DNA of 64,000 bases from Catellatospora methionotrophica (GTDB lineage: Bacteria > Actinomycetota > Actinomycetes > Mycobacteriales > Micromonosporaceae), in NCBI RefSeq assembly GCF_011297335.1, contig NZ_JAAOTJ010000005.1, positions 186,001-250,000 on the forward strand. The letters run 5' to 3'. Within the stretch, counting starts at the first letter, position 1; each line of letters starts with the position of its first letter. Shown piece after piece: positions 1-64,000 of the stretch. The notes under the pieces are model-generated. The model did not search any database. It was not told where the DNA came from and was given only the letters and a program-made list of their open reading frames with translations. A program made the position numbers and the translations under genes.

Positions 1-450
1 CGTCATGTCGTCGCCGCTGTTGAGGCAGAGGAACGGGACCTTGCTGGCCTCGGCCACCGCGATGATCGCGCGGGCGGTCTCGACGGTCACGCCGCCGATG
101 ATCGCGCAGACCTTGTCCTGCTCGATGAGGTCTTTGGCCTGCTGCATCGCGGTCGCGGCGGTGCCGCCGTTGTCCTTGAACACCAGCCGGATGTAGAGGC
201 GGCCCTCACCGTACGGGATGCCGACCGAGTTGATCTCGTCAGCGCCGACCTTCAGCGCCTGCTCCTGCAGCTTGCCGAGGGTCGAACCGGGGCCGGTGAG
301 CTCCAGGTTGACGCCGAGCACGAGTTCCCCGGTGGCGCCTGCGGCGGTCGCGTCGGGCTCGGAGCAGGCGGCCAGCAGCGCCGTGGCGGCCAGTCCGAGT
401 CCGCCGGCGAGGGCGCTGCGTCGGGTCAGTCCACCTGTGGCGCTGTTCAT
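1..450 (-). CDS. Substrate-binding lipoprotein of an ABC transporter (partial)
   Basis: Only the first 150 codons are present; the gene runs off the left edge. The start is ATG at 450, with GGAAAGG about 7 bases upstream. Residues 1-29 form an export signal with a twin arginine (LTRRSALAGG), a hydrophobic stretch and a lipobox ending LLAAC, so the mature protein is probably a lipid-anchored, possibly Tat-exported binding protein. The mature part begins ELVLGVNLELTGPGSTLGK and continues with IIGGVTVETARAI, the pattern of type 1 periplasmic-binding folds of the branched-chain amino-acid (LivK) kind. The ligand cannot be told, and no permease or ATPase gene lies on the side that is visible. It could also be a ligand receptor without a dedicated transporter. 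Confidence 0.8.
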   Translation of the reverse strand, partial: MNSATGGLTRRSALAGGLGLAATALLAACSEPDATAAGATGELVLGVNLELTGPGSTLGKLQEQALKVGADEINSVGIPYGEGRLYIRLVFKDNGGTAATAMQQAKDLIEQDKVCAIIGGVTVETARAIIAVAEASKVPFLCLNSGDDMT

Positions 451-657
451 GAACGTGCCTTTCCGTGGTGCAAGGGGGTGCGTGGGCCGCGGTGTGATCC
501 ACTGCCGCCCACGTATCGTGCTGGCCGGTCGGCGCGGGGGTCAAGCCAGGTAACTATGGCCTGGGACACACCTCTACCTGCGGGTATACCCCGCGACCAC
601 GGCCGGTGTGCGCCGTTGCCGGGCTTCATCGGCCGCCGCCGCACCGCGATGTCGACG

Positions 658-686
658 GACGCCGCCGGGGTGGCCCCGGCGGCGTC
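658..686 (-). terminator. Hairpin terminator after the repeat-tailed protein gene
   Basis: GACGCCGCCGGGG and CCCCGGCGGCGTC form a perfect 13-bp stem around a TGG loop, 22 bases past the stop codon of the leftward gene that ends at 709. There is no T-tract, as is usual for actinobacterial terminators. It separates that gene from the substrate-binding protein gene. Confidence 0.6.
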
Positions 687-708
687 GTCACGATGAGGGG
701 ACCGCCGG

Positions 709-3525
709 TCAGCGGTAGTTGGCCGCCCGGTAGTTGTAGTCGTCCCGGTCGTCGCGGGCGTCCTGCTCGCGGCTGAAGTCCCAGCCGTTGGCCGACTCCC
801 GGCCCGGCCGTCCGCCGACGGCGAAGCCGCCCTGGCCGGGCGCGCCGCCGAGTTCCTGGTTGCCACGCCGCCAGCCGCGGAAGTAGTTGCTGGTGTGCGC
901 GGCGATGCCGGCGGCGTCGCGGACTATGCGCAGCGGGCGCTCCTCGCGCTCCGGCGTGGAGCCGGGCACCAGGTTCGCCGCAGGAACGCGCCGGGGCAGG
1001 CCCGCGGTGGTGTCGTTGCCGACCTGCGGACGGGCCGCCTGCTCGGCGGCGCGCCAGCCGCTGTCCATGGTCGAGTTCCAGGTGGTCTCGGCGCTGGTGT
1101 CCGGCCCGCTGAACCAGGCCGAGGAGACCGACGCGAAGATCAGCAGGTCGTCGTCCTCGCCCTCGGCCGGGCTGGAGGCCCGCTCGGTGCGTCGCGGCTT
1201 GGGCCGGGCGCCGGTCAGCGCGCTGTCGTCGACCAGGCGCAGCGGCGGCTCGTCGCGGCCACCGCGGCCGTTGCGGCGCGCGGGCTCGTCGGCCAGGCGC
1301 AGCGACGGGGACTCCGGCAGCACCAGATCGTCGTCGAGCCACGGCGGCGTGATGCGGCCGTCGGTGGGGCGGGCGGTCTCGTCCGGCTCGGGGTTCAGCG
1401 GCCAGTTGGCGCGGGAACCCGCGGGCGCGGTCGGCTGCTGCGGCGGCAGACCCAGCGGGTCGGCCGGCATCCGGGTGATGTCGGTTGGCACGTCAGTCGC
1501 GGACGGCGCGTTGAAACGGGGCCGCTCACCGGTGTCGCGCAGATTGTCGTGCTGGAAGCCGCTACGGGCCCGCTCGGCGAGCTCGTTGGCCAGCCGCTCG
1601 GCAGCCGACGGCTGGTAGCCGCCACGCGGCGCGCGGTTGTCGAGGTCACGAGGGCGATCCGCGCCGGGCTGCTGGTAACCACCACGGGGGGCGCGGTCGT
1701 CGAGCGGCTCGGGCTGCTGGAAACCGCCGCGCGGGGCGCGGTCGTCGAGCGGCTCGGGCTGCTGGAAACCACGGGGAGCGCGGTCGTCCAGCGGCTCGGG
1801 CTGCTGGAAACCGCCGCGCGGGGCGCGATCGTCGACCTGCTCAGGCTGCTGGAAACCGCCGCGCGGGGCGCGATCGTCGAGCGGCTCGGGCTGCTGGAAA
1901 CCGCCGCGCGGGGCGCGGTCGTCGAGCGGCTCGGGCTGCTGGTAGCCGCCGCGCGGGGCGCGGGCGTCCCGGCCGTTCAGCAGTTCGGCGGCGAAGGGCT
2001 GGTACCCCCGCGGCGCGTCACCGGCCGGTTCGGCGGGCTGCTGGTAGCCCTGCGGCGCGCGGTCGGCCGGATCGGCGGCGGGCTGCTCGTAACCCAACTG
2101 GCCCTGCTCGGCCGACTCGTCGGGCAGGTCCGCCGACGGGGCCTGGTTGAAGCCTCGGGCGGCGCGCTCGCTGCTGATGGCCGCGTTGGTCAGGGTGGGC
2201 ACGAACGGCTTGTTCGCGTCCGCAGGGGCCCGCGAGGCGCGCTGGGCCGGGATGGGCGCCTGACGCGGCGGGATCGGGGTGGGCATCTGCCGGGTGGGCG
2301 CGGCGGGCGCCTCCTGGCGCGCTGCTGCGGGCATGGCGACCATCGGGGTGCCCGTGATCGGGGTCGGCTCGAAACCGGGCGGCACGGGCGGCGTGGAGGG
2401 CGCCCACGCGGGCCGGTCGACCGGCGGCGGCGCGAGCGGCGTGCTCGACACCGGCTCGGGCGCGGTCGGCGGGGCCTGCACGGGGCGCGGCTGCGTCGGT
2501 GCGGCGTTCACGGCGGTCGGCTGCACCCGGCGGCGCGCGCCGGTGGCGGCGGCCATCGCGGGCGGCGCGGAGGTGACCGGGACGCCGGTTCGCCGCGCGG
2601 GCTGGGCAGGGGCCGCGACCGGCGGCGGGGCCATCCGGTCGGCGAGGGTGTCGATGAGGGCGGCGCTGGCGGCGTCGGAGGAGCGCACGGCGGCGACGCT
2701 GTGCCGCACGGACTCCGCGACGGCGGCGGTCAGCTGCTTGCCCACGCCGTTGCGGCGGGGCGTCTCGGCGATCGCGACGCGCAGCGCGGTGACCGCCTCC
2801 AGGGCGGTGCCGCTGTCGCAGACGCCGTCGGCGACCAGGCGCGCGGCGACGGTCTCGGCGGTGGCTCCGTTGTCGCGGTTGCGGGCGCCGGACTGCCCGG
2901 CCAGCATGCCGGGCTCGGGCAGGGCTTCGAGCACGGCCAGGGCGACGGGCGCGGCAGGGTCGGGATAGGCGCGCAGGGCGGCCGGGTACAGCTCGCGCAG
3001 CACCTCGCGCAGGGCCACGGCGGCGGCGTGCCGACCGACGGCCAGCGCCGCGTGGGCGGCCAGCACCGGCTTGAAGGCGACGAACTCGCGGGGCGCGGGA
3101 CCGACCATGGCGGACAGTGCCCCGGCCTGCAGGGCACGGGCGAGGCCGACGGCACGGCGCTCGTCGGGGGAGGCGTTGGCCTCATCGAGGGACTCGTCGT
3201 CGGCGAACCGGTCGGCGAAGTCGTCGGCGGACTCGTCATCGGTGTACGCGATGGCCCGTCCCGCGGCGGCGAGCAGCGAGATGACCTGCTGGTCGTCACT
3301 GTCCGCGGCCACCGTGACCATCGTCGAGCCGCCGAACCTCTCCGCCAGCAGCGACGTCACCAGCGCGTAGCCGGCGGGATCGTCGTTGATGACGCAGAAC
3401 TCCAGCAGCCTGCCGGAGTCGTCGACAACGGCGACGGTCAGCCGGTTGACGGCCGCCGCAAGTTCCCCCGCGTCGACCTCCGGAGCTGTCGACGCGATAC
3501 CGCAGTACACCCGCACGAGCGCCAC
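709..3525 (-). CDS. Repeat-tailed protein with a degenerate IS110-transposase-like N-terminal domain
   Basis: This is a 938-residue protein with a two-part structure. Residues 1 to about 215 resemble the DEDD (RuvC-like) N-terminus and following helical segment of IS110-family transposases: a GI-x-S strand, then AVVDDSGRLLEF, a second strand around residue 70, and a helical tract ending LAVLEALPEPGMLAG. The first catalytic Asp (GIDVxK in IS110) is replaced (CGIAST), so strand-cutting activity is unlikely. Residues about 300-680 are Pro/Gln/Arg-rich and contain seven 14- to 15-residue repeats (consensus DDRAPRGGFQQPEPL). The rest is acidic and disordered-looking. No inverted repeats flank it and it sits in an ordinary leftward gene series, so I read it as a domesticated host gene. 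Function unknown; the family assignment is by eye. Confidence 0.75.
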   Translation of the reverse strand: MALVRVYCGIASTAPEVDAGELAAAVNRLTVAVVDDSGRLLEFCVINDDPAGYALVTSLLAERFGGSTMVTVAADSDDQQVISLLAAAGRAIAYTDDESADDFADRFADDESLDEANASPDERRAVGLARALQAGALSAMVGPAPREFVAFKPVLAAHAALAVGRHAAAVALREVLRELYPAALRAYPDPAAPVALAVLEALPEPGMLAGQSGARNRDNGATAETVAARLVADGVCDSGTALEAVTALRVAIAETPRRNGVGKQLTAAVAESVRHSVAAVRSSDAASAALIDTLADRMAPPPVAAPAQPARRTGVPVTSAPPAMAAATGARRRVQPTAVNAAPTQPRPVQAPPTAPEPVSSTPLAPPPVDRPAWAPSTPPVPPGFEPTPITGTPMVAMPAAARQEAPAAPTRQMPTPIPPRQAPIPAQRASRAPADANKPFVPTLTNAAISSERAARGFNQAPSADLPDESAEQGQLGYEQPAADPADRAPQGYQQPAEPAGDAPRGYQPFAAELLNGRDARAPRGGYQQPEPLDDRAPRGGFQQPEPLDDRAPRGGFQQPEQVDDRAPRGGFQQPEPLDDRAPRGFQQPEPLDDRAPRGGFQQPEPLDDRAPRGGYQQPGADRPRDLDNRAPRGGYQPSAAERLANELAERARSGFQHDNLRDTGERPRFNAPSATDVPTDITRMPADPLGLPPQQPTAPAGSRANWPLNPEPDETARPTDGRITPPWLDDDLVLPESPSLRLADEPARRNGRGGRDEPPLRLVDDSALTGARPKPRRTERASSPAEGEDDDLLIFASVSSAWFSGPDTSAETTWNSTMDSGWRAAEQAARPQVGNDTTAGLPRRVPAANLVPGSTPEREERPLRIVRDAAGIAAHTSNYFRGWRRGNQELGGAPGQGGFAVGGRPGRESANGWDFSREQDARDDRDDYNYRAANYR
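1669..1980 (-). repeat. 45-bp tandem repeat array within a coding region
   Basis: Seven tandem units starting at 1669, 1714, 1759, 1801, 1846, 1891 and 1936 encode the DDRAPRGGFQQPEPL repeats. Six are 45 bp; the unit at 1759 is 42 bp and encodes one glycine fewer. All units keep the reading frame. The units at 1714 and 1891 are identical over their whole length, which suggests recent duplication or gene conversion within the array. Confidence 0.9.
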
Positions 3526-3584
3526 GGACTCGTCCTCCTCCCGGACCCCTCGTGTGCCAAAGACTGATGCTCCCTGGTTAGGGG

Positions 3585-4409
3585 TCAGTCGCGCCAGTCC
3601 ACAGCGCCAGAGATCTTGCCAATAACCGAACGCCAGCCGATTGATGCCTGCTCTGCCCCGATTTTCTTCAGCTTTCGCTTAGCGAAGAAAGCACCCATGC
3701 CGCCCTCTTCCGAGGCGCGCAGCGCATCGTCGAGGTCGTCGAGGGGGGAGCCGGGGGAGAGCGCCACCATGACGGGCTTAAGCCGCAGAGCGTAGCTCAC
3801 ATCCCTGGCAAACTCCCCAGCGCGCAGGACCAGCTCGGCGTCCCAGGCGTCCGGGCCGCCGCGCAGGTTCTCCACGACGAGGTCCAGTTCGTACGCGTCG
3901 TCCTCGCCCGCGACCACGTCGGTGGCCTTGACCGACTTCGCCAGCTTCGACCAGCCTTCGAGCTGCTTGAGGTCGTGCGGCGCGCCGGAGCGCACGAAGT
4001 CCGCCAGGCCCTTGGCCGACAGGAACAGCAGCAGGCGGCCCTTGTGCGAGAGGAACATGGGCACCTCCTCGTCGGAGACGACGGCTTCGTCCTCGTCGTC
4101 CTCCGCCTCGGCGTCCTCGTCGGCCTCGACCGCGCGCTCGGCCACCTCGTCCTCGGCGGGACCGGCGGCGACCTCGTCCAAGGCCTCCTTGGTCCACTGG
4201 AACTCGGGCAGCTCCTCCTCATCGGCGACGCCCATCGGGCGGCCGGTGCGACCGGCGAAGATCGCGTCGTCGTCCTCGCGGTCGGCGATGTCGGTCGGCG
4301 TCAGCTCACTCGCGGGACGGTAAGCCCGCAGCGTCAGTCCGACCTTGCCGCCGGGCAGGGCTACCTCGACCGGCGAGACCTGGTACTCGTCCCAGAGCGT
4401 GCTTGCCAC
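3585..4409 (-). CDS. Conserved acidic protein of unknown function
   Basis: A 274-residue soluble protein with ATG at 4409. It begins MASTLWDEYQVSPVEVALPGG and has a folded-looking N-terminal part (to about 75), a strongly acidic linker (about 80-115, rich in Glu and Asp), and a folded C-terminal part with FLSHKGRLLLFLSAKGLADF and a lysine-rich patch near residue 245 (FFAKRKLKKIG). There is no signal peptide or membrane segment. I do not recognise a named domain. It lies between cydC (71-base gap) and the repeat-tailed protein (59-base gap), all leftward, but the gaps are too large to assume one operon. Confidence 0.8.
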   Translation of the reverse strand: MASTLWDEYQVSPVEVALPGGKVGLTLRAYRPASELTPTDIADREDDDAIFAGRTGRPMGVADEEELPEFQWTKEALDEVAAGPAEDEVAERAVEADEDAEAEDDEDEAVVSDEEVPMFLSHKGRLLLFLSAKGLADFVRSGAPHDLKQLEGWSKLAKSVKATDVVAGEDDAYELDLVVENLRGGPDAWDAELVLRAGEFARDVSYALRLKPVMVALSPGSPLDDLDDALRASEEGGMGAFFAKRKLKKIGAEQASIGWRSVIGKISGAVDWRD

Positions 4410-4480
4410 TGCTGACCTCCGCCGTTCAGCTGCCGACCTCTACCGGGTCGGTGACTCTCCGCACACCCTAGTGGTTCGTG

Positions 4481-6244
4481 TCAGCCCCCGTGCGCCCGCA
4501 CCCAACCCTGGGTTCCGCGCTCCTTCACCCGGCCGCCGTCCAACACCACGACCTCGTCGAACGCGTCGAGACCGGTCAGCCGGTGGGTCACCAGCACCAC
4601 CGAGCGGCCGGCCCGGTGCGCCAGCACGTCGGCCAGGACCGCGTCGGCCTGGGCGGGGTCCAGCCCCTCGGTCGGCTCGTCGAGCAGCAGCACCTGCGGG
4701 TCGGCCAGCACCGCGCGGGCCAGCGCGAGCCGCTGCCGCTGCCCGCCGGACAGCTCCGCGCCGTCCTCGCCCACGCGTACGTCCAGGCCGTGCGCGTCGA
4801 CCCAGTCGCCGAGCCCGGCGGTCCGGCAGGCGGCGAGCAGGTCCTCATCGGTCGCGCCGGGCCGGGCCAGCAGCAGGTTGTCCCGCACCGAGGCGTGGAA
4901 CAGGTGCGCGTCGGCCAGCAGCCCGGTCACGGCGGCGGGCCACCGCTCGCGATCGAACGCGGTGATGGGAGTGCCCGCGCCCGGTGGGGCCGTCACGCCG
5001 ACCCGGCTGGGCGCGGTGGCGACAGGTAGGGACGTCGCGCTGCCGGAGTCCGGCGAGATCGCGCCGGTGAGCAGAGCCAGCAGGGTGCTCTTGCCCGCGC
5101 CCGACGGGCCGACGACCGCGATCCGGCGGCCGGGCGGCAGATCGAGGTCGACGTCGTGCAGGGCGGGCGCGGCGTCGGTCCGATACCGGACTCCCGCGCC
5201 GCGCAGGCGCAGGTGCACGGATCCGTCCGGGACCGGGAGCCCGTCGGCCACGGCCGTCTCCGGCACGTCCAGCAGCTCCGCGACGCGGTGCAGGCTGCCC
5301 TGGATCTCGGCGCCCTTGCGCGCGGCGGCCAGCAGCGACAGCGCCAGCTCCCCGGCGGCGATGGTGGCCACCGCGAGCACCGCGAGCCATACCCCGGGCA
5401 GGCCGCGCGACAGCGCCGTGGCCAGGACGGCCATCGCCGTCACCCCGCCGAGCGCCGTCGCCGCGGCGTCCACCGCGAACGAGCGCCGGGCCAGCGCGCG
5501 CTCCACCCGCGCCAGCTCGTCGGCGTGGGCCCTGCCGCGAGCCTCGTAGGCGGGACGTGCGCCGAAGGCGGCGAGGTCGGCCGCCCCGTGCACCAGGTCG
5601 ACGGTGTCGACGGCGTACGCGGCGCGCAGCGGGGCCAGGCGGGCAGACCCGTGGCGGGCCAGGCGGGCCGCGAGCAGCGGGAGCGCCACGCCGGTGATCA
5701 GCAGCCCGGCGAGCAGCACCCCGGCGACGGCCGGGTCGGCGAACAGGGCGGTGCCGACCGCGGCGACGGCGACCAGTCCCGCGGCGGCCATCGGCAGCAG
5801 CACCCGGATCACCAGGTCCTGTACGGCGTCGACGTCGGAGACCATCCGGCTGAGCGCGTCCGCACGGCGGGCCGGCGGCCGGTCGACCAGCGCCGCGAAG
5901 ATGCGCGCCCGTACCTCGGTGACCATGCGCAGCACGGCGTCGTGGCTGGCCAGGCGTTCCACGTACCTCAGCACGCCGCGACCGATGGCCAGCGCCCGGA
6001 CCAGCACGATCGCCACCGACAGGGCGATCAGCGGCGGCTGCCCGGCCGCCGTCGCCAGCAGCCACGTCGCCGCCGCCATCAACCCCAGCCCGGCCGCCTC
6101 CGTTCCCGCCGCCAGCAATCCGGCCCCGACGAACCGCCACCGCAACGGGTACGCGAACACCAGCACCCGCCCCATAACCCCGTCCCGCCACCCCTTCACC
6201 GGGCCACCCCCTGCGGGACCTGCCGGGCGGCGTGGGGTGGTCAT
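4481..6244 (-). CDS. cydC: Heterodimeric ABC exporter subunit CydC
   Basis: 587 residues with an N-terminal six-helix ABC exporter domain (residues about 20-310) and a C-terminal ATPase. CydDC pairs export thiols or act on haem in the membrane and are needed to assemble cytochrome bd oxidase (family knowledge). Visible motifs are the Walker A GPSGAGKST near residue 379, signature LSGGQRQR near 498 and Walker B VLLLDEPTEGLD near 520. The Q-loop is odd: the expected glutamine before the DAHLF segment is absent (VTGLLADAHLF), and the stretch after Walker A is rich in Ala, Pro and Thr. The ATG at 6244 overlaps the stop of cydD as ATGA, so the two are translationally coupled. Assignment as CydC rather than a generic exporter rests on the partner and the order. 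Confidence 0.85.
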   Translation of the reverse strand: MTTPRRPAGPAGGGPVKGWRDGVMGRVLVFAYPLRWRFVGAGLLAAGTEAAGLGLMAAATWLLATAAGQPPLIALSVAIVLVRALAIGRGVLRYVERLASHDAVLRMVTEVRARIFAALVDRPPARRADALSRMVSDVDAVQDLVIRVLLPMAAAGLVAVAAVGTALFADPAVAGVLLAGLLITGVALPLLAARLARHGSARLAPLRAAYAVDTVDLVHGAADLAAFGARPAYEARGRAHADELARVERALARRSFAVDAAATALGGVTAMAVLATALSRGLPGVWLAVLAVATIAAGELALSLLAAARKGAEIQGSLHRVAELLDVPETAVADGLPVPDGSVHLRLRGAGVRYRTDAAPALHDVDLDLPPGRRIAVVGPSGAGKSTLLALLTGAISPDSGSATSLPVATAPSRVGVTAPPGAGTPITAFDRERWPAAVTGLLADAHLFHASVRDNLLLARPGATDEDLLAACRTAGLGDWVDAHGLDVRVGEDGAELSGGQRQRLALARAVLADPQVLLLDEPTEGLDPAQADAVLADVLAHRAGRSVVLVTHRLTGLDAFDEVVVLDGGRVKERGTQGWVRAHGG

Positions 6245-7902
6245 GCGGTCACCAGCTCGTGGAGGGTGCCGTGGTCGACGCGGACGGTGCGGGTGGCGGC
6301 GGTGAGCAGGGCGGGGCGGTGGGCGACGAGGAGGGCGGTGCGGCCCTCGACCAGGGACAGGGTCGATGAGACGACGGCCTGTTCGCTGGCGGCGTCGAGG
6401 CGGGCGGTCGGCTCGTCGAGCAGGAGCAGCGGGGCGTCGCGCAGGAAGGCGCGGGCCAGGGCGAGGCGCTGGCGCTCGCCGCTGGACAGGCCGTGGCCGC
6501 GTTCGCCGAGCACGGTGTCCAGCCCTTGCGGCAGCGCGTCGACCACCGGGCCGAGCGCGGCGGCGCGGGCCGCCTGCGTGATGCGTTCGCGGGAGGCGTC
6601 GGGGGTGCCCAGGGCGATGTTGGCGGCGAGGGTGTCGGCGAACAGGTGGGCCCGCTGCGGCACCCAGCCGAGCTGCCGCCGCCAGTCGTCGAGGTCGAGT
6701 TCGGCCAGGTCGGCGCCGTCCACCAGGACCCGGCCGGCGGTCGGCGCGGTGAAGCCGAGGAGCAGGTTGAGCAGGGTGCTCTTGCCGCCGCCGCTCGGGC
6801 CGACCAGCGCGATCCGGTCGCCGGGCCGGACGGTCAGGTCGACGCCGTGCAGCGCGGTGGTGCGCTCGTACGCCACGGTCACGCCCCGCAGCTCGATCAC
6901 GCCGCCGCCGCGCGGCGCGGTGCGCGTACCCCCCGAGATCGTGCCGTCGGCGGCCGCCAGCAGGGTGAACGCCTGGTCCAGCGCGGTCAGGCCCTCCATG
7001 CTCGCGTGGAACTTCGTGCCTGCGGCACGCAGCGGGGCGTACGCCTCCGGGGTCAGCAGCAGCACCGTGAACGCGGCGGCCAGCGTCATCCCGCCGCCCA
7101 GCAGCCGCAGGCCCACCGGCACCGCCACCAGCGCGACCGAGATCGTGCCGACCAGCTCCAGCACCAGCGCGGACAGGAACGCGATGCGCAGCGTGCGCAT
7201 GGTCGCCTCGCGGTGCCGGTCGGCCATCTCGCGGACGGCGGCGACCTGCGCGCGGGCCCGGCCGAACGCCTTCAGCGTGGGCAGGCCCGACAGCATGTCG
7301 AGGAAGTGGCCGCCGAGCAGGCGCAGCCGCCGCCACTGGCGCTCGGTGGCGACGCGGGTCTGCCAGCCGACCAGAATGCCGAAGATCGGGATGAGTGGCA
7401 GGGTGACCAGCACGATCACCGCCGAGGCCAGGTCGGCGAAGATCAGCGTCGCCAGCACTCCGACGGGCACCGTCACGCCCAGCACGAGCTGCGGCAGGTA
7501 TCCGGTGAAGTAGCCGTCCAGCGCGTCCAGGCCACGCCCGGTGAGCGTGGCCAGCTCCCCGGCCCGCTGCCCGGCCAGCCAGCCCGGCCCCCGGCGGCCG
7601 ACCGCGCCGAGCAGATCGGCCCGCAGGCTCGCCTTGACGGTGGCCGCCATCCGCGCCGCGACCACGCCCAGCCCGCTGGTCAGCGCCGCGCGGGCGGTCA
7701 GCGCGAGCAGGAACACGGTGATCGCGGGCGGGTCGAGGCGCAGCTCGACCGCTGCGGCCAGCGCTCGGGCGAGCGCGGACGCCGCGGTGACGACGGCGAT
7801 GGCGACAGCCGACCCGAGCACCCCCAGCAGGACCACGTCACGCCGGGTGGACGGGACCTGCCGGAGCAGACGGGGATCGAACGGACGCGCCACGCTGTCC
7901 AT
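6241..7902 (-). CDS. cydD: Heterodimeric ABC exporter subunit CydD
   Basis: 553 residues: an exporter transmembrane domain (about 20-290, with the CydD-like ALTSGLGVVAARMAATVK and GYLPQLVLG segments) followed by an ATPase with Walker A GPSGGGKST near residue 367, Q-loop GWVPQRAHLF, signature LSSGERQR near 472 and Walker B LLLLDEPTARLD near 495. The protein forms the CydDC inner-membrane transporter with the downstream CydC. It starts 18 bases after the stop of the membrane-anchored sigma factor gene, so co-transcription with that regulator is likely. In many actinobacteria cydAB precede cydDC; they are not in this window, so the oxidase structural genes must lie elsewhere or be absent. Confidence 0.88.
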   Translation of the reverse strand: MDSVARPFDPRLLRQVPSTRRDVVLLGVLGSAVAIAVVTAASALARALAAAVELRLDPPAITVFLLALTARAALTSGLGVVAARMAATVKASLRADLLGAVGRRGPGWLAGQRAGELATLTGRGLDALDGYFTGYLPQLVLGVTVPVGVLATLIFADLASAVIVLVTLPLIPIFGILVGWQTRVATERQWRRLRLLGGHFLDMLSGLPTLKAFGRARAQVAAVREMADRHREATMRTLRIAFLSALVLELVGTISVALVAVPVGLRLLGGGMTLAAAFTVLLLTPEAYAPLRAAGTKFHASMEGLTALDQAFTLLAAADGTISGGTRTAPRGGGVIELRGVTVAYERTTALHGVDLTVRPGDRIALVGPSGGGKSTLLNLLLGFTAPTAGRVLVDGADLAELDLDDWRRQLGWVPQRAHLFADTLAANIALGTPDASRERITQAARAAALGPVVDALPQGLDTVLGERGHGLSSGERQRLALARAFLRDAPLLLLDEPTARLDAASEQAVVSSTLSLVEGRTALLVAHRPALLTAATRTVRVDHGTLHELVTA

Positions 7903-7920
7903 CGTGCCCGATGACGTGGG

Positions 7921-9393
7921 TCACCGCCCCGCAGGCCCGGCCACCGTGATGCTCTCGGCGAACCGGATCAGGTCGGCCTCGCCCAGATCCGCCGCGCTCT
8001 GCATGATCAGCAGCACCCGCCGCTCGTCGAGCAGGACCGCCAGCTGGGTCGGCGCACCCCCGCCACCCCTGGTCAGCTGCGCGAACCGCCCGCCGACCAT
8101 CAGCGAGGTGGTCGGCGGCACCAGGCTGGTGTCCGACCCGACATGGACGCAGACGCCCTCCGGGTCCTGGGGCCGCAACCGGGGCTCGCGACTCAGGCAG
8201 ACGTGCCGCGAGTCGAGGCTGTTGACCTCGTACCCGCGCGGCATCAGCGCGTACGTGATCTGCGGCGTGGCCGTCATCCGGCCGACCTTCAGCTCGCGGG
8301 CGACCCGTTCGACCTCCGCCACGGTCAGCAGGCCGCCGAAGCTCTGCACGGTCACCCACCGGCCGTCACGTCGCCAGGTCAGGCCGACCTGGACCGCGCC
8401 GTTCTCGTCGGTGCCCGTACGCAGCGTCGCCGTGACCCCGGCGACCTGGGTGCTCTTCGTCTCAGCGGCCTCCCAGTCCCAGTCGTACGCGGTCTGCCCG
8501 ACGTAGATCAGCAGCCTGCCCGGATCGCCGAGGCTCTCCACGCCGGTCATGTCCCGCGCGGCGACGACCTGCAGCGGCCCGGCATCCGCAGGGACGAATC
8601 CCAGCTGGTACGGGAACACCGGCAGCACCTCGGCAGCCGGGCGCGGCACCAGCGCCGAAGCAGCCGACGGCACGGCAGCGGCCGACGGCGTGGCGCTCGC
8701 CGACGGGGGCGCGCTCGCGGGCGGCGTCGGCGTCGGGGTGATCACGGGTGGCGGCTGCTGCCCGCGCCCGAACGGGGCCAGCGTGATCAGCGCGACGAGC
8801 ACCAGCGCGGCGGTCGCGACCACCGCAGCCCTCCGGCGCAGCCGCACCGCACCCGCCCGGCGGCGCACCGCCTCCACGGGCACGCCGGCGAAGGTCCGCT
8901 CGTCGGCGGGCAGCGGCGTCGCGGAGCCGATCCGGTCCCGCAGGGCCGCCAGGCCGCGCGACGCGTGCACCCGCACCGTGGCGGGCGAGCAGTCCATCAG
9001 CTCGGCGACGCGCGCGTCGTCCAGGTCTTCGAAGAAGCGCAGCACCAGCACCGTGCGCTGGCGGCGGGGCAGCGTGCCCAGCAGCGCCCACAGCTCGTCG
9101 CGCACCGCGTGCCGCTGGGCGAAGTCGTCGGCGTCGGCGCGGTCCGGCGTGGTCTGCAGCGGGCGCTCCCGGTGCGACAACCGCCGCCACCAGGACGAGT
9201 GCGCCCACACCAGCGCCTTGCGCAGGTACGCGTCGGGGTTCTCCGCCTCGATGCGGTCCCAGCGGCGGTACGCCCTGGCCAGCACGTCCTGCACCAGGTC
9301 CTCGGCCAGGTGCCGGTCGCGGCAGAGCAGGTACGCGAAGCCGACCAGCGGCCCCGAACGGGCGCGGACGTAGTCGTCGAACTCCGGGTGCAC
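7921..9393 (-). CDS. ECF sigma factor (SigE-family) fused to a membrane anchor and extracytoplasmic domain
   Basis: 490 residues. Residues 1-160 form a compact sigma factor: region 2 (DDYVRARSGPLVGFAYLLCR then DRHLAEDLVQDVLARAY) and region 4 (LPRRQRTVLVLRFFEDL, with helix-turn-helix MDCSPATVRVHASRGLAAL). A single membrane segment follows at about 192-210 (AAVVATAALVLVALITLAPF), then a Pro/Ala/Ser linker and a roughly 250-residue extracytoplasmic domain that I do not recognise. The start is GTG at 9393, chosen because GAGGAG lies 7 bases upstream and the sigma homology starts there. A sensor domain outside and a sigma domain inside suggest direct signal-to-transcription coupling, possibly needing proteolytic release. 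It is immediately upstream of cydDC (18 bases), which may be part of its target set. Confidence 0.85.
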   Translation of the reverse strand: MHPEFDDYVRARSGPLVGFAYLLCRDRHLAEDLVQDVLARAYRRWDRIEAENPDAYLRKALVWAHSSWWRRLSHRERPLQTTPDRADADDFAQRHAVRDELWALLGTLPRRQRTVLVLRFFEDLDDARVAELMDCSPATVRVHASRGLAALRDRIGSATPLPADERTFAGVPVEAVRRRAGAVRLRRRAAVVATAALVLVALITLAPFGRGQQPPPVITPTPTPPASAPPSASATPSAAAVPSAASALVPRPAAEVLPVFPYQLGFVPADAGPLQVVAARDMTGVESLGDPGRLLIYVGQTAYDWDWEAAETKSTQVAGVTATLRTGTDENGAVQVGLTWRRDGRWVTVQSFGGLLTVAEVERVARELKVGRMTATPQITYALMPRGYEVNSLDSRHVCLSREPRLRPQDPEGVCVHVGSDTSLVPPTTSLMVGGRFAQLTRGGGGAPTQLAVLLDERRVLLIMQSAADLGEADLIRFAESITVAGPAGR

Positions 9394-9458
9394 GGGCGTC
9401 TCCTCAGCCGGGCGAGCGGGGGTCTCGCGGCTAAGACGCCACCGGACGGGCGCGTTGT

Positions 9459-10499
9459 TTACCGGCGCGCGGAGAAATCCTGCGGCCCCTGTGCGGGCAT
9501 GGTGCGCAGGCGCGTCAGCAGGGCGTCGCGGATGGCCGGGCGGTTGCCGAACACCAGCAGGAACGCCGCCTCGCGGAGCAGGCGCTGGGCGTGGTTGTCC
9601 CGCAGCACCGCCCGCGCGCCGGTCTGCACCGTCAGCTGCGCGGTGGCCCGCAGCACCAGGTCGGTGGCGGCCGCGCGGGCGGCGGGCAGCGCGTCTGCGT
9701 CCGCGGCCAGCAGGGCGGCGCGGGTCGCGGCCAGCTCCGCGTCGAGCGGGCTCGGCCCGAGCAGGCGGCAGCACCGGTTCACGACCCCGAGCGCGAGGAA
9801 GCCGTTCAGCGCCGAGCCGCTCGTGTCCGATGACGACCATTGCGCGTACGGCCGCACGTCGGCGAGCCGGTCCGCGGGCACGAAATGGCCGTCGAAGCGT
9901 ACGTCGACGGTCCGGCTCGCCTGCACCGCGACCAGCTCCAGCGGCGTGGTGACCAGGGTCGGCGCGTCGGCGGCGTCGACGAACAGGAAGTGCACGTCGT
10001 CGTGGGCGTCACGGGCGGCGGTGTACATCGTGTCGATCATGTTCCAGCCGGTGACCCACGGCACGGCCCCGTCGAGCAGGTAACCGCCGTCGACGGCGCG
10101 CACCCGCATCGGCGCGGTGGGGCTGCGCAGCCCGGCCAGCGCGATCCCGGCCCGGCGTACGCCCAGGGTCAGGGGTCGCAGCCAGGTCTCGCGGATGCCG
10201 GGCCGCTCGCTGACGGCCGCGGCCAGCACCGGGCCGTGGTGCTGGAGCCAGACGAACGCGGTGCTCAGGCAGCCGCTCGCCAGGCTCTCCAGCAGCGCCG
10301 CGAGCAGCGGGAGGTCGCGGCCGAGGACGCCGGGCTCCGGTGGCGCGGCGACGCCGTAGAAGCCCTCGGCGGCGAGCAGATCGAGCTGGGCCGGCGGCAC
10401 CCGGTCGGCCGCGTCCACCGCGAGCGCGGCCGGGAAGAGGACGTCGTCGGCGATCTGCCGCGCCAGCGCCCGCATCCGGCTCGCCTCTGCCGCCTCCAT
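9459..10499 (-). CDS. Acyl-CoA dehydrogenase family flavoprotein
   Basis: About 346 residues with the acyl-CoA dehydrogenase layout: an all-helical N-terminus (residues 1-105), a beta middle domain (IALAGLRSPTAPMRVRAV and DGGYLLDGAVPWVTGWNMID, the conserved W/T-G segment) and a C-terminal helical bundle. I do not see the usual catalytic glutamate region, and the protein is shorter than the 380-400 residues typical of the family. The activity may therefore differ from true fatty acyl-CoA dehydrogenation; monooxygenase-like relatives of the fold exist. The start is ATG at 10499; a GTG directly before it at 10502 is equally possible. The gene ends 65 bases before the sigma factor gene on the same strand. 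Confidence 0.75.
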   Translation of the reverse strand: MEAAEASRMRALARQIADDVLFPAALAVDAADRVPPAQLDLLAAEGFYGVAAPPEPGVLGRDLPLLAALLESLASGCLSTAFVWLQHHGPVLAAAVSERPGIRETWLRPLTLGVRRAGIALAGLRSPTAPMRVRAVDGGYLLDGAVPWVTGWNMIDTMYTAARDAHDDVHFLFVDAADAPTLVTTPLELVAVQASRTVDVRFDGHFVPADRLADVRPYAQWSSSDTSGSALNGFLALGVVNRCCRLLGPSPLDAELAATRAALLAADADALPAARAAATDLVLRATAQLTVQTGARAVLRDNHAQRLLREAAFLLVFGNRPAIRDALLTRLRTMPAQGPQDFSARR

Positions 10500-10605
10500 C
10501 ACCGACCCAGGATCGCAGAGCGCCGGCCGCTGGGAACAGATCTTGCGGACTTCGTGCTACCGGAGCGACCCGGAGTGCACAGAATCCGGAAGCGTTCGTG
10601 CGCCG

Positions 10606-11721
10606 TCACCGGGTGCGGGGGTGGATCTCGCCGGCCGGGTCGGGTTCGGCGAGCAGGCCGCCCTGTACGCCGATGAAGTGGTAGCTGACCTGGCGCAGCG
10701 GCCACAGCACCCAGGGGCGCTCGTCCTCGGCGATCGGGTGGCCGTCGGCGTGCCCGGCGGTGCCGATCAGCACCCACTCCCGCGTGGTCGACATCACGGT
10801 GATCGCGCCACCGGTGACGCCGACCGGGGCCAGCCCGCGGGGCAGGCCGTCACGCACCTCGTCGGCGGTCTCGTCGTCGGCGTACAGCACGGCGCGGAAG
10901 GTCGCGACCGCGTCACTGTCGTCGGTGGTGTACACCGCGCGCACGGTCAGGTAGCAGTTGCGCAGGTTGAGCAGCTTGTCGTCGGGCAGCACGCCGTCGC
11001 AGCCGCGCTGTTCGGCGACGGCTGTCCGGACGAGGCGGTCGCCGTTCATGGACAGTTCGTCGGGGAAGACGTCGGCGGCGCGTACCCAGGTGGGGTCGCT
11101 CTTGCTGATCGCGACCGGAAGCGCGGCGATCATCAGCGCCACCGCGCCGAACGTCGCGACAGTGTTGTAGTGGCGGTCGACCGCCGGAACCGCCTTGCCG
11201 ACGTACACCAGGACCAGCAGGAACAGTAGCGCCGCGCCGGCCCCGCCGAACGCCCACATGATGCCGTCGCCCGCCGCCTCGCTGCCCGGCCCCTTGACCA
11301 GGTCCGACAGGTCGCGCTCGCGGCCCGGCAGGAAGGTGAAGGCGATCAGGACGACCACGGCGCTCGCGATGCCCAGCGCGACCCGCCCGCGCTTGGCCAG
11401 CCGTGGCCACAACACGGCCGTCAGCAGCAGCATCGCGGCCGGGGTGGCGATGATCAGCCACCCGGCGACGGTCATGCCCGCGACGGAGCAGGCCGACAGG
11501 TCACAGGCGAGGCCCAGCAGGGTGGCGCGGACGTACCCGCCGAGGCGGACGTAGGCGATGACCGCGCCGAAGAAGCCGAGGACGGCCAGCAGACTCCACA
11601 GGCACCCGAGGCGTGAGCCGCCGCCCGGCGTCTTCTTCGCGGCCTTGCGGTCGGCGTTGCGCCCGGCTTTGCGGTCCGCCTTGCCGACGTACTCGATCGG
11701 GCCGGAGGTGGAGCTGCTCAT
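10606..11721 (-). CDS. Multi-pass membrane protein of unknown function
   Basis: 371 residues from ATG at 11721 (MSSSTSGPIEYVGKADRKAG). A short lysine/arginine-rich cytoplasmic head is followed by five hydrophobic segments within the first 220 residues (for example WSLLAVLGFFGAVIAYVRL and AGWLIIATPAAMLLLTAVLW), then a C-terminal soluble domain of about 150 residues with two cysteines (RGCDG and RNCYL) that could form a disulfide outside the cell. The soluble part repeatedly mentions values and changes over time in no recognisable motif; I cannot name a domain. The start was preferred over upstream in-frame codons because the sequence before it is poorly membrane-compatible and lies past the terminator of the next gene. 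Confidence 0.75.
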   Translation of the reverse strand: MSSSTSGPIEYVGKADRKAGRNADRKAAKKTPGGGSRLGCLWSLLAVLGFFGAVIAYVRLGGYVRATLLGLACDLSACSVAGMTVAGWLIIATPAAMLLLTAVLWPRLAKRGRVALGIASAVVVLIAFTFLPGRERDLSDLVKGPGSEAAGDGIMWAFGGAGAALLFLLVLVYVGKAVPAVDRHYNTVATFGAVALMIAALPVAISKSDPTWVRAADVFPDELSMNGDRLVRTAVAEQRGCDGVLPDDKLLNLRNCYLTVRAVYTTDDSDAVATFRAVLYADDETADEVRDGLPRGLAPVGVTGGAITVMSTTREWVLIGTAGHADGHPIAEDERPWVLWPLRQVSYHFIGVQGGLLAEPDPAGEIHPRTR

Positions 11722-11765
11722 GGTCGGCCACCCTAGCGAAGCCGCGCACGCCCGCACCCGGTGAC

Positions 11766-11815
11766 AAGGAGGGGCACCTTCCACACCGCACGGCGATGGG
11801 AAGGCGCCCTTCCTT
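11766..11815 (-). terminator. Hairpin terminator of the deoC-ALDH operon
   Basis: AAGGAGGGGCACCTTCC (11766-11782) and GGAAGGCGCCCTTCCTT (11799-11815) pair over 17 positions with two mismatches or wobbles. It lies 3 bases past the stop of the leftward ALDH-like gene. Its arms share the core AAGGAAGGGC(A/G)CCTTC with the hairpin at 19998-20044. Confidence 0.7.
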
Positions 11816-11818
11816 CGA

Positions 11819-12694
11819 TCACAGGCCCTTGGGGTGCCAGACCGTCTTGGTTTCGAGGTACGCGGTCATCGGGGCGAGGCCGGGGTCGGCGGTCCAGTCC
11901 AGACCGGCGGCCGGGCGGCGGACCCGCTTGAGGGTCTCCGCGGCGGCCTGCTCCAGCTCCAGGGCCAGCTTGGTGTCGGCCACGCCGGTCAGGTCGAGGC
12001 CGTTGACGTCGCTGTGCGAGGCCAGCCACGGGGCGACCTCGGCGGCCGAGCCGGTGAGGATGTTGACCACGCCGCCGGGCACGTCGGAGGTGGCCAGCAC
12101 CTCGGCCAGGGTGATCGCGACGCGCGGGGCGTCGGTGATCACGATGACCGTGTTGCCGGTGGCCATCGCCGGGGCGATGACGCTGACCAGGCCGAGCAGG
12201 GTCGGCTGGGACGGAGCGACGACCGCGACCACGCCGCTGGGCTCGGGTGAGGAGATGTTGAAGTACGGCCCGGCGACCGGGTTGGCCCCGCCGACGACCT
12301 GCGCGAGCTTGTCGGTCCAGCCCGCGTACCAGACGAGCCGGTCGATGGCCTCGTCCACCTCGGACGCGGGCACCTCCAGCGCGGTGAACTCGTCGCGGCG
12401 GCCCTCCAGCATCTCGGCGACCCGGTAGATGACCTGCCCCTTGTTGTACGCCGTAGCGCCGGACCACTTGCCGAACGCGGCCCGCGCGGCGAGCACGGCG
12501 TCGCGGGCGTCCTTGCGGGAGGCCTGGGCGGCGTTGGCCACGAACTGCCCCTTGCTGTCGGCGACGACGTAGGTGCGGCCCGACTCGCTGCGCGGGAACG
12601 CACCACCGATGAAGAGCTTGTACGTCTTGCGTACGGCCAGCCGCGGCGCGGTGGCGACGGCGGAGTCCGCGGACTCCTTCTTCTTAGCCGGCAA
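11819..12694 (-). CDS. Short, catalytically incomplete aldehyde dehydrogenase-like subunit
   Basis: 291 residues, against about 480 for a full ALDH. The N-terminal cofactor-domain features are present (YKLFIGGAFPRSESGRTYVV, VAVVAPSQPTLLGLVSVIAP, PGGVVNILTGSAAEVAPWLA), but the protein ends before the catalytic Cys domain, and the catalytic Glu region is replaced by LDLTGVADTKLALELEQAA. The start is TTG at 12694: GGAGG lies 6 bases upstream, and no ATG or GTG is available before the homology begins. The start overlaps the end of the full ALDH gene by 11 bases. The full ALDH plus a degenerate second ALDH matches the two-domain layout of the ALDH16 family split into two genes (inference), so this is probably a structural or regulatory partner of its neighbour. 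Confidence 0.8.
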   Translation of the reverse strand: MPAKKKESADSAVATAPRLAVRKTYKLFIGGAFPRSESGRTYVVADSKGQFVANAAQASRKDARDAVLAARAAFGKWSGATAYNKGQVIYRVAEMLEGRRDEFTALEVPASEVDEAIDRLVWYAGWTDKLAQVVGGANPVAGPYFNISSPEPSGVVAVVAPSQPTLLGLVSVIAPAMATGNTVIVITDAPRVAITLAEVLATSDVPGGVVNILTGSAAEVAPWLASHSDVNGLDLTGVADTKLALELEQAAAETLKRVRRPAAGLDWTADPGLAPMTAYLETKTVWHPKGL

Positions 12695-14114
12695 GGTAGG
12701 CCTCCAGCCCGTGGCGGCCGCCCTCGCGGCCGTAACCCGATTCCTTGTAACCGCCGAACGGCGAGGTCGGGTCGAACTTGTTGAACGTGTTCGCCCAGAC
12801 GACACCGGCCCGGAGCTGGTCGGCGACGGCGAGGATGCGTGAGCCCTTCTCGCTCCAGATCCCGGCCGACAGCCCGTACGGCGTGTTGTTGGCCTTCTCG
12901 ATCGCCTCGCCGGGGGTGCGGAAGGTCAGCACCGACAGCACCGGCCCGAAGATCTCCTCGCGGGCGATGCGGTGCGCCTGGGAGACGCCGGTGAAGATGG
13001 TCGGCGCGAACCAGAAGCCGCGCTCGGGCAGCTCGCACGCGGGCGACCAGCGCTCCGCGCCCTCGGCGGAGCCGATCTCGGCCAGCGCCTTGATCCGGGA
13101 CAGCTGCTCGGCGGAGTTGATCGCGCCGACGTCGGTGTTCTTGTCCAGCGGGTCGCCGACGCGCAGGGTGGCCATGCGCCGCTTGAGCGACTCCAGGAGC
13201 TGGTCGGCGACGGACTCCTGGACCAGCAGCCGGGAGCCCGCGCAGCAGACGTGGCCCTGGTTGAAGAAGATGCCGTTGACGATGCCCTCGACGGCCTGGT
13301 CGATCGCGGCGTCGTCGAACACGATGTTCGCCGCCTTGCCGCCCAGCTCCAGGGTCACCTTCTTGTTCGTGCCCGCCACCGCGCGCGCGATGATCCGGCC
13401 CACCTCGGTCGAGCCGGTGAAGGCGACCTTGTCCACGTCGGGGTGGTTGACCAGCGCCGCGCCGGTCTCGCCCGCGCCGGTGACGATGTTGACCACGCCC
13501 GGCGGCAGGTCGGCCTGCTGGCAGATCTCGGCGAACAGCAGGGCGGTCAGCGGGGTCGTCTCGGCGGGCTTGAGCACCACCGTGTTACCTGCGGCCAGCG
13601 CCGGGGCGATCTTCCACGCGAGCATCAGCAGCGGGAAGTTCCACGGGATGACCTGCCCGGCCACGCCCAGCGGGCGCGGGTCCGCGCCGAACCCCGCGTA
13701 CGGCAGCTTGTCGGCCCAGCCCGCGTAGTAGAAGAAGTGCGCCGCGGCCAGCGGCACGTCCACGTCGCGGGACTCCTTGATCGGCTTGCCGTTGTTCAGC
13801 GACTCCAGCACGGCCAGCTCGCGGCTGCGCTCGGCGATGATCCGCGCGATCCGGAACAGGTACTTGGCCCGCTCGCGGCCAGGCATCGAGCCCCAGACGT
13901 CGGTGTAGGCGCGACGCGCTGCCTTGACGGCCCGGTCGACGTCGGCGGTGGAGGCCTCGGCGATCTCGGCGAGCACCTCCTCGGAGGCGGGGGAGATGGT
14001 CTTGAAGCTGCCCGCGCCGTCGGTGAACTCGCCGTCGATGAACAGCCCGTACGACGGCTGCAGCTTCACGATCGAGCGCGACTCCGGCGCTGGCGCATAC
14101 TCAAAAGCGCTCAT
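12684..14114 (-). CDS. NAD(P)-dependent aldehyde dehydrogenase
   Basis: 476 residues with a complete ALDH core: PWNFPLLMLAWKIAPALAAG and KPAETTPLTAL for cofactor binding, FTGSTEVG, the general-base glutamate in LELGGK near residue 255, the nucleophile in GHVCCAG near 290, and EEIFGPVLSV. It oxidises an aldehyde to the acid. It starts 3 bases after the stop of deoC on the same strand, so its natural substrate is probably the acetaldehyde released by the DeoC aldolase, giving acetate and NADH; this is inference from context. The last bases overlap the start of the incomplete ALDH-like gene, consistent with a DeoC-ALDH-ALDH unit as is seen in streptomycetes. Confidence 0.92.
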   Translation of the reverse strand: MSAFEYAPAPESRSIVKLQPSYGLFIDGEFTDGAGSFKTISPASEEVLAEIAEASTADVDRAVKAARRAYTDVWGSMPGRERAKYLFRIARIIAERSRELAVLESLNNGKPIKESRDVDVPLAAAHFFYYAGWADKLPYAGFGADPRPLGVAGQVIPWNFPLLMLAWKIAPALAAGNTVVLKPAETTPLTALLFAEICQQADLPPGVVNIVTGAGETGAALVNHPDVDKVAFTGSTEVGRIIARAVAGTNKKVTLELGGKAANIVFDDAAIDQAVEGIVNGIFFNQGHVCCAGSRLLVQESVADQLLESLKRRMATLRVGDPLDKNTDVGAINSAEQLSRIKALAEIGSAEGAERWSPACELPERGFWFAPTIFTGVSQAHRIAREEIFGPVLSVLTFRTPGEAIEKANNTPYGLSAGIWSEKGSRILAVADQLRAGVVWANTFNKFDPTSPFGGYKESGYGREGGRHGLEAYLAG

Positions 14115-14117
14115 GTT

Positions 14118-15065
14118 TTAGTCCAGGGTGAAGTAGTCGGGGCCGCTGTAGTGGCCGGTGGCGAGCTTGGTGCGCTGCATCAGCAGGTCGTTGAGCAGCG
14201 TGGACGCGCCGAACCGGAACCAGTCGGGGTCGAGCCAGCCGTCGCCGGCGATCTCGTTGACCATGACCAGGTACTTGATGGCGTCCTTGGTGGTGCGGAT
14301 GCCGCCCGCGGGCTTCACGCCGACCTTGCGGCCGGTGGTGTCGAGGAAGTCGCGCACCGCCTCCAGCATGATCAGCGTGACGGGCAGGGTGGCCGCGGGG
14401 GCGACCTTGCCGGTGGAGGTCTTGATGAAGTCGCCGCCCGCCAGCATGGCCAGCCAGGACGCGCGCCGCACGTTGTCGTAGGTGACCAGCTCGCCGGTCT
14501 CCAGGATGACCTTCAGGTGGGCCTTGCCGCAGGCCTCCTTGATCGCCGTGATCTCCTCGAAGACCTCCAGGTAGCGGCCGGACAGGAACGCGCCCCGGCT
14601 GATCACCATGTCGATCTCGTCGGCGCCCGCGGCGACGGCGGCCCGGGTGTCGTCGAGCTTCACCTTCAGCGGGGCCTGCCCCGACGGGAAGGCGGTCGCG
14701 ACGCTGGCCAGGTGGATGCCCGAGCCGCGCAGGGCCTCGGCGGCGGTCGGCACCATCGACGGGTACACGCAGATCGCGGCCACCGACGGGCAGGCAGGGT
14801 CGCCGGGGTCGGGCTGGCGGGCCTTGGCGCACAGCGCCCGGACCTTGCCGGGGGTGTCGGAACCCTCCAGCGTGGTCAGGTCCACCATCCGGATGGCGAG
14901 GTCGATCGCCCACGCCTTCGCGGTCGTCTTGATCGAGCGGGTGCCCAGTCCGGCGGCGCGCGCGTCCGCGCCGACCCGGTCGACGCCGGGCAGGCCGTGC
15001 AGGAAGGTCCGCAGCGCCGCGTCAGAGCGCGTGACCTCGGACAACGGTGAGATGGTGGCCGTCAT
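14118..15065 (-). CDS. deoC: Deoxyribose-phosphate aldolase
   Basis: 315 residues from ATG at 15065. It cleaves 2-deoxy-D-ribose 5-phosphate to acetaldehyde and glyceraldehyde 3-phosphate in deoxynucleoside breakdown. The class I aldolase residues are visible: the Schiff-base lysine in DFIKTSTGK and the second lysine in VGVKPAGGIRTTKDA, with the EIDMVIS strand before them. The protein is longer at the N-terminus than the 250-residue E. coli enzyme, as is common for the larger bacterial/eukaryotic DeoC group. It is the first gene of a three-gene leftward operon with two ALDH genes. Its promoter must lie in the 113-base divergent gap before the glycosyltransferase gene. Confidence 0.93.
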   Translation of the reverse strand: MTATISPLSEVTRSDAALRTFLHGLPGVDRVGADARAAGLGTRSIKTTAKAWAIDLAIRMVDLTTLEGSDTPGKVRALCAKARQPDPGDPACPSVAAICVYPSMVPTAAEALRGSGIHLASVATAFPSGQAPLKVKLDDTRAAVAAGADEIDMVISRGAFLSGRYLEVFEEITAIKEACGKAHLKVILETGELVTYDNVRRASWLAMLAGGDFIKTSTGKVAPAATLPVTLIMLEAVRDFLDTTGRKVGVKPAGGIRTTKDAIKYLVMVNEIAGDGWLDPDWFRFGASTLLNDLLMQRTKLATGHYSGPDYFTLD

Positions 15066-15178
15066 GCCGCGAAGTCTACGCGGTCTCATGAATATCGATC
15101 TTGTCCACGTCGTGGGATCGGCAGATGGGTGGCCGCCGTCACCACATCCGGCCGACATGCCGCGTTCACGCCGCATCA

Positions 15179-16585
15179 ATGCTGGTCACCGACGGTCTTG
15201 GGGTGCGCATCATGCACTTCACCGACACGTACCTGCCGCGCCGCGACGGAGTCGTCACGTCGCTGCGAACGCTGCGCGCGGCCCAGGCCGCCGCCGGACA
15301 CGACGTGCACTGCGTCGTGCCGGCCCACGGGGACCAGCAGGACGAACCCGGCCTGCTCCGGGTGCCCGCGCTGGCCTGCGGCGTCGCCGACCTGCGGCTG
15401 GCCCGCTGGGCGCTCTGTGCCCGGGGGACCCGCGAGCAGCTGGTCGCCGACCTCGCCGCGTACCGGCCCGAGGTGGTCCACGTGCACACGCCCGGCCCCG
15501 CGGGGCTGCTCGGCGTGCTGCTGGCCGCCCGGCTCGGGGTGCCGCTGGTGCAGACGTACCACACCGACCTGCACGCCTATGCCGAGGCGTATCGGGTGCC
15601 CGGCTGGGCGCTGCGGCTGCTGCTGCGCCTGTACGCGGGACGGCTCGGGGTGCCCGCCGCCCTGCGCGGTGATCGGGCCGCCGTGCTCGGCGAGGGCAAT
15701 CGGCTGCTGCTCGGCGAGGCCCGCGCGGTGGTGGTGCCGACCCGCGCGGTGCTCGACCGGGTCGCACTGCCGGTGCCCGAGCGGCGGATGGCGCTGGTCC
15801 CGACCGGCGTCGCCGAGCGCCCGGCGTCCCGGGCCGAGGCCGGGGCGTTCCGGGCCGGGCACGGCATCGGGCCGAAGGACCCGGTCGTGCTGTTCGTCGG
15901 CCGGGTCAACCGGGAGAAGGGCGTCGACCTGCTGGTCCCGGCGTTCGCGCGGGTGCTGGCAGCGTCGCCGAAGGCCCGGCTGGTGCTGGTCGGGGCGGTC
16001 TACGAGCGCCGCTGGCTGGCCCGGCTGCTGCGCGCGGCCGGTCCCGGTGTCGCCGACCGGGTGGTGCTGACGGGGCAGCAGCCCCCGCACGTGGTGGCCG
16101 CGGCGTACGCGGCGGCGGACGTGTTCGCCTTCCCGTCGCGTACCGACACGCAGGCCCTGGTGCTGCAGGAGGCCGCGCTCGCCGGGCTGCCCGCGGTGCT
16201 GGCCGACCCGTCGCTGCACCGCTACGGCATCCTCGACGGCAACGCGTCGCTGGCCGAGCCCGATCCGGCGGCCTTCGGGGCGGCGATCCTGCACCTGCTC
16301 ACCGACCGCCGGGCCGCCCGCCGCCTCGGCGCGGCCGCGCGGGCCTGCGCCGCCGCCCACACCCCGCAGCGGTACGCCGAGGCCATGCACGCGATCTACA
16401 CCGCCGCGCACACCGCGCCGACCCCGGAATGTCCCGCCGAGGTGCCGGACGCGCTGGTCGAGGCCGTGCACGCCGTCGACGAGCTGGTCCGAGCCAGGCT
16501 GCACGAGGTGGAACGGGAGGTCTACACCACGGTCCCGGGGCGTTCGACACCGGTTGGCACGACGCGGGCGGCTACGGGCGGGTAG
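15179..16585 (+). CDS. GT4-type glycosyltransferase
   Basis: About 468 residues with the GT-B fold of the GT4 family. The N-terminal half has MHFTDTYLPRRDGVVTSLRT and VVHVHTPGPAGLLGV with QTYHTDLHAYAEAY; the C-terminal half has LFVGRVNREKGVDLLVPAFA and the donor-site glutamate pattern TDTQALVLQEAALAGLP. It resembles the mannosyltransferases of phosphatidylinositol mannoside and related glycolipid synthesis, but the acceptor cannot be read from the sequence. The start is uncertain: ATG at 15179 is used here, and GTG at 15203, right before the conserved RIMHFTD, is equally plausible; neither has a good ribosome binding site. It ends 9 bases before upp. Confidence 0.85.
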   Translation: MLVTDGLGVRIMHFTDTYLPRRDGVVTSLRTLRAAQAAAGHDVHCVVPAHGDQQDEPGLLRVPALACGVADLRLARWALCARGTREQLVADLAAYRPEVVHVHTPGPAGLLGVLLAARLGVPLVQTYHTDLHAYAEAYRVPGWALRLLLRLYAGRLGVPAALRGDRAAVLGEGNRLLLGEARAVVVPTRAVLDRVALPVPERRMALVPTGVAERPASRAEAGAFRAGHGIGPKDPVVLFVGRVNREKGVDLLVPAFARVLAASPKARLVLVGAVYERRWLARLLRAAGPGVADRVVLTGQQPPHVVAAAYAAADVFAFPSRTDTQALVLQEAALAGLPAVLADPSLHRYGILDGNASLAEPDPAAFGAAILHLLTDRRAARRLGAAARACAAAHTPQRYAEAMHAIYTAAHTAPTPECPAEVPDALVEAVHAVDELVRARLHEVEREVYTTVPGRSTPVGTTRAATGG

Positions 16586-16594
16586 TTTCACGTC

Positions 16595-17227
16595 GTGGAC
16601 GTACTCGTCGTTGATCACCCGTTGGCCCAGGCCCGCCTCACCGCCATGCGCGACTCCCGCACCGACTCGGCCAGTTTCCGGGCCGCGCTGCACGAGCTCA
16701 CGACCATGCTGGCGTACGAGGCCACCCGCACCTTCAAAGCCGACACGTTCCCGGTCGAGACCCCGGTCGCGACCGCCGTGGGCACCCGCCTGGCGAACCC
16801 GCCGCTGCTGGTGCCGGTGCTGCGCGCCGGGCTCGGCATGGCCGACGCCGCGCTGAGCCTGCTGCCGGAGTCCTCGATGGGCTTCGTGGGCCTGGCCCGC
16901 GACGAGCACACCTTCGAGCCCCGGGCCTACATGGAGTCGCTGCCCGGCGACCTCACCGGCAAGCCGGTCCTGGTCCTGGACCCGATGCTGGCCACCGGCG
17001 GATCGCTCGAACACTGCTGCCGCCTGCTCGCCGACCGCGGCTGCACCGACATCGTGGTGCTCTGCGTCCTGGCCGCCCCGGCGGGCATCGACCGCCTCCG
17101 CAACTCCGGCCTGCCCCTCCGCCTCGTCACCGCCGCCATCGACGACCACCTGAACGACAGCATGTTCATCGTCCCCGGCCTCGGCGACGCCGGCGACCGC
17201 CAGTTCGGCGGCATGCCCCGCTTCTGA
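16595..17227 (+). CDS. upp: Uracil phosphoribosyltransferase
   Basis: 210 residues from GTG at 16595. It makes UMP from uracil and phosphoribosyl pyrophosphate in pyrimidine salvage. Family motifs are clear: the early [30 protein letters not shown], the PRPP loop [13 protein letters not shown] and the C-terminal uracil-binding [14 protein letters not shown]. The length is normal for the family. The gene follows the glycosyltransferase by 9 bases. It is convergent with the methyltransferase gene across a hairpin terminator. Confidence 0.97.
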
Positions 17228-17238
17228 CCGCTCGCTCA

Positions 17239-17292
17239 CCCGGGCCGGTCATGACCTTGCGGCAGCGTCCTCAAGTTCATGATCGACCCGGG
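17239..17292. terminator. Bidirectional hairpin between upp and the methyltransferase gene
   Basis: Arms at 17239-17259 and 17272-17292 match as an inverted repeat over 18 of 21 positions (cores CCCGGG and TCATGA). It sits between two convergent stop codons, so it can serve both transcripts. Confidence 0.65.
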
Positions 17293-17299
17293 CGGGTGC

Positions 17300-18040
17300 T
17301 CAGGCCGGGCGGCGCAGGACGGCCAGCACGGACTGGCCGAACGGGGGGCGCAGGCGGGACTCCAGGCGGCGGGTGACGGGGGTCACCAGGGAGTCGTAGA
17401 CGCGCATCATGACGCCGCCCTTGGGGGACATGCCCAGCAGGCGCGCGGTGATGAAGTAGCAGATGAAGCCGAGGGAGTTGACGTACTCCATGCGCTCGAC
17501 GGTCAGGCCTGCCGCGAGCGCGACGTCGGTCAGGGTGCGCCGGGTGTAGCGGCGCCAGTGGCCCGTGGCGACGTCGACCTTGCTCATGGCGATCGGGAAC
17601 GCGGGCACGACCAGGACCATCGGCGCGCCGGGCTGGATGAGCCGGGCCATGCTGCGCAGCGCCGCGATGTCGTCCTCGATGTGTTCCAGGACGTTGTAGC
17701 TGACCAGGGCGGTGTGGTCGCCGCTGGAGTCCGTGGGCAGCAGCATCTCGCGGGCCTCGACCTTGGGTTCGTCGGCGAAGCGCTGCTTGAGGAGGACGAG
17801 CCGCTCGGGGTCGGCCTCGGTGGCCGTGAAGCGGTCCACGGAGGGCAGCCACTCCAGCAGGTAGTCGCCGAGCCCGCTGCCGATCTCGATCGGGTGCGCG
17901 CCGAGGTAGGGGGTCGCCATGCCCGCGAACCAGGTGCGGTGGTTCACCGCCTCGGCCAGGCTCTCCAGCACCGCGGCCTGGATCTTCTGGTCCCCGGTGA
18001 GGAGGCTCGGCTCCGTGGCGTACGTCGTCATCGACTGCAT
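17300..18040 (-). CDS. Class I SAM-dependent methyltransferase
   Basis: 246 residues. The SAM-binding glycine motif IEIGSGLGDYLLEWL is near residue 51, followed by TEADPERLVLL (acidic residue binding the ribose), and VSYNVLEHIEDDIAALRSM as the post-motif typical of Methyltransf_11/23-type enzymes. The C-terminal part has a hydrophobic patch (NSLGFICYFITARLLG) and basic residues, so it may contact the membrane. Related enzymes sit beside polyisoprenyl-linked sugar genes, and the divergent neighbour here is a membrane GT-C-like protein, but the substrate is unknown. The first codon could be ATG 18040 or the ATG three codons later (MTTYATEPSL). Confidence 0.82.
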   Translation of the reverse strand: MQSMTTYATEPSLLTGDQKIQAAVLESLAEAVNHRTWFAGMATPYLGAHPIEIGSGLGDYLLEWLPSVDRFTATEADPERLVLLKQRFADEPKVEAREMLLPTDSSGDHTALVSYNVLEHIEDDIAALRSMARLIQPGAPMVLVVPAFPIAMSKVDVATGHWRRYTRRTLTDVALAAGLTVERMEYVNSLGFICYFITARLLGMSPKGGVMMRVYDSLVTPVTRRLESRLRPPFGQSVLAVLRRPA

Positions 18041-18136
18041 CCGTCCGATAGCTGCAACGTGAACAGGATTCCTATTTGTCCCTAGCGTTCAGGGCTAATC
18101 CGGACAGATTACCTAAATGCCGTACATTCGACGCTC

Positions 18137-19966
18137 GTGAAGACCGAAATTCAGGAGTGGCACCGGGCGCGACCCACCCCCGCCGATCGGACCCGCCGGT
18201 CCAGAACCCGCGTCGACCAGCAACGACGCGTCAGCGTGCACGTGGCGGTGGGCGCCGGGTTCGTGATCGCGGCGCTGCTCGTGACATCCGGGCTGTGGAA
18301 GGACGGGTCGCGCGCGCTGCTCTCGGCGAACATCCCTGACCAGGTCTTCTTCCAGTTCGTACTGCGCCACGCGCTCGACGTGCTGACCGGCGACGCCGCG
18401 CCGCTGTTCACCACGCGGATGAACGCCCCGCACGGGGTCAACCTGATGGCGAACACGGTGGTCCTCGGCCTGGGCATCCCGCTCGCGCCGATCACCGCGA
18501 TCTGGGGCCCGCAGATCAGCCTCGCGGTGCTGCTGGTGCTGGGCCTGGCCGGCACCGCCGCCGCCTGGTACTGGTTTCTGCGCAGGCACGTCACCACCTC
18601 GGTGGCGGCCGCCGCGGCCGGGGCGGCACTGTGCGGCTTCGGCCCCGGCATGATCAGCCAGGCGAACGGGCACCCCAACTGGACCGCCCAGTTCCTGGTG
18701 CCGTTCCTGGTGCACCGGGCGCTGAAGATGGGCGAGCCCGGCCGGTGGCTGCGCAACGGCGTGCTGCTCGGGCTGCTGGTGACCCTGCAGGCGTTCGTCA
18801 ACGAGGAGGTGCTGCTCTACACGGCGCTGGCCTGCGCGGTCTTCCTCGCGGCGTACGCCGTGGTGACGTGGCCCGCGCAGCGGGCGGCGATCAGCCCCGT
18901 GCTGGCCACGGCCGGGGTCGCGGGGCTGGTCGGGGGAGCGCTGCTGGCCTACCCGCTGTGGTCGCAGTTCTTCGGCCCGCAGAGTTTCCGCGGCCTGCCG
19001 CCCGGCGCGTCCGCGTACGGGGCGGACCTGGCCAGTTTCGGCGCGTTCCCGCGGCTGTCGCTGGGCGGCAACGTCGACGCGGTGCGGCTGCTCGCGCCCA
19101 ACGCCGCCGAGGAGAACACGTTCCTCGGCTGGCCGCTGCTGGCCGTGCTGGCGCTGGCCGTCGCGGGCTGGCTGTGGCAGCGGGCGCTGGTCCGGGCGCT
19201 GCTGGTGACGGGCGTGGTGTTCGCGGGCTTCGCGACGGGCAAGCAGGTGTTCGCGGGCGGCGAGCGCACCGCGCTGCCCGGCCTGTGGCGGCCGCTGGGG
19301 CACCTGCCGCTGCTGGAGTCGGTGGTGCCGGTCCGGTTCGGGCTGGTGCTGCTGCCGGTCGCCGGTGCACTGCTGGCGCTGGCGATCGAGGCGGTGGGGC
19401 GGCTGCCGCGCCGGGGGGTGGGCGAGCTGCCGGTGCGGCGGTTGGCGTACGCCCTGGTGGGGCTGTCTCTGGTGCCGCTGGTGCCGCTGCCGCTGCTGAC
19501 CCACCGGGGGATGCCGGTGCCGCGCTTCATCACCGAGGGGACCTGGCGGGCGTACGTGCCCGCCGGGAGCACCCTGGTCACGGTGCCGGTGACCAGTAGC
19601 AGCCACAGCGACGGCATGCACTGGTCGGCCCAGTCCGGAGCGGACTTCGCGATCCCGGGCGGTTACTTCATCGGACCGGGGCGTCTGCCGGGGACCGCGA
19701 CGTTCGGGCCGCCGCCACGGCCGACCGATCTGCTGCTGGCGGCGGTCGCCGAGGGCGCGAAGCCGCCGCGGGTCAACGCCCGGATGCGCGACGGCCTCAT
19801 CGCCGACCTGCGGTTCTGGCGGGCGGGCGCACTGGTGTTGTCCGATCGCGAGCCACGTGCCGACGTGCTGCGCAAGTTCGTGAACGACCTGGTGGACGAC
19901 GACGGCGTGCGTACCGGCGGGGTCACGGTCTGGGACGCCGCCCCGCTGGTGACACCGACTACCTGA
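18137..19966 (+). CDS. GT-C-like integral membrane protein
   Basis: 609 residues from GTG at 18137. About a dozen hydrophobic segments follow a basic N-terminal head; the long first extracytoplasmic loop (residues about 65-105) contains NIPDQVFFQFVLRH and FTTRMNAPHGVNLM, an acidic/aromatic loop in the place where GT-C glycosyltransferases keep their active site. A hydrophilic C-terminal domain (about 460-609) ends the protein. I infer a polyprenyl-phosphate-sugar-using transferase or a related flippase-like protein, but no specific family is certain. The gene is divergent from the methyltransferase gene with a 96-base gap of lower GC than its surroundings that must hold both promoters. Confidence 0.72.
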   Translation: MKTEIQEWHRARPTPADRTRRSRTRVDQQRRVSVHVAVGAGFVIAALLVTSGLWKDGSRALLSANIPDQVFFQFVLRHALDVLTGDAAPLFTTRMNAPHGVNLMANTVVLGLGIPLAPITAIWGPQISLAVLLVLGLAGTAAAWYWFLRRHVTTSVAAAAAGAALCGFGPGMISQANGHPNWTAQFLVPFLVHRALKMGEPGRWLRNGVLLGLLVTLQAFVNEEVLLYTALACAVFLAAYAVVTWPAQRAAISPVLATAGVAGLVGGALLAYPLWSQFFGPQSFRGLPPGASAYGADLASFGAFPRLSLGGNVDAVRLLAPNAAEENTFLGWPLLAVLALAVAGWLWQRALVRALLVTGVVFAGFATGKQVFAGGERTALPGLWRPLGHLPLLESVVPVRFGLVLLPVAGALLALAIEAVGRLPRRGVGELPVRRLAYALVGLSLVPLVPLPLLTHRGMPVPRFITEGTWRAYVPAGSTLVTVPVTSSSHSDGMHWSAQSGADFAIPGGYFIGPGRLPGTATFGPPPRPTDLLLAAVAEGAKPPRVNARMRDGLIADLRFWRAGALVLSDREPRADVLRKFVNDLVDDDGVRTGGVTVWDAAPLVTPTT

Positions 19967-19997
19967 CATCCGCCCTGCTCAGCAGCGGTGCGATGTT

Positions 19998-20044
19998 AGG
20001 AAGGGCACCTTCTTGACAACAAGCGTCAAGAAGGTGCCCTTCCT
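19998..20044. terminator. Bidirectional 20-bp perfect hairpin
   Basis: The arm at 19998-20017 (begins AGGAAGGGCACC) is perfectly complementary to 20025-20044, with the 7-base loop AACAAGC. It lies between two convergent genes. The stem sequence is related to the hairpin at 11766-11815, so it is a member of a dispersed family. Confidence 0.85.
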
Positions 20045-20059
20045 TCTGCCGGTGGCGTG

Positions 20060-21730
20060 TTACGGGCTGACGGACCAGATGCCGAGAGCGGCGGCGACCT
20101 CCGTGCGCAGGGCGCGGATGGTGGCGGCGGCACGCTCGCGCGAGGCGGCGACGTCGCCCTCGGCGACCGGCTCGACCACTTCGAGGTACGCCTTGAGCTT
20201 GGGCTCGGTCCCCGACGGCCGGACCACCACGCGGGCGGTGTCGGTGCGCAGGATGATCACGTCGGCGGCCTCGTCGGCGGGGCGGTCGAGCAGGTCCTCG
20301 GTGGACGTGACCGGATCGTCGAGCAGCGAGGTCGGCAGCTTGGCGCGCAGGTGGGACATCATGCGGCCGATCTCGTCGAGGTCGTCGACGCGCACCGCGA
20401 GCTGGTCGGTGACGTAAAGGCCGAACTCGGCGGCCAGTTCGTCCAGCCGGTCCGACAGCGTGCGCAGCTCGGCCTTCAGCCCGGCCGCCAGTTCGGCGAC
20501 GAGCAGCGCCGCGGTGATGCCGTCCTTGTCGCGGGCCATCCACGGGGACACGCAGATGCCCAGCGCCTCCTCGTAGCCGTAGGCGAGGTCGGGCGCGGCG
20601 CGGGCGAGCCACTTGAACCCGGTGAGCGTCTCGGCGTACCCGACGCCGCGCTTGGCGGCCATCGCGCGCAGCATCGACGACGACACGATCGTGGTCGCGT
20701 ACGTGCCGGTGCGGCCCAGCCGCATCAGGTGGTCGGCGAGCAGCACGCCCACCTCGTCGCCGCGCAGCGTGCGCCAGCCGTTGCCGTCGACCGGCACCGC
20801 GACGGCGCAGCGGTCGGCGTCGGGGTCGTTGGCGATGACGATGTCGGCGCGGCGCTCGGCGGCCAGCGCGAGGACCAGGTCCATCGCGCCCGGCTCCTCC
20901 GGGTTGGGGAAGGCGACCGTCGGGAACGCGCCGTCCGGCTCGGCCTGCTGCGGCACGATCGCGGGCAGCGCGAACCCGGCGCGCAGGAACGCGTCGCCGA
21001 GGACCTTGCCGCCGACGCCGTGCAGCGGCGTGTACGCCACCGCCAGGTCCTTGGGCTGGTCGTCCTGCACCACGGCGGCCGCCGCGGTCAGGTACGAGTC
21101 CAGGATGTCCTCGCCGAGCACGGTGCCCGGGTGCCCGAGCGGCACCTCCGACAGCAGCTTGACGGCGCGGATCTCCGCCTCGATCTCCTGGTCGGCCGGG
21201 GGCACGATCTGCGCGCCCGCGCCGAGCGGGCCGCCGAGGTGCTCGCCCAGGTAGACCTTGTAGCCGTTGTCCTGCGGCGGGTTGTGCGAGGCGGTCACCA
21301 TCACCCCCGCGACGGCGTCCATCGCGCGCACCGCGTACGCCAGCACCGGCGTGGGCAGTGGTCGCGGCAGCAGCGCGGCGCGCATCCCGGAGCCGGTCGC
21401 GACCCGGGCGGTCTCCAGCGCGAACTCGTGCGAGCCCCGGCGCGCGTCGTAGCCGATGACCAGCAGCCCGCCGGGTTCGTGCGTGGTGAGCCAGTTGACC
21501 AGGCCCGCGGCGGCCTGGCGCACCACGGCCAGGTTCATCCCGTTGGGGCCGGCCCGCAGCGGCCCGCGCAGGCCGGCGGTGCCGAACGTGAGCGGTCCGC
21601 TGAACCGGTCGGCGAGCTCCGCCGCACTGCTCGGCAGGGCGTCCAGCAGCTGCTGGAGCTCGGTGCGCGAGTCGGGGTCGGGGTCCTGGGCGATCCAGTG
21701 GCGTACGCGATCGGCAAGGTTGTCGGTCAT
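20060..21730 (-). CDS. Phosphohexomutase (phosphoglucomutase/phosphomannomutase)
   Basis: 556 residues, the size of the alpha-D-phosphohexomutase superfamily members related to PgmB/Pgm2. It interconverts sugar 1- and 6-phosphates (glucose or mannose; other sugars or pentoses are possible). Visible landmarks are LTFGTAGLRGPL near residue 50, the phosphoserine loop VMVTASHNPPQDNGYKVYLG near 147, the metal-binding DPDADRCAVAVP near 300, the sugar-binding GEE region replaced by AYGYEEALG near 390, and the phosphate-binding RPSGTEPKLKAYLEV near 520. ATG at 21730 is the only good start. It follows the kinase gene's 3' end on the same strand but in a separate transcription direction from the membrane protein gene. 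Confidence 0.93.
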   Translation of the reverse strand: MTDNLADRVRHWIAQDPDPDSRTELQQLLDALPSSAAELADRFSGPLTFGTAGLRGPLRAGPNGMNLAVVRQAAAGLVNWLTTHEPGGLLVIGYDARRGSHEFALETARVATGSGMRAALLPRPLPTPVLAYAVRAMDAVAGVMVTASHNPPQDNGYKVYLGEHLGGPLGAGAQIVPPADQEIEAEIRAVKLLSEVPLGHPGTVLGEDILDSYLTAAAAVVQDDQPKDLAVAYTPLHGVGGKVLGDAFLRAGFALPAIVPQQAEPDGAFPTVAFPNPEEPGAMDLVLALAAERRADIVIANDPDADRCAVAVPVDGNGWRTLRGDEVGVLLADHLMRLGRTGTYATTIVSSSMLRAMAAKRGVGYAETLTGFKWLARAAPDLAYGYEEALGICVSPWMARDKDGITAALLVAELAAGLKAELRTLSDRLDELAAEFGLYVTDQLAVRVDDLDEIGRMMSHLRAKLPTSLLDDPVTSTEDLLDRPADEAADVIILRTDTARVVVRPSGTEPKLKAYLEVVEPVAEGDVAASRERAAATIRALRTEVAAALGIWSVSP

Positions 21731-21775
21731 CGCTGTTTCATAACACGCGAACCGGCGCTTCGCGCTGCGAACCCC

Positions 21776-23578
21776 TCAGGCCGGGTTGATGGCGAACGAC
21801 CCGACCGCCTGGTCGAAGACCCCCTTGTCCTGGGCGAACGAGTCCTCCCAGGTCGACAGGTAGATGTGGAACGCGGTGCCGCCCTCGACCCCGATGCGCC
21901 AGATCGCGTGCCGCGCGTTCTTGTTCGGCGGGGTGCACTGGTACTCCAGCTGCGCCGCGGTCTCCAGCGTGCCGAGCTTCTGGTCGCTGAGGTCGATCCG
22001 CTGGTAGGTGTCCTTCTGGCAGCGGTCGACCTTCTTGAAGTTCTTCTCCGCGCCTTCCAGCTCCCGCGTCGGGTTGCCGCCGGACTTGTAGACGTTGATG
22101 CGCAGCCAGCGTTCCTTGTCGTTCGGGTCGCGGTAGTCGACGTAGCTGCCCGACTTGGCCGGGACCCAGCCCTTGGGGACCAGCACCGTGACGTTCTTGA
22201 AGGTCACCTGCTCCATGCCCTCGGGCACCTGGGTGGAGGCGGACGAGGCGACGGGGGCGCTCGGCGTCGCCCCGGGCTGTGCGGCGGGGCTGTTCGCGTC
22301 GTCGCCGCCCATGACGGCCCAGGCCACACCGGTGACCACGAGCACGCCGACCAGGCCCAGGCCGACGGCCAGGCGCATCTTCTTCGGCAGCGCCTTGACC
22401 TGCCCGACCACGCCGTCCAGCGCGGACGGCCCGGCGGGCTTGGCGGGCTTCGGGGCGACCGTCTGCAGCGCGCCGGTCGGGGCGGGGAACGCGCCGGTCG
22501 GCAGGTCCACCGGGTCCGGCGCGCTGGGCCGGTTCCGGCCGCCCGTGCGCGAGGACGGCATCTCGCCGGTGTGCAGCAGGGCGCGGCCGCCGATCTCCTT
22601 GGCGGGGCGCTCGGGCTGGGGCGCGGCGGGGGTGACCCACACGGTGGTCGCGGGCTGCGGCGCGACGACCGCCCACGGGTCGGTGACGTGCTGCGGCACG
22701 GCGTTCTGCGCCAGCACCCCGGCCAGCAGCTCACGCAGCGTGGCGCGGGCGGTCGGCACGTCCCAGCGGCGGTCGGGGTCCTTCTCCATGAGGCCGTACA
22801 GCACCTCGCGCAGCGGACCGCAGCGCTGCGGCGGGACGGGCTCCTCCTCGACCACGGCATGCATGGTGGCCAGCGGGTCGCCCTTGTCGAACGGCGGCCG
22901 CCCCTCCACGGCGGTGTACATGGTCACGCCGAGGGAGAACAGGTCGCTGGGAGGGCCGAAGCGGTGGCCGAGGGCGCGCTCGGGGGAGATGAAGTGCGGT
23001 GAGCCCAGCACCATGCCCGGGGTGGTCAGCTGCACGTCGGTCGGCAGCTTGGCCACGCCGAAGTCGGTCAGCACGCAGCGGCCGTCCTTGGTGATCAGGA
23101 CGTTGGCCGGTTTCACGTCGCGGTGCAGCACGCCCGCGGCGTGCGCCACCTCCAGCGCGCCCAGCAGCGCGATGCCGATCTTGGCGACCGCGCGGGGGGC
23201 CAGCGGGCCGTCCTCGATCACCATGTCGGCCAGGCCGCGGGCGTCGAGCAGCTCCATCACGATCCAGGGCCGGCCGCCCTCGGTGACCACGTCGAAGACC
23301 TGGACCACGCTCGGGTGCGACAGGCCGGCGGCGGCGCGGGCCTCGCGCAGCGTGCGCTCGTACATCGAGGCGGCGTCGCTGGCGGCCAGGCCGGGAGGCA
23401 GCACGACCTCCTTGACGGCGACCTCGCGGCGCAGCACGGTGTCGGCGGCGCGCCAGACCGTGCCCATGCCGCCGTGGCCGATGGCGGTGCGGAGTGAATA
23501 GCGTCCGCCGATGACGGTGCCCGGAGCCGCGCGGCCTGAAGAGGGATTGCCGCTCCAGGTGGATGCATGGGTGGTCAC
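21776..23578 (-). CDS. Membrane-anchored serine/threonine protein kinase (PASTA-less PknB-type)
   Basis: 600 residues from GTG at 23578. The kinase domain (about 24-290) is complete: glycine loop IGHGGMGTVWRA, the lysine in REVAVKEV, catalytic HRDVKPANVL, DFGVAKL and SPERALG in place of APE. A proline-rich linker leads to one membrane segment near 430 (RLAVGLGLVGVLVVTGVAWAV) and a 160-residue extracytoplasmic domain that is not a PASTA repeat (contains VTFKNVTVLVPKGWVP and two cysteines). It probably senses an outside signal and phosphorylates cytoplasmic proteins. It is divergent from the acyl-CoA mutase gene and 46 bases upstream of the phosphohexomutase gene on the same strand. Confidence 0.93.
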   Translation of the reverse strand: MTTHASTWSGNPSSGRAAPGTVIGGRYSLRTAIGHGGMGTVWRAADTVLRREVAVKEVVLPPGLAASDAASMYERTLREARAAAGLSHPSVVQVFDVVTEGGRPWIVMELLDARGLADMVIEDGPLAPRAVAKIGIALLGALEVAHAAGVLHRDVKPANVLITKDGRCVLTDFGVAKLPTDVQLTTPGMVLGSPHFISPERALGHRFGPPSDLFSLGVTMYTAVEGRPPFDKGDPLATMHAVVEEEPVPPQRCGPLREVLYGLMEKDPDRRWDVPTARATLRELLAGVLAQNAVPQHVTDPWAVVAPQPATTVWVTPAAPQPERPAKEIGGRALLHTGEMPSSRTGGRNRPSAPDPVDLPTGAFPAPTGALQTVAPKPAKPAGPSALDGVVGQVKALPKKMRLAVGLGLVGVLVVTGVAWAVMGGDDANSPAAQPGATPSAPVASSASTQVPEGMEQVTFKNVTVLVPKGWVPAKSGSYVDYRDPNDKERWLRINVYKSGGNPTRELEGAEKNFKKVDRCQKDTYQRIDLSDQKLGTLETAAQLEYQCTPPNKNARHAIWRIGVEGGTAFHIYLSTWEDSFAQDKGVFDQAVGSFAINPA

Positions 23579-23845
23579 TGCTTAAGCCGCCAAAGGAGAG
23601 GGGACGATGGCAACGAACGTGGGGAGCCCCTGGCGGCCGGATCAGGGAGGCCGCCGGGACGAGCCATGTTCGCGGGGAATGGGTCACTCGACCCCTATCC
23701 TGTACGACGCGCCGCCGCAGGGAAAGCCGTGGGCGGGTTCTGAGGCCGAATTTCACTGTTCCGTCCGCTTGCCATCACCCTGGGTGTACGTGATGTGCGT
23801 TATCCCTCACCCCGGACCACGGCCGGGACGCCTAACATCCCCGGT

Positions 23846-25411
<1,566 letters not shown>

Positions 25412-25776
25412 CCCGAAAGCCTCACCTCACCCCGGCGGGCGACCCCCGCCGGGGTGGTTCTGTCTGACCACAGGTGCCTGACCGGCTCGTCCGTGCGGTC
25501 CTCCTTGCGGGGCAACGGAATCGCGCGCACCGCGAGTGCGACGGAAATATAGGCGGTGATGTCAGTCTCGCGTGTTGCGTGACCCGGCACGTCGTCACCC
25601 GTTGTAGGAGGTGAGGACACTTGCCATCGAGGGTCCTGCACGCTCGCTAAGGCCCCGACCTGCTCGGATGTGACTCTGAGCGACCCAACTACTACAAAGA
25701 AGCAGTTGCGCAGAGTCACCGGTGCAGGGCTAGGCTGGACGCTGTTTATCCCATCGACCGAGATCGAGAATCTGCC
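25412..25776. other. 365-base gap with a terminator and unusual secondary structure
   Basis: No convincing gene is present; the one open frame (leftward, 25387-25719) is low in coding character. The gap holds the mutase terminator (25428-25456). Further on, a strong ribosome-binding-like AGGAGGTGAGG (25607-25617) is followed by a 9-codon open frame starting TTG at 25621 (LPSRVLHAR), a possible leader peptide. Downstream of it, GTGACTCTG (25670-25678) and CAGAGTCAC (25711-25719) pair as an outer 9-bp stem enclosing CAACT/AGTTG. TTGCGC...TAGGCT (25706-25735) could be a weak promoter for the amidohydrolase gene. Confidence 0.5.
25428..25456 (+). terminator. Hairpin terminator of the acyl-CoA mutase gene
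   Basis: CACCCCGGCGGG (25428-25439) and CCCGCCGGGGTG (25445-25456) form a perfect 12-bp GC-rich stem with a 5-base loop, 17 bases past the stop codon and followed by GTTCTGTCT. Confidence 0.85.
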
Positions 25777-27039
25777 GTGACGAGTGCGCTGGCGCTGCCC
25801 AAGAGCAGCTTGCTGACGTCGTCCATGGTGTCCGAGATCATGTCGGACACCGACCCACTACCCGGCCAGCTGGACCGCTGGCTCACCGCGCACGGCGCGA
25901 ACCTGGTAGCGGTACGGCGTCACCTTCATGCGCACCCGGAACTCTCGCATCAGGAGTTCGAGACCGCCGCACTGGTCGCCCGCGAGCTCGCGGCCGTCGG
26001 CCTGCAGCCGAAGTTCCTGCCCCGGGGCAACGGCGTCATGTGCGACATCGGGTCCGGTGACCGGGTCATCGCGCTGCGGGCCGACCTCGACGCGCTGCCG
26101 CTGCCCGACACCAAGGACGTCACCTACCGCTCCACGGTCACCAACGCGGCCCACGCCTGCGGCCACGACGTGCACACCACGGTGCTGCTCGGCGTCGGCC
26201 AGGCGCTGGCCCAGTTGGAGCAGCAGGACGGCATCGGCGGCCGGGTGCGATTGATCTTCCAGCCCGCCGAGGAGTCGATCAACTCGGGCGCGCCTGAGAT
26301 GATCTCCGCGGGCGCGCTGAAGGACGTCGCGGCGATCTACGCCCTGCACTGCGCCCCGCAGCTGCCCGTCGGCATCGTCGGCGTGCGCTCCGGCGCGATC
26401 ACCGCCGCCTGCGACGCGGTCGAGGTCAAGCTGAGCGGCAAGGGCGGCCACACCGCCCGACCCCACCTGACCGCCGACCTCGTGTACGCGCTGGGCCGGG
26501 TGGTGACCGAGGTGCCCGCGCTGCTCGGCCGCCGGGTCGACCCCCGGGCCGGGCTGTCCATGGTCTTCGGCTCGATCCACGCCGGGGAGGCGTCCAACGC
26601 CATCCCGAACGAGGGCAGCGCCCGGGGCACCATCCGGGTGCTCAACCGCGACGCCTGGCGCGAGGCGCCCGACCTGGTCACTCAGCTGATCAAGGACGTG
26701 GTGGCCGGCACCGGTGCGAAGGCCGACGTGAACTACACCCGCGGCGTGCCGCCGGTGATCAACGACCGGATGGCGTCGGCGGTCATCGCGGGCGCGGCCG
26801 GTGCGGCGCTGGGCGCGGAACGTGTCGTCGAGGCCGAGATCAGCATGGGCGGCGAGGACTTCGCGTTCTACCTGGAGCACGTGCCCGGCGCGATGATCCG
26901 CCTCGGCACCGGCATCCCCGGCGCGGCCCCGCTGGACATCCACCAGTCCGCCTTCGACGTCGACGAGCGTGCCATCGGCTTCGGCGTACGCACCATGGTC
27001 CACACGGCCCTGGCCGCCCTCGCCTCTCCCTCCTTCTGA
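25777..27039 (+). CDS. M20-family amidohydrolase (hippurate/aminoacylase type)
   Basis: Up to 420 residues. A dinuclear-metal amidohydrolase of the M20D group that removes acyl groups from N-acyl amino acids or similar amides. Metal and catalytic motifs are intact: RRHLHAHPELSHQEFET, ALRADLDALPL, HACGHDVHTTVLLG, FQPAEESINSGA, the dimerisation-domain GKGGHTARPHLTADLVYALG and SMGGEDFAFYLEHVPG near residue 365. The start is uncertain: GTG at 25777 is used, but ATG at 25825 or 25840 (MSDTDPLPGQL) would give the more usual family N-terminus, and none has a good ribosome binding site. The substrate is unknown. It is convergent with the DUF4349 gene across a long hairpin. Confidence 0.88.
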   Translation: MTSALALPKSSLLTSSMVSEIMSDTDPLPGQLDRWLTAHGANLVAVRRHLHAHPELSHQEFETAALVARELAAVGLQPKFLPRGNGVMCDIGSGDRVIALRADLDALPLPDTKDVTYRSTVTNAAHACGHDVHTTVLLGVGQALAQLEQQDGIGGRVRLIFQPAEESINSGAPEMISAGALKDVAAIYALHCAPQLPVGIVGVRSGAITAACDAVEVKLSGKGGHTARPHLTADLVYALGRVVTEVPALLGRRVDPRAGLSMVFGSIHAGEASNAIPNEGSARGTIRVLNRDAWREAPDLVTQLIKDVVAGTGAKADVNYTRGVPPVINDRMASAVIAGAAGAALGAERVVEAEISMGGEDFAFYLEHVPGAMIRLGTGIPGAAPLDIHQSAFDVDERAIGFGVRTMVHTALAALASPSF

Positions 27040-27067
27040 CCCCACCGCCCCGCGCGGCCCGCCCCGT

Positions 27068-27142
27068 CTTACATAGGCGCTGGCCTATCATATCGAGTTC
27101 GATCTACAAAAACTCGACGTGATAGGCCAGCGTCTATGTAAG
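27068..27142. terminator. 32-bp bidirectional hairpin
   Basis: Arms at 27068-27099 and 27111-27142 match as an inverted repeat at 29 of 32 positions, with an 11-base loop. It lies between convergent genes and is one of the longest stems in the window. The core CTTACATAG(G/A)CGCTGGCCTATCA is AT-richer than the surroundings. Confidence 0.85.
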
Positions 27143-27171
27143 GGCGAGGGCGCGGATACGCCGTCGGGCGG

Positions 27172-28143
27172 TCAGTCCTCGTCGGGAGACGCCGGAGGGG
27201 TGGCAGGAGTCGCGGGGACCGTGGCGGGCACGGGGGCCGCAGGTGCCGGGCGGCGTCGGCGGCGCAGGGCGACCACCAGGGCGACCGGGATCGCGAGGGC
27301 GATCAGGAACGGCATCAGGAAGCCGAGCACGGCCAGGGCGACCTGCACCGTGGCCACGAACGCGTCCCAGCCGGCCTCCAGGCCGCCCAGGAAGCCCGGT
27401 GCGGGCTCCTTCTCCGGCTCGGGCACCACCGTGTTCGGGCCGACCAGGGTCACCGTGATGGTGGACAGCGAGACCAGGTCGTCCAGGCCCGCCTTCTTGC
27501 GCTCCAGCGAGGCCAGCTCGGCCTGCCGCTGGTTCAGCTCACGCTCCAGCAGCACCACCTCGCTGAGCTGCTTGGCCTGCGTGAACATCCGGCGCACCGA
27601 CTCCACGCTGGCGCGCTGGGCGGCGATCCGGGTGTCCAGGTCGACGACGGCCTCGGTGACGTCCTCGGTGTTCGAGCTGCGGTTGAGCTCGGTGCCCAGC
27701 TTCGCGATCTGCTCCACCACGCTGTGGAACTGCTTCGCGGGCACCCGTACGGTGATCCACGCCTGCGACTCGGAGCTGTCGTTGACGCGCTTCTCCGCGC
27801 CGATGTGCCCGCCGGCGGTGGTGACCAGCGCGGTCAGCTGGTCGGCGGACTTGACGACGTCGTCGACGCGTACGGACAGCTCGCCGCGGTAAATCAGGGA
27901 CCGGCCGACGACCGGCCCGCCCGTGGCGGTCACCCCGTCGGGGGCGGGCGCCTGCGGAGCGCCTGCCTTCTCCCCGTTCGCGCCGGAGTCGCCCTGATAG
28001 CTCAGGTCGCCGATGCCCGGCTTGGGGGCGCTGGCGGGCGAGCTGCTGTCGTTCGACGACGTCGCGCACCCCGCCAGCAACAGCAGACCGCTCAGTGTCG
28101 CTACTACGAACGTCTTCTTCATGCCTTTCCGGACGTCACTCAT
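27172..28143 (-). CDS. DUF4349-type membrane lipoprotein
   Basis: 323 residues from ATG at 28143; a second ATG at 28122 (MKKTFVVATLSG) is also possible. Lipoprotein signal with LLLLAGC near residue 25. The middle matches the DUF4349 pattern: RSLIYRGELSVRVDDVVKSA, VTTAGGHIGAEKRVND, TVRVPAKQFHSVVEQIAKLG, then a coiled-coil segment about 170-215 (RELNQRQAELASLERKKAGLDD). One C-terminal membrane span (about 263-290) and a basic/Pro-rich tail follow, so the protein is anchored at both ends and presents its domain outside. The biological role of DUF4349 proteins is not known. Confidence 0.88.
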   Translation of the reverse strand: MSDVRKGMKKTFVVATLSGLLLLAGCATSSNDSSSPASAPKPGIGDLSYQGDSGANGEKAGAPQAPAPDGVTATGGPVVGRSLIYRGELSVRVDDVVKSADQLTALVTTAGGHIGAEKRVNDSSESQAWITVRVPAKQFHSVVEQIAKLGTELNRSSNTEDVTEAVVDLDTRIAAQRASVESVRRMFTQAKQLSEVVLLERELNQRQAELASLERKKAGLDDLVSLSTITVTLVGPNTVVPEPEKEPAPGFLGGLEAGWDAFVATVQVALAVLGFLMPFLIALAIPVALVVALRRRRRPAPAAPVPATVPATPATPPASPDED

Positions 28144-28225
28144 GACCCCTCAGGTTCCGGCAGACTGGTCACGGAAGGACGACAGTCGGGACACGGTCCG
28201 GACAGAGACGGAAAGGCGACCACCG

Positions 28226-28864
28226 ATGCGGGTGACCAAGTTCGCGCACTCCTGCCTGCGTATCGAGCACGACGACGCCGTCGTGGTGATCGACCCCGGG
28301 GCGTGGAGCGAGTCGGAGCGCGCCCTCGACGGCGCGGACGCGGTGCTGCTCACCCACGAGCACGCCGACCACGTGGACGCCGACCGGCTCGCCGACGCGC
28401 TGGCCAAGCGGTCCTCGATCCAGATCTACGCCCACCCGGACGTGGTGGACAAGTTCTCCGCGCAGTGGGGCGGCGCGGCGGTCCCGGTCACCGCCGGGCA
28501 CGCGTTCACCGCGGCCAACCTGCTGGTACGCGCGTACGGCGGGCTGCACGCCGTGATCCATCCGGACATCCCCCGGGTGGCGAACCTGGGCTTCCTGATC
28601 AACGAGTCGCTGTACCACCCGGGGGACTCCTTCGACGTGCCCGAGGGTGCGAGCGTGCAGACGCTGTTCGTGCCAGTCTCCGCGCCCTGGCTGAAGATCT
28701 CCGAGGCGATCGACTTCGTCCGGGCGGTCGCGCCCCAGCGGGCGTACGCGCTGCACGACAGCCTGCTCTCGGACAACGGCCTCAGCCTGACCGACGCCCT
28801 GATGACGGCCCGCTCCGGCACCGAGTACGCCCGGCTCGCCCCGGGGGCCGCCGTCGACGTCTAG
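28226..28864 (+). CDS. Metallo-beta-lactamase-fold hydrolase (UlaG/YkfA-like)
   Basis: 212 residues from ATG at 28226, 11 bases after GGAAAGG. The fold is shown by MRVTKFAHSCLRIEHDDAVVVIDPG, the metal motif LLTHEHADHVD (HxHxDH) near residue 52, HPDIPRVANLGFLINESLYHPGDSF with the later His and Asp ligands, and the C-terminal ALHD. Members of this compact subgroup hydrolyse lactones, phosphodiesters or phosphonates; the substrate is unknown. Its stop codon overlaps that of the exonuclease gene coming from the other side: the four bases CTAG at 28861-28864 serve as stop for both genes. Confidence 0.88.
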   Translation: MRVTKFAHSCLRIEHDDAVVVIDPGAWSESERALDGADAVLLTHEHADHVDADRLADALAKRSSIQIYAHPDVVDKFSAQWGGAAVPVTAGHAFTAANLLVRAYGGLHAVIHPDIPRVANLGFLINESLYHPGDSFDVPEGASVQTLFVPVSAPWLKISEAIDFVRAVAPQRAYALHDSLLSDNGLSLTDALMTARSGTEYARLAPGAAVDV

Positions 28865-29418
28865 GGCTGCCAGGACATCAGGTTCGCGAACAGGTCGGCC
28901 TGCTCGAGCGCGTCGTCGAGGGCGTGGTGGGTGTGCCGCCGCTCGGACATCAGGTGCCGGGGCATCGCCCGCTTGGTCGCCCCGCCGAACGGCACCCCCG
29001 CCTTGATCGCGTACGCCGTCTTCACGTCGAGGCAGCCGGAGTGCCCGAACACGCTCGCCCCCGTGAACCGGATCAGGTACCAGTACACGAACATCCAGTC
29101 GAAGCTCGCCGGGTACGCCACGAACACCGGGCGGTGCTCGCCCGCGGTCTGGGTCACCCACCGGCTGAACTCGCGCATCGCCACCTCCGGGTGGGTGCCC
29201 TCCCTGGCCAGCGCCTCGCGGTCCAGCCCCGACACCGCCAACGCGGCCGGCATGAACTCGTCGCTGATCGGCCGCAGCTCCCGGTAGAACGTCGCCGCGG
29301 CCGGGTCGGTCCGTGCGAACGACTCGCCCCTGGTCCCGGCGACCGCCGCGCCGAAGCTCAGCATCGAGTACGGGCCCGGGATCGGGCCGTCGGCTTCGAC
29401 GTCGACGGAGAAGTACAT
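28861..29418 (-). CDS. DEDDh 3'-5' exonuclease (DnaQ-like)
   Basis: 185 residues. The exonuclease motifs are visible: Exo I in SVDVEADGPIPG (D6, E8), Exo II around FDWMFVYWYLIR, and Exo III in HHALDDALEQAD, where the histidine places it in the DEDDh class. It is a stand-alone exonuclease rather than the polymerase III epsilon subunit, because no polymerase-binding tail is present. The start is set at ATG 29418; a GTG at 29430 is possible. The gene overlaps the MBL hydrolase gene by one stop-codon tetramer and so cannot have a terminator hairpin between them. Confidence 0.85.
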   Translation of the reverse strand: MYFSVDVEADGPIPGPYSMLSFGAAVAGTRGESFARTDPAAATFYRELRPISDEFMPAALAVSGLDREALAREGTHPEVAMREFSRWVTQTAGEHRPVFVAYPASFDWMFVYWYLIRFTGASVFGHSGCLDVKTAYAIKAGVPFGGATKRAMPRHLMSERRHTHHALDDALEQADLFANLMSWQP

Positions 29419-29550
29419 GTCCGCGCGCACCGCGCACCACGCTTTCGACGAGGGTAAATGCAACGCGGCCAGCCTAGAGGGGGCCCGGTCCACGTCGCAC
29501 CCGCTTTCCGGGGGGCTGACCCGGCGCGTCCGGCGCGGCACAATCCACAT

Positions 29551-30315
29551 GTGACACCCCCTTTGACGGCGACGCCGATGCAGACCGCGGCGATGGCGGC
29601 CGATGCGGTGAACCGGCTCGGCGGCGCGTTCCTGGAATGCCCCCGGACCCTGCGCCGCGCCCGCGAACTCGGCCTGACCGGCTGGGCCTGCTACGTCGCC
29701 GGGCGGGGCGGTGCGCTGGGCGACGTACGCCCGGACACCGTCGCGGCGGCGCTGGGCCTGATCACGCCCGAGGCGGTGCGCGACGGCTGGGACGCGGCCC
29801 GGCGCGCGCTGTCGCCCCGCGAGGTCGCCGCGCACCTGCTGGCCGAATGCTGCCGCTGGGGCAGCGAGCACCTCGACGACGCGCCCAAGGTCGACCGCCT
29901 GGTCGAGCTGACCGAGAAGGCGGTGCTCGCCGCCGACGGCGCGGGCCTGCCGCTGTTCGCCGCCTGGCGGGCGATGCCGGTGCCGGACGACGGGCCGGGG
30001 GCGCGCGCCGCCGTGGCGCTGCACCTGCTGCGCGAACATCGGGCCGGCGCGCTGCTGCTCGGGGTGCGGTCCAGTGGCCTGAGCCCGGTGGAGGCGCTGA
30101 TCGCGGGGCCGGAGGGGGAGGCGGCGGCGGTCGCGTTCGGCTGGCAGCCGCCGTACCCGCCGGTGGCTCCGCTGCTGCGCCGCCGCGCCTGGGCGGACGC
30201 GGTCGCCGACCGCATCAGCGGCCAGGCCGTCCAGAACTTCACCCCCGCCGAACGCGGCGAACTCGTCACCCTCCTCAAGGACACCACCCGCACCGTCTTC
30301 CCCCGCCGCCGCTGA
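29551..30315 (+). CDS. SCO6745-family helical protein
   Basis: 254 residues, starting GTG at 29551 or ATG at 29578 (MQTAAMAADAVNRLGG). A largely helical, alanine-rich protein with the conserved features of the small actinobacterial family that includes SCO6745: GGAFLECPRTLRRARELGL at the start, GWACYVAGRGGALGDV, AARRALSPREVAAHLLAE, a run of conserved His/Trp in HLLREHRAGALLLGVR, and AGPEGEAAAVAFGWQPPYPP. The fold and role are not known; a regulator-like helical core has been suggested for relatives, but I cannot support a DNA-binding function from the sequence. It is followed by the GNAT gene 90 bases downstream. Confidence 0.7.
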   Translation: MTPPLTATPMQTAAMAADAVNRLGGAFLECPRTLRRARELGLTGWACYVAGRGGALGDVRPDTVAAALGLITPEAVRDGWDAARRALSPREVAAHLLAECCRWGSEHLDDAPKVDRLVELTEKAVLAADGAGLPLFAAWRAMPVPDDGPGARAAVALHLLREHRAGALLLGVRSSGLSPVEALIAGPEGEAAAVAFGWQPPYPPVAPLLRRRAWADAVADRISGQAVQNFTPAERGELVTLLKDTTRTVFPRRR

Positions 30316-30405
30316 CCTGCTCTCGATCGCGGGGCTCGCGGACGTCGCCGAGCGGCCGGGGTTAATCCGGTGGTGGACGGTGGGGCGGGTGGTGAGGATG
30401 GCGGG

Positions 30406-31335
30406 GTGACTGATGACGAACTTCCCGAGGGCTGGTCTCACCGGCCGACGACAGGCGCGGACGCCGACGAACTGCTGGCGCTCGTGAACGCCAGCGTCCT
30501 GGCCGCGGCCGGTTTCGCCGACTTCACCGCGCAGGAGGTGGCCGAAGGGCTCGCGGGGCCGTGCAGCATGGTCGCGGTGACCGCCGACGGCACGATCGCG
30601 GGCTGGGGCTACCTGGACAACCCCGGTAACGGTCCGGACGATTTCGTGGAGGTGTACGCGCATCCCGAGGGCGGCCGGCCCGCGCTGCACCCGCTGCTGG
30701 CCCGGATGCTGGCCGAGACGGCCCGCCGAGCCCGTGAGCGGGGTGGCGAGGGGACAGTCCAGGCCGGGGCGATACCGGTCGAGCTGCCCTGGATCGAGGC
30801 GCTGACCGCGGCGGGCTTCACGTTCGTCAAGCAGCATGCCCGTATGCAGATCGACCTGCCCGTACCGCCGACCGGCGCCGTGCCCGGGGTGACGGTGCGC
30901 CCGGTGCGCGAGGACGAACTGCCGGAGTTCTTCGCGGTGTACGACGCGGCGTTCCGGGACACCCCCGACTACCAGCCGACAGGCTACGACCGATGGCGGG
31001 AGCGCTTCGTGGACGGCCACCAGGTCCGGCTGGACGAGTGGTTCGTCGCCGAGGCGGACGGGGCTGTGGCGGGCGTTCTGCAGTCCTCGGAGCAGAACGC
31101 CGACAGCGGCGAGGGTTGGGTGAAGCACCTGGCGGTGCGCGCCGAGTTCCGCAAGCGCGGCGTCGGTCGCGCACTGCTGGCCGCCGCGTTCGCGCGTTAC
31201 CTGGCCAACGGCCGGGTGTCGGCGGGTCTCGGTGTCGACCTGGCGAACCCGACCGAGGCCATCCGGCTGTACACCGGGGTCGGCATGCGGGCGGCCTACC
31301 AGGCCAACATCTACGAGCGACCGGCCCTGGACTAG
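30406..31335 (+). CDS. Tandem-domain GNAT acetyltransferase
   Basis: 309 residues from GTG at 30406, with GAGG 8 bases upstream. Two GNAT folds follow each other, as in mycothiol synthase-like proteins. The first (1-150) lacks a clear acetyl-CoA loop. The second (160-309) has the binding motif VRAEFRKRGVGRALL near residue 245 and NPTEAIRLYTGVGM at the end, so only the C-terminal half is likely active. Substrate unknown; similarity to MshD-type enzymes is of layout only. The stop codon shares CTAG (31332-31335) with the gamma-glutamylcyclotransferase gene opposite. Confidence 0.87.
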   Translation: MTDDELPEGWSHRPTTGADADELLALVNASVLAAAGFADFTAQEVAEGLAGPCSMVAVTADGTIAGWGYLDNPGNGPDDFVEVYAHPEGGRPALHPLLARMLAETARRARERGGEGTVQAGAIPVELPWIEALTAAGFTFVKQHARMQIDLPVPPTGAVPGVTVRPVREDELPEFFAVYDAAFRDTPDYQPTGYDRWRERFVDGHQVRLDEWFVAEADGAVAGVLQSSEQNADSGEGWVKHLAVRAEFRKRGVGRALLAAAFARYLANGRVSAGLGVDLANPTEAIRLYTGVGMRAAYQANIYERPALD

Positions 31336-31787
31336 GGCCGGACGGTGCGGGTGGGGCGGGCGCGCAGCGCGGCGACGTAGTCGTCGGGCGCGCCCGCCTT
31401 CTCCGCCGCGTTCGCTATCTCCGACAGGTACCAGGCGGTCGGCAGGCCGCCCTCGTAGCCGTGGAAGACGTAGACGTAGGCCAGCGCGCTGCCGTCGAGG
31501 GTCGCGACCCGCAACTGCAGCTTGGTGTAGGTGCCCGCGTTGGCACCCTCGACCTCGTCGAGCGCCGCCTCGTCCCACGGGTGCACGTCGTAGAGCGCCA
31601 CGAAGATCCGGTCTCCGGGCGACTCGACGATCGTGGTGACCGCGCCTTCCCAGCCGACCTCGTCCTCGCCGGCGAAGGTCAGCCGCCAGTCTTCGAGCCA
31701 GCCGGTCCCGACCATGGGCGAGTGCGGACAGTAGGCCCGCATGCGGGCAGGGTCCAGGTTCGAGCCATACGCTGCGTAATGACGCAC
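31332..31787 (-). CDS. Gamma-glutamylcyclotransferase-fold protein (AIG2/GGCT type)
   Basis: 151 residues from GTG at 31787, chosen because the family starts immediately with YAAYGSNLDPARM. The YGSNL loop that binds the gamma-glutamyl group is complete, with CPHSPMVGTGWLEDWRLTF and LDEVEGANAGTYTKLQL carrying the catalytic glutamate region (E in EVEGAN). It likely converts a gamma-glutamyl amine or peptide to 5-oxoproline. The gene is convergent with the GNAT gene and shares its stop tetramer CTAG. Confidence 0.9.
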   Translation of the reverse strand: MRHYAAYGSNLDPARMRAYCPHSPMVGTGWLEDWRLTFAGEDEVGWEGAVTTIVESPGDRIFVALYDVHPWDEAALDEVEGANAGTYTKLQLRVATLDGSALAYVYVFHGYEGGLPTAWYLSEIANAAEKAGAPDDYVAALRARPTRTVRP

Positions 31788-31933
31788 GGCGATGACGATA
31801 GCCGCCCGGACCGCTCGCTGAGAATACGCCCGTGCGTGTCGGACCACTCGGTGTCTTTTCCTGCACGCTGGGTGAGCGTGAGCCGGGTCGCATCCGCGCC
31901 TGACGGACTTGCCCGGTAGGGAAGAATGACTGC

Positions 31934-33337
31934 GTGAGTCGGATTGTGATCATCGGTGGCGGCCCCGCCGGATACGAGGCGGCGCTCGTCGCCGCGCAGC
32001 TCGACGCGGACGTCACGGTCGTGGAAGCCGACGGTGCCGGTGGCGCCTGCGTGCTGCACGACTGCGTCCCGTCCAAGACCTTCATCGCCAGCTCGGAGGT
32101 CGTGACGAGCTATCGCGACACCGAGGAGTTCGGCGTCCACTACGAGGGAGCGGGGACCGTCACCGTCGACGCCGCCGCCGTCCACGGGCGGGTGAAGCGG
32201 CTCGCCCTGGCGCAGTCCGGCGACATCCACGCGAAGCTGATCAAGGCCGGGGTCACCCTGGTCAAGGGCACCGCGCGGATGGGCGAGGACACCCTCGGGC
32301 ACACCCACCGGGTGCGCGTGCGCCCGGCCGACGGCGACGCCGAGTACGCCATCGACGCGGGCACGGTGCTCATCGCGACCGGTGCGACGCCCCGGCGGCT
32401 GCCGAGCGCGGTGCCCGACGGCGAGCGCATCCTGACCTGGCGGCAGGTGTACGACCTGCCCGCGCTGCCCGAGCACCTGATCGTCATCGGCTCCGGCGTC
32501 ACCGGCGCCGAGTTCGCCTCGTCGTACCTGGCCATCGGCGTGCCGGTGACCCTGGTGTCGTCGCGCGACCGGGTCATGCCGCACGAGGACGCCGACGCGG
32601 CGATGGCGATCGAGCGGGTCTTCCGGGCCCGTGGCATGACCATCCTGAACAACTCGCGGGCCGACGCGGTCAAGCGGGTCGGCGACGGCGTCGAGGTGAC
32701 CCTGTCCGACGGGCGGGTGGTCACCGGCTCGCACGCGTTGATGGCGGTCGGCTCCATCCCCAACACCGCCGACCTCGGCCTGCCCGAGTACGGCGTCACC
32801 GTCGGCCCCGGCGGCTACGTCACGGTCGACCGGGTGTCGCGCACCAACGTGCCCGGGGTGTACGCCGCCGGCGACTGCACCGGTGTGCTCCCGCTGGCCA
32901 GCGTCGCGGCCATGCAGGGCCGGATCGCGATGTGGCACGCGCTCGGCGAGGCGGTGGCCCCGCTGCGGCTGCGCACCGTCGCCGCGAACGTGTTCACCGA
33001 CCCGGAGCTGGCCACGGTCGGCGTCTCGCAGGCCGACGTGGACAGCGGCAAGGTCCCGGCCCGGCAGGTCATGCTGCCGCTGGCGGGCAACGCGCGCGCC
33101 AAGATGGCGGGCCTGCACGACGGCTTCATCAAGCTGTTCTGCCGCCCGGCCAGCGGCATCGTGGTCGGCGGTGTCGTCGTCGCCCCCCGCGCCAGCGAAC
33201 TGATCATGCCGCTGACCATGGCTGTCGAGAACCACATGACCGTGGACCAGCTCGCCCACACCATCACCATCTACCCGTCGCTGACCGGCAGCCTCGCCGA
33301 GGCCGCCCGCCAGCTGATGCAGCACGACATCGAGTAG
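31934..33337 (+). CDS. NAD(P)H-quinone reductase of the LpdA / disulfide-reductase family
   Basis: 467 residues from GTG at 31934. FAD site IIGGGPAGYEAALVA at the N-terminus, a two-cysteine motif GGACVLHDCVPSKTF near residue 40, the second nucleotide site VIGSGVTGAEFASSYLAIG near 180, and NVPGVYAAGDCTG near 305. The C-terminal catalytic His-Glu pair of lipoamide dehydrogenase (HPTxSE) is replaced by IYPSLTGSLAEAARQ, which argues against lipoamide dehydrogenase and fits the mycobacterial LpdA quinone reductases. It probably reduces quinones with NAD(P)H in the cytoplasm. It ends 7 bases before a long palindrome that may be its terminator. Confidence 0.9.
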   Translation: MSRIVIIGGGPAGYEAALVAAQLDADVTVVEADGAGGACVLHDCVPSKTFIASSEVVTSYRDTEEFGVHYEGAGTVTVDAAAVHGRVKRLALAQSGDIHAKLIKAGVTLVKGTARMGEDTLGHTHRVRVRPADGDAEYAIDAGTVLIATGATPRRLPSAVPDGERILTWRQVYDLPALPEHLIVIGSGVTGAEFASSYLAIGVPVTLVSSRDRVMPHEDADAAMAIERVFRARGMTILNNSRADAVKRVGDGVEVTLSDGRVVTGSHALMAVGSIPNTADLGLPEYGVTVGPGGYVTVDRVSRTNVPGVYAAGDCTGVLPLASVAAMQGRIAMWHALGEAVAPLRLRTVAANVFTDPELATVGVSQADVDSGKVPARQVMLPLAGNARAKMAGLHDGFIKLFCRPASGIVVGGVVVAPRASELIMPLTMAVENHMTVDQLAHTITIYPSLTGSLAEAARQLMQHDIE

Positions 33338-33344
33338 ACCGTGG

Positions 33345-33389
33345 ACTTCATCGCAACTCCAGTTATCATAACTGGAGTTGCGATGAAGT
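33345..33389. promoter_or_regulatory. 22-bp perfect palindrome over a putative promoter
   Basis: ACTTCATCGCAACTCCAGTTAT (arm one, 33345-33366, quoted in part: ACTTCATCGCAACTCC) and its exact complement at 33368-33389 form one uninterrupted palindrome. It lies 7 bases after one stop codon and 8 bases before the ATPase start. TGGACT (33342-33347) and TATCAT (33364-33369) could be the -35 and -10 with the palindrome centred on the -10. It may be the LpdA terminator, an operator for the ATPase gene, or both. Confidence 0.6.
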
Positions 33390-33397
33390 GAGGCAGG

Positions 33398-34867
33398 ATG
33401 CTCGACAAGCCGTCCGAGCTGCTCGAACGTGATCGTGAGTGGCAGGCGCTGGCCCAGTTCGCCGACAACCCCGCGCTCGGCGCGTCGCTGGGGCTCGTCT
33501 ACGGCCGCCGCCGCCAGGGCAAGACCTTCATGCTGGAGCTGCTCAGCCTCGCCGCGAACGGCTTCATGTTCACCGCCTCCCAGCTCTACGGCCCGGAGAA
33601 CCTGCGCGCCCTGAGCGAGGCTTACCGCGCCTACACGGGCACCGAGGACCCGGTCCGGTTCGCCGACTGGCGCGAGGCGGTCGACGCGCTGCTGCGGCTC
33701 GGCGAGCGCGGTGACGGCCCGACCCTGGTCGTGCTCGACGAATTCCCGTACCTGCTCGATGACGAACCGGCCCTGCCGTCGCTGATCCAGGCCGCGCTGA
33801 GCCCGATGAGCCGGGCGATGCGGCAGAGCCGGACCCGGCTGATCCTGTGCGGCAGCGCCATGACGACGATGCGCAGGCTGCTGATCGGCACCGCTCCGCT
33901 GCGCGGCCGGGCGGTGCTGGAGATGAACCTCGCCACCCTCGACTACCGCGCCACGTCCCAGCTCTGGGGGCTGGACGGCGAGCCGGACGCGGCCTTCCGG
34001 GTGCACGCGCTGGTCGGCGGCACTCCTGCCTACCTGGGGATGAGCGCCGGACCGCTGGCCGAGGACGGCGTCGACGGCTGGGTCGAGCGCGGTCTGCTCA
34101 ACCCGCTGTCCGCGATGTTCCGCGAGGGCAACGTGCTGCTGTACGAGCAGCCCGAGCTCGTCGACGAGACGCTGTACTTCTCGGTGCTGAACGCGATCGC
34201 GGGCGGGGCGTGCCGCCGCAGTGAGATCGCGGGCAGGCTGGGGCGGCCGGACGGCTCGCTGAGCCACGCCCTGGCCGTGCTGGAGGAGGTGCGGCTGATC
34301 GAACGCGTGGAGGACGCACTGGTCGCCAAGCGCCCCGTGTACCGGATCGCGGAGCCGGTCATCCGGTTCCATCAGCTCGTCATCCGGCCACGGGAGGCGG
34401 CGATCGCCGGTCTCGGCGGTGACCGGGTCTGGCCGACGGTCCGCGACACCGTCGACGCGAAGATCTACGGACCGCACTTCGAGCAGCTCTGTCGCGAGTG
34501 GACGCTCGTCTACGCGGCGGACGCCAGCCGGGGCGGGTTCGTCAACCAGGTCAGGTCGGCGACGATCGCCTGCCGGGAACACCGGCAGGGGCACGAGATC
34601 GACGTCGTCGCGCTCAGCGAGAACTCGTACGAGCCGACGGTCGTGCGGGCCATCGGCGAGGCGAAGGCCACCGGCAGACAGGTGGGCACCGCGGAGCTGG
34701 AGCGGCTGACCCACCTGCGCGAGCTGCTGCCCCCGGCCAAGGTCGACGGGCCGGTGCGGCTGCTGCTGTTCAGCCGGTCCGGCTTCACCAGGGAGCTCCG
34801 CCGAGCGGCCGACGCCCGCACCGACGTCGAACTGATCGACATCGGACGGTTGTACGGCGGCAGCTGA
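33398..34867 (+). CDS. P-loop ATPase with winged helix and DUF234/nuclease-like tail
   Basis: 489 residues from ATG at 33398, with GAGGCAGG just upstream. The archaeal-type ATPase (PF01637-like) has Walker A YGRRRQGKTFMLELL near residue 35 and Walker B LVVLDEFPYLLDD near 110, with ILCGSAMTTM as sensor-like strand. A winged-helix segment (about 275-330) and a C-terminal domain follow; the latter carries EIDVVAL and AIGEAKATG, the spacing of a restriction-endonuclease-like E-x-K/D motif, typical of DUF234 proteins. Function is unknown; possibilities include defence or DNA processing. The gene stands alone between an enzyme gene and the ATP-grasp cassette and is preceded by an unusual long palindrome. 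Confidence 0.8.
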   Translation: MLDKPSELLERDREWQALAQFADNPALGASLGLVYGRRRQGKTFMLELLSLAANGFMFTASQLYGPENLRALSEAYRAYTGTEDPVRFADWREAVDALLRLGERGDGPTLVVLDEFPYLLDDEPALPSLIQAALSPMSRAMRQSRTRLILCGSAMTTMRRLLIGTAPLRGRAVLEMNLATLDYRATSQLWGLDGEPDAAFRVHALVGGTPAYLGMSAGPLAEDGVDGWVERGLLNPLSAMFREGNVLLYEQPELVDETLYFSVLNAIAGGACRRSEIAGRLGRPDGSLSHALAVLEEVRLIERVEDALVAKRPVYRIAEPVIRFHQLVIRPREAAIAGLGGDRVWPTVRDTVDAKIYGPHFEQLCREWTLVYAADASRGGFVNQVRSATIACREHRQGHEIDVVALSENSYEPTVVRAIGEAKATGRQVGTAELERLTHLRELLPPAKVDGPVRLLLFSRSGFTRELRRAADARTDVELIDIGRLYGGS

Positions 34868-34933
34868 CCTGTTCGCCGTCCCACATCTCACATCGTTTAC
34901 GCAATCGCAACGGGATCCGCGTAACGTCGGGCC

Positions 34934-36523
34934 ATGGCGGACCTTTTCGAGGACTACCCGCTCGGTCCCGGCTGGGACGAGATGTTCGGCGTTCCGGGTG
35001 AGCCGCGGCCGACCTACGAGGCGCTGCACGCGACGTTGCGCCCGCTGGCCGGAAGCGAGCTGAGAATCCGGGCCGAGGTGCTGGCCAGAGCCTTCCTCGA
35101 CCAGGGCATCACGTTCGCCCTCAAGGGCGTCGAGCGGCCGTTCCCGCTGGACATCGTGCCCCGCATCATCGCCGCCGAGCAGTGGCGGCAGGTCGAGGCG
35201 GGGGTCGCGCAGCGGGTGCGGGCGCTGGAGGCGTTCCTGGCCGACGTGTACGGCGACGGCAACGTCCTCAAGGACGGCGTCGTGCCCCGGCGCATCATCG
35301 TGACCAGCGCCCACTACCACCGCGAGGCGGCCGGCATCGTGCCGTCCAACGGGGTGCGCGTACACGTCGCCGGGGTGGACCTGATCCGCGACGAGGCGGG
35401 CGAGTTCCGGGTGCTGGAGGACAACGTGCGCACCCCGTCCGGGGTCAGCTACGTGATGGAGAACCGGCGCGCCATGGCGCACGTGCTGCCCGAGGTGTTC
35501 GCGCAGACGCGGGTGCGGCCCGTGGAGTCGTACCCCGGCATGCTCCTGCAGGCACTGCGCGCCGGGGCGCCGGCCGGAGTGGACGATCCGACCGTGGTGG
35601 TGCTCACTCCCGGCGTGCACAACTCGGCCTACTTCGAGCACGCGCTGCTGGCCCGGGAGATGGGCGTCGAGCTGGTCGAGGGGCGGGACCTGGTCTGCGC
35701 GGGCAACGAGGTCGCCATGCGCACCACCGCCGGTGAGCAGCGGGTCGACGTCATCTACCGGCGCATCGACGACGAGTTCCTGGACCCGGTGCACTTCCGC
35801 GCCGACTCGATGCTCGGCTGCGCGGGCCTGCTCAACGCGGCACGGGCGGGCAACGTCACCATCGCCAACGCGGTCGGCAACGGCGTCGCCGACGACAAAC
35901 TGCTCTACACGTACGTGCCGGACCTGATCCGCTACTACCTCGGCGAGGAACCACTGCTGTCCAACGTGGAGACCTATCGCCTCGACGATCCGGACGTACG
36001 CACGTACGTGCTGAGCAGGCTCGACGATCTGGTGCTCAAGCCGGTCGACGGGTCCGGCGGCGCGGGCATCGTCATCGGCTCGCAGGCCACCGGGGAGCAG
36101 CTGGAGCACGTACGCCAGGCGATCATGATCGATCCGCGCGGCTGGATCGCCCAGCGCGAGGTGAAGCTGTCCATGGTCCCCACGCTGATCGAGGACCGGC
36201 TCCGGCCCCGGCACGTGGACCTGCGGCCGTTCGCGGTCAACGACGGCAACCAGGTGCGGGTGCTGCCCGGCGGGCTGACCCGCGTCGCGCTGCCCGAAGG
36301 CGCGCTGGTGGTCAACTCCAGCCAGGGCGGCGGCTCCAAGGACACCTGGGTGCTGCCCGAGCCGGGCGCCCCGGAGGAGAGCTGGCAGCAGGACACCTTC
36401 CCCGACGAGATCGCCGTCATCCCCGCGCCGCGCCGCCCCGACCCCGGGCCGGGCCAGTCCGGCAACAACCAGCAGCAGCAACAGCAGCAACAGACCCGAA
36501 CCGACGGGAGGCCGCCGTGCTGA
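34934..36523 (+). CDS. Circularly permuted type 2 ATP-grasp protein
   Basis: 529 residues from ATG at 34934. The permuted ATP-grasp features of the family are present: IVPRIIAAEQWRQVEAGV, LDIVP, NGVRVHVAGVDLIRDE, LEDNVRTPSGVSYVMENR, GHAD-like metal residues in VDVIYRRIDDEFLDP and VLKPVDGSGGAGIVIG near residue 372. Members are predicted to form amide bonds and always travel with an alpha-E protein and a transglutaminase-like protein, as here (established neighbourhood; product unknown). The last 35 residues are an odd tail with two Asn and eight Gln in a row. The stop overlaps the start of the alpha-E gene by 7 bases, so the two are co-translated. Confidence 0.9.
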   Translation: MADLFEDYPLGPGWDEMFGVPGEPRPTYEALHATLRPLAGSELRIRAEVLARAFLDQGITFALKGVERPFPLDIVPRIIAAEQWRQVEAGVAQRVRALEAFLADVYGDGNVLKDGVVPRRIIVTSAHYHREAAGIVPSNGVRVHVAGVDLIRDEAGEFRVLEDNVRTPSGVSYVMENRRAMAHVLPEVFAQTRVRPVESYPGMLLQALRAGAPAGVDDPTVVVLTPGVHNSAYFEHALLAREMGVELVEGRDLVCAGNEVAMRTTAGEQRVDVIYRRIDDEFLDPVHFRADSMLGCAGLLNAARAGNVTIANAVGNGVADDKLLYTYVPDLIRYYLGEEPLLSNVETYRLDDPDVRTYVLSRLDDLVLKPVDGSGGAGIVIGSQATGEQLEHVRQAIMIDPRGWIAQREVKLSMVPTLIEDRLRPRHVDLRPFAVNDGNQVRVLPGGLTRVALPEGALVVNSSQGGGSKDTWVLPEPGAPEESWQQDTFPDEIAVIPAPRRPDPGPGQSGNNQQQQQQQQTRTDGRPPC

Positions 36524-37473
36524 GCCGCATCGCTGAATCGCTCTACTGGATCGGGCGCTACGTCGAACGCGCCGAGGACACCGCCCGCATCCTGGACGTA
36601 CACCTGCACCGCATGCTGCAGGACCCGTGGACCGACGAGGAGCAGGCCTGCCGGTCCCTGCTCGCGGTGATGGGCCTGCCGCTCGGCCCCGAGGAGGCCG
36701 CCAGCCTGCCCGGCGTCGTCGAACGCCTCGGCCTCGACCTGACCAGCACCAGTTCCGTGCTCGGCGCGCTGGCCGCCGCCCGCGAGAACGCCCGCGGGGC
36801 GCGTGAGACCGTCAGCGCCGAGATGTGGGAGTGCCTCAACACCACCTGGCTCGGCCTGGCCGGATCGCGCCGCCGCATCGAGGAGGGCGGAGTGCACCAG
36901 TTCTTCACCTGGGTACGCGAGCGCTGCTCGGTGCTGGCCGGGCTCGCCGACGCCACCATGAGCCGCGACGAAGGCTGGCTGTTCCTCGTGCTGGGCCGCA
37001 GCGTCGAACGCGTCGACATGACCGCCCGCCTGCTGTCCACGCACACCCGCGCGGGCGGCAGCATCCCCAACTGGCTGACCCTGCTGCGCTCGTGCGGGGC
37101 CTGGGAGACCTACCTGCGCACCTACCGCGGCTCGCTCAGCGACCGCCACGCCGCCGAGTTCCTGCTGCTGGACCGACTGTTCCCCCGCTCGATCCTGGCC
37201 GCCCTGGTCACCGCCGAATCCTGCCTCGCCGAACTGGAGCCGACCGCCGGCACCACCCGCACCGGCCGCGTCGGCGTGGGCACCGACGCCCAGCGCATCC
37301 TCGGCCGCGCCCGCACCGACCTCGCCTACCGACCCCCCGAGGACCTCCTCGCCGACCTCGGCCCCGTCCTCTCCGGCCTAGAACGCACCTGCTCCCAGGT
37401 CAACGACGCCGTCTCCGCCCGCTACTTCCGCCAAACCGCCGCCGTCCACTGGCAAGCCGGAGCCGTCGCATGA
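36517..37473 (+). CDS. Alpha-E domain protein
   Basis: 318 residues from GTG at 36517, overlapping the ATP-grasp gene by 7 bases. The alpha-E signature is at the start (MLSRIAESLYWIGRYVERAEDTARIL), with SYWIGR-like and ERAE motifs, and a second half with LGRSVERVDMTARLLSTH and LFPRSI. The protein is all-helical. Its role is not known; it is always beside a permuted ATP-grasp and a transglutaminase-like protein and is proposed to assist in a peptide or amide synthesis/processing pathway (family literature). The three genes here are rightward with a hairpin before the third. Confidence 0.9.
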   Translation: MLSRIAESLYWIGRYVERAEDTARILDVHLHRMLQDPWTDEEQACRSLLAVMGLPLGPEEAASLPGVVERLGLDLTSTSSVLGALAAARENARGARETVSAEMWECLNTTWLGLAGSRRRIEEGGVHQFFTWVRERCSVLAGLADATMSRDEGWLFLVLGRSVERVDMTARLLSTHTRAGGSIPNWLTLLRSCGAWETYLRTYRGSLSDRHAAEFLLLDRLFPRSILAALVTAESCLAELEPTAGTTRTGRVGVGTDAQRILGRARTDLAYRPPEDLLADLGPVLSGLERTCSQVNDAVSARYFRQTAAVHWQAGAVA

Positions 37474-37504
37474 CCCCCGCCCCCGCCCCCGCCCCCCTTC
37501 TGCC

Positions 37505-37565
37505 GCAACTCTTAAAGAGTCGCGGCCTGCGGGGCGCGCCGAAGGCGCATGTCTTTAAGAGTTGC
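37505..37565 (+). terminator. Hairpin with GCAACTCTTAAAG arms
   Basis: GCAACTCTTAAAG (37505-37517) and CTTTAAGAGTTGC (37553-37565) pair as a perfect 13-bp stem around a 35-base GC-rich loop that can itself fold. It lies after the alpha-E gene and before the transglutaminase gene. The same arm sequence recurs in the hairpin at 39981-40043. Confidence 0.6.
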
Positions 37566-37612
37566 TCCAGGTGGGTGGGCCGCCGGGGGGTCGAGTGGAG
37601 AGGGGTGGGGTG

Positions 37613-38461
37613 ATGGTGGGGTGGCGGTTGCAGATTCGGCATCGGACCGGGTTTCGGTACGGGGGGCCGGTGGCTTCGTCGTATAACGAGGCGCGGATGT
37701 CGCCGAGTAGTGAGGCTCGGCAGACGGTGCTAGACGACCGGGTCAGTGTGTGGCCTGGGGCTCGGACGTACCGGTATCAGGACTATTGGGGGACGACGGT
37801 GACGTCGTTCGATGTGCAGGTGGCGCATGAGGTGCTGGAGGTGATCGCGGACTCGACGGTGGAGACGTCGCGGCCTGCCGCGCTGCCCACGGGCGGGCCG
37901 TCGTGGGCGGAGCTGGCCGATCCGGACGACGTCGATCGGTGGCAGGAGTTGCTGCTGCCGACGCCGCGTACGGCGCTCGACGAGGAGCTGGGCGCACTGG
38001 CGGTCGAGCTGCGGGCCGCGTACGGGCCGGACGAGGCGGCGCTGGCCGTGTTCGACCTGGTCCGGCGGGAGGTCGAGTACACGCCGGGGGCTACCGGGGT
38101 GATGACCGACGCGGTGCACGTGTGGCGGCAGAAGCAGGGCGTCTGCCAGGACATCTCGCACCTGTCCGTGGCGCTGTTGCGGTCCATGGGGCTGCCCGCG
38201 CGGTACGTGTCCGGCTACCTGCACCCGACCCCGGACGCCCCGCTGGGCAAGGCGGTGACCGGGCAGAGCCACGCGTGGGTGGAGTGGTGGACGGGGGAGT
38301 GGCACGCGTACGACCCGACGAACGGCGTACCGATCGGCGAGCGCCACGTGGTGGTCGGCCGCGGCCGCGACTACGGCGACGTCCCCCCGCTCAAGGGCGT
38401 CTACGCGGGCCCCTCCAACACCGGCCAGTCCGTCGAGGTCACCCTCACCCGTATCCGCTGA
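37613..38461 (+). CDS. Transglutaminase-like cysteine protease (alpha-E partner)
   Basis: 282 residues from ATG at 37613, preceded by a GGAG-rich stretch. The N-terminal beta domain (WRLQIRHRTGFRYGGPV, typical of the bacterial transglutaminase N-domain) is followed by the catalytic core with Cys in QGVCQDISHLSVALLRSMG, His in SHAWVEWWTGEW and Asp in HAYDPTNGVPIGERH. It is a cytoplasmic cysteine hydrolase or transferase. Together with the ATP-grasp and alpha-E genes it forms the conserved three-gene cassette; whether it cleaves the product of the ATP-grasp enzyme is inference. An upstream in-frame ATG at 37562 lies inside the hairpin and was rejected. Confidence 0.9.
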   Translation: MVGWRLQIRHRTGFRYGGPVASSYNEARMSPSSEARQTVLDDRVSVWPGARTYRYQDYWGTTVTSFDVQVAHEVLEVIADSTVETSRPAALPTGGPSWAELADPDDVDRWQELLLPTPRTALDEELGALAVELRAAYGPDEAALAVFDLVRREVEYTPGATGVMTDAVHVWRQKQGVCQDISHLSVALLRSMGLPARYVSGYLHPTPDAPLGKAVTGQSHAWVEWWTGEWHAYDPTNGVPIGERHVVVGRGRDYGDVPPLKGVYAGPSNTGQSVEVTLTRIR

Positions 38462-39949
<1,488 letters not shown>

Positions 39950-39980
39950 CCCCCTCCCACCTCCTGGCGCCCCCTCGGTT

Positions 39981-40043
39981 CGCAACTCTTAAAGACTTGC
40001 GGCCTCAGGAGTTCCCTGAGGCCGCAAGTCTTTAAGAGTTGCG
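39981..40043. terminator. 29-bp perfect bidirectional hairpin
   Basis: The arm at 39981-40009 (begins CGCAACTCTTAAAGACTTGC) is exactly complementary to 40015-40043, with a 5-base loop. It lies between guaB1 and the convergent accA gene. The first 14 bases match the hairpin at 37505-37565, so these two are one repeat family. Confidence 0.9.
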
Positions 40044-40103
40044 CGAGAGGACGCGGCGCGGGGCGGGGCGGGGTGGGGCGGCGTGAGGGGGTGGGGGTGG
40101 GGG

Positions 40104-41867
40104 TTACTTGATTTCGCAGATGGTGGTGCCGGATTGGACTACCTCGCCGACGGTGGCGGACAGGCCGGTGATGACGCCGGACTTGTGGGCGGTGAGGGGC
40201 TGCTCCATCTTCATGGCCTCCAGGACCACGATGGTGTCGCCCTCGGCGACGGTGTCGCCGTCGGCGACCGCGAGCTTGACGATGGTGCCCTGCATCGGGG
40301 CGGCCAGCGCGTCTCCGCTGGCGGCGACCTTCGCGCCGCGCTTGGCACCGGCCCGCTTGGCGGGACGTCCGGGGGAGGCCGCGGCCGTACCCCCGAAGCC
40401 TGAGCCGCCGAACGACGCAGGGAGGGAGACCTCCAGGCGCTTGCCGCCGACCTCGACCACGACGGTCTGCCGCTCGCCGGTCTCGTCGTCGGGTTCGGCC
40501 GGGGCGCTGAACGGCGGGACCGTGTTGGTCCACTCCGTCTCGATCCACCGGGTGTGCACGGTGAACTCGACGAACGCGGGGTCGCGCACGATCGCGCGGT
40601 GGAACGGCAGGGCGGTGGCCATGCCGTCGACGATCATCTCGTCCAGGGCGCGGCGGGCGCGCTCCAGGGCCTCGGTGCGGTTCTCGCCGGTGATGATGAC
40701 CTTGGCCAGCAGCGAGTCGAAGTTGCCGCTGATCGCGTTGCCGGTCTCGAAACCGGTGTCGACGCGTACGCCGGGACCGCCGGGCAGGTGCATCCTGGTG
40801 ATCAGGCCGGGGGCGGGCAGGAAGCCGCGACCGGGGTCCTCGCCGTTGATCCGGAACTCGATCGAGTGGCCGCGCGGGGCGGGGTCGTGGGTCAGCCGCA
40901 GCTTCTCGCCCGCCGCGATGCGGAACTGCTCGCGGACCAGGTCGATGCCGGAGGTCTCCTCGGTGACCGGGTGCTCGACCTGCAGCCGTGTGTTGACCTC
41001 CAGGAACGAGATCGTGCCGTCGACGCCGACGAGGTATTCGACCGTGCCCGCGCCGTGGTATCCGGCCTCGCGGCAGATCGCCTTCGCCGAGTCGTGGATG
41101 GCCGCGCGCTGCTTGTCGGTCAGGAACGGCGCGGGGGCCTCCTCGACCAGCTTCTGGTGGCGGCGCTGCAGCGAGCAGTCGCGGGTGCCGACGACGATGA
41201 CGTTGCCGTGCTGGTCGGCCAGCACCTGCGCCTCGACGTGGCGGGGCCGGTCGAGGTAGCGCTCGACGAAGCACTCGCCCCGGCCGAACGCGGCGACCGC
41301 CTCGCGGGTGGCCGAGTCGAACAGTTCGGGGATCTCGTCGAGGGTGCGGGCGACCTTGAGGCCGCGACCACCGCCGCCGAACGCCGCCTTGATGGCGACG
41401 GGCAGGCCGTACTCGCGGGCGAAGGCGACGATCTCGTCGGCGTGTTTCACCGGATCGGGGGTGCCTGGCACCAGCGGGGCACCGGCGCGCTGGGCGATGT
41501 GCCGGGCGGTGACCTTGTCGCCGAGGTCGCGGATGGCCTGCGGGGAGGGCCCGATCCAGATCAGCCCGGCCTCGATGACGGCCTCGGCGAACGCGGCGTT
41601 CTCTGACAGGAAGCCGTAGCCGGGGTGCACGGCGTCCGCGCCGGAGCGCTTCGCGACCTCGATCAGCTTGTCGATGCGCAGGTACGTGTCGGCGCTGGTC
41701 TCGCCGCTGAGCGCGTACGCCTCGTCGGCGATGGTCACGTGCAGGGCGTCGCGGTCGCCGTCGGCGTACACGGCGACGCTGGCCAGGCCCGCGTCCCGGC
41801 AGGCGCGCGCGACGCGTACGGCGATCTCGCCTCGGTTCGCGATCAACACTTTGGACAGCATCGTCAT
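40104..41867 (-). CDS. accA: Acyl-CoA carboxylase alpha chain (biotin carboxylase + carrier domain)
   Basis: 587 residues. The biotin carboxylase part (to about 450) has [34 protein letters not shown] (ATP loop), [15 protein letters not shown] and [13 protein letters not shown]; the C-terminus is the carrier domain with the biotinylated lysine in [13 protein letters not shown] near residue 552. It carboxylates biotin and passes CO2 to a beta subunit such as the one at 52-53.6 kb to make malonyl- or methylmalonyl-CoA. ATG at 41867 is chosen since GGAGG lies 6 bases upstream; two neighbouring ATGs are possible. Upstream are a -10 (TAGACT, 41902-41897) and two operator-like sites. BirA, AccE and Maf genes lie within 15 kb. 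Confidence 0.95.
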
Positions 41868-41896
41868 CATCGTCCTCCCCGTACGGGCCTTCGCGG

Positions 41897-41967
41897 AGTC
41901 TATCGGTGGAGTTGATCATTAACGAGCGCTCAGGTGGCATGTGACCTGTGTCATGAACGCTCGTTCA
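41897..41967. promoter_or_regulatory. accA/padR divergent control region with TGAACG operators
   Basis: On the accA side, TAGACT (41902-41897) is a likely -10, with the -35 near 41921-41926. An imperfect operator TTAACGAGCGCTCA (41919-41932) overlaps the -35; a perfect palindrome TGAACGCTCGTTCA (41954-41967) lies 35 bp further out. The second is the exact complement of the site overlapping the acyl-CoA mutase start codon. padR is divergent, so either gene could be the target. Confidence 0.6.
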
Positions 41968-42027
41968 GATCACTGCTGGTGGGGGTGGGATGGCCCGGTC
42001 GGGCCGCTGCGCCGCACACTGTTCACC

Positions 42028-42642
42028 GTGTCGACGACCCGAATGATGATCCTCGGCGTGGTGCGCATGTTGCAGCCGGTGCACGGCTACGACGTACGCC
42101 GGGAGCTGCTGAGCTGGCATGCCGACAAGTGGGCCAACGTACAGCCCGGTTCGGTCTACCACGCGCTGAAGAAGCTCGCCGACGAGGACGCCCTGCGGGA
42201 GGTCGCCAGCGAGCAGGTCGGTGGCCGTCCGGCGCGGACGCGGTACGAGATGACCGCCAAGGGCGACGAGCAGTTCCGTGACCTGCTCAGCGGCGCGCTG
42301 TGGGAGCAGCGGGAGGTGGAGGACCCGTTCCTGGCGGGGTTCTCGCTGATGACCGAGCTGCCCCGGGAGGAGGTCGCCGCGGCGCTGCGGCACCGGGCGC
42401 GGCGGCTGCGGGCCGAGAACGCGGGCGCGGCGGCCGCGATCGCCTCGGGCTGGGCGGTGCCGGAGAACAAGCCGACCCACGTGCGCTGGATGATCGAGCT
42501 GGGCATCGCCCGCAACGAGGGCGAGATCGCCTGGTGCGAGCGGGTCGCCGAGCGGATCGAGGCGGGCGAGCCGTACCTGTCGCCCGAGCTGTTGGAACGC
42601 TGGAAGCGCGGACTCGGCGAACGGGATCACGCAAGCGATTAA
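42028..42642 (+). CDS. PadR-family transcriptional regulator
   Basis: 204 residues from GTG at 42028; ATG at 42043 or 42046 would trim five or six residues. The PadR winged helix is clear (MMILGVVRMLQPVHGYDVRRELLSW, ANVQPGSVYHALKKLADEDALRE, RTRYEMTAKGDEQFRDLL). A C-terminal helical domain of about 100 residues makes it a long-type PadR regulator that dimerises through this part. It lies 65 bases upstream of a DrrAB-like ABC exporter on the same strand, so it probably represses that exporter and responds to an exported toxic compound (inference). The stop codon overlaps the promoter of the exporter. Confidence 0.9.
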   Translation: MSTTRMMILGVVRMLQPVHGYDVRRELLSWHADKWANVQPGSVYHALKKLADEDALREVASEQVGGRPARTRYEMTAKGDEQFRDLLSGALWEQREVEDPFLAGFSLMTELPREEVAAALRHRARRLRAENAGAAAAIASGWAVPENKPTHVRWMIELGIARNEGEIAWCERVAERIEAGEPYLSPELLERWKRGLGERDHASD

Positions 42643-42648
42643 TCAAAC

Positions 42649-42678
42649 TTGACTACTGTCGGACCCCGGTCCTACGCT
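42649..42678 (+). promoter_or_regulatory. Sigma70-like promoter of the DrrAB-type exporter
   Basis: TTGACT (42649-42654) and TACGCT (42673-42678) are 18 bp apart, and the -10 is 29 bases before the exporter ATPase start. Around the -35 lies a small dyad CAAG...CTTG with the palindrome GATTAATC inside it, overlapping the padR stop codon, a possible PadR binding site. Confidence 0.5.
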
Positions 42679-42707
42679 CCAGGTCTCCCCCGACCTTGGA
42701 GCTAATA

Positions 42708-43661
<954 letters not shown>

Positions 43662-43664
43662 GCA

Positions 43665-44426
43665 GTGAAGTTCCTTCGTGACACCTGGCTGGTCTTCCAG
43701 CGCCAGATGCAGCTGCTGCTGCGCAACCCGGTCTGGGTGGCCGTCGGCATCATCCAGCCGCTGTTCTACCTGCTGCTGTTCGCGCCCCTGATGAAGAAGG
43801 CGCTGTCCGGCGGGCAGCCGATCTCCGACGAGCTGGCGTACCAGATCTTCGTGCCCGGCATGCTGGTCATGGTCGCGCTGTTCAGCGCGTTCTCCGGGTT
43901 CGGCATCATCGCCGAGCTGCGGGCGGGCGTGATCGAGCGCAACCGGGTCACCCCGGTCAGCCGGGTCGCGCTGCTGCTGGGACGCTCGCTGCGCGACGTC
44001 GTGCAGCTGCTGTTCCAGGCCGTGCTGGTGACGCTGCTGGCGGTGCCGTTCGGGCTGCGGGTGGCCGTCGGCGACGCGCTGCTGGCGTACCTGCTGATCG
44101 GCCTCATGACGCTGCTGCTCTCGTCGACCGGGTACGCGCTGGGCCTGACCCTGCGCAGCGAGGACGCCATGGCGCCGATGCTGAACACGGTCATCCAGCC
44201 GATCATGCTGCTGGCGGGCATCTTCCTCCCGCTGACGCTGGCCCCGGCCTGGCTGCAGAACGTCGCCAAGGCCAACCCGTTCAAGTGGGCCACCGACGGC
44301 GTACGCGCGCTGTTCGCGGGCCACCCCGGCGACGACGCGGTGTGGCAGGCCCTGGCCGTGCTCACCCCGCTGACCGTGCTGGCGCTGCTGATCTCCTCGC
44401 GGACCTTCGCGAAGTCGGTCCGCTGA
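43665..44426 (+). CDS. ABC-2 type exporter permease (DrrB-like)
   Basis: 253 residues from GTG at 43665. Six hydrophobic segments; the ABC-2 pattern includes the N-terminal amphipathic WLVFQRQMQLLLRNPVWVA, then LRAGVIERNRVTPVSRVALLLGR between the second and third segments, and PIMLLAGIFLPLTLAPAWLQ near the end. It forms the membrane channel for the DrrA-like ATPase, probably as a homodimer. The start is 3 bases after the ATPase stop. Confidence 0.92.
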   Translation: MKFLRDTWLVFQRQMQLLLRNPVWVAVGIIQPLFYLLLFAPLMKKALSGGQPISDELAYQIFVPGMLVMVALFSAFSGFGIIAELRAGVIERNRVTPVSRVALLLGRSLRDVVQLLFQAVLVTLLAVPFGLRVAVGDALLAYLLIGLMTLLLSSTGYALGLTLRSEDAMAPMLNTVIQPIMLLAGIFLPLTLAPAWLQNVAKANPFKWATDGVRALFAGHPGDDAVWQALAVLTPLTVLALLISSRTFAKSVR

Positions 44427-44470
44427 CGCGTCAGCTCCGTCTCGATCCGTTAGCTCCGTCTCAACCCAGG

Positions 44471-44514
44471 GCCGGGGCACCTGTAAGGAGCGTAGCTTCG
44501 TCAGGTGCCCCGGC
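44471..44514 (+). promoter_or_regulatory. Hairpin burying the MFS transporter start codon
   Basis: GCCGGGGCACCTG (44471-44483) and CAGGTGCCCCGGC (44502-44514) pair perfectly over 13 bp. The loop contains AAGGAG, and the second arm contains the GTG start at 44505. This could act as a translational switch for the transporter, or be the ABC operon's terminator that happens to overlap the next start. Confidence 0.55.
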
Positions 44515-45884
44515 TCTCGCGTGACCTCGCCACCTGGTTGATCTACCTGCAGCTGGGGCTCTGGGGCTACTTCAACTACGGCTTCGGCCCGATCGTCCCG
44601 CTGCTGCGCGACGAGCAGGGCACCTCCGCCGCCGTCGCCGGGCTGCACAGCACCGCCATCGCGGTCGGCGCCGTCGCGGGCGGCGCGCTCTACCCCCACC
44701 TGTCCCGCCGCTTCGGGCGCGGGCAGGTCCTCTGGGCCTGCCAGGCCGTCATCGCGGCCTGCGTACTCGGCTACGTGCTGCTGCCCGCATACTTCGCGGT
44801 CACCATCGGCCTCACCATCGTCACCGCGACCGCCGGGATCGCCGCGATCGGCGGCATCGTCTCCGCGCTGTCCGAGCGCCACGGCCCGGCCGGTCCCGCC
44901 GCGATCAGCGAGGCCAACGCGGTCGCCTGCGCCGCCGGGCTGGTCGCCCCGCTGGTCATCGGCGCGGCCATGCGCGCCGGGCTGGGCTGGCGCGCCGGTC
45001 TCGCGCTGCTGGTCGCGCTGATCGCCCTGGTCGCGGCCCTCGCCAAAATCAAGGGTGTACGCATCCCGTCCGGCCTTCCCGCCAATCCACCGCTGACTCT
45101 CGCCACGGACGGCCGCGCATTCGCGGACGCGGCCGGGCCGGTCGCCCCTCTGGAGGGCGGCCGGGCACCCCGGGACGCGGCGGACCCGGCCGCGAGCGGC
45201 GGCGCTCCTGCCGCCGTCGTGACCGACGGGCTGCCCACCGCGATCGAGCCGCAGATCGTCTCCGCCGCGTCGGCCGTGCCGCTGGCGAAGGGCGGTCGGC
45301 CGCCGTTGCCGACGGCGTACTGGCTGGCCTGGGGCATGATGACGGTCACCGGCGCGGTCGAGGTCGTGCTGTCCATGTGGACCGCCGAGGTGCTGCGCGA
45401 CCAGGTCGGCATGTCCCCGGGCGGGGCCACGGCCGTCATGTCGGCGATCGTCGGCGGCATGTTCGCCGGGCGGCTGGCCGGGGCCCGGATCGCGCTGCGG
45501 CTGCCGTCGATCCCGCTCTACCTGGGCGCGCTGGTGCTGAGCCTGGCCGGGTTCGCCCTGTTCTGGAGCGCGGGCAGCGCGGTGACGGCGGTGGCGGGGC
45601 TGGTCGTCGTCGGGCTCGGCAACGCCATGCACTACCCACTGGCGATCTCGCTGGCGGTGGCCGCCGCACCGGGTCAAGCGGACCGGGCCGCCGGGGTCGC
45701 GTCGTACTCGATGGCGGTCAGCTTCGGCGCGGGCCCGCTGCTGCTCGGCCTGGTCGCCGACCAGGTCGGCGCACACGCCGCCTTCCTGTTCATCCCGGTG
45801 CTCATCGCCGGCGCGGCCCTGCTGGCCTGGCGCTTCGCCACCACCACCCGCGCCCCGCTCAACGCCGCCCTCGACCCGGCCTGA
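44505..45884 (+). CDS. Major facilitator superfamily transporter
   Basis: 459 residues from GTG at 44505. Twelve hydrophobic segments in two halves, with a long, Ala/Gly/Pro-rich cytoplasmic loop of about 75 residues between the halves (residues 186-265). The start has WLIYLQLGLWGYFNYGFGPIVP and RRFGRGQVLWACQ as the family A-like loop. Substrate unknown; small-molecule efflux or sugar uptake are both possible. A 13-bp hairpin covers the start codon. It follows the ABC exporter by 78 bases and may be controlled with it. An 11-base direct repeat (AGCTCCGTCTC) occurs twice in that gap. Confidence 0.85.
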   Translation: MPRLSRDLATWLIYLQLGLWGYFNYGFGPIVPLLRDEQGTSAAVAGLHSTAIAVGAVAGGALYPHLSRRFGRGQVLWACQAVIAACVLGYVLLPAYFAVTIGLTIVTATAGIAAIGGIVSALSERHGPAGPAAISEANAVACAAGLVAPLVIGAAMRAGLGWRAGLALLVALIALVAALAKIKGVRIPSGLPANPPLTLATDGRAFADAAGPVAPLEGGRAPRDAADPAASGGAPAAVVTDGLPTAIEPQIVSAASAVPLAKGGRPPLPTAYWLAWGMMTVTGAVEVVLSMWTAEVLRDQVGMSPGGATAVMSAIVGGMFAGRLAGARIALRLPSIPLYLGALVLSLAGFALFWSAGSAVTAVAGLVVVGLGNAMHYPLAISLAVAAAPGQADRAAGVASYSMAVSFGAGPLLLGLVADQVGAHAAFLFIPVLIAGAALLAWRFATTTRAPLNAALDPA

Positions 45885-45929
45885 CCCCGCCCCGCTCAAC
45901 GCCGCCTCGATCCACGTCGCCACGATGAA

Positions 45930-45990
45930 GATCGCTGTCTGCGGTCAAAACCTTGTGTTTAACCGCAGCTCTTGACCGCAAACAGCGATC
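45930..45990. terminator. Bidirectional hairpin between the MFS and O-methyltransferase genes
   Basis: Arms at 45930-45948 (GATCGCTGTCTGCGGTCAA) and 45972-45990 match as an inverted repeat at 18 of 19 positions, with a 23-base loop. The leading AAGATCGC is shared with the hairpin at 47502-47572. Confidence 0.75.
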
Positions 45991-46021
45991 ATGCCCCGAG
46001 GCGTGCCGACGGGTCAGGGGG

Positions 46022-46681
46022 TCAGCGTTTGCGGGCGAGGGTTACGCCGTCGGAGAAGGGGAGCATGACGACGTCGACGCGGTCGTCGGCGGCGGCCTTG
46101 GCGTTGAAGGCGATCAGGGCGGCTGTCGAGGAGTCCTTCGGCTTCTCGTCCAGGACGTGGCCGGACCACAGCACGTTGTCGACGATCAGCAGCCCGCCGG
46201 GGCGCATACGCGGCACCAGGGCGTCCCAGTACGCGGCGTAGCCCTCCTTGTCGGCGTCGATGAAGGCCAGGTCGAGGTGCGGTTCGGCGGGCAGGGCGGC
46301 CAGGCCTTCAGCGGCGGGGCCGAGGCGCAGCTCGATCCGGTCGTCGAGCCCGGCCCGCTGCCAGTAGCGCTGCGCGATGGCCGTGTACTCCGCCGAGATG
46401 TCGAAGCAGATCAGCCTGCCGCCCTCGGCCAGCCCCCGGCCGATGGCCAGCGAGGACATGCCCGTGAACGTGCCCACCTCGACCGCGTGCCGACCGCCGG
46501 TCAGCCGGGTCAGCATGGTCAGCAGCGCGGCGTACTCGGGCTCGATCTGCATGCGCGAAGCGCCGCCGGTGGCCCGCAGCGTCTCGGCGACCAGGTCACG
46601 CTCCAGGTCGCCGGGCGGGGTGCCGTGCGCGACGACGTAATCGTGCAGCTCGTCGGTGACCGTGATGAAGGCGCGGCCCAT
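46022..46681 (-). CDS. Class I SAM-dependent O-methyltransferase
   Basis: 219 residues from ATG at 46681, with GGAGG 5 bases upstream. Related to caffeoyl-CoA/catechol O-methyltransferases: VEVGTFTGMSSLAIGRGLAEG (SAM site) near residue 66, ICFDISAEYTAIA, DLAFIDADKEGYAAYWDALV near 138 with metal-binding Asp residues, and LIVDNVLWSGHV. It methylates a hydroxyl group using a divalent metal, on an unknown acceptor (small phenolics are typical). Just upstream is a short 8-2-8 palindrome, and the Maf gene ends 116 bases before it on the same strand. Confidence 0.9.
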   Translation of the reverse strand: MGRAFITVTDELHDYVVAHGTPPGDLERDLVAETLRATGGASRMQIEPEYAALLTMLTRLTGGRHAVEVGTFTGMSSLAIGRGLAEGGRLICFDISAEYTAIAQRYWQRAGLDDRIELRLGPAAEGLAALPAEPHLDLAFIDADKEGYAAYWDALVPRMRPGGLLIVDNVLWSGHVLDEKPKDSSTAALIAFNAKAAADDRVDVVMLPFSDGVTLARKR

Positions 46682-46703
46682 GACTCCTCCTCGCTCCGCT
46701 CGC

Positions 46704-46721
46704 CGTCAGCGCTCGCTGACG
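46704..46721. repeat. 8-2-8 palindrome CGTCAGCG-CT-CGCTGACG
   Basis: A perfect palindrome 22 bases upstream of the O-methyltransferase ATG and 77 bases after the maf stop codon. The position suits an operator for the methyltransferase gene; a weak terminator for maf is also possible. Confidence 0.4.
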
Positions 46722-46797
46722 CGGCAACTCGCACCCGCCGTCGGCGCCGGCCGAGGGGCGGGTCGGCTCACAAGGCGACCCTATGCCAGGCGGATGG

Positions 46798-47421
46798 TCA
46801 GCGCTCGCGCCACAGTTCGGTGATCGGGATGTCCAGCGTGGCGAGCAGGCGGCGCAGCAGCGGCAGGGACAGCCCGACGACGTTGCTGTGGTCGCCCTCG
46901 ATGCGCTCGACGAAGGGGCCGCCCAGCCCGTCGATGGTGAAGGAGCCGGCGACCCACAGCGGCTCGCCGGTGGCGACGTACGCCTCGATCTCGGCGTCGC
47001 TGAGGTCGGCGAAGTGGACCACGGTCGAGCCGACCTCCTCGGCGATCCGGCCGCTGGGCAGTTCCACCAGGCAGTGGCCGGTGTGCAGCACCCCGCTGCG
47101 GCCGCGCATGGCCTGCCAGCGCTTGATCGCGTCCTCGGCGTCGTCGGGTTTGCCGAGGATCTGGCCGTCGAAGGCGAGCACCGAGTCGCAGCCGAGCACC
47201 AGGGCGCGCTCCGGCGCGGCGGCGCTGTGCCGCAGGCGCTGCTCGACGGCGTGCGCCTTCATCCGGGCGAGCACCCCGCTCAGGGCTTCGGCCGTGGTCG
47301 CCTCGACGGCGTCCTCGTCGACCCCGCTGACGATGACCTCGGCGTCGATGCCCGCCGCGTCGAGCAGGGTGCGGCGGGCCGGGCTTGCCGAGGCGAGGAT
47401 GAAGGTCGGTCGAGCTGCCAT
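46798..47421 (-). CDS. maf: Maf nucleotide pyrophosphatase
   Basis: 207 residues from ATG at 47421 (MAARPTFILASASPARRTLL). Maf proteins hydrolyse canonical and modified nucleoside triphosphates to monophosphates and are linked with septum formation arrest. The motifs are SASPARRTLLDAAGI, ALVLGCDSVLAFDGQILGKP near residue 72, and GPFVERIEGDHSNVVGLSLP near the end. In many actinobacteria maf lies beside the accD-accE genes; here it is 3.4 kb away on the same strand. Translation upstream of the ATG is open but has no ribosome binding site. Confidence 0.93.
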   Translation of the reverse strand: MAARPTFILASASPARRTLLDAAGIDAEVIVSGVDEDAVEATTAEALSGVLARMKAHAVEQRLRHSAAAPERALVLGCDSVLAFDGQILGKPDDAEDAIKRWQAMRGRSGVLHTGHCLVELPSGRIAEEVGSTVVHFADLSDAEIEAYVATGEPLWVAGSFTIDGLGGPFVERIEGDHSNVVGLSLPLLRRLLATLDIPITELWRER

Positions 47422-47501
47422 GCACGGCAGCGTACCGGCCGTCGATCGGTGCGCTCGCCACCCGTGCCGAGCCCGGCGCGGCCGCGCGTCGGGCTCCGGC
47501 A

Positions 47502-47572
47502 GGCAAGATCGCCGTTTCGTGTCCAAAGACGAGGTCAGGCCGCAGATTTCGACACGAAACGGCGATCTTGCC
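47502..47572 (-). terminator. 22-bp perfect hairpin after the mycosin gene
   Basis: GGCAAGATCGCCGTTTCG... (47502-47523) is exactly complementary to 47551-47572, with a 27-base loop. It lies 22 bases past the mycosin stop codon and 81 bases before maf, so it ends the type VII secretion gene set. Confidence 0.85.
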
Positions 47573-47593
47573 AGGGTCGCTTCGAAGGTCAGG

Positions 47594-48736
47594 TCAGCGT
47601 CGTCGGCGCAGGGCCAGGAACACCACGACGGCGACGATCGCCAGCAGAACCCCGCCGACGAGCAGGATCAGCAGGAGGGTGACACCGGTGAGGCCTCCGG
47701 CGCCGGGGTTCGGCATGGTGATGGCACTCGTCAGGGTGGCCTCGGCCGAAGGCGCCGCCGTGGGTGCGGCGGCCGATGCCGCAGGTGCGGTGAGCGCCGC
47801 GACCGGGTCGATGACGCCGAAGCCGTAGTCGCGGTCCCGGCCGGGAGCGCCCTTGTCCACGGCGGTACGGGTCATCCGCTCCAGCACCTGGTCAGCGGTG
47901 AGCTGCGGATACTTCGACCACACCAGGGCCGCGACACCGGCCGTGATGGCGGTCGCCGGGCTGGTGCCGCTGGAGCGCCGGTACTGCGTGTTCGCGGATG
48001 TGTTGATGCGGCTGGTGCTGGTGATGTCGACGCCGGGCGCGACCAGCTGCACCTCGTCACCGCGTACCGAGACGGGCGCGACCGTGCCCTTCTGGTCGAC
48101 CGCGCCGACCGCGACCGCGCCGGGGTACCGGCCCGGGGCCGCGACGTAGTAGTCCTTCGGCTGGTTGCCCGCGGCGGCGATGACCAGCACGCCTGCGGCG
48201 TGGGCGCGTTCCACCGACTTGATCAGCACGGAGGAGTCGCCCGAGGGGGCCGACTCCGAGATCGAGATGATCTTCACGCCGCGCTTGACGGCCTCGTCGA
48301 TGCCGATGGCGATGGCGTCGCCGCCGCCGTGGCCCTTGGCCGTGGAGATGCGGATCGGCAGCACCTTCGCCTTCGGCGCGATGCCGAGCACGCCTTCCTT
48401 GCCGCCCGCGCCGTGGCCGTGGCCCGCGATCAGCCCGGCCATGCTGCTGCCGTGGCCCTCGTCGTCGCCCCAGCCGTCGCCGTCGCCGCCGACGATCGTG
48501 TCGAAGCCCTTGAGCACGTTGCCGGTGAGGTCGGGGTGCTTGCCCTCGACGCCGCTGTCGATGACGGCGACGGTCACCCCTTCGCCCTGGCTGATGGCGT
48601 GCGCCTGGGCGATGCGCAGGAACGGCAGGTGCCACTGGTCGTCGCGGTACCGGTCGGCGAGGGCGGGACTGCCCACGCCGACCGTGGTGGCGGCGGCGAG
48701 CAGGCTCACCGCCGCCAGACGTGCGGCGAATCTCAT
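47594..48736 (-). CDS. mycP: Mycosin: type VII secretion subtilisin-like serine protease
   Basis: 380 residues from ATG at 48736. Signal peptide (1-28, ends SPALA), catalytic triad Asp in VAVIDSGVEGKHPDL, His in EGHGSSMAGLIAGHG and Ser in SSGTSPATAITAGVAALVWS, and a C-terminal membrane span (TGVTLLLILLVGGVLLAIVA) with RRRR at the end. This layout is that of mycosins, which are required by ESX/type VII secretion systems and sit outside the membrane. The start overlaps the stop of the upstream substrate-like gene as ATGA. No EccB, EccC, EccD or EccE gene is in the window, so it may belong to a system encoded elsewhere. Confidence 0.92.
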   Translation of the reverse strand: MRFAARLAAVSLLAAATTVGVGSPALADRYRDDQWHLPFLRIAQAHAISQGEGVTVAVIDSGVEGKHPDLTGNVLKGFDTIVGGDGDGWGDDEGHGSSMAGLIAGHGHGAGGKEGVLGIAPKAKVLPIRISTAKGHGGGDAIAIGIDEAVKRGVKIISISESAPSGDSSVLIKSVERAHAAGVLVIAAAGNQPKDYYVAAPGRYPGAVAVGAVDQKGTVAPVSVRGDEVQLVAPGVDITSTSRINTSANTQYRRSSGTSPATAITAGVAALVWSKYPQLTADQVLERMTRTAVDKGAPGRDRDYGFGVIDPVAALTAPAASAAAPTAAPSAEATLTSAITMPNPGAGGLTGVTLLLILLVGGVLLAIVAVVVFLALRRRR

Positions 48737-50079
48737 CGAGTGAGCCCGATCGCCGGACCGGGGTCGACCGGACCGGGCGCGTCCGGCGCGTCCAGCACCG
48801 GCGCCCCGCCCGCGTCCACGGCCCACAGGGTGTCCGGGTCGAAGTCGGGATCGTTGTCGTCGCGGCGCCTGCCCGCGCCGTGCGCCCCGCCCATGGGCCC
48901 GCCGACGTTGGTTCCGCGACCGCCGGCGGCACCGGGCGCGCCGCCCATGGGCGCGCCGAAGCCGCTGGCCCCGCGGCCACCGGTGGCGCCTACCGCGCCG
49001 CGGCCGCTGACCGTGCCCGCCGCGCCGCGCCCGCCCAGGCCACCGGCACCGCCGGGGCCGCCGATCATGCCGCCGACCGGGTTGGTGCGCGCGCCCACGG
49101 CACCGGCGCGAGCGCCCATGCCGCCGCCGGGTGCGCCGCCGATGACCCCGCCCGCGGGCATCGCGCGCGGCACGCCCGCGTTCGGGCCGAGACCGCCGAT
49201 GACCGGGCTGCCCGGCACCGGCCTGCCCACCCCGGGCAGGCCCGGGACCGGCGGTGGAGCGCCGATGACGCCGAGTGGCGGCGTGCCACCCAGCGGCGGT
49301 GTGCCACCGGGGGTGACCGGGCCGGGCACACCCGGGATCGTGGGCGTGGGCGTGGTGGGAGCCGGAGCCAGTCCGGTCAGGTCAGGGCCGGTGGTGATCG
49401 GCATCGGAGCCAGCGTGGCCCCGGAGACGCTGGGTGCCGGGGCGACGGAGCCGCCGAACGGCGTCACCGGCGGGATGACCGGCGGCACCACGCCGCCGTA
49501 GTCGGTCTCGTTCTCGCCACGGTGCCCGACCGGCGGCAGGTACGGCCGGGGCGGGGCCATGCTGACCCGGACCAGGGACAGGTCGGCGGACAGCCCGCGC
49601 ATCACGTCCCGGGCCTCGGCCAGCTTGCCCTGCAGGTACTTCTCCGGCGTCTGTCCACTCGGGAGCGGGGTCGGCTCGCCGTTGCGCACCGCGCGATCGA
49701 TGCGGTTGTAGTCGTCGCGGATCGGCTGGAGCTTGCGCTCGGCCTCGTAGAACGCCGCCGGGATGTCGCGGGAGTACTGGTGGTTCTGGGTGGACACGCG
49801 GGCCACGTCCTCGACCGCGACGATCAGCTCGTCGAGCTTGGCGAGGTACGCCTTGGCGGCGTCACTGGACTCCGGCGGCCAGGCCTGCGCCAGCTTCTCC
49901 CGGTACGTCTGCAGGCGGCTCTTGTGCAGGTAGGCCAGCTCACCGGCCCGCTTCCAGCCGGACGCCTGGGTGTAGTGGGGCGCGAGCTGGCGGCCCGCCG
50001 TCAGGTCCCACATCTCCTGCATCGACTTGCCGTACCAGTTGGTGCCGGCTGGTGCCCGGTCCTCGGGTGGGATGCCCAT
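48733..50079 (-). CDS. Type VII secretion-associated protein with Gly/Pro-rich tail
   Basis: 448 residues from ATG at 50079. The N-terminal ~200 residues are helical (NWYGKSMQEMWDLTAGRQL near residue 14, then KLAQAWPPESSDAAKAYLA), consistent with a WXG100/PPE-like helical partner. The rest is Gly-, Pro- and Ala-rich (GGMIGGPGGAGGLGGRG) and the C-terminus carries DPDTLWAVDAGG, a motif I have seen at the end of many actinobacterial type VII substrates and associated proteins. It is probably secreted or surface exposed together with the mycosin, which follows it with an ATGA overlap. The start follows the previous gene's stop as TGATG. Function unknown. Confidence 0.75.
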   Translation of the reverse strand: MGIPPEDRAPAGTNWYGKSMQEMWDLTAGRQLAPHYTQASGWKRAGELAYLHKSRLQTYREKLAQAWPPESSDAAKAYLAKLDELIVAVEDVARVSTQNHQYSRDIPAAFYEAERKLQPIRDDYNRIDRAVRNGEPTPLPSGQTPEKYLQGKLAEARDVMRGLSADLSLVRVSMAPPRPYLPPVGHRGENETDYGGVVPPVIPPVTPFGGSVAPAPSVSGATLAPMPITTGPDLTGLAPAPTTPTPTIPGVPGPVTPGGTPPLGGTPPLGVIGAPPPVPGLPGVGRPVPGSPVIGGLGPNAGVPRAMPAGGVIGGAPGGGMGARAGAVGARTNPVGGMIGGPGGAGGLGGRGAAGTVSGRGAVGATGGRGASGFGAPMGGAPGAAGGRGTNVGGPMGGAHGAGRRRDDNDPDFDPDTLWAVDAGGAPVLDAPDAPGPVDPGPAIGLTR

Positions 50080-50645
50080 CAGTAGTCCCCTCCGGTGTCG
50101 GTCGCCGTGCCGCCCGTGGGCGTGACCTGCGGGATGGTGGTGGCCGACGGGGTCGTGCCGGGCGTCTGCGCGGTGGGCGGCTGCGTGGTCGCGGGCACCT
50201 GCGCGGTGGTGGGCACCGACACGGTCAGGTTGCGGTTCACGTCCTGCGCCTTGGCCGCGCCGAGCGCGTCGGCCTCGCCGTACTTCTTGCTGATCTCGCG
50301 GGCCGCGGCGACGAACGCCAGCACCGCCTGGTCGTGCTTGAGCAGCGCGTCGGAGGTCTGCACCAGCAGCTCCCGCTGCCAGCCCAGGCTGGAGCACAGC
50401 TCGATGAAGTCGGCGTGCGGGTCGGCGACCTTGGCCGACATGTCCTTGAAGACCTCGTCCGCGTGCGGCCGGTAGTCCTTGGTGTGCTCCGTCTCCAGCG
50501 CTTCGGCGAAGTCGACCAGGCTCTGCAGGTCGACGGCGAGGGAACCCTCGTCGTAACCCGTCATCGCGTTCGACTTGGTGTACCCGCTCTCGCGACCGTA
50601 GTCACGTAGCCAGGCAGGCCCTTTGTCCTCTTCGGGCAGACCCAT
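50079..50645 (-). CDS. Small type VII secretion-associated helical protein
   Basis: 188 residues from ATG at 50645 (MGLPEEDKGPAWLRDYGR). Helical residues 20-125 (DLQSLVDFAEALETEHTKDY, WQRELLVQTSDALLKHDQAV) are followed by a Thr/Pro-rich tail (TTAQVPATTQPPTAQ) and ends TDTGGDY. This is like the coupled small partner that pairs with larger PPE-like proteins, so the two may form a heterodimer as in ESX loci (inference; no WXG motif is clear). It is the first gene of the leftward set of three (this protein, larger partner, mycosin) with overlapping starts and stops. Confidence 0.7.
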   Translation of the reverse strand: MGLPEEDKGPAWLRDYGRESGYTKSNAMTGYDEGSLAVDLQSLVDFAEALETEHTKDYRPHADEVFKDMSAKVADPHADFIELCSSLGWQRELLVQTSDALLKHDQAVLAFVAAAREISKKYGEADALGAAKAQDVNRNLTVSVPTTAQVPATTQPPTAQTPGTTPSATTIPQVTPTGGTATDTGGDY

Positions 50646-50781
50646 CTCGCACGCCCTCCCCAGGGGTTCCTCGTCCGCGATCGGCGGTGCCGCGGTCAGT
50701 GACCAACGCGGTCCAGCACTGGCAGACTACCGAAATGGGGCAAGGATGCACACCGGGCTATCGGTCGTGCTCCTCCGCTGG

Positions 50782-50982
50782 TCAGCGAGGCAGGCCGGAG
50801 CGCCGCCACGCGCCGGGTCCGGCGGCGGTCACCGCGGGCAGCCCGCTGCGCCACCATGCCGACACCTCCGCCGGGGGTACGGCACCCGACGCGGGACGCG
50901 CTGACAGCACCGCCACCAGCGCCGCGACCTCCTCGGCCGTCGGTGTGCCACGTTCGATCCGGATCACCGGCTGTTCCGTCAT
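50782..50982 (-). CDS. accE: Acyl-CoA carboxylase epsilon subunit
   Basis: 66 residues from ATG at 50982, beginning 1 base after the stop of the NYN gene, with GGGGAGGG just upstream. The family core is visible: PVIRIERGTPTAEEVAALVAVL and SAWWRSGLP near the middle. AccE subunits bind the alpha-beta acyl-CoA carboxylase complex in actinobacteria and tune its activity and specificity. It belongs with the accD/pccB gene 1 kb upstream on the same strand. It is short and easily missed. Confidence 0.85.
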   Translation of the reverse strand: MTEQPVIRIERGTPTAEEVAALVAVLSARPASGAVPPAEVSAWWRSGLPAVTAAGPGAWRRSGLPR

Positions 50983-50983
50983 C

Positions 50984-51946
50984 TCAACCCTCCCCGTTCG
51001 GCCTGGCGAGACCGAACTCCCGATACACCCGTGACCAGAAGCCGTCGCGGACCCACAGCCGTGCCTTCTCGAACGGGCGCAGCGAGATGCCCAGTTCCTT
51101 CTCCGCCTCCACCAGCAGCTCCTTGTCGATGACCGTCGGCAGCAGCGGACCCGGCAGCAGGTCGCCGATGTTGTCACGGCCCCGGGTGAGGATCCACTTC
51201 TGGGCCACGTACTCGCCGATCTCGACGATCTCCAGGCGGTCCGGCGGCTGCGGGTGCGCGCGCCGCGCGGCGGGCACCGGGCGGGGCTCCGGGGGAGCCG
51301 AGACCTGCGCGGCGGGCAGCGCGATCGCGGGGCGGCCGGAGAACACCTCGGCGGGTGTGGGGGTACGGATCCGTCCCGTCGGCGCGAAGTACGGCCGGAC
51401 GAACTCCGCGTCCAGCGTGTACACCGTGTCGCTCTCCCAGACCAGCCGCTCGGCCTGGTTGGTGCCGTACGGCGGCTCGACGCCCCACAGGTGCACCCGC
51501 ACCCCGTAGCTCTGCGCGGCCTCGACCGCGGACAGCATGTCCTCGTCGCCCGCGACCAGCACCGCGTCGGTGACCGAGCGGTGCCTGGCCAGCGTCTCCA
51601 GGTCGCTGCGGATCTGCGCGTCCACGCCCTTCTGCTGCCCGCGCAGGTTCAGGTTGCCCAGCCGCAGTTTCACCTGCGCCATCTGCGCGATGACGCGCTG
51701 GTCGATGGTGGGCACGCGGTCGCGCGCCGCGTCGAACCAGTACAGCCGCAGCAGGTCCGCGCCCAGCCCGCTGGCCGCCTGCGCGATGAGGGCATGAATC
51801 ATCCGCTCGGCGTCCACTTTGAACTCCGAGCGGTTCGACGTGCCCAGCAGCAGTTCACCGGAGGCCGCGTACAGGTAGCCCACGTCGACCAGCACCGTGT
51901 ACCGGCGCGGCAGCAGGTGACGATCGGCGGGTTCCTGCACGGACAT
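50984..51946 (-). CDS. NYN (PIN-like) domain ribonuclease
   Basis: 320 residues from ATG at 51946 (MSVQEPADRHLLPRRYTVL). The NYN fold shows its acidic metal site: VLVDVGYLYAASGELLLG near residue 16, GVDAQIRSDLETLARHR, VLVAGDEDMLSAVEAAQSYG near 130 and a later Asp in SDTVYTLDAEFVRP. C-terminal part (after 230) is a separate helical domain. NYN proteins are single-strand RNA endonucleases or RNA-binding. It lies between the carboxylase beta and epsilon subunit genes, coupled to accE (1-base gap), which hints at an RNA-processing role for the transcript or a shared housekeeping unit; inference only. Confidence 0.85.
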   Translation of the reverse strand: MSVQEPADRHLLPRRYTVLVDVGYLYAASGELLLGTSNRSEFKVDAERMIHALIAQAASGLGADLLRLYWFDAARDRVPTIDQRVIAQMAQVKLRLGNLNLRGQQKGVDAQIRSDLETLARHRSVTDAVLVAGDEDMLSAVEAAQSYGVRVHLWGVEPPYGTNQAERLVWESDTVYTLDAEFVRPYFAPTGRIRTPTPAEVFSGRPAIALPAAQVSAPPEPRPVPAARRAHPQPPDRLEIVEIGEYVAQKWILTRGRDNIGDLLPGPLLPTVIDKELLVEAEKELGISLRPFEKARLWVRDGFWSRVYREFGLARPNGEG

Positions 51947-52023
51947 CCCGACATCGTGACACAGCGACGGGTCGGCGTGAACGTTCTGCCACATGACCGT
52001 CACTCAGCGGTTAACGGTCGCCG

Positions 52024-53619
52024 TCACAGCGGGATGTTTCCATGCTTCTTGGGCGGCAGCGTCTCCCGCTTGGCGGCCAGCGCGCGCAGCCCCCGCACGA
52101 TGTGCGCGCGGGTCGCCGACGGCCGGATCACCGCGTCGACGTAACCGCGCTCGGCGGCGACGTACGGGTTGGCCAGGGCGTCCTCGTACTCGTCGATCAG
52201 CTCGGCGCGGCGGGCCACCGGATCGTCGGCCGCGGCCAGCTCCGCGCGGTGCAGGATGTTGACCGCGCCCTGCGCTCCCATCACGGCGATCTGCGCCGTC
52301 GGCCAGGCGAAGTTGAGGTCCGCGCCGAGGTGCTTGGACCCCATGACGTCGTACGCGCCGCCGTACGCCTTGCGGGTGATCACGGTGATCTTCGGGACGG
52401 TGGCCTCGGCGTACGCGTAGATGAGCTTGGCCCCCCGGCGGATGATGCCGTCCCACTCCTGGCTCGTGCCGGGCAGGAAGCCGGGCACGTCCACGAAGGT
52501 CAGCACGGGGATGTTGAACGCGTCACAGGTGCGCACGAAGCGCGCGGCCTTCTCCGACGCGGCGATGTCCAGGCAGCCCGCGAAGTGCATCGGCTGGTTG
52601 GCGACCACGCCGACCGGCCGCCCCTCGACCCGGCCGAACCCGGTCAGGATGTTCTGCGCGTACAGCGGCTGCACTTCCAGGAACTCGCCGTCGTCGAGGA
52701 TCGACTCCAGCACCGCGTGCATGTCGTAGGGCTGGTTCGCCGAGTCCGGGATCAGCGTGTCCAGCTCGGTGTCGGTGTCGCTGACGGCCAGGTCGGCGGC
52801 CACCGGCCAGACCGGCGCGGCGTCCAGGTTGTTGCTCGGCAGGTACGCCAGCAGCGACTTCACGTAGTCGACCGCGTCCTGCTCGTCGGAGGCCAGGTAG
52901 TGCGCGTTGCCGCTCTTGGTGTTGTGCGTGCGCGCCCCGCCCAGTTCCTCCATGCCCACGTCCTCGCCGGTCACCGTCTTGATGACGTCCGGACCCGTGA
53001 TGAACATGTGCGACGTCTGGTCGACCATCACCGTGAAGTCGGTGACCGCGGGGGAGTACACCGCACCGCCCGCGCACGGGCCCATGACCAGCGAGATCTG
53101 CGGGATGACCCCCGACGCGCGCACGTTGCGGAAGAAGATCTCGCCGTACAGCCCGAGCGAGACCACACCCTCCTGGATGCGCGCCCCGCCGGAGTCGTTG
53201 ATCCCGACGACCGGGCACCCGGTCTTCATCGCCAGGTCCATCACCTTGACGATCTTCTCGCCGAACACCTCGCCCAGCGACCCGCCGAACACGGTGAAGT
53301 CCTGCGCGAACACGCACACCGGCCGCCCGTCCACGGTGCCGTACCCGGTGACCACGCCGTCGCCGTAGGGCCGGTTGCGCTCCTGCCCGAAGGCCGTCGA
53401 CCGGTGCCTGGCCAGCTCGTCGAGCTCTACGAACGACCCCTCGTCGAGCAGCATCGCGATCCGCTCGCGCGCGGTCTTCTTGCCCCGCGCGTGCTGCTTG
53501 TCCACTGCCCGCGCCGACCCGGCGTGCACGGCCTCCTCGACCCGCCGCTCGAAGTCCGCAAGCTTGCCCGCCGTGGTCCGCGCGTCGACCCGGCCTTTGT
53601 CCGGCACCGTAGTAGTCAC
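52024..53619 (-). CDS. pccB: Acyl-CoA carboxylase beta chain (propionyl-CoA type)
   Basis: 531 residues from GTG at 53619. Carboxyltransferase with N- and C-halves: [56 protein letters not shown] and [54 protein letters not shown]. The Asp in AYDVM (equivalent to the residue that decides propionyl over acetyl preference in Streptomyces PccB) suggests methylmalonyl-CoA is the product. Also called AccD/AccB. It works with the alpha chain at 40-41.9 kb and the epsilon chain at 50.8 kb. The transcript appears leaderless: TATAGA lies 10 bases before the GTG, and a TGAAC-type operator lies behind it. Confidence 0.95.
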
Positions 53620-53628
53620 GCCCCGGAC

Positions 53629-53655
53629 TCTATAGCCCGCCTGAACCCCCGTTCA
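53629..53655 (-). promoter_or_regulatory. Leaderless promoter and TGAAC-type operator of pccB
   Basis: TATAGA (53634-53629 on the minus strand) sits 10 bases before the GTG start, so the RNA would begin at or within a few bases of the start codon. TGAACCCCCGTTCA (53642-53655), a 12-of-14 match to the sites at 23847 and 41954, lies behind it, across the expected -35. Confidence 0.6.
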
Positions 53656-53748
53656 GTCATCTACACCACACCCCGGTACCGGCTCCGTTCGGGCCATCGG
53701 TCATGGGTCGTTCGTTTCGTCCGGTTCGGGCGAATCGTTGAGATTGTT

Positions 53749-54423
53749 GTGACGACGTTGTTCGGGGTGCTGCTGCTGGTGGGCGGCTTTACGGTGCTCG
53801 CCGTGGTGCGGCCGTGGCAGTCGGACGACCGCGGCGAACCCGACCCGCCCGCCGGGCGCGGTTCCCCGCGCACGCGGCCGCGTCCGGGACCGCGCCGGAC
53901 CGCACCGCCGACGGCCACCAGCGCCCGCGCCGACCGCGCGGCCGCAGCGAGCGCCCTCGCCGAGCCCGCTGCCGAGACGTCCCGCGCCGCGACGAGCGGC
54001 ACGGCGGCGAGCGGCACGGCCGCGAGCAGCAAAGTCGCGAGCGGCACGGCGACCCGCCCCGCGAGCCGCCCGCGACCCCGGTCCCTCGCGACCGGCCCTG
54101 CCGCAGCCTCACCCACGGACTCGGCTGCCGAGGGCTCGCCTGGACCGGCCAAGGCTGACGCAAGCTCGTCCGACGTGAGCCAGCCTGCTACCGGCACCCC
54201 TGCGCCGGTGGTCGCGCTGAAGCCCCGGCCCGCCGCGCGCCGGGCGGAGCCGCAGCCCGGTGACGCCTCGTCGCGCCACCACCGGGTCGAGACCATCCAG
54301 CGGGGCCGCCGGGTGTCCGCCGCGACGGCCGGCGGGACGGAGATCGTGCTTCCTGAGTGGCTGGGCCCGATGTCGATGACCGACGCCGATCCCGTCCCGG
54401 CCCGCGCCCGGCACGCGGGCTGA
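53749..54423 (+). CDS. Membrane-anchored low-complexity protein
   Basis: 224 residues from GTG at 53749, where a single membrane segment begins at once (TTLFGVLLLVGGFTVLAVV) and is followed by a tail rich in Ala, Ser, Pro, Arg and Gly. A conserved-looking C-terminal end (RHHRVETIQRGRRVSAATA, EIVLPEWLGPMSMTDADP) suggests a real protein rather than chance. The opposite strand is also open over most of this stretch; the + strand is preferred because of the membrane segment and because neighbouring birA is in the same direction. Start codon and function are uncertain. Confidence 0.5.
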   Translation: MTTLFGVLLLVGGFTVLAVVRPWQSDDRGEPDPPAGRGSPRTRPRPGPRRTAPPTATSARADRAAAASALAEPAAETSRAATSGTAASGTAASSKVASGTATRPASRPRPRSLATGPAAASPTDSAAEGSPGPAKADASSSDVSQPATGTPAPVVALKPRPAARRAEPQPGDASSRHHRVETIQRGRRVSAATAGGTEIVLPEWLGPMSMTDADPVPARARHAG

Positions 54424-54531
54424 CGCGCGGCCTGCACCGGTCGCTCCTTAAGAAGAGTTCCGAAGTAAGGCGACCAGCCGAATCTTCGCGTCGACCCGGC
54501 TGCCGCCGGGCCGGCTGGGTACGCTCCGGCG

Positions 54532-55323
54532 GTGGAACCGAGCAGATCACCGCTGGAGCCGGACCGTCTCGCGGTCCTGACCCGCTGGCAGGTCGAGGTG
54601 CTGGCGCAGACCGGCTCGACGAACGCCGACGTGGCCGCCGCGGCGCGCGACGGCGCGGGCGAGGGGCTGGTGGTGACCGCCGAGGCGCAGACCGCCGGGC
54701 GCGGCCGGCTCGGGCGCACGTGGGTGTCCCCGCCCCGCGCCGGGCTGGCGGTGTCCGTGCTGCTGCGGCCCGCCCCGGACGTCTCGCGCTGGGGCTGGCT
54801 CCCGCTGCTCGCCGGGGTCGCGCTGGCCGAGGCGGTGCGTGCGGTGACGGGGCTGGAGTCCGCCCTGAAGTGGCCCAACGATCTCCTGATCGGCGGCGGC
54901 AAGTGCGCGGGGCTGCTGGCCGAGGTGCCGGTGCCTGGCGTGGTGGTGATCGGCATCGGGTTGAACGTGAGCCTGACGGCCGACGAGCTGCCGGACACCC
55001 CGACCGGACTGCCCGCGACGTCGCTGCTGCTGGCGGGCGCTGCGCAGGTGGACCGGACCGAGCTGCTGGCCGTGCTGCTGGAGCGGCTGGGCGCGCGCTA
55101 CGACGCCTGGCGGCAGGCGGGCGGTGACCCGGACACCAGCGGCCTGCGGGACGCGTACCTGCGGTTGTGTGGGACGCTCGGGCGGCAGGTGTCGGTGATC
55201 CTGCCGGGCGCCACGGACCTCACCGGCGAGGCGGTGACCGTGGACACCGACGGCCGCCTCGTCGTGCGCACCGGGGCGGGTGACCGTCCGGTCGCGGCGG
55301 GCGACGTCGTCCACCTGCGCTGA
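54532..55323 (+). CDS. birA: Biotin-[acetyl-CoA-carboxylase] ligase
   Basis: 263 residues from GTG at 54532. It activates biotin with ATP and attaches it to the carrier lysine of AccA-type subunits. Visible: TGSTNADVAAAARDGAGEG, the biotinyl-AMP loop GRGRLGRTWVSPPRAG near residue 60, the KWPNDLLIGGGKCAGLL segment near 110 and the C-terminal SH3-like domain. There is no N-terminal helix-turn-helix, so it is a monofunctional ligase and not a transcriptional repressor, as expected in actinobacteria. It lies 0.9 kb from the beta chain gene and complements accA in the same region. Confidence 0.95.
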   Translation: MEPSRSPLEPDRLAVLTRWQVEVLAQTGSTNADVAAAARDGAGEGLVVTAEAQTAGRGRLGRTWVSPPRAGLAVSVLLRPAPDVSRWGWLPLLAGVALAEAVRAVTGLESALKWPNDLLIGGGKCAGLLAEVPVPGVVVIGIGLNVSLTADELPDTPTGLPATSLLLAGAAQVDRTELLAVLLERLGARYDAWRQAGGDPDTSGLRDAYLRLCGTLGRQVSVILPGATDLTGEAVTVDTDGRLVVRTGAGDRPVAAGDVVHLR

Positions 55324-55379
55324 ACCGCGCTACGTACCGGTACCGCGCTCGCACCTCGCACCATCCGCGACTGGAGAGC

Positions 55380-55416
55380 GCTCGTTTCGCCGACGCTCCA
55401 GCGTCCCGAAACGAGC
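55380..55416 (+). terminator. Hairpin terminator after birA
   Basis: GCTCGTTTCG (55380-55389) and CGAAACGAGC (55407-55416) pair as a 10-bp stem, with an inner GACGCT/AGCGTC stem of 6 bp (55392-55405). It begins 57 bases past the birA stop codon. Confidence 0.6.
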
Positions 55417-55598
55417 ACGCCGATTCGCGCACACACCGCTCCCGCGACTACAGCGCGTTCGGTGAGCGCTACCGCCGGGAACCGACAGACCGATTGCCGA
55501 CGGAGCACCGATGGCGGATGGCAGGGCGTCGCCTGGTGGAACTACCCTGCTCGCGGACAATCGTGCGTTTGATCGCAGGCTGTAACGAGGAGGCACGG

Positions 55599-56147
55599 AT
55601 GGCGTTCCCTGAGGACGTGTTGACCGCGGACGAGCACGTGGTGCTCGACCTGCACCCCCACTGGAAGGCCATGATCCGGCCGGTGACGGTCCTGGTGCTG
55701 GCGGTGGCCGCGGTGATCGCCGCGCTGCTGTTCGACCTCGACGCGATGCTGGTCTACATCGTGGCGGGCCTGGCCGTCGTCGCGGTGGCCTGGCTGACGT
55801 TCTGGCCGTGGCTGGTCTGGCGCACCACGCACTACGTGCTGACCAACGAGCGCGTGCTGCTGCAGACCGGTGTCTTCTCGCGGGACCGCCGGGACATCCC
55901 GCTGTCGCGGGTCAACGACCACGCGATGAGCCAGAAGTTCATCGAGCGGCTGCTGGGCTGCGGCACGCTGACCATCGAGTCGGCGGGCGAGCGCGGGCAG
56001 TCGGTGCTCAACGACATCCCGCACGTCGAGAAGGTGCAGACGACGCTGTACGAGCTGGTCGAGGCCGACCGGGACGCGCACTCGTACAACGACAACGAGC
56101 GCCCGGCCGCCCCGGTCCAGCAGACCAAGGTCGAAGAGAAGCAGTGA
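55599..56147 (+). CDS. PH-domain membrane protein
   Basis: 182 residues from ATG at 55599, with GAGGAGG 6 bases upstream. Two hydrophobic segments near the start (VTVLVLAVAAVIAALLFDLDA, YIVAGLAVVAVAWLTFWPW) are followed by a bacterial pleckstrin-homology domain (HYVLTNERVLLQTGVFSRD, the YxxTNxR pattern of DUF304/bPH2 proteins) and CGTLTIESAGERGQSVL. Function is unknown for most such proteins; it could shape membrane or secreted stress responses. It is convergent with gtrA, with only 6 bases between the two stop codons and no hairpin. Confidence 0.9.
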   Translation: MAFPEDVLTADEHVVLDLHPHWKAMIRPVTVLVLAVAAVIAALLFDLDAMLVYIVAGLAVVAVAWLTFWPWLVWRTTHYVLTNERVLLQTGVFSRDRRDIPLSRVNDHAMSQKFIERLLGCGTLTIESAGERGQSVLNDIPHVEKVQTTLYELVEADRDAHSYNDNERPAAPVQQTKVEEKQ

Positions 56148-56153
56148 CGCAGG

Positions 56154-56894
56154 CTACCGCTCTGGGCGCGGCTTCGCGCGCGTGAGCTCCTCGGCGAGCT
56201 CCGTGTCGGTGAACTCCGCGTCCAGGGCGGCCAGCTGCTCGGCGGCCCGGTTGTCGGCCGCGAACTCGGCCTCCAGCGGGGCGGTGAGCCTGGCGAAGTC
56301 GTCGGGGCGCACCTGTGCGGGCACCGGCACTCCGGCCAGCGCGCTCGCGGCGGCCTCCGCGTCGACCAGCTCCTCGACGCTGTCGACGTGCACGTGCGCG
56401 GGGCCGAAGTCGGCGTCGACGCCACCGGCCGCGACGGCGACCTGGTTCGCGGGGGCGAACACGAACGTGCGGTACGTGTAGAAGCGGAAGATCGTGCCGA
56501 GCACCAGGCCCAGGAGCTTGGCCGCGTTGAGCGCGAGCAGGCCGTGCAGGCCCAGCGCGTACTTGGTGGCGCCCATGATGGCCAGCTCGATGGCCAGGCC
56601 CGCGGCGTTGAACAGCACGAACAGCATGAACTCGCGGCCCATGGCCTGGCTCATCCGGTCGCGGTAGGTCCAGTGCCGGTTCATCAGGTAGGACGTCACC
56701 ATCGCCACGACGGTCGCCACGACGTTGGCCTTGAGCTGGCCGGTCGGGAAGATCGTCAGCACCAGGGCGTTCAGCACCACGAAGTTGACCACGGTGTTCA
56801 CACCGCCGACGATGGCGAACTTCAGGGCCTCGGGCCCCATCTTGCGGAGGCGTTCGGGCAACAGGCGATCGAGCATCGTCAGGTCAGGGCGCAC
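56154..56894 (-). CDS. GtrA-family membrane protein
   Basis: 246 residues, starting GTG at 56894 or ATG at 56876 (MLDRLLPERLR). Four transmembrane segments of the GtrA fold in the first 150 residues (KFAIVGGVNTVVNFVVLNAL, LLALNAAKLLGLVLGTIFRF) are followed by a charged Ala/Glu-rich tail of about 90 residues. GtrA proteins move or help transfer lipid-linked sugars in the membrane. It is the third gene behind the giant sigma gene and a paralogue of the next one, 62 bases away. Confidence 0.88.
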   Translation of the reverse strand: MRPDLTMLDRLLPERLRKMGPEALKFAIVGGVNTVVNFVVLNALVLTIFPTGQLKANVVATVVAMVTSYLMNRHWTYRDRMSQAMGREFMLFVLFNAAGLAIELAIMGATKYALGLHGLLALNAAKLLGLVLGTIFRFYTYRTFVFAPANQVAVAAGGVDADFGPAHVHVDSVEELVDAEAAASALAGVPVPAQVRPDDFARLTAPLEAEFAADNRAAEQLAALDAEFTDTELAEELTRAKPRPER

Positions 56895-56956
56895 TGGGCC
56901 ACCTTACGCGAGTTGGTGAGGAGGGGGCGGCAGCGCAACTCCGAATGCAAGCCAAC

Positions 56957-57472
56957 TCACCCCACCTGGGCGGGCGCGGGGGCCGGAACGGCCGGTGCCC
57001 CGTTGAAGACGAAGCGGCGATACGCCCAGAACCGGAAGACGCTGGCTATACCGGTGCCGAGCAGCATCTTGGCGATGTTGTCGGCCAGCCAGGTGTGGAA
57101 GATCCCCGGCCAGATCGCGCCCAGCACGTCGTGGCTCAGCCACACCACCGCGAGCGTGATGCCCAGGCCCACCAGGTTGAAGAAGAAGTACAGCGAGTAT
57201 TCCCTGGTCAAGCTGGAGCGTTCCCGGTCCCGCCAGGTCCAGTAGCGGTTGCCGAAGAACGCGCCGGTCGCCGCGACCACCGTGGAGATCGCCGCCGCGG
57301 CGAGCGGGCCGGTCGGCGAGCGCAGCAGGTTGAAGACGGCGAAATCGACGACGTACGCCGCGCCGCCGACGGCGCCGAACTTGCCCAGCTCGTGGATCAG
57401 GTGCCGGAACTGCGCGACCAGCCGCAGCGGCAGTGCTGCGGCGGGTGGCGCGGTCGGCGTCTCGGGGGTCAC
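56957..57472 (-). CDS. GtrA-family membrane protein (second copy)
   Basis: 171 residues from GTG at 57472, 9 bases after the stop of the giant sigma gene. Four transmembrane segments with the GtrA signatures GKFGAVGGAAYVVDFAVFNL and FRFWAYRRFVFN, the same FRFxxYRxFVF ending seen in the neighbour. The short tail ends PAPAPAQVG. Two paralogues in series suggest either a duplicated transporter for a lipid-linked sugar or a heterodimer. The link with the sigma gene is the tight spacing. Confidence 0.9.
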   Translation of the reverse strand: MTPETPTAPPAAALPLRLVAQFRHLIHELGKFGAVGGAAYVVDFAVFNLLRSPTGPLAAAAISTVVAATGAFFGNRYWTWRDRERSSLTREYSLYFFFNLVGLGITLAVVWLSHDVLGAIWPGIFHTWLADNIAKMLLGTGIASVFRFWAYRRFVFNGAPAVPAPAPAQVG

Positions 57473-57481
57473 CCCGCGAGC

Positions 57482-60286
57482 CTACCGTGCCGCCACGGCA
57501 GGGCCTTCCGCCTGCGCGGGCCCGGTGATCACCGCCAGCACTCCCACCTCCATCGGATCGCCGCCCATCCGCAGCTCGGCGGTGCTGCCCACAGGGGCCT
57601 TGCCCTCGGCCCGGAGCACGTCCAGTCCCGGGGTGCGCCAGGGGCACAGCCCCGGCACGGTTCGGCAGGCCACCGCCGCGGCTCCGGCGTTGCGGCCGCC
57701 GCCGAGGTTGCCCGGCTCGCCCGCCGGGGAGCCGTCGATGAGCAGTTCGTCGCCGGTCAGTTTGAGGTCGCCGTCCCAGAGGGCCAGGCCCACCCGGACC
57801 GGTCCCGCGCCGCCCAGCCCGACGCTGGTCGCCACGTCCCCGCGCCCGGCACGGGGGCCCAGGTAGACCGCGGCCTCGCCGCGCGGGGTGTCCCCGTGCT
57901 CGTACACCACGGCCAGCGTCCAGCCCGCGAACTGCTTGCGGCCGCGCGGCAGCGGCTCGGCCGGGGCGGTCAGCCACCAGTCCCCGCCGCCGCCCCTGCG
58001 CAGCAGCTTGGTCACGTCGGCGAAGCCCTGGGTCAGCGACGTGCCGGACTCGGCATGGCCGAACCGCACCTGCACCGGCTGCCAGTCGCCCTGCGGGCCG
58101 TGCAGCGCGACCAGCTCGGGCAGCCGCGCCGCGGAGGCGGCGACCACCAGCCCGGCCCAGCGCACCTTCGCGCCCTCGGGCAGGTCCAGCCGGGCCCCGC
58201 TGGCGGCCTTGTCCCCGGCCAGGGACGCGATCGGCCCCTTCGGCCCGGCGGGTCCCGGCTCGTCGAGCAGCCCCGCCGGTGCGGCGGGCTCGCCGACGTC
58301 GGGCAGCAGCGGGGACATGTCCAGCACGTTGTTGTCCGTGCCGAGCAGGCACAGCGGGCGGGGCACGCAGGACAGCAGGGTGCTGCCCGCGAGCGCCACG
58401 TCTACCCGGCCCCGGGCGGCGTGCCCGAGCCGCAACCCGGACGGTGCGACCGGCACCCGGAACGCGGTGACGCGGTGCCGCTGCCCGTACGTCGCGGTCA
58501 CGCCTATCTCCTGGAAGCCGCTGACGGTGGCGTCGGCCAGCACGGGCAGCCGGGCCACCGACCGGGCACCCTTCTTCCAGCGCGGCCGGTCGCAGGACGC
58601 GCCGGTCGCGGTCGCCTCGCACTGCCAGCCGTCCCCGGCCCCGGTCCCGGCCAGCCGCATGCCTGTGGGCAGTGTCACGTCGATCCGCACCGCCCCGGGC
58701 GGCGCGGCGTCCCCCACCGCGGGAGCGAGCCCGGTTTCCGCCGGTGTCGGCGCGGGGGCGACGAAGGAAGCAGGCCGGAGCCGGACCGCCGCCGGTTCGT
58801 CGCCCTGCCGGTCGGCAGGCGCGCCGGTGCCGGTGTCCGGCACGTCCATGCCGTCCGTGTCCGGGGAGTCCACGCGGTCGTCGGCGGACGCCCGCACCGG
58901 GATGGGCAGGGTGCCTGCCTGGCCCGCCACCAGGTCGACCTCGGTGAACTCCGGCGCGGACACCGCGGCGTCCGGCTCGGCCGGGGGAGTCGGAGCGACC
59001 GGCGCGACGGGTGCGGGCGCGGCCGCGGGAGGCGGTTTCGGCACGGTGGCCGGGGCGGGTCGCGCTGGTGGCAGCACCATCGCCGGACCCCGCGTGGTGG
59101 GGGCGGGCGGCGACGGCGACGGCCGCGCGGTGGTCGCCGCGGGCGACGGAGCCGGGGGTACGAACACCGGCGGCGCGGCGGGCACCGGCACCGGAACCGG
59201 GGCCGCCCGCGACGGCGTGGTGGGCGGCGTGGGCGTGGCCGTCATCGCCACGAACACGATGATCCCGGCGAGTGAGGCCACCCCGAGCCCGGTGCCCGCG
59301 ACGAGGTTCGCGATGCCGTACCGGCTGATCACGTGGCGGGGCGCGGTCAGCAGCCACCGACCACCGCCGACGGCGAGCACGGCCGTGGTGGCCGCCCGCC
59401 CGCGCAGCGTCTGCCACACCTGCGGCCACCACAGCACGAGCGCCCCCCAGGCGGTGGCCAGCCGGCCACCGAGTGCGAGCTTGCCCGCACCGGCCAGGTA
59501 GGCGGGCGCGGCGGCCCCCAGTAACAGAGGTGCGACGACGTTGCGCAGGCCCGCGTTCTCCTCGGTCAGCTCGCGGTGCAGGCGGCGGCACTCGGCGCAG
59601 CTGGACAGGTGCTCGTCGACCTTGCCCCGGTCGCGTTTGGCCAGCGCGGCCCGTACGTACCCGGCCAGGTGCGCCCCGGTCCAGTGGCAGCGCGGGTTGC
59701 CGGTGAGCGCGATGTGCTCCTGTAGATACATCTGCCGCAGACGCTCGCGGGCCCGGTAGGCCAGCGCGGCGACGCCGTTGGGAGTGAGCCCGAGCAGCGG
59801 GGCGACCTGCGACGGGCTCTCGCCCTCGACCTCGGTGTGCCAGAGCACGGCCCGCCAGCGTTCGGGCAGCCGGTTGAAGGCGCGGGCCGCGTACGACGTC
59901 TCCAGCCGGGAGATGGTCGGGTCGTCGACGGGTTCGGCGGTCTCGTACCGGGTGAGGTCGTCGGTGAGCTCGACGCGCCGCTCGCGCCGGGCCCGGTCGT
60001 AGCGGGTGTGCCGCATGGTGGTGAGCAGGTACGCCCGGAAGGCGGTGTCCGGCCCGCCGCCCTTGCGCAGCACCGCCAGCACCTTGGTGAAGGTGTCGGC
60101 GATCAGGTCGTCGGCGTCGGCGTGGTCGGTGCTGAGCACCCGCGCCAGCCGCCGTGCCGATTCGAAGTGGCGTTCGTAGAGCAGGCCGAACGCGTCGGTG
60201 TCGCCGCCGCGGACGGCGGAGATGAGTTGTGGATCGCTGTTCGGGTCGGTGGGCTGATCCTGGGCAGGGTAAGACGTACTGGTCAC
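57482..60286 (-). CDS. Giant ECF sigma factor with anti-sigma zinc-finger, membrane span and extracytoplasmic domain
   Basis: 934 residues from GTG at 60286, with GGAGG 5 bases upstream. Residues 15-185: sigma region 2 (DAFGLLYERHFESARRLARV, DLIADTFTKVLAVL) and region 4 (LPERWRAVLWHTEVEGESPS then LLGLTPNGVAALAYRARERL). Residues 205-240: zinc-binding anti-sigma motif HLSSCAEC in KVDEHLSSCAECRRLHREL. A membrane span near 335-350 (VASLAGIIVFVAMTATP) is followed by a long Pro/Ala linker and a 350-residue extracytoplasmic part with PVRASADDRVD-like and repeated cysteine pairs (CVPRPLC, CRTVPGLC). Such sigma/anti-sigma/sensor fusions occur in ECF52-like factors (SCO4117 type; placement is inference). 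Two gtrA genes follow in the same direction. Confidence 0.88.
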   Translation of the reverse strand: MTSTSYPAQDQPTDPNSDPQLISAVRGGDTDAFGLLYERHFESARRLARVLSTDHADADDLIADTFTKVLAVLRKGGGPDTAFRAYLLTTMRHTRYDRARRERRVELTDDLTRYETAEPVDDPTISRLETSYAARAFNRLPERWRAVLWHTEVEGESPSQVAPLLGLTPNGVAALAYRARERLRQMYLQEHIALTGNPRCHWTGAHLAGYVRAALAKRDRGKVDEHLSSCAECRRLHRELTEENAGLRNVVAPLLLGAAAPAYLAGAGKLALGGRLATAWGALVLWWPQVWQTLRGRAATTAVLAVGGGRWLLTAPRHVISRYGIANLVAGTGLGVASLAGIIVFVAMTATPTPPTTPSRAAPVPVPVPAAPPVFVPPAPSPAATTARPSPSPPAPTTRGPAMVLPPARPAPATVPKPPPAAAPAPVAPVAPTPPAEPDAAVSAPEFTEVDLVAGQAGTLPIPVRASADDRVDSPDTDGMDVPDTGTGAPADRQGDEPAAVRLRPASFVAPAPTPAETGLAPAVGDAAPPGAVRIDVTLPTGMRLAGTGAGDGWQCEATATGASCDRPRWKKGARSVARLPVLADATVSGFQEIGVTATYGQRHRVTAFRVPVAPSGLRLGHAARGRVDVALAGSTLLSCVPRPLCLLGTDNNVLDMSPLLPDVGEPAAPAGLLDEPGPAGPKGPIASLAGDKAASGARLDLPEGAKVRWAGLVVAASAARLPELVALHGPQGDWQPVQVRFGHAESGTSLTQGFADVTKLLRRGGGGDWWLTAPAEPLPRGRKQFAGWTLAVVYEHGDTPRGEAAVYLGPRAGRGDVATSVGLGGAGPVRVGLALWDGDLKLTGDELLIDGSPAGEPGNLGGGRNAGAAAVACRTVPGLCPWRTPGLDVLRAEGKAPVGSTAELRMGGDPMEVGVLAVITGPAQAEGPAVAAR

Positions 60287-60692
60287 GGCCGCCTCCGGGG
60301 GGAATGTCACGGTTTCGCCGGCTGCTAGGGACGTTAGACCAATCACCCGATTTGCGGAATATGCGGAGCTCATGATGAAGTCGCGATGGAGCGTTCGCTC
60401 GGGCCTGGAACCGGGTATGCGGAGGAGCGTGACCGGGCTCGCACGCGCCAGTGCCGTCGCGCGACAGTAACGCTTCAAGATCGAAAAGGGGATTTGCGGA
60501 AACGTGCGCGTTCGGCCGAAGAATCGTGCGCGAAGAAGCACTTGGACCGACGCTTGTGCACTTATTCACAAGGCGGGAACGGTCTCAGGCAACAAACCGG
60601 GCTTACGCTGAGGCCACATCCCGGACGACCCGCGGCCACCTGGCCGTCGTCAGTCGTATCCGTCGGTCAAAGACGACCACGAGGAGAACTCC
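60287..60692. other. 406-base divergent gap between the sigma gene and pckG
   Basis: No gene is supported. It contains the control elements of both flanking genes: a Rex-like operator at 60554-60571 and an 11-base direct repeat GATTTGCGGAA at 60349-60359 and 60493-60503, 144 bp apart, of unknown role. A GAGGAG ribosome binding site lies just before pckG. Confidence 0.55.
60554..60571 (+). promoter_or_regulatory. Rex-type NADH-responsive operator upstream of pckG
   Basis: TTGTGCACTTATTCACAA matches the Rex consensus TTGTGAAnnnnTTCACAA at all specified positions but one (A to C in the left arm). It lies 122 bases before the pckG start. Rex represses when NADH is low, so redox control of pckG is likely, but this is inference from sequence match. 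Confidence 0.6.
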
Positions 60693-62528
60693 ATGACCGC
60701 GCCGGCAGTCATCGCAGGGCTTGACCAGCATCCGACCTCCCACCCGAGGCTGCTCGCCTGGGTGCGCCAGATCGCAGAGCTCACCACGCCGGACAGCATC
60801 GTGTGGTGCGACGGCTCCGAGGACGAGTGGACCCGGCTCACCGCCGAACTCGTCACCGCGGGCAGCCTGGTCCGCCTGGACCCCGTCAAGCGGCCCAACT
60901 CCTTCTGGGCGCGCACCGACCCCTCCGACGTCGCACGGGTCGAAGAGCGCACGTTCATCTGCTCGGTCGACGAGGCCGACTGCGGCCCCACGAACAACTG
61001 GATGGCCCCGTCCGAGATGAAGCAGCTCATGACCGAGCTGTACCGGGGCTGCATGCGCGGCCGCACCATGTACGTCATCCCGTTCTGCATGGGTCCGCTC
61101 GACGCCGAGAACCCCATGTTCGGCGTGGAGATCACCGACTCGGCGTACGTCGTGGCCAGCATGCGGATCATGACCCGGATGGGCACGAACGTGCTCGAGG
61201 CGATGGGCGAGACCGCGGACTTCGTGCCCGCCCTGCACTCGGTCGGCGCGCCGCTGGAGCCGGGTCAGGCCGACGTGCCGTGGCCGTGCTCGACCACCAA
61301 GTACATCTCGCACTTCCCGGAGACCCGCGAGATCTGGTCGTTCGGCTCGGGCTACGGCGGCAACTCGCTGCTGGGCAAGAAGTGCTACTCGCTGCGCATC
61401 GCCAGCGTGATGGGCCGCGACGAGGGCTGGCTCGCCGAGCACATGCTGATCCTCAAGCTGACCAACCCGGCCGGCAAGGTGCACTACATCGCGGCGGCGT
61501 TCCCGTCGGCGTGCGGCAAGACCAACCTCGCCATGCTGGAGCCGACCATCCCCGGCTGGAAGGTCGAGACCCTGGGCGACGACATCGCCTGGATGCGCTT
61601 CGGCGACGACGGCCGCCTGTACGCGGTGAACCCCGAGTACGGCCTGTTCGGCGTCGCGCCGGGCACGGACTGGAAGACCAACCCGAACGCGATGCGCACG
61701 CTCGCCGCAGGCAACTCGCTGTTCACCAACGTGGCCCGCACCGACGACAACGACATCTGGTGGGAGGGCATGGGCGAGCCCCCGGCCCACCTCACCGACT
61801 GGCACGGCGACGACTGGACCCCGGACTCCGACCAGGTCTCCAGTCACCCGAACTCGCGCTTCTGCGCGCCGATCACCCAGTGCCCGATCCTCGCGCCGGA
61901 GTACGACGACCCGCGGGGCGTGCCGATCTCGGCGATCCTGTTCGGCGGCCGCCGCAAGACGACGATCCCGCTCGTCAGCCAGTCCCGCGACTGGGTGCAC
62001 GGCGTCTTCCAGGGCGCGACCCTGTCGTCGGAGACCACCGCCGCCGCGGTCGGCCAGGTCGGCGTGGTGCGCCGCGACCCGATGGCGATGCTGCCGTTCA
62101 TCGGCTACCACGCCGGCGACTACTTCCGCCACTGGATCGCCATGGGCAAGGGCGTCGACGGCAACGCCGACAAGCTGCCCAGCATCTTCTACGTCAACTG
62201 GTTCCGCCGTGGTGACGACGGCCGCTTCCTGTGGCCCGGATTCGGCGAGAACTCCCGGGTGCTCAAGTGGGTCGTCGAGCGCCTGGAGGGCGAGGGCGGT
62301 GCGATCGAGACCCCCGTCGGCTTCGTCCCGCGCGCCCAGGACCTCGACCTGACCGGGCTGGACGTCCCCACTGCGGACATCGAGCTGGCACTGGAGGTCC
62401 GCCCCGACGAGTGGACCGCCGAGATCCCGCAGATCACCGAGTGGTTCGACAAGTTCGGCGACAAGCTCCCGGCCGTCCTCTGGTCCGAGCTCGACGCGCT
62501 CAAGGCCCGCCTCAACGTCACCGAGTGA
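60693..62528 (+). CDS. pckG: GTP-dependent phosphoenolpyruvate carboxykinase
   Basis: 611 residues from ATG at 60693, with GAGGAG 6 bases upstream. It converts oxaloacetate to phosphoenolpyruvate with GTP, the first committed step of gluconeogenesis (or anaplerosis in reverse). Landmarks: [13 protein letters not shown] near residue 90, [19 protein letters not shown] near 222, the P-loop [11 protein letters not shown] with the catalytic Cys near 270, and the C-terminal region [11 protein letters not shown]. Length and motifs are normal. A near-perfect Rex operator 122 bases upstream suggests redox control. Confidence 0.97.
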
Positions 62529-62556
62529 CGTTTCGACGAGGATCTTGGCACAACCT

Positions 62557-62589
62557 CGCAGGCCCGCTGACGATGTCGGCGGGCCTGCG
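62557..62589 (+). terminator. Hairpin terminator of pckG
   Basis: CGCAGGCCCGC (62557-62567) and GCGGGCCTGCG (62579-62589) form a perfect 11-bp stem with an 11-base loop, 29 bases past the pckG stop and 14 bases before the Rrf2 regulator start. Confidence 0.75.
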
Positions 62590-62603
62590 GGCATCATGGG
62601 GGT

Positions 62604-63059
62604 GTGCAGATCTCGGCTAGAGGCGACTACGCGGTCCGGGCCGCTCTGGAGCTGGCCAACGCGTACCCGGCGACCATCTCGGCACAGGCGCTCGCGGACG
62701 TTCAGGGGCTGCCCCGCAAGTTCCTCGAAGCCGTGCTCGCCGACCTGCGGCGCAGCGGAGTGATCCACGCCGTGCGAGGCGCCGACGGCGGTTACAGCCT
62801 CAGCTCGCCGCCCGCCGAGGTGACCATCGGCATGGTGCTGCGGGCCGTCGACGGGCCGCTGGCGGGCGTACGCGGCCACCGCCCCGAGCAGACCAGCTAC
62901 ACCGGCACCTCCACCCACCTGCCGCTGGTCTGGGTCGCGGTGCGCTCCGCGGTGCGCAGCGTCGTCGACGAGGTGACCCTCGCCCAGGCCGTCACCGGCC
63001 AGCTGCCCGAGGCCGTCCGAGATCTGACCACGGTCCCGGACGCCTGGCAGCCGCGCTGA
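62604..63059 (+). CDS. Rrf2-family transcriptional regulator lacking cysteines
   Basis: 151 residues from GTG at 62604. The winged-helix Rrf2 domain is clear (ISARGDYAVRAALELANAY, ISAQALADVQGLPRKFLEAV, VRGADGGYSLSSPPAEVTIG). There is no cysteine in the whole protein, so it cannot ligand an iron-sulfur cluster the way IscR or NsrR do; it resembles CymR-type members that sense by protein partners. Its targets are unknown. It starts 14 bases after the pckG terminator and 29 bases before the prenyltransferase gene, so it may be transcribed by read-through from either side. Confidence 0.9.
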   Translation: MQISARGDYAVRAALELANAYPATISAQALADVQGLPRKFLEAVLADLRRSGVIHAVRGADGGYSLSSPPAEVTIGMVLRAVDGPLAGVRGHRPEQTSYTGTSTHLPLVWVAVRSAVRSVVDEVTLAQAVTGQLPEAVRDLTTVPDAWQPR

Positions 63060-63088
63060 TCAGCGCCACCGGCGTTAGGCTGCCCAGG

Positions 63089-63859
63089 ATGAAACTCCGC
63101 GACCTCGTCTACTCCGTGTATGAACGCCGCCTCATCCAGCTGCTGGCGGGCAAGCCGCGGCCCCGCCACGTCGGCGTCATGTGCGACGGCAACCGCCGCT
63201 GGGCGCGCGACATGGGCTACGTGGACCCCAACGACGGCCACCGGGTCGGCGCGGCGCGGATCAAGGAACTGCTGCGCTGGTGCGACGAGGCGGGCATCGC
63301 CCACGTCACGCTGTACCTGCTGGCCACCGACAACCTGCGCCGCCCGGCCGCCGAGCTGGACCCGCTGCTGGAGATCATCGAGGACCTGAGCACCGAGCTG
63401 GCCGAGGACGGCAACCCCTGGCAGCTGCGCATGGTCGGCGCGCTCGACCTGCTGCCCGCCGACACCGCCGCCGCGCTCAAGGCCGCCCAGGAGCGCACGG
63501 CGGGTCGCCAGGGCGGGGCGCACGTCAACATCGCGGTCGGCTACACCGGCCGCCGGGAGATCGCCGACGCGGTGCGCTCGCTGCTGCAGGAGCACGCCAA
63601 GGCCGGTGCCACGCTCGAGGAGGTGGCCGAGAAGCTGGACGTCGAGCACATCGCCGAGCACCTCTACACCCGCGGCCAGCCCGACCCGGACCTGATCATC
63701 CGGACCAGCGGCGAGCAGCGCCTGTCCGGCTTCCTGCTGTGGCAGTCGGCGCACTCGGAGTTCTACTTCTGCGAGCTGAACTGGCCGGACTTCCGGCACG
63801 TGGACTTCCTGCGCGCGCTGCGGGCGTACGCCGGTCGCCAGCGCCGCTTCGGTGCGTGA
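63089..63859 (+). CDS. uppS: Short-chain cis-prenyltransferase (Z-farnesyl or decaprenyl precursor type)
   Basis: 256 residues from ATG at 63089. The UPP synthase fold shows the P-loop GVMCDGNRRWARDMGY (DGNRRWA) near residue 30, GIAHVTLYLLATDNLRR, and the C-terminal RTSGEQRLSGFLLWQSAHSE, FYFCELNWPDFRHVD. It condenses isopentenyl diphosphate with an allylic diphosphate in cis. Like the mycobacterial short-chain enzyme it may stop at farnesyl length and feed lipid-carrier synthesis; a full undecaprenyl or decaprenyl product is possible. The gene is likely followed by a gene outside the window. Confidence 0.93.
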   Translation: MKLRDLVYSVYERRLIQLLAGKPRPRHVGVMCDGNRRWARDMGYVDPNDGHRVGAARIKELLRWCDEAGIAHVTLYLLATDNLRRPAAELDPLLEIIEDLSTELAEDGNPWQLRMVGALDLLPADTAAALKAAQERTAGRQGGAHVNIAVGYTGRREIADAVRSLLQEHAKAGATLEEVAEKLDVEHIAEHLYTRGQPDPDLIIRTSGEQRLSGFLLWQSAHSEFYFCELNWPDFRHVDFLRALRAYAGRQRRFGA

Positions 63860-63941
63860 GACTCAGGGTTTTCCACCCATAGCCCGAGTCCGATTCCTCC
63901 ACCTCTCCTACCTGCGCTCCCGTTGAGAATGTGACCTGATT

Positions 63942-63956
63942 CACGTTCGACGTGAC
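63942..63956. promoter_or_regulatory. Palindrome TCACGT-TCG-ACGTGA near the right edge
   Basis: A perfect 6-3-6 palindrome lies 83 bases after the prenyltransferase stop codon, just before the right edge. It could be an operator for a gene that begins outside the window. The 141 bases from 63860 to the edge otherwise show nothing recognisable. Confidence 0.4.
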
Positions 63957-64000
63957 GGACTTGGCACGCCGCCGGAAAACCCGGCAGGGTCCCTGACCAG

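Follow-up and report, generated by a model that had tools for sequence, protein, structure and literature searches.

An IS110-derived protein of Micromonosporaceae with a CvnA-type C-terminal tail: a candidate adapter in conservon signaling

What can be the role of a long protein which begins like an IS110 transposase without its active site, and which ends in something quite different? The question is raised by the gene at 709..3525 on the reverse strand of the window, i.e., the whole analyzed stretch of 64,000 nucleotides from Catellatospora methionotrophica. This gene is a real open reading frame with a GTG start, found as one copy in its own genome, and its product of 938 amino acids is here named protein X. 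The features discussed below are the following.

709..3525, minus strand: protein X, read as a domesticated IS110-derived protein (open reading frame, and matches across Micromonosporaceae genomes)
3103..3525, minus strand: RuvC/RNase H-like (IS110 DEDD) domain, residues 1-141 (hhalign, AlphaFold2 model, ISCro4 match, active-site table)
2626..3102, minus strand: IS110 coiled-coil part with Nop5-like helices, residues 142-300 (hhalign match to residue 297; Nop5 and Nop56/58 chains)
1159..2625, minus strand: Pro/Gln-rich linker, presumably disordered, fast evolving (sequence; dN comparison)
1665..1968, minus strand: tandem array of 45-bp units (DDRAPRGGFQQPEPL type), 6.8 copies (TRF)
800..1158, minus strand: conserved C-terminal region (DDDLLIF...SAWF...GLPRRVPAANLVPG...) (alignment of 28 Micromonosporaceae tails)
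853..1089, minus strand: CvnA-type C-terminal module that X has in common with conservon histidine kinases (hhalign; single-sequence match to the CvnA of the same genome)
3585..4409, minus strand: SatS-like (single-domain) export-chaperone homologue, directly upstream of X (hmmsearch, Foldseek)
1..450, minus strand: N-terminal part of a periplasmic-binding-protein gene, downstream of X and running off the window (Pfam Peripla_BP_6)

The origin of the head of protein X from the RuvC (DEDD) domain and coiled coil of an IS110 transposase is well supported. Using hhalign, the family profile of X matches eight IS110 proteins with an E-value of 3.6e-20 over 260 columns, so that the IS110 homology recognized in the preliminary description over the first ~215 residues is borne out and extends to about residue 297. 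With Pfam, DEDD_Tnp_IS110 is found at residues 30-181, below the curated cut-off (E 0.072 with the full-length protein, 0.006 with residues 1-311), and an NCBIfam scan of X gave no match; the doubt that these searches cast on the kinship is removed by the family profiles. Transposase_20, the Tnp domain of IS110, has no Pfam match in X at E ≤ 1 and is present in 7/7 IS110-type proteins scanned. Regarding the fold of the head, AlphaFold2 yielded one good model of five (pLDDT 83.7 vs. 60.5-69.6), for which the best matching solved structures are ISCro4 (Z 13.0, 117 residues, 2.8 Å) and IS621 (Z 12.6), the outcome expected if the earlier reading of the head was right. Nop5 and Nop56/58 chains match approximately residues 142-300 of the model (Z 9.2-9.9). 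Foldseek with the same model returned nothing at E ≤ 0.001, and among PDB sequences the family profile A7 reached ISCro4 and IS621 at E 0.3-0.4 only.

The loss of the first catalytic Asp, already noticed in the preliminary description, is confirmed: X reads GIAST, with Ala11, where IS110 rows read GxDW. Its D-E-D-D positions read A-D-D-R, and among 31 family rows the first Asp is kept in none, the last in two and all four residues in none, the set being intact in 9 of the 10 IS110 rows of the active-site table. The gene itself is found in 147 of 150 Micromonosporaceae genomes by single sequence and in 148 with a profile, with an identical upstream neighbor across 27 genera; orthologues thus sit at the same locus with a site degenerate family-wide. 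To our knowledge, IS110 elements have no conspicuous ends, and the conserved gene order in 27 genera, from which we infer that X is immobile, is better evidence than transposon ends. Residues 1-300 are under purifying selection (dN 0.012-0.093 vs. dS 0.196-0.446 in six Catellatospora comparisons). Beyond the family, no X homologue was found with profile A7 in 296 genomes of the phylum (two of them Micromonosporaceae). Matches came from 19 further genomes, in frames of 101-440 amino acids, i.e., of IS110 size or smaller, with the one exception of a 576-residue frame, in which an IS110-like N-terminus runs into another frame; four outside proteins scanned with Pfam all proved to be IS110 transposases. 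Profile homology, fold, lost DEDD set, presence, gene order and selection together support domestication of the N-terminal part of an IS110 transposase and its fixation in Micromonosporaceae. While the weak Pfam match and the degenerate catalytic residues would also fit ordinary decaying transposase copies, seemingly conserved through repeated insertion, the conserved tail, the purifying selection and above all the constant upstream neighbor rule this out for practical purposes.

Between head and tail, the middle part of X evolves quickly: in the six Catellatospora comparisons its dN is 3-6 times as high as over residues 1-300. The seven repeats described earlier are indeed there (TRF, 45-bp unit, 6.8 copies, 1665-1968), but they are not the central feature that they had been taken for. 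RAPRG-type motifs number nine in the X of the window, 0-4 in six other Catellatospora and none in any of nine orthologues outside the genus, which makes the repeats a lineage-specific expansion; being unconserved in relatives, they were dropped as a functional part of X. The conserved portion of the tail is rather its final ~100 residues, as seen in the alignment of 28 family tails.

Sequence comparison shows this end of X to be a homologue of the tail that closes CvnA, which is the histidine kinase of actinobacterial G-protein systems (AGPS), also called conservons; the relationship is new here. Profiles of X tails and CvnA tails match with E 7.3e-19 (hhalign), and a search of its own genome with the X tail alone ranks the orthologous conservon's CvnA first after X itself (E 4e-7; next match 0.011). 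Four genomes outside the training set of the tail profile have the tail in X and also in a frame of CvnA size (1023-1060 amino acids). The pattern common to both proteins is W...D.GW..A...GLP+R.P...LVPG...R....RG..RGR; the GLP-R-R-P-LVPG module, present in X, was defined in this analysis and has no published definition. In the Catellatospora/outgroup comparison a tail pattern missed 2 of 16 sequences (L098, L166), both tails being found by the profile. A Pfam scan found no NIT, HAMP or HATPase domain in X.

In a tree confined to family rows, with no CvnA from outside, 19 X tails form one clade and 13 CvnA tails another (100/99); the branch of the paralogue L060 is long. A second tree omits L060 and includes six CvnA tails from outside: here the tails of X again form one clade (95/88), but those of the neighboring CvnA do not, an outside row falling among them. 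Branches of outside rows are very long in this second tree, its bootstrap is unsettled, and one of seven outside rows (L198b) was dropped for pattern mismatch. The separate clades of X and CvnA tails counter the idea that X tails are repeated copies of the tail of the neighboring CvnA.

The association of X with a conservon is well supported by gene neighborhood, compared at 92 loci (31 picked for diversity and 61 named). The CvnB-C-D genes converge on the X gene at 84 of them. In the genome of the window, the conservon lies away from X, with CvnA and CvnB at the end of contig C32, and it does not adjoin X in L041, L045 and L070 either, so that the linkage is not obligatory. An own roadblock gene directly follows X at 13 loci, from ten of the genera examined, and is absent beside X at the other 79, including that of the window; all 13 are within the diversity loci and none within the named ones. 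Roadblock identity was found by Pfam in the four scanned (4/4). Within the conservon, cvnA, the tail-bearing gene, likewise directly precedes a roadblock gene. CvnA9 is reported to interact with CvnB9 and CvnC9 (Komatsu et al., as cited in PMC8510531). The 13 X-linked roadblock proteins group in a single clade (100/100), separate from the 27 neighboring and 7 outside CvnB rows used; this rules out a recent copy of the adjoining cvnB, although the tree omits the further CvnB paralogues that these genomes have, among which a nearer relative may be found. We know of no report mapping CvnB binding to the CvnA tail. At 41 of the 92 loci the next gene after X encodes a periplasmic binding protein (Peripla_BP_6, Pfam E 1.8e-41 on the full frame L079:17252-18541). 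The preliminary description had overlooked both the CvnA-type module and the neighboring conservon, which give the context of X.

On the other side, 59 bp upstream of X in the window, lies the gene for a SatS-like protein, which is in this place at all 92 loci, including those with the conservon elsewhere. Its product matches 6drq/6dnm (hmmsearch, E 2.2e-12), and its model resembles SatS by Foldseek (E 3.5e-8; one good AlphaFold2 model of five, 74.2 vs. 50.4-59.2).

We propose, with a probability of roughly 0.55, that protein X is a kinase-free, soluble, IS110-derived CvnA-like adapter docking a roadblock GTPase regulator. X joins a catalytically dead IS110 remnant, by way of a linker that is long and flexible, to a C-terminal module of CvnA type; the RuvC-coiled-coil part may dimerize and serve as a protein-binding head, while the tail would dock a roadblock/LC7 protein, namely an own one in ten genera and the CvnB of the adjacent conservon elsewhere. 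Through this contact, X could recruit, compete for or tune the regulator that controls whether the Ras-like GTPase CvnD carries GTP, and the SatS-like neighbor might chaperone X. Counting against the adapter are the 79 loci with no own roadblock gene beside X, the non-obligatory linkage to the conservon, and the NIT domain of the CvnA here, as CvnE and CvnF go with CvnA proteins that have no sensor domain (PMC13343842); in the neighboring CvnA of L065, NIT, HAMP and HATPase_c are all present (Pfam).

The tail evidence can also be read as a decoy or brake, X competing with CvnA for one roadblock partner and keeping the GTPase inactive as long as CvnA is not activated. This would fit the homologous tails of X and CvnA, which are encoded convergently, and the separate clade that each kind of tail forms across Micromonosporaceae, but an own roadblock gene at 13 loci suggests a dedicated partner instead, and we consider competition rather unlikely. 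Equally improbable is that the SatS-like chaperone has in X chiefly a client or partner, with a disordered tail and handled by the export machinery, and that the conservon link is secondary: the constancy of the upstream gene, even with the conservon elsewhere, and the capacity of SatS to prevent aggregation of an export substrate (as described in PMC6333443) speak for it, whereas X shows by eye no signal peptide or membrane segment and its tail is homologous to the end of a kinase.

With regard to nucleic acids, the preliminary description had proposed a transposase fold co-opted as a scaffold or nucleic-acid binder. Domestication is supported and a scaffold plausible; nucleic-acid binding, which found no positive evidence and which the charge moderately disfavors, was set aside as the main function and kept as a rival, in which X, tethered by chance to a signaling complex, would retain guide-like RNA binding in its RuvC-coiled-coil part. 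The resemblance of the coiled coil to Nop5 and Nop56/58 favors it, as does the account in PMC12045711, which links IS110 to Nop domains and describes Nop5, a component of an RNA-protein complex, as having an inactive RuvC-like domain; middling Z scores, however, arise by chance with helical bundles, and Transposase_20 is missing. In the window, X has a net charge of -16 in the RuvC part and 0 in the coiled coil, the latter ranging from -11 to +2 in 31 family rows vs. +1 to +8 in 9 of 10 IS110 rows. As the RuvC part is acidic in IS110 itself (-1 to -7) and hardly more so in X of deep-branching Micromonosporaceae genera (-2 to -8), charge is a moderate argument only, and we hold this rival to be quite unlikely. 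Less probable still is an elaboration in which the head would bind a small RNA, a descendant of the bridge RNA, in the fashion of Nop5 and signal through tail and roadblock protein to the Ras-like GTPase; in this way a transposase would have supplied a bacterial G-protein system with an input arm that senses RNA.

If the adapter reading is right, an IS110-type recombinase lost its catalytic function and became a constant part of a signaling pathway throughout the family. In some CvnA kinases, the C-terminal tail might then be a docking module that is transferable between proteins and receives roadblock GTPase regulators, and the step that leads from CvnA to CvnB would become open to direct test. 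In the open-licence literature, no earlier report of an IS110 recombinase domesticated into signaling was found, which given that scope is weak evidence of absence, nor anything on IS110 with Micromonosporaceae or on a domesticated IS110 RuvC domain; IS110 and Nop5 are joined there in the TIGR-Tas paper. Among the titles listed on conservons, transposases and Micromonospora, the CvnF8 paper was the one of relevance, and a paper on IS110 and exaptation in bacteria was, to judge by its title, unrelated.

Among known systems, X is like the IS110 transposases IS621 and ISCro4 in its RuvC domain and coiled coil (residues 1-297), and unlike them in having no DEDD set and no Transposase_20, a fixed chromosomal place, and a linker with a CvnA-type tail instead. 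With Nop5, the box C/D snoRNP scaffold, and the inactive-RuvC Tas it has in common a dead RuvC-like domain followed by a coiled coil (as presented in PMC12045711), but its tail is of CvnA type and its coiled coil lacks the positive net charge found in most rows of IS110; guide-RNA binding would be compatible with the coiled-coil fold, with charge moderately against it. The upstream protein is similar in fold and sequence to the C-domain of SatS, a chaperone of the SecA2 pathway, and consists of one such domain adjoining X, while SatS is thought to have two (PMC6333443). As an extra protein encoded with a conservon, X recalls the accessory CvnF (GAF) and CvnE (P450) of AGPS, which accompany CvnA proteins without sensor domain and of which CvnF8 stimulates CvnA8 (according to PMC13343842); unlike these, X is encoded convergently and not as a fifth gene, has no GAF or P450 match, and its CvnA keeps the sensor domain. 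With CvnA itself, a NIT-HAMP-HATPase kinase, X has in common the C-terminal module and, in some genomes, a roadblock gene that follows, and it differs in that the NIT, HAMP and HATPase domains give way to a head of IS110 origin.

Protein X, encoded at 709-3525 on the minus strand, joins an IS110-derived head, a long linker and a C-terminal tail of the type found in CvnA, the histidine kinase of the conservon or actinobacterial G-protein system (AGPS), which also comprises the roadblock protein CvnB, the DUF742 protein CvnC and the Ras-like GTPase CvnD. We class X as a protein that derives from an IS110 transposase and is associated with AGPS. The genes concerned are the following.

1-450, minus strand: periplasmic binding protein gene, same strand as X and after it
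709-3525, minus strand: protein X, 938 residues, GTG start
3585-4409, minus strand: SatS-like export-chaperone gene, single-domain, upstream of X

Single-sequence tools show a weak IS110 resemblance of X: Pfam gives E 0.072 with the full-length protein and 0.006 with residues 1-311, both short of the cut-off, and the NCBIfam scan gave no match. Comparison of profiles argues firmly for homology to IS110 (E 3.6e-20 across 260 columns, 22 members from the family Micromonosporaceae against eight IS110 proteins). A structure model of X built from 38 sequences reached a pLDDT of 83.7 (60.5-69.6 for the remaining four models); its best PDB matches are IS621 and ISCro4 (Foldseek E 1.6e-3 and 2.3e-3, none being at or below 0.001). 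The fold comparison suggested in the preliminary description, which had rightly guessed at a domesticated IS110-like domain, names these two, and a second structural comparison over 117 residues ranks ISCro4 (Z 13.0) and IS621 (Z 12.6) before Tex (Z 11.5) and RuvC (Z 10.6). The helical part (142-300) structurally resembles Nop5 and Nop56/58 chains (Z 9.2-9.9), and an IS110-Nop relation is already in print (PMC12045711).

In an alignment that includes IS110 proteins, the X of the window has A-D-D-R at the D-E-D-D positions. DEDD is found in 9/10 IS110 rows, and the remaining row is gapped at the first of these positions. Replacement of the first Asp, noticed earlier, extends to the whole family alignment (Asp in 0/31 rows, two of them paralogues, of which L061 is poorly aligned). 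The second position is Asp in 26/31 rows and Glu in 2/31; the third Asp (4/31) and the fourth (2/31) lie in a gappy, less sure stretch.

A single-sequence search matched X in 147/150 family genomes and a profile added G046, one of the three missed; the two still lacking a match are assemblies split over some 440 and some 780 contigs. G046 and the three genomes with very weak matches (G013, G097, G066) carry the IS110-derived part and the tail in a single frame (4/4, 494-611 aa), and therefore X rather than IS110. One match per genome is usual; a few genomes, G091 and G093 among them, have extra matches, and those examined, in G055 (C133), G002 (C240) and G136 (C1:8672557), are IS110. Outside the family, 19/294 other phylum genomes gave a profile match; the frames concerned measure 101-440 aa, except for a single frame of 576 aa. 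Six Catellatospora comparisons gave a dN of 0.012-0.093 and a dS of 0.196-0.446 for residues 1-300, the linker evolving faster. Because of the dead site, the family-wide presence and this dN/dS pattern, X is a host gene and not a mobile element.

The 45-bp repeats of X (6.8 copies) occur, among the sequences compared, only in the window and some Catellatospora. In G031 the gene (L058:5928-8849) is split into two frames of 431 and 542 aa, being either broken or affected by a sequencing error. L060:7519-9021 and L061:6949-8346 are diverged second copies with the tail present, near which neither the SatS-like gene nor a conservon was found in the 16 kb taken. In another family, L235:127-1824(-) has an IS110-like N-terminus with the first Asp kept, whose reading frame continues through the antisense strand of a gene with glycine-rich repeats, which we take to be of the PE_PGRS type.

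The last ~100 residues of X are conserved (28 family tails aligned) and resemble the C-terminal end of histidine kinases of NIT-HAMP-HATPase architecture whose genes lie close by, with a best blastp E of 4.9e-11 and a profile-profile E of 7.3e-19 over 76 columns. Searched alone in its own genome, the tail has one clear non-self match, the NIT-HAMP-HATPase protein CvnA at C32:35754 (E 4e-7; next 0.011). These three results are independent evidence of tail kinship; scores of the A6 profile, made from both tail kinds, are not. With a threshold of E <= 0.01, A6 matched 22/149 phylum genomes, though its weak matches are probably due to chance. In six regions taken from these matches a roadblock frame is present (6/6), and six proteins scanned from five of them contain HATPase_c (6/6) and NIT (3/6). 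In each of four family genomes outside A6, the profile locates a tail in X and another in a frame of 1023-1060 aa, with weaker matches in frames of 791-900 aa. The tail is thus a mark of one set of CvnA proteins, X being the exception that bears it without a kinase. The C-terminal part of the mycobacterial homologue MfpE lacks notable sequence conservation according to a preprint (PMC13015309), and the other A6 places in the own genome have E 0.02 or worse; the module therefore does not occur in all CvnA.

Regarding gene order, 111 loci were taken (31 from 27 genera picked for diversity and 80 named, mostly Micromonospora, with some genomes in both sets; nine IS110 and paralogue loci were left out), of which 19 stop before the tail and 92 remain (31 chosen, 61 named). 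A SatS-like gene lies upstream of X in 92/92. Downstream of X, 84/92 have genes for a GTPase, a DUF742 protein and a roadblock protein in convergent orientation, the exceptions being L041, L045, L070, the window (L080) and, at contig ends, L092, L135, L140 and L163. The next gene after X is a same-strand periplasmic binding protein gene (41/92), the convergent GTPase (37/92), a same-strand roadblock gene (13/92) or none (1/92). The 13 X-linked roadblocks come from ten genera, all within the 31 chosen loci, and form a single clade (100/100) separate from the CvnB rows used; Pfam identifies Robl_LC7 in 4/4 of the X-linked genes scanned, and it finds both Robl_LC7 and DUF742 in the L065 conservon. 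In L065, L066, L078 and the window, the periplasmic binding protein gene occupies the place that the X-linked roadblock gene takes in other genera.

In the window's genome, CvnA and CvnB lie at the end of contig C32, so that a break separates the conservon from X. This stretch (G000:C32:34000-37641) holds the conservon that adjoins X in other Catellatospora, by rearrangement or assembly fault. G004, G083 and G012 likewise encode the orthologous CvnB at a distance from X. Eight CvnB-like roadblock genes and a remote one occur at nine places in the own genome, which therefore probably has several conservons besides the X-related one.

Nucleic acid, earlier proposed as a possible ligand, is moderately disfavored by charge: the coiled coil has a net charge of -11 to +2 in 31 family rows vs. 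+1 to +8 in 9/10 IS110 rows. The RuvC part ranges from -2 to -17 in the family and from -1 to -7 in IS110, although in deep-branching genera of the family it is only -2 to -8, near IS110. Alternatively, X could belong chiefly to the SatS-like chaperone, a reading kept because that gene is its most constant neighbor. The product of 3585-4409(-) has no Pfam match; its model (pLDDT 74.2; other four 50.4-59.2) matches the SatS C-domain by Foldseek (E 3.5e-8), as does its profile by hmmsearch (E 2.2e-12). SatS, described in PMC6333443 as an export chaperone thought to hold two similar domains, differs from this product with one. In a different family of the same order, three genomes have homologues with two such stretches, and X was not found in the 11 kb taken around them.

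The function of X probably lies in its association, beyond what the preliminary description could see, and X likely works as a roadblock-docking, kinase-free analogue of CvnA through putative interactions. Against this, the X-linked roadblock is lacking in 79/92 loci, the window included, the conservon is unlinked to X in a few genomes, conservation of the CvnA tail does not extend to all conservons, and the CvnA in question carries a sensor domain, in contrast to the CvnA with published accessory proteins (PMC13343842). In known systems, CvnB9 and CvnC9 are interaction partners of CvnA9 (Komatsu et al., cited in PMC8510531), and the CvnB-type MfpD is a GAP and the CvnC-type MfpC a likely GEF, according to PMC13343842. 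In the conservon, cvnA immediately precedes the roadblock gene; compared with CvnA, X has a tail of the same kind and, in 13 loci, the same place before a roadblock gene, from which we propose that the tail would dock a roadblock protein while the IS110-derived head may provide dimerization and a binding surface, X being a candidate CvnA analogue without the kinase.
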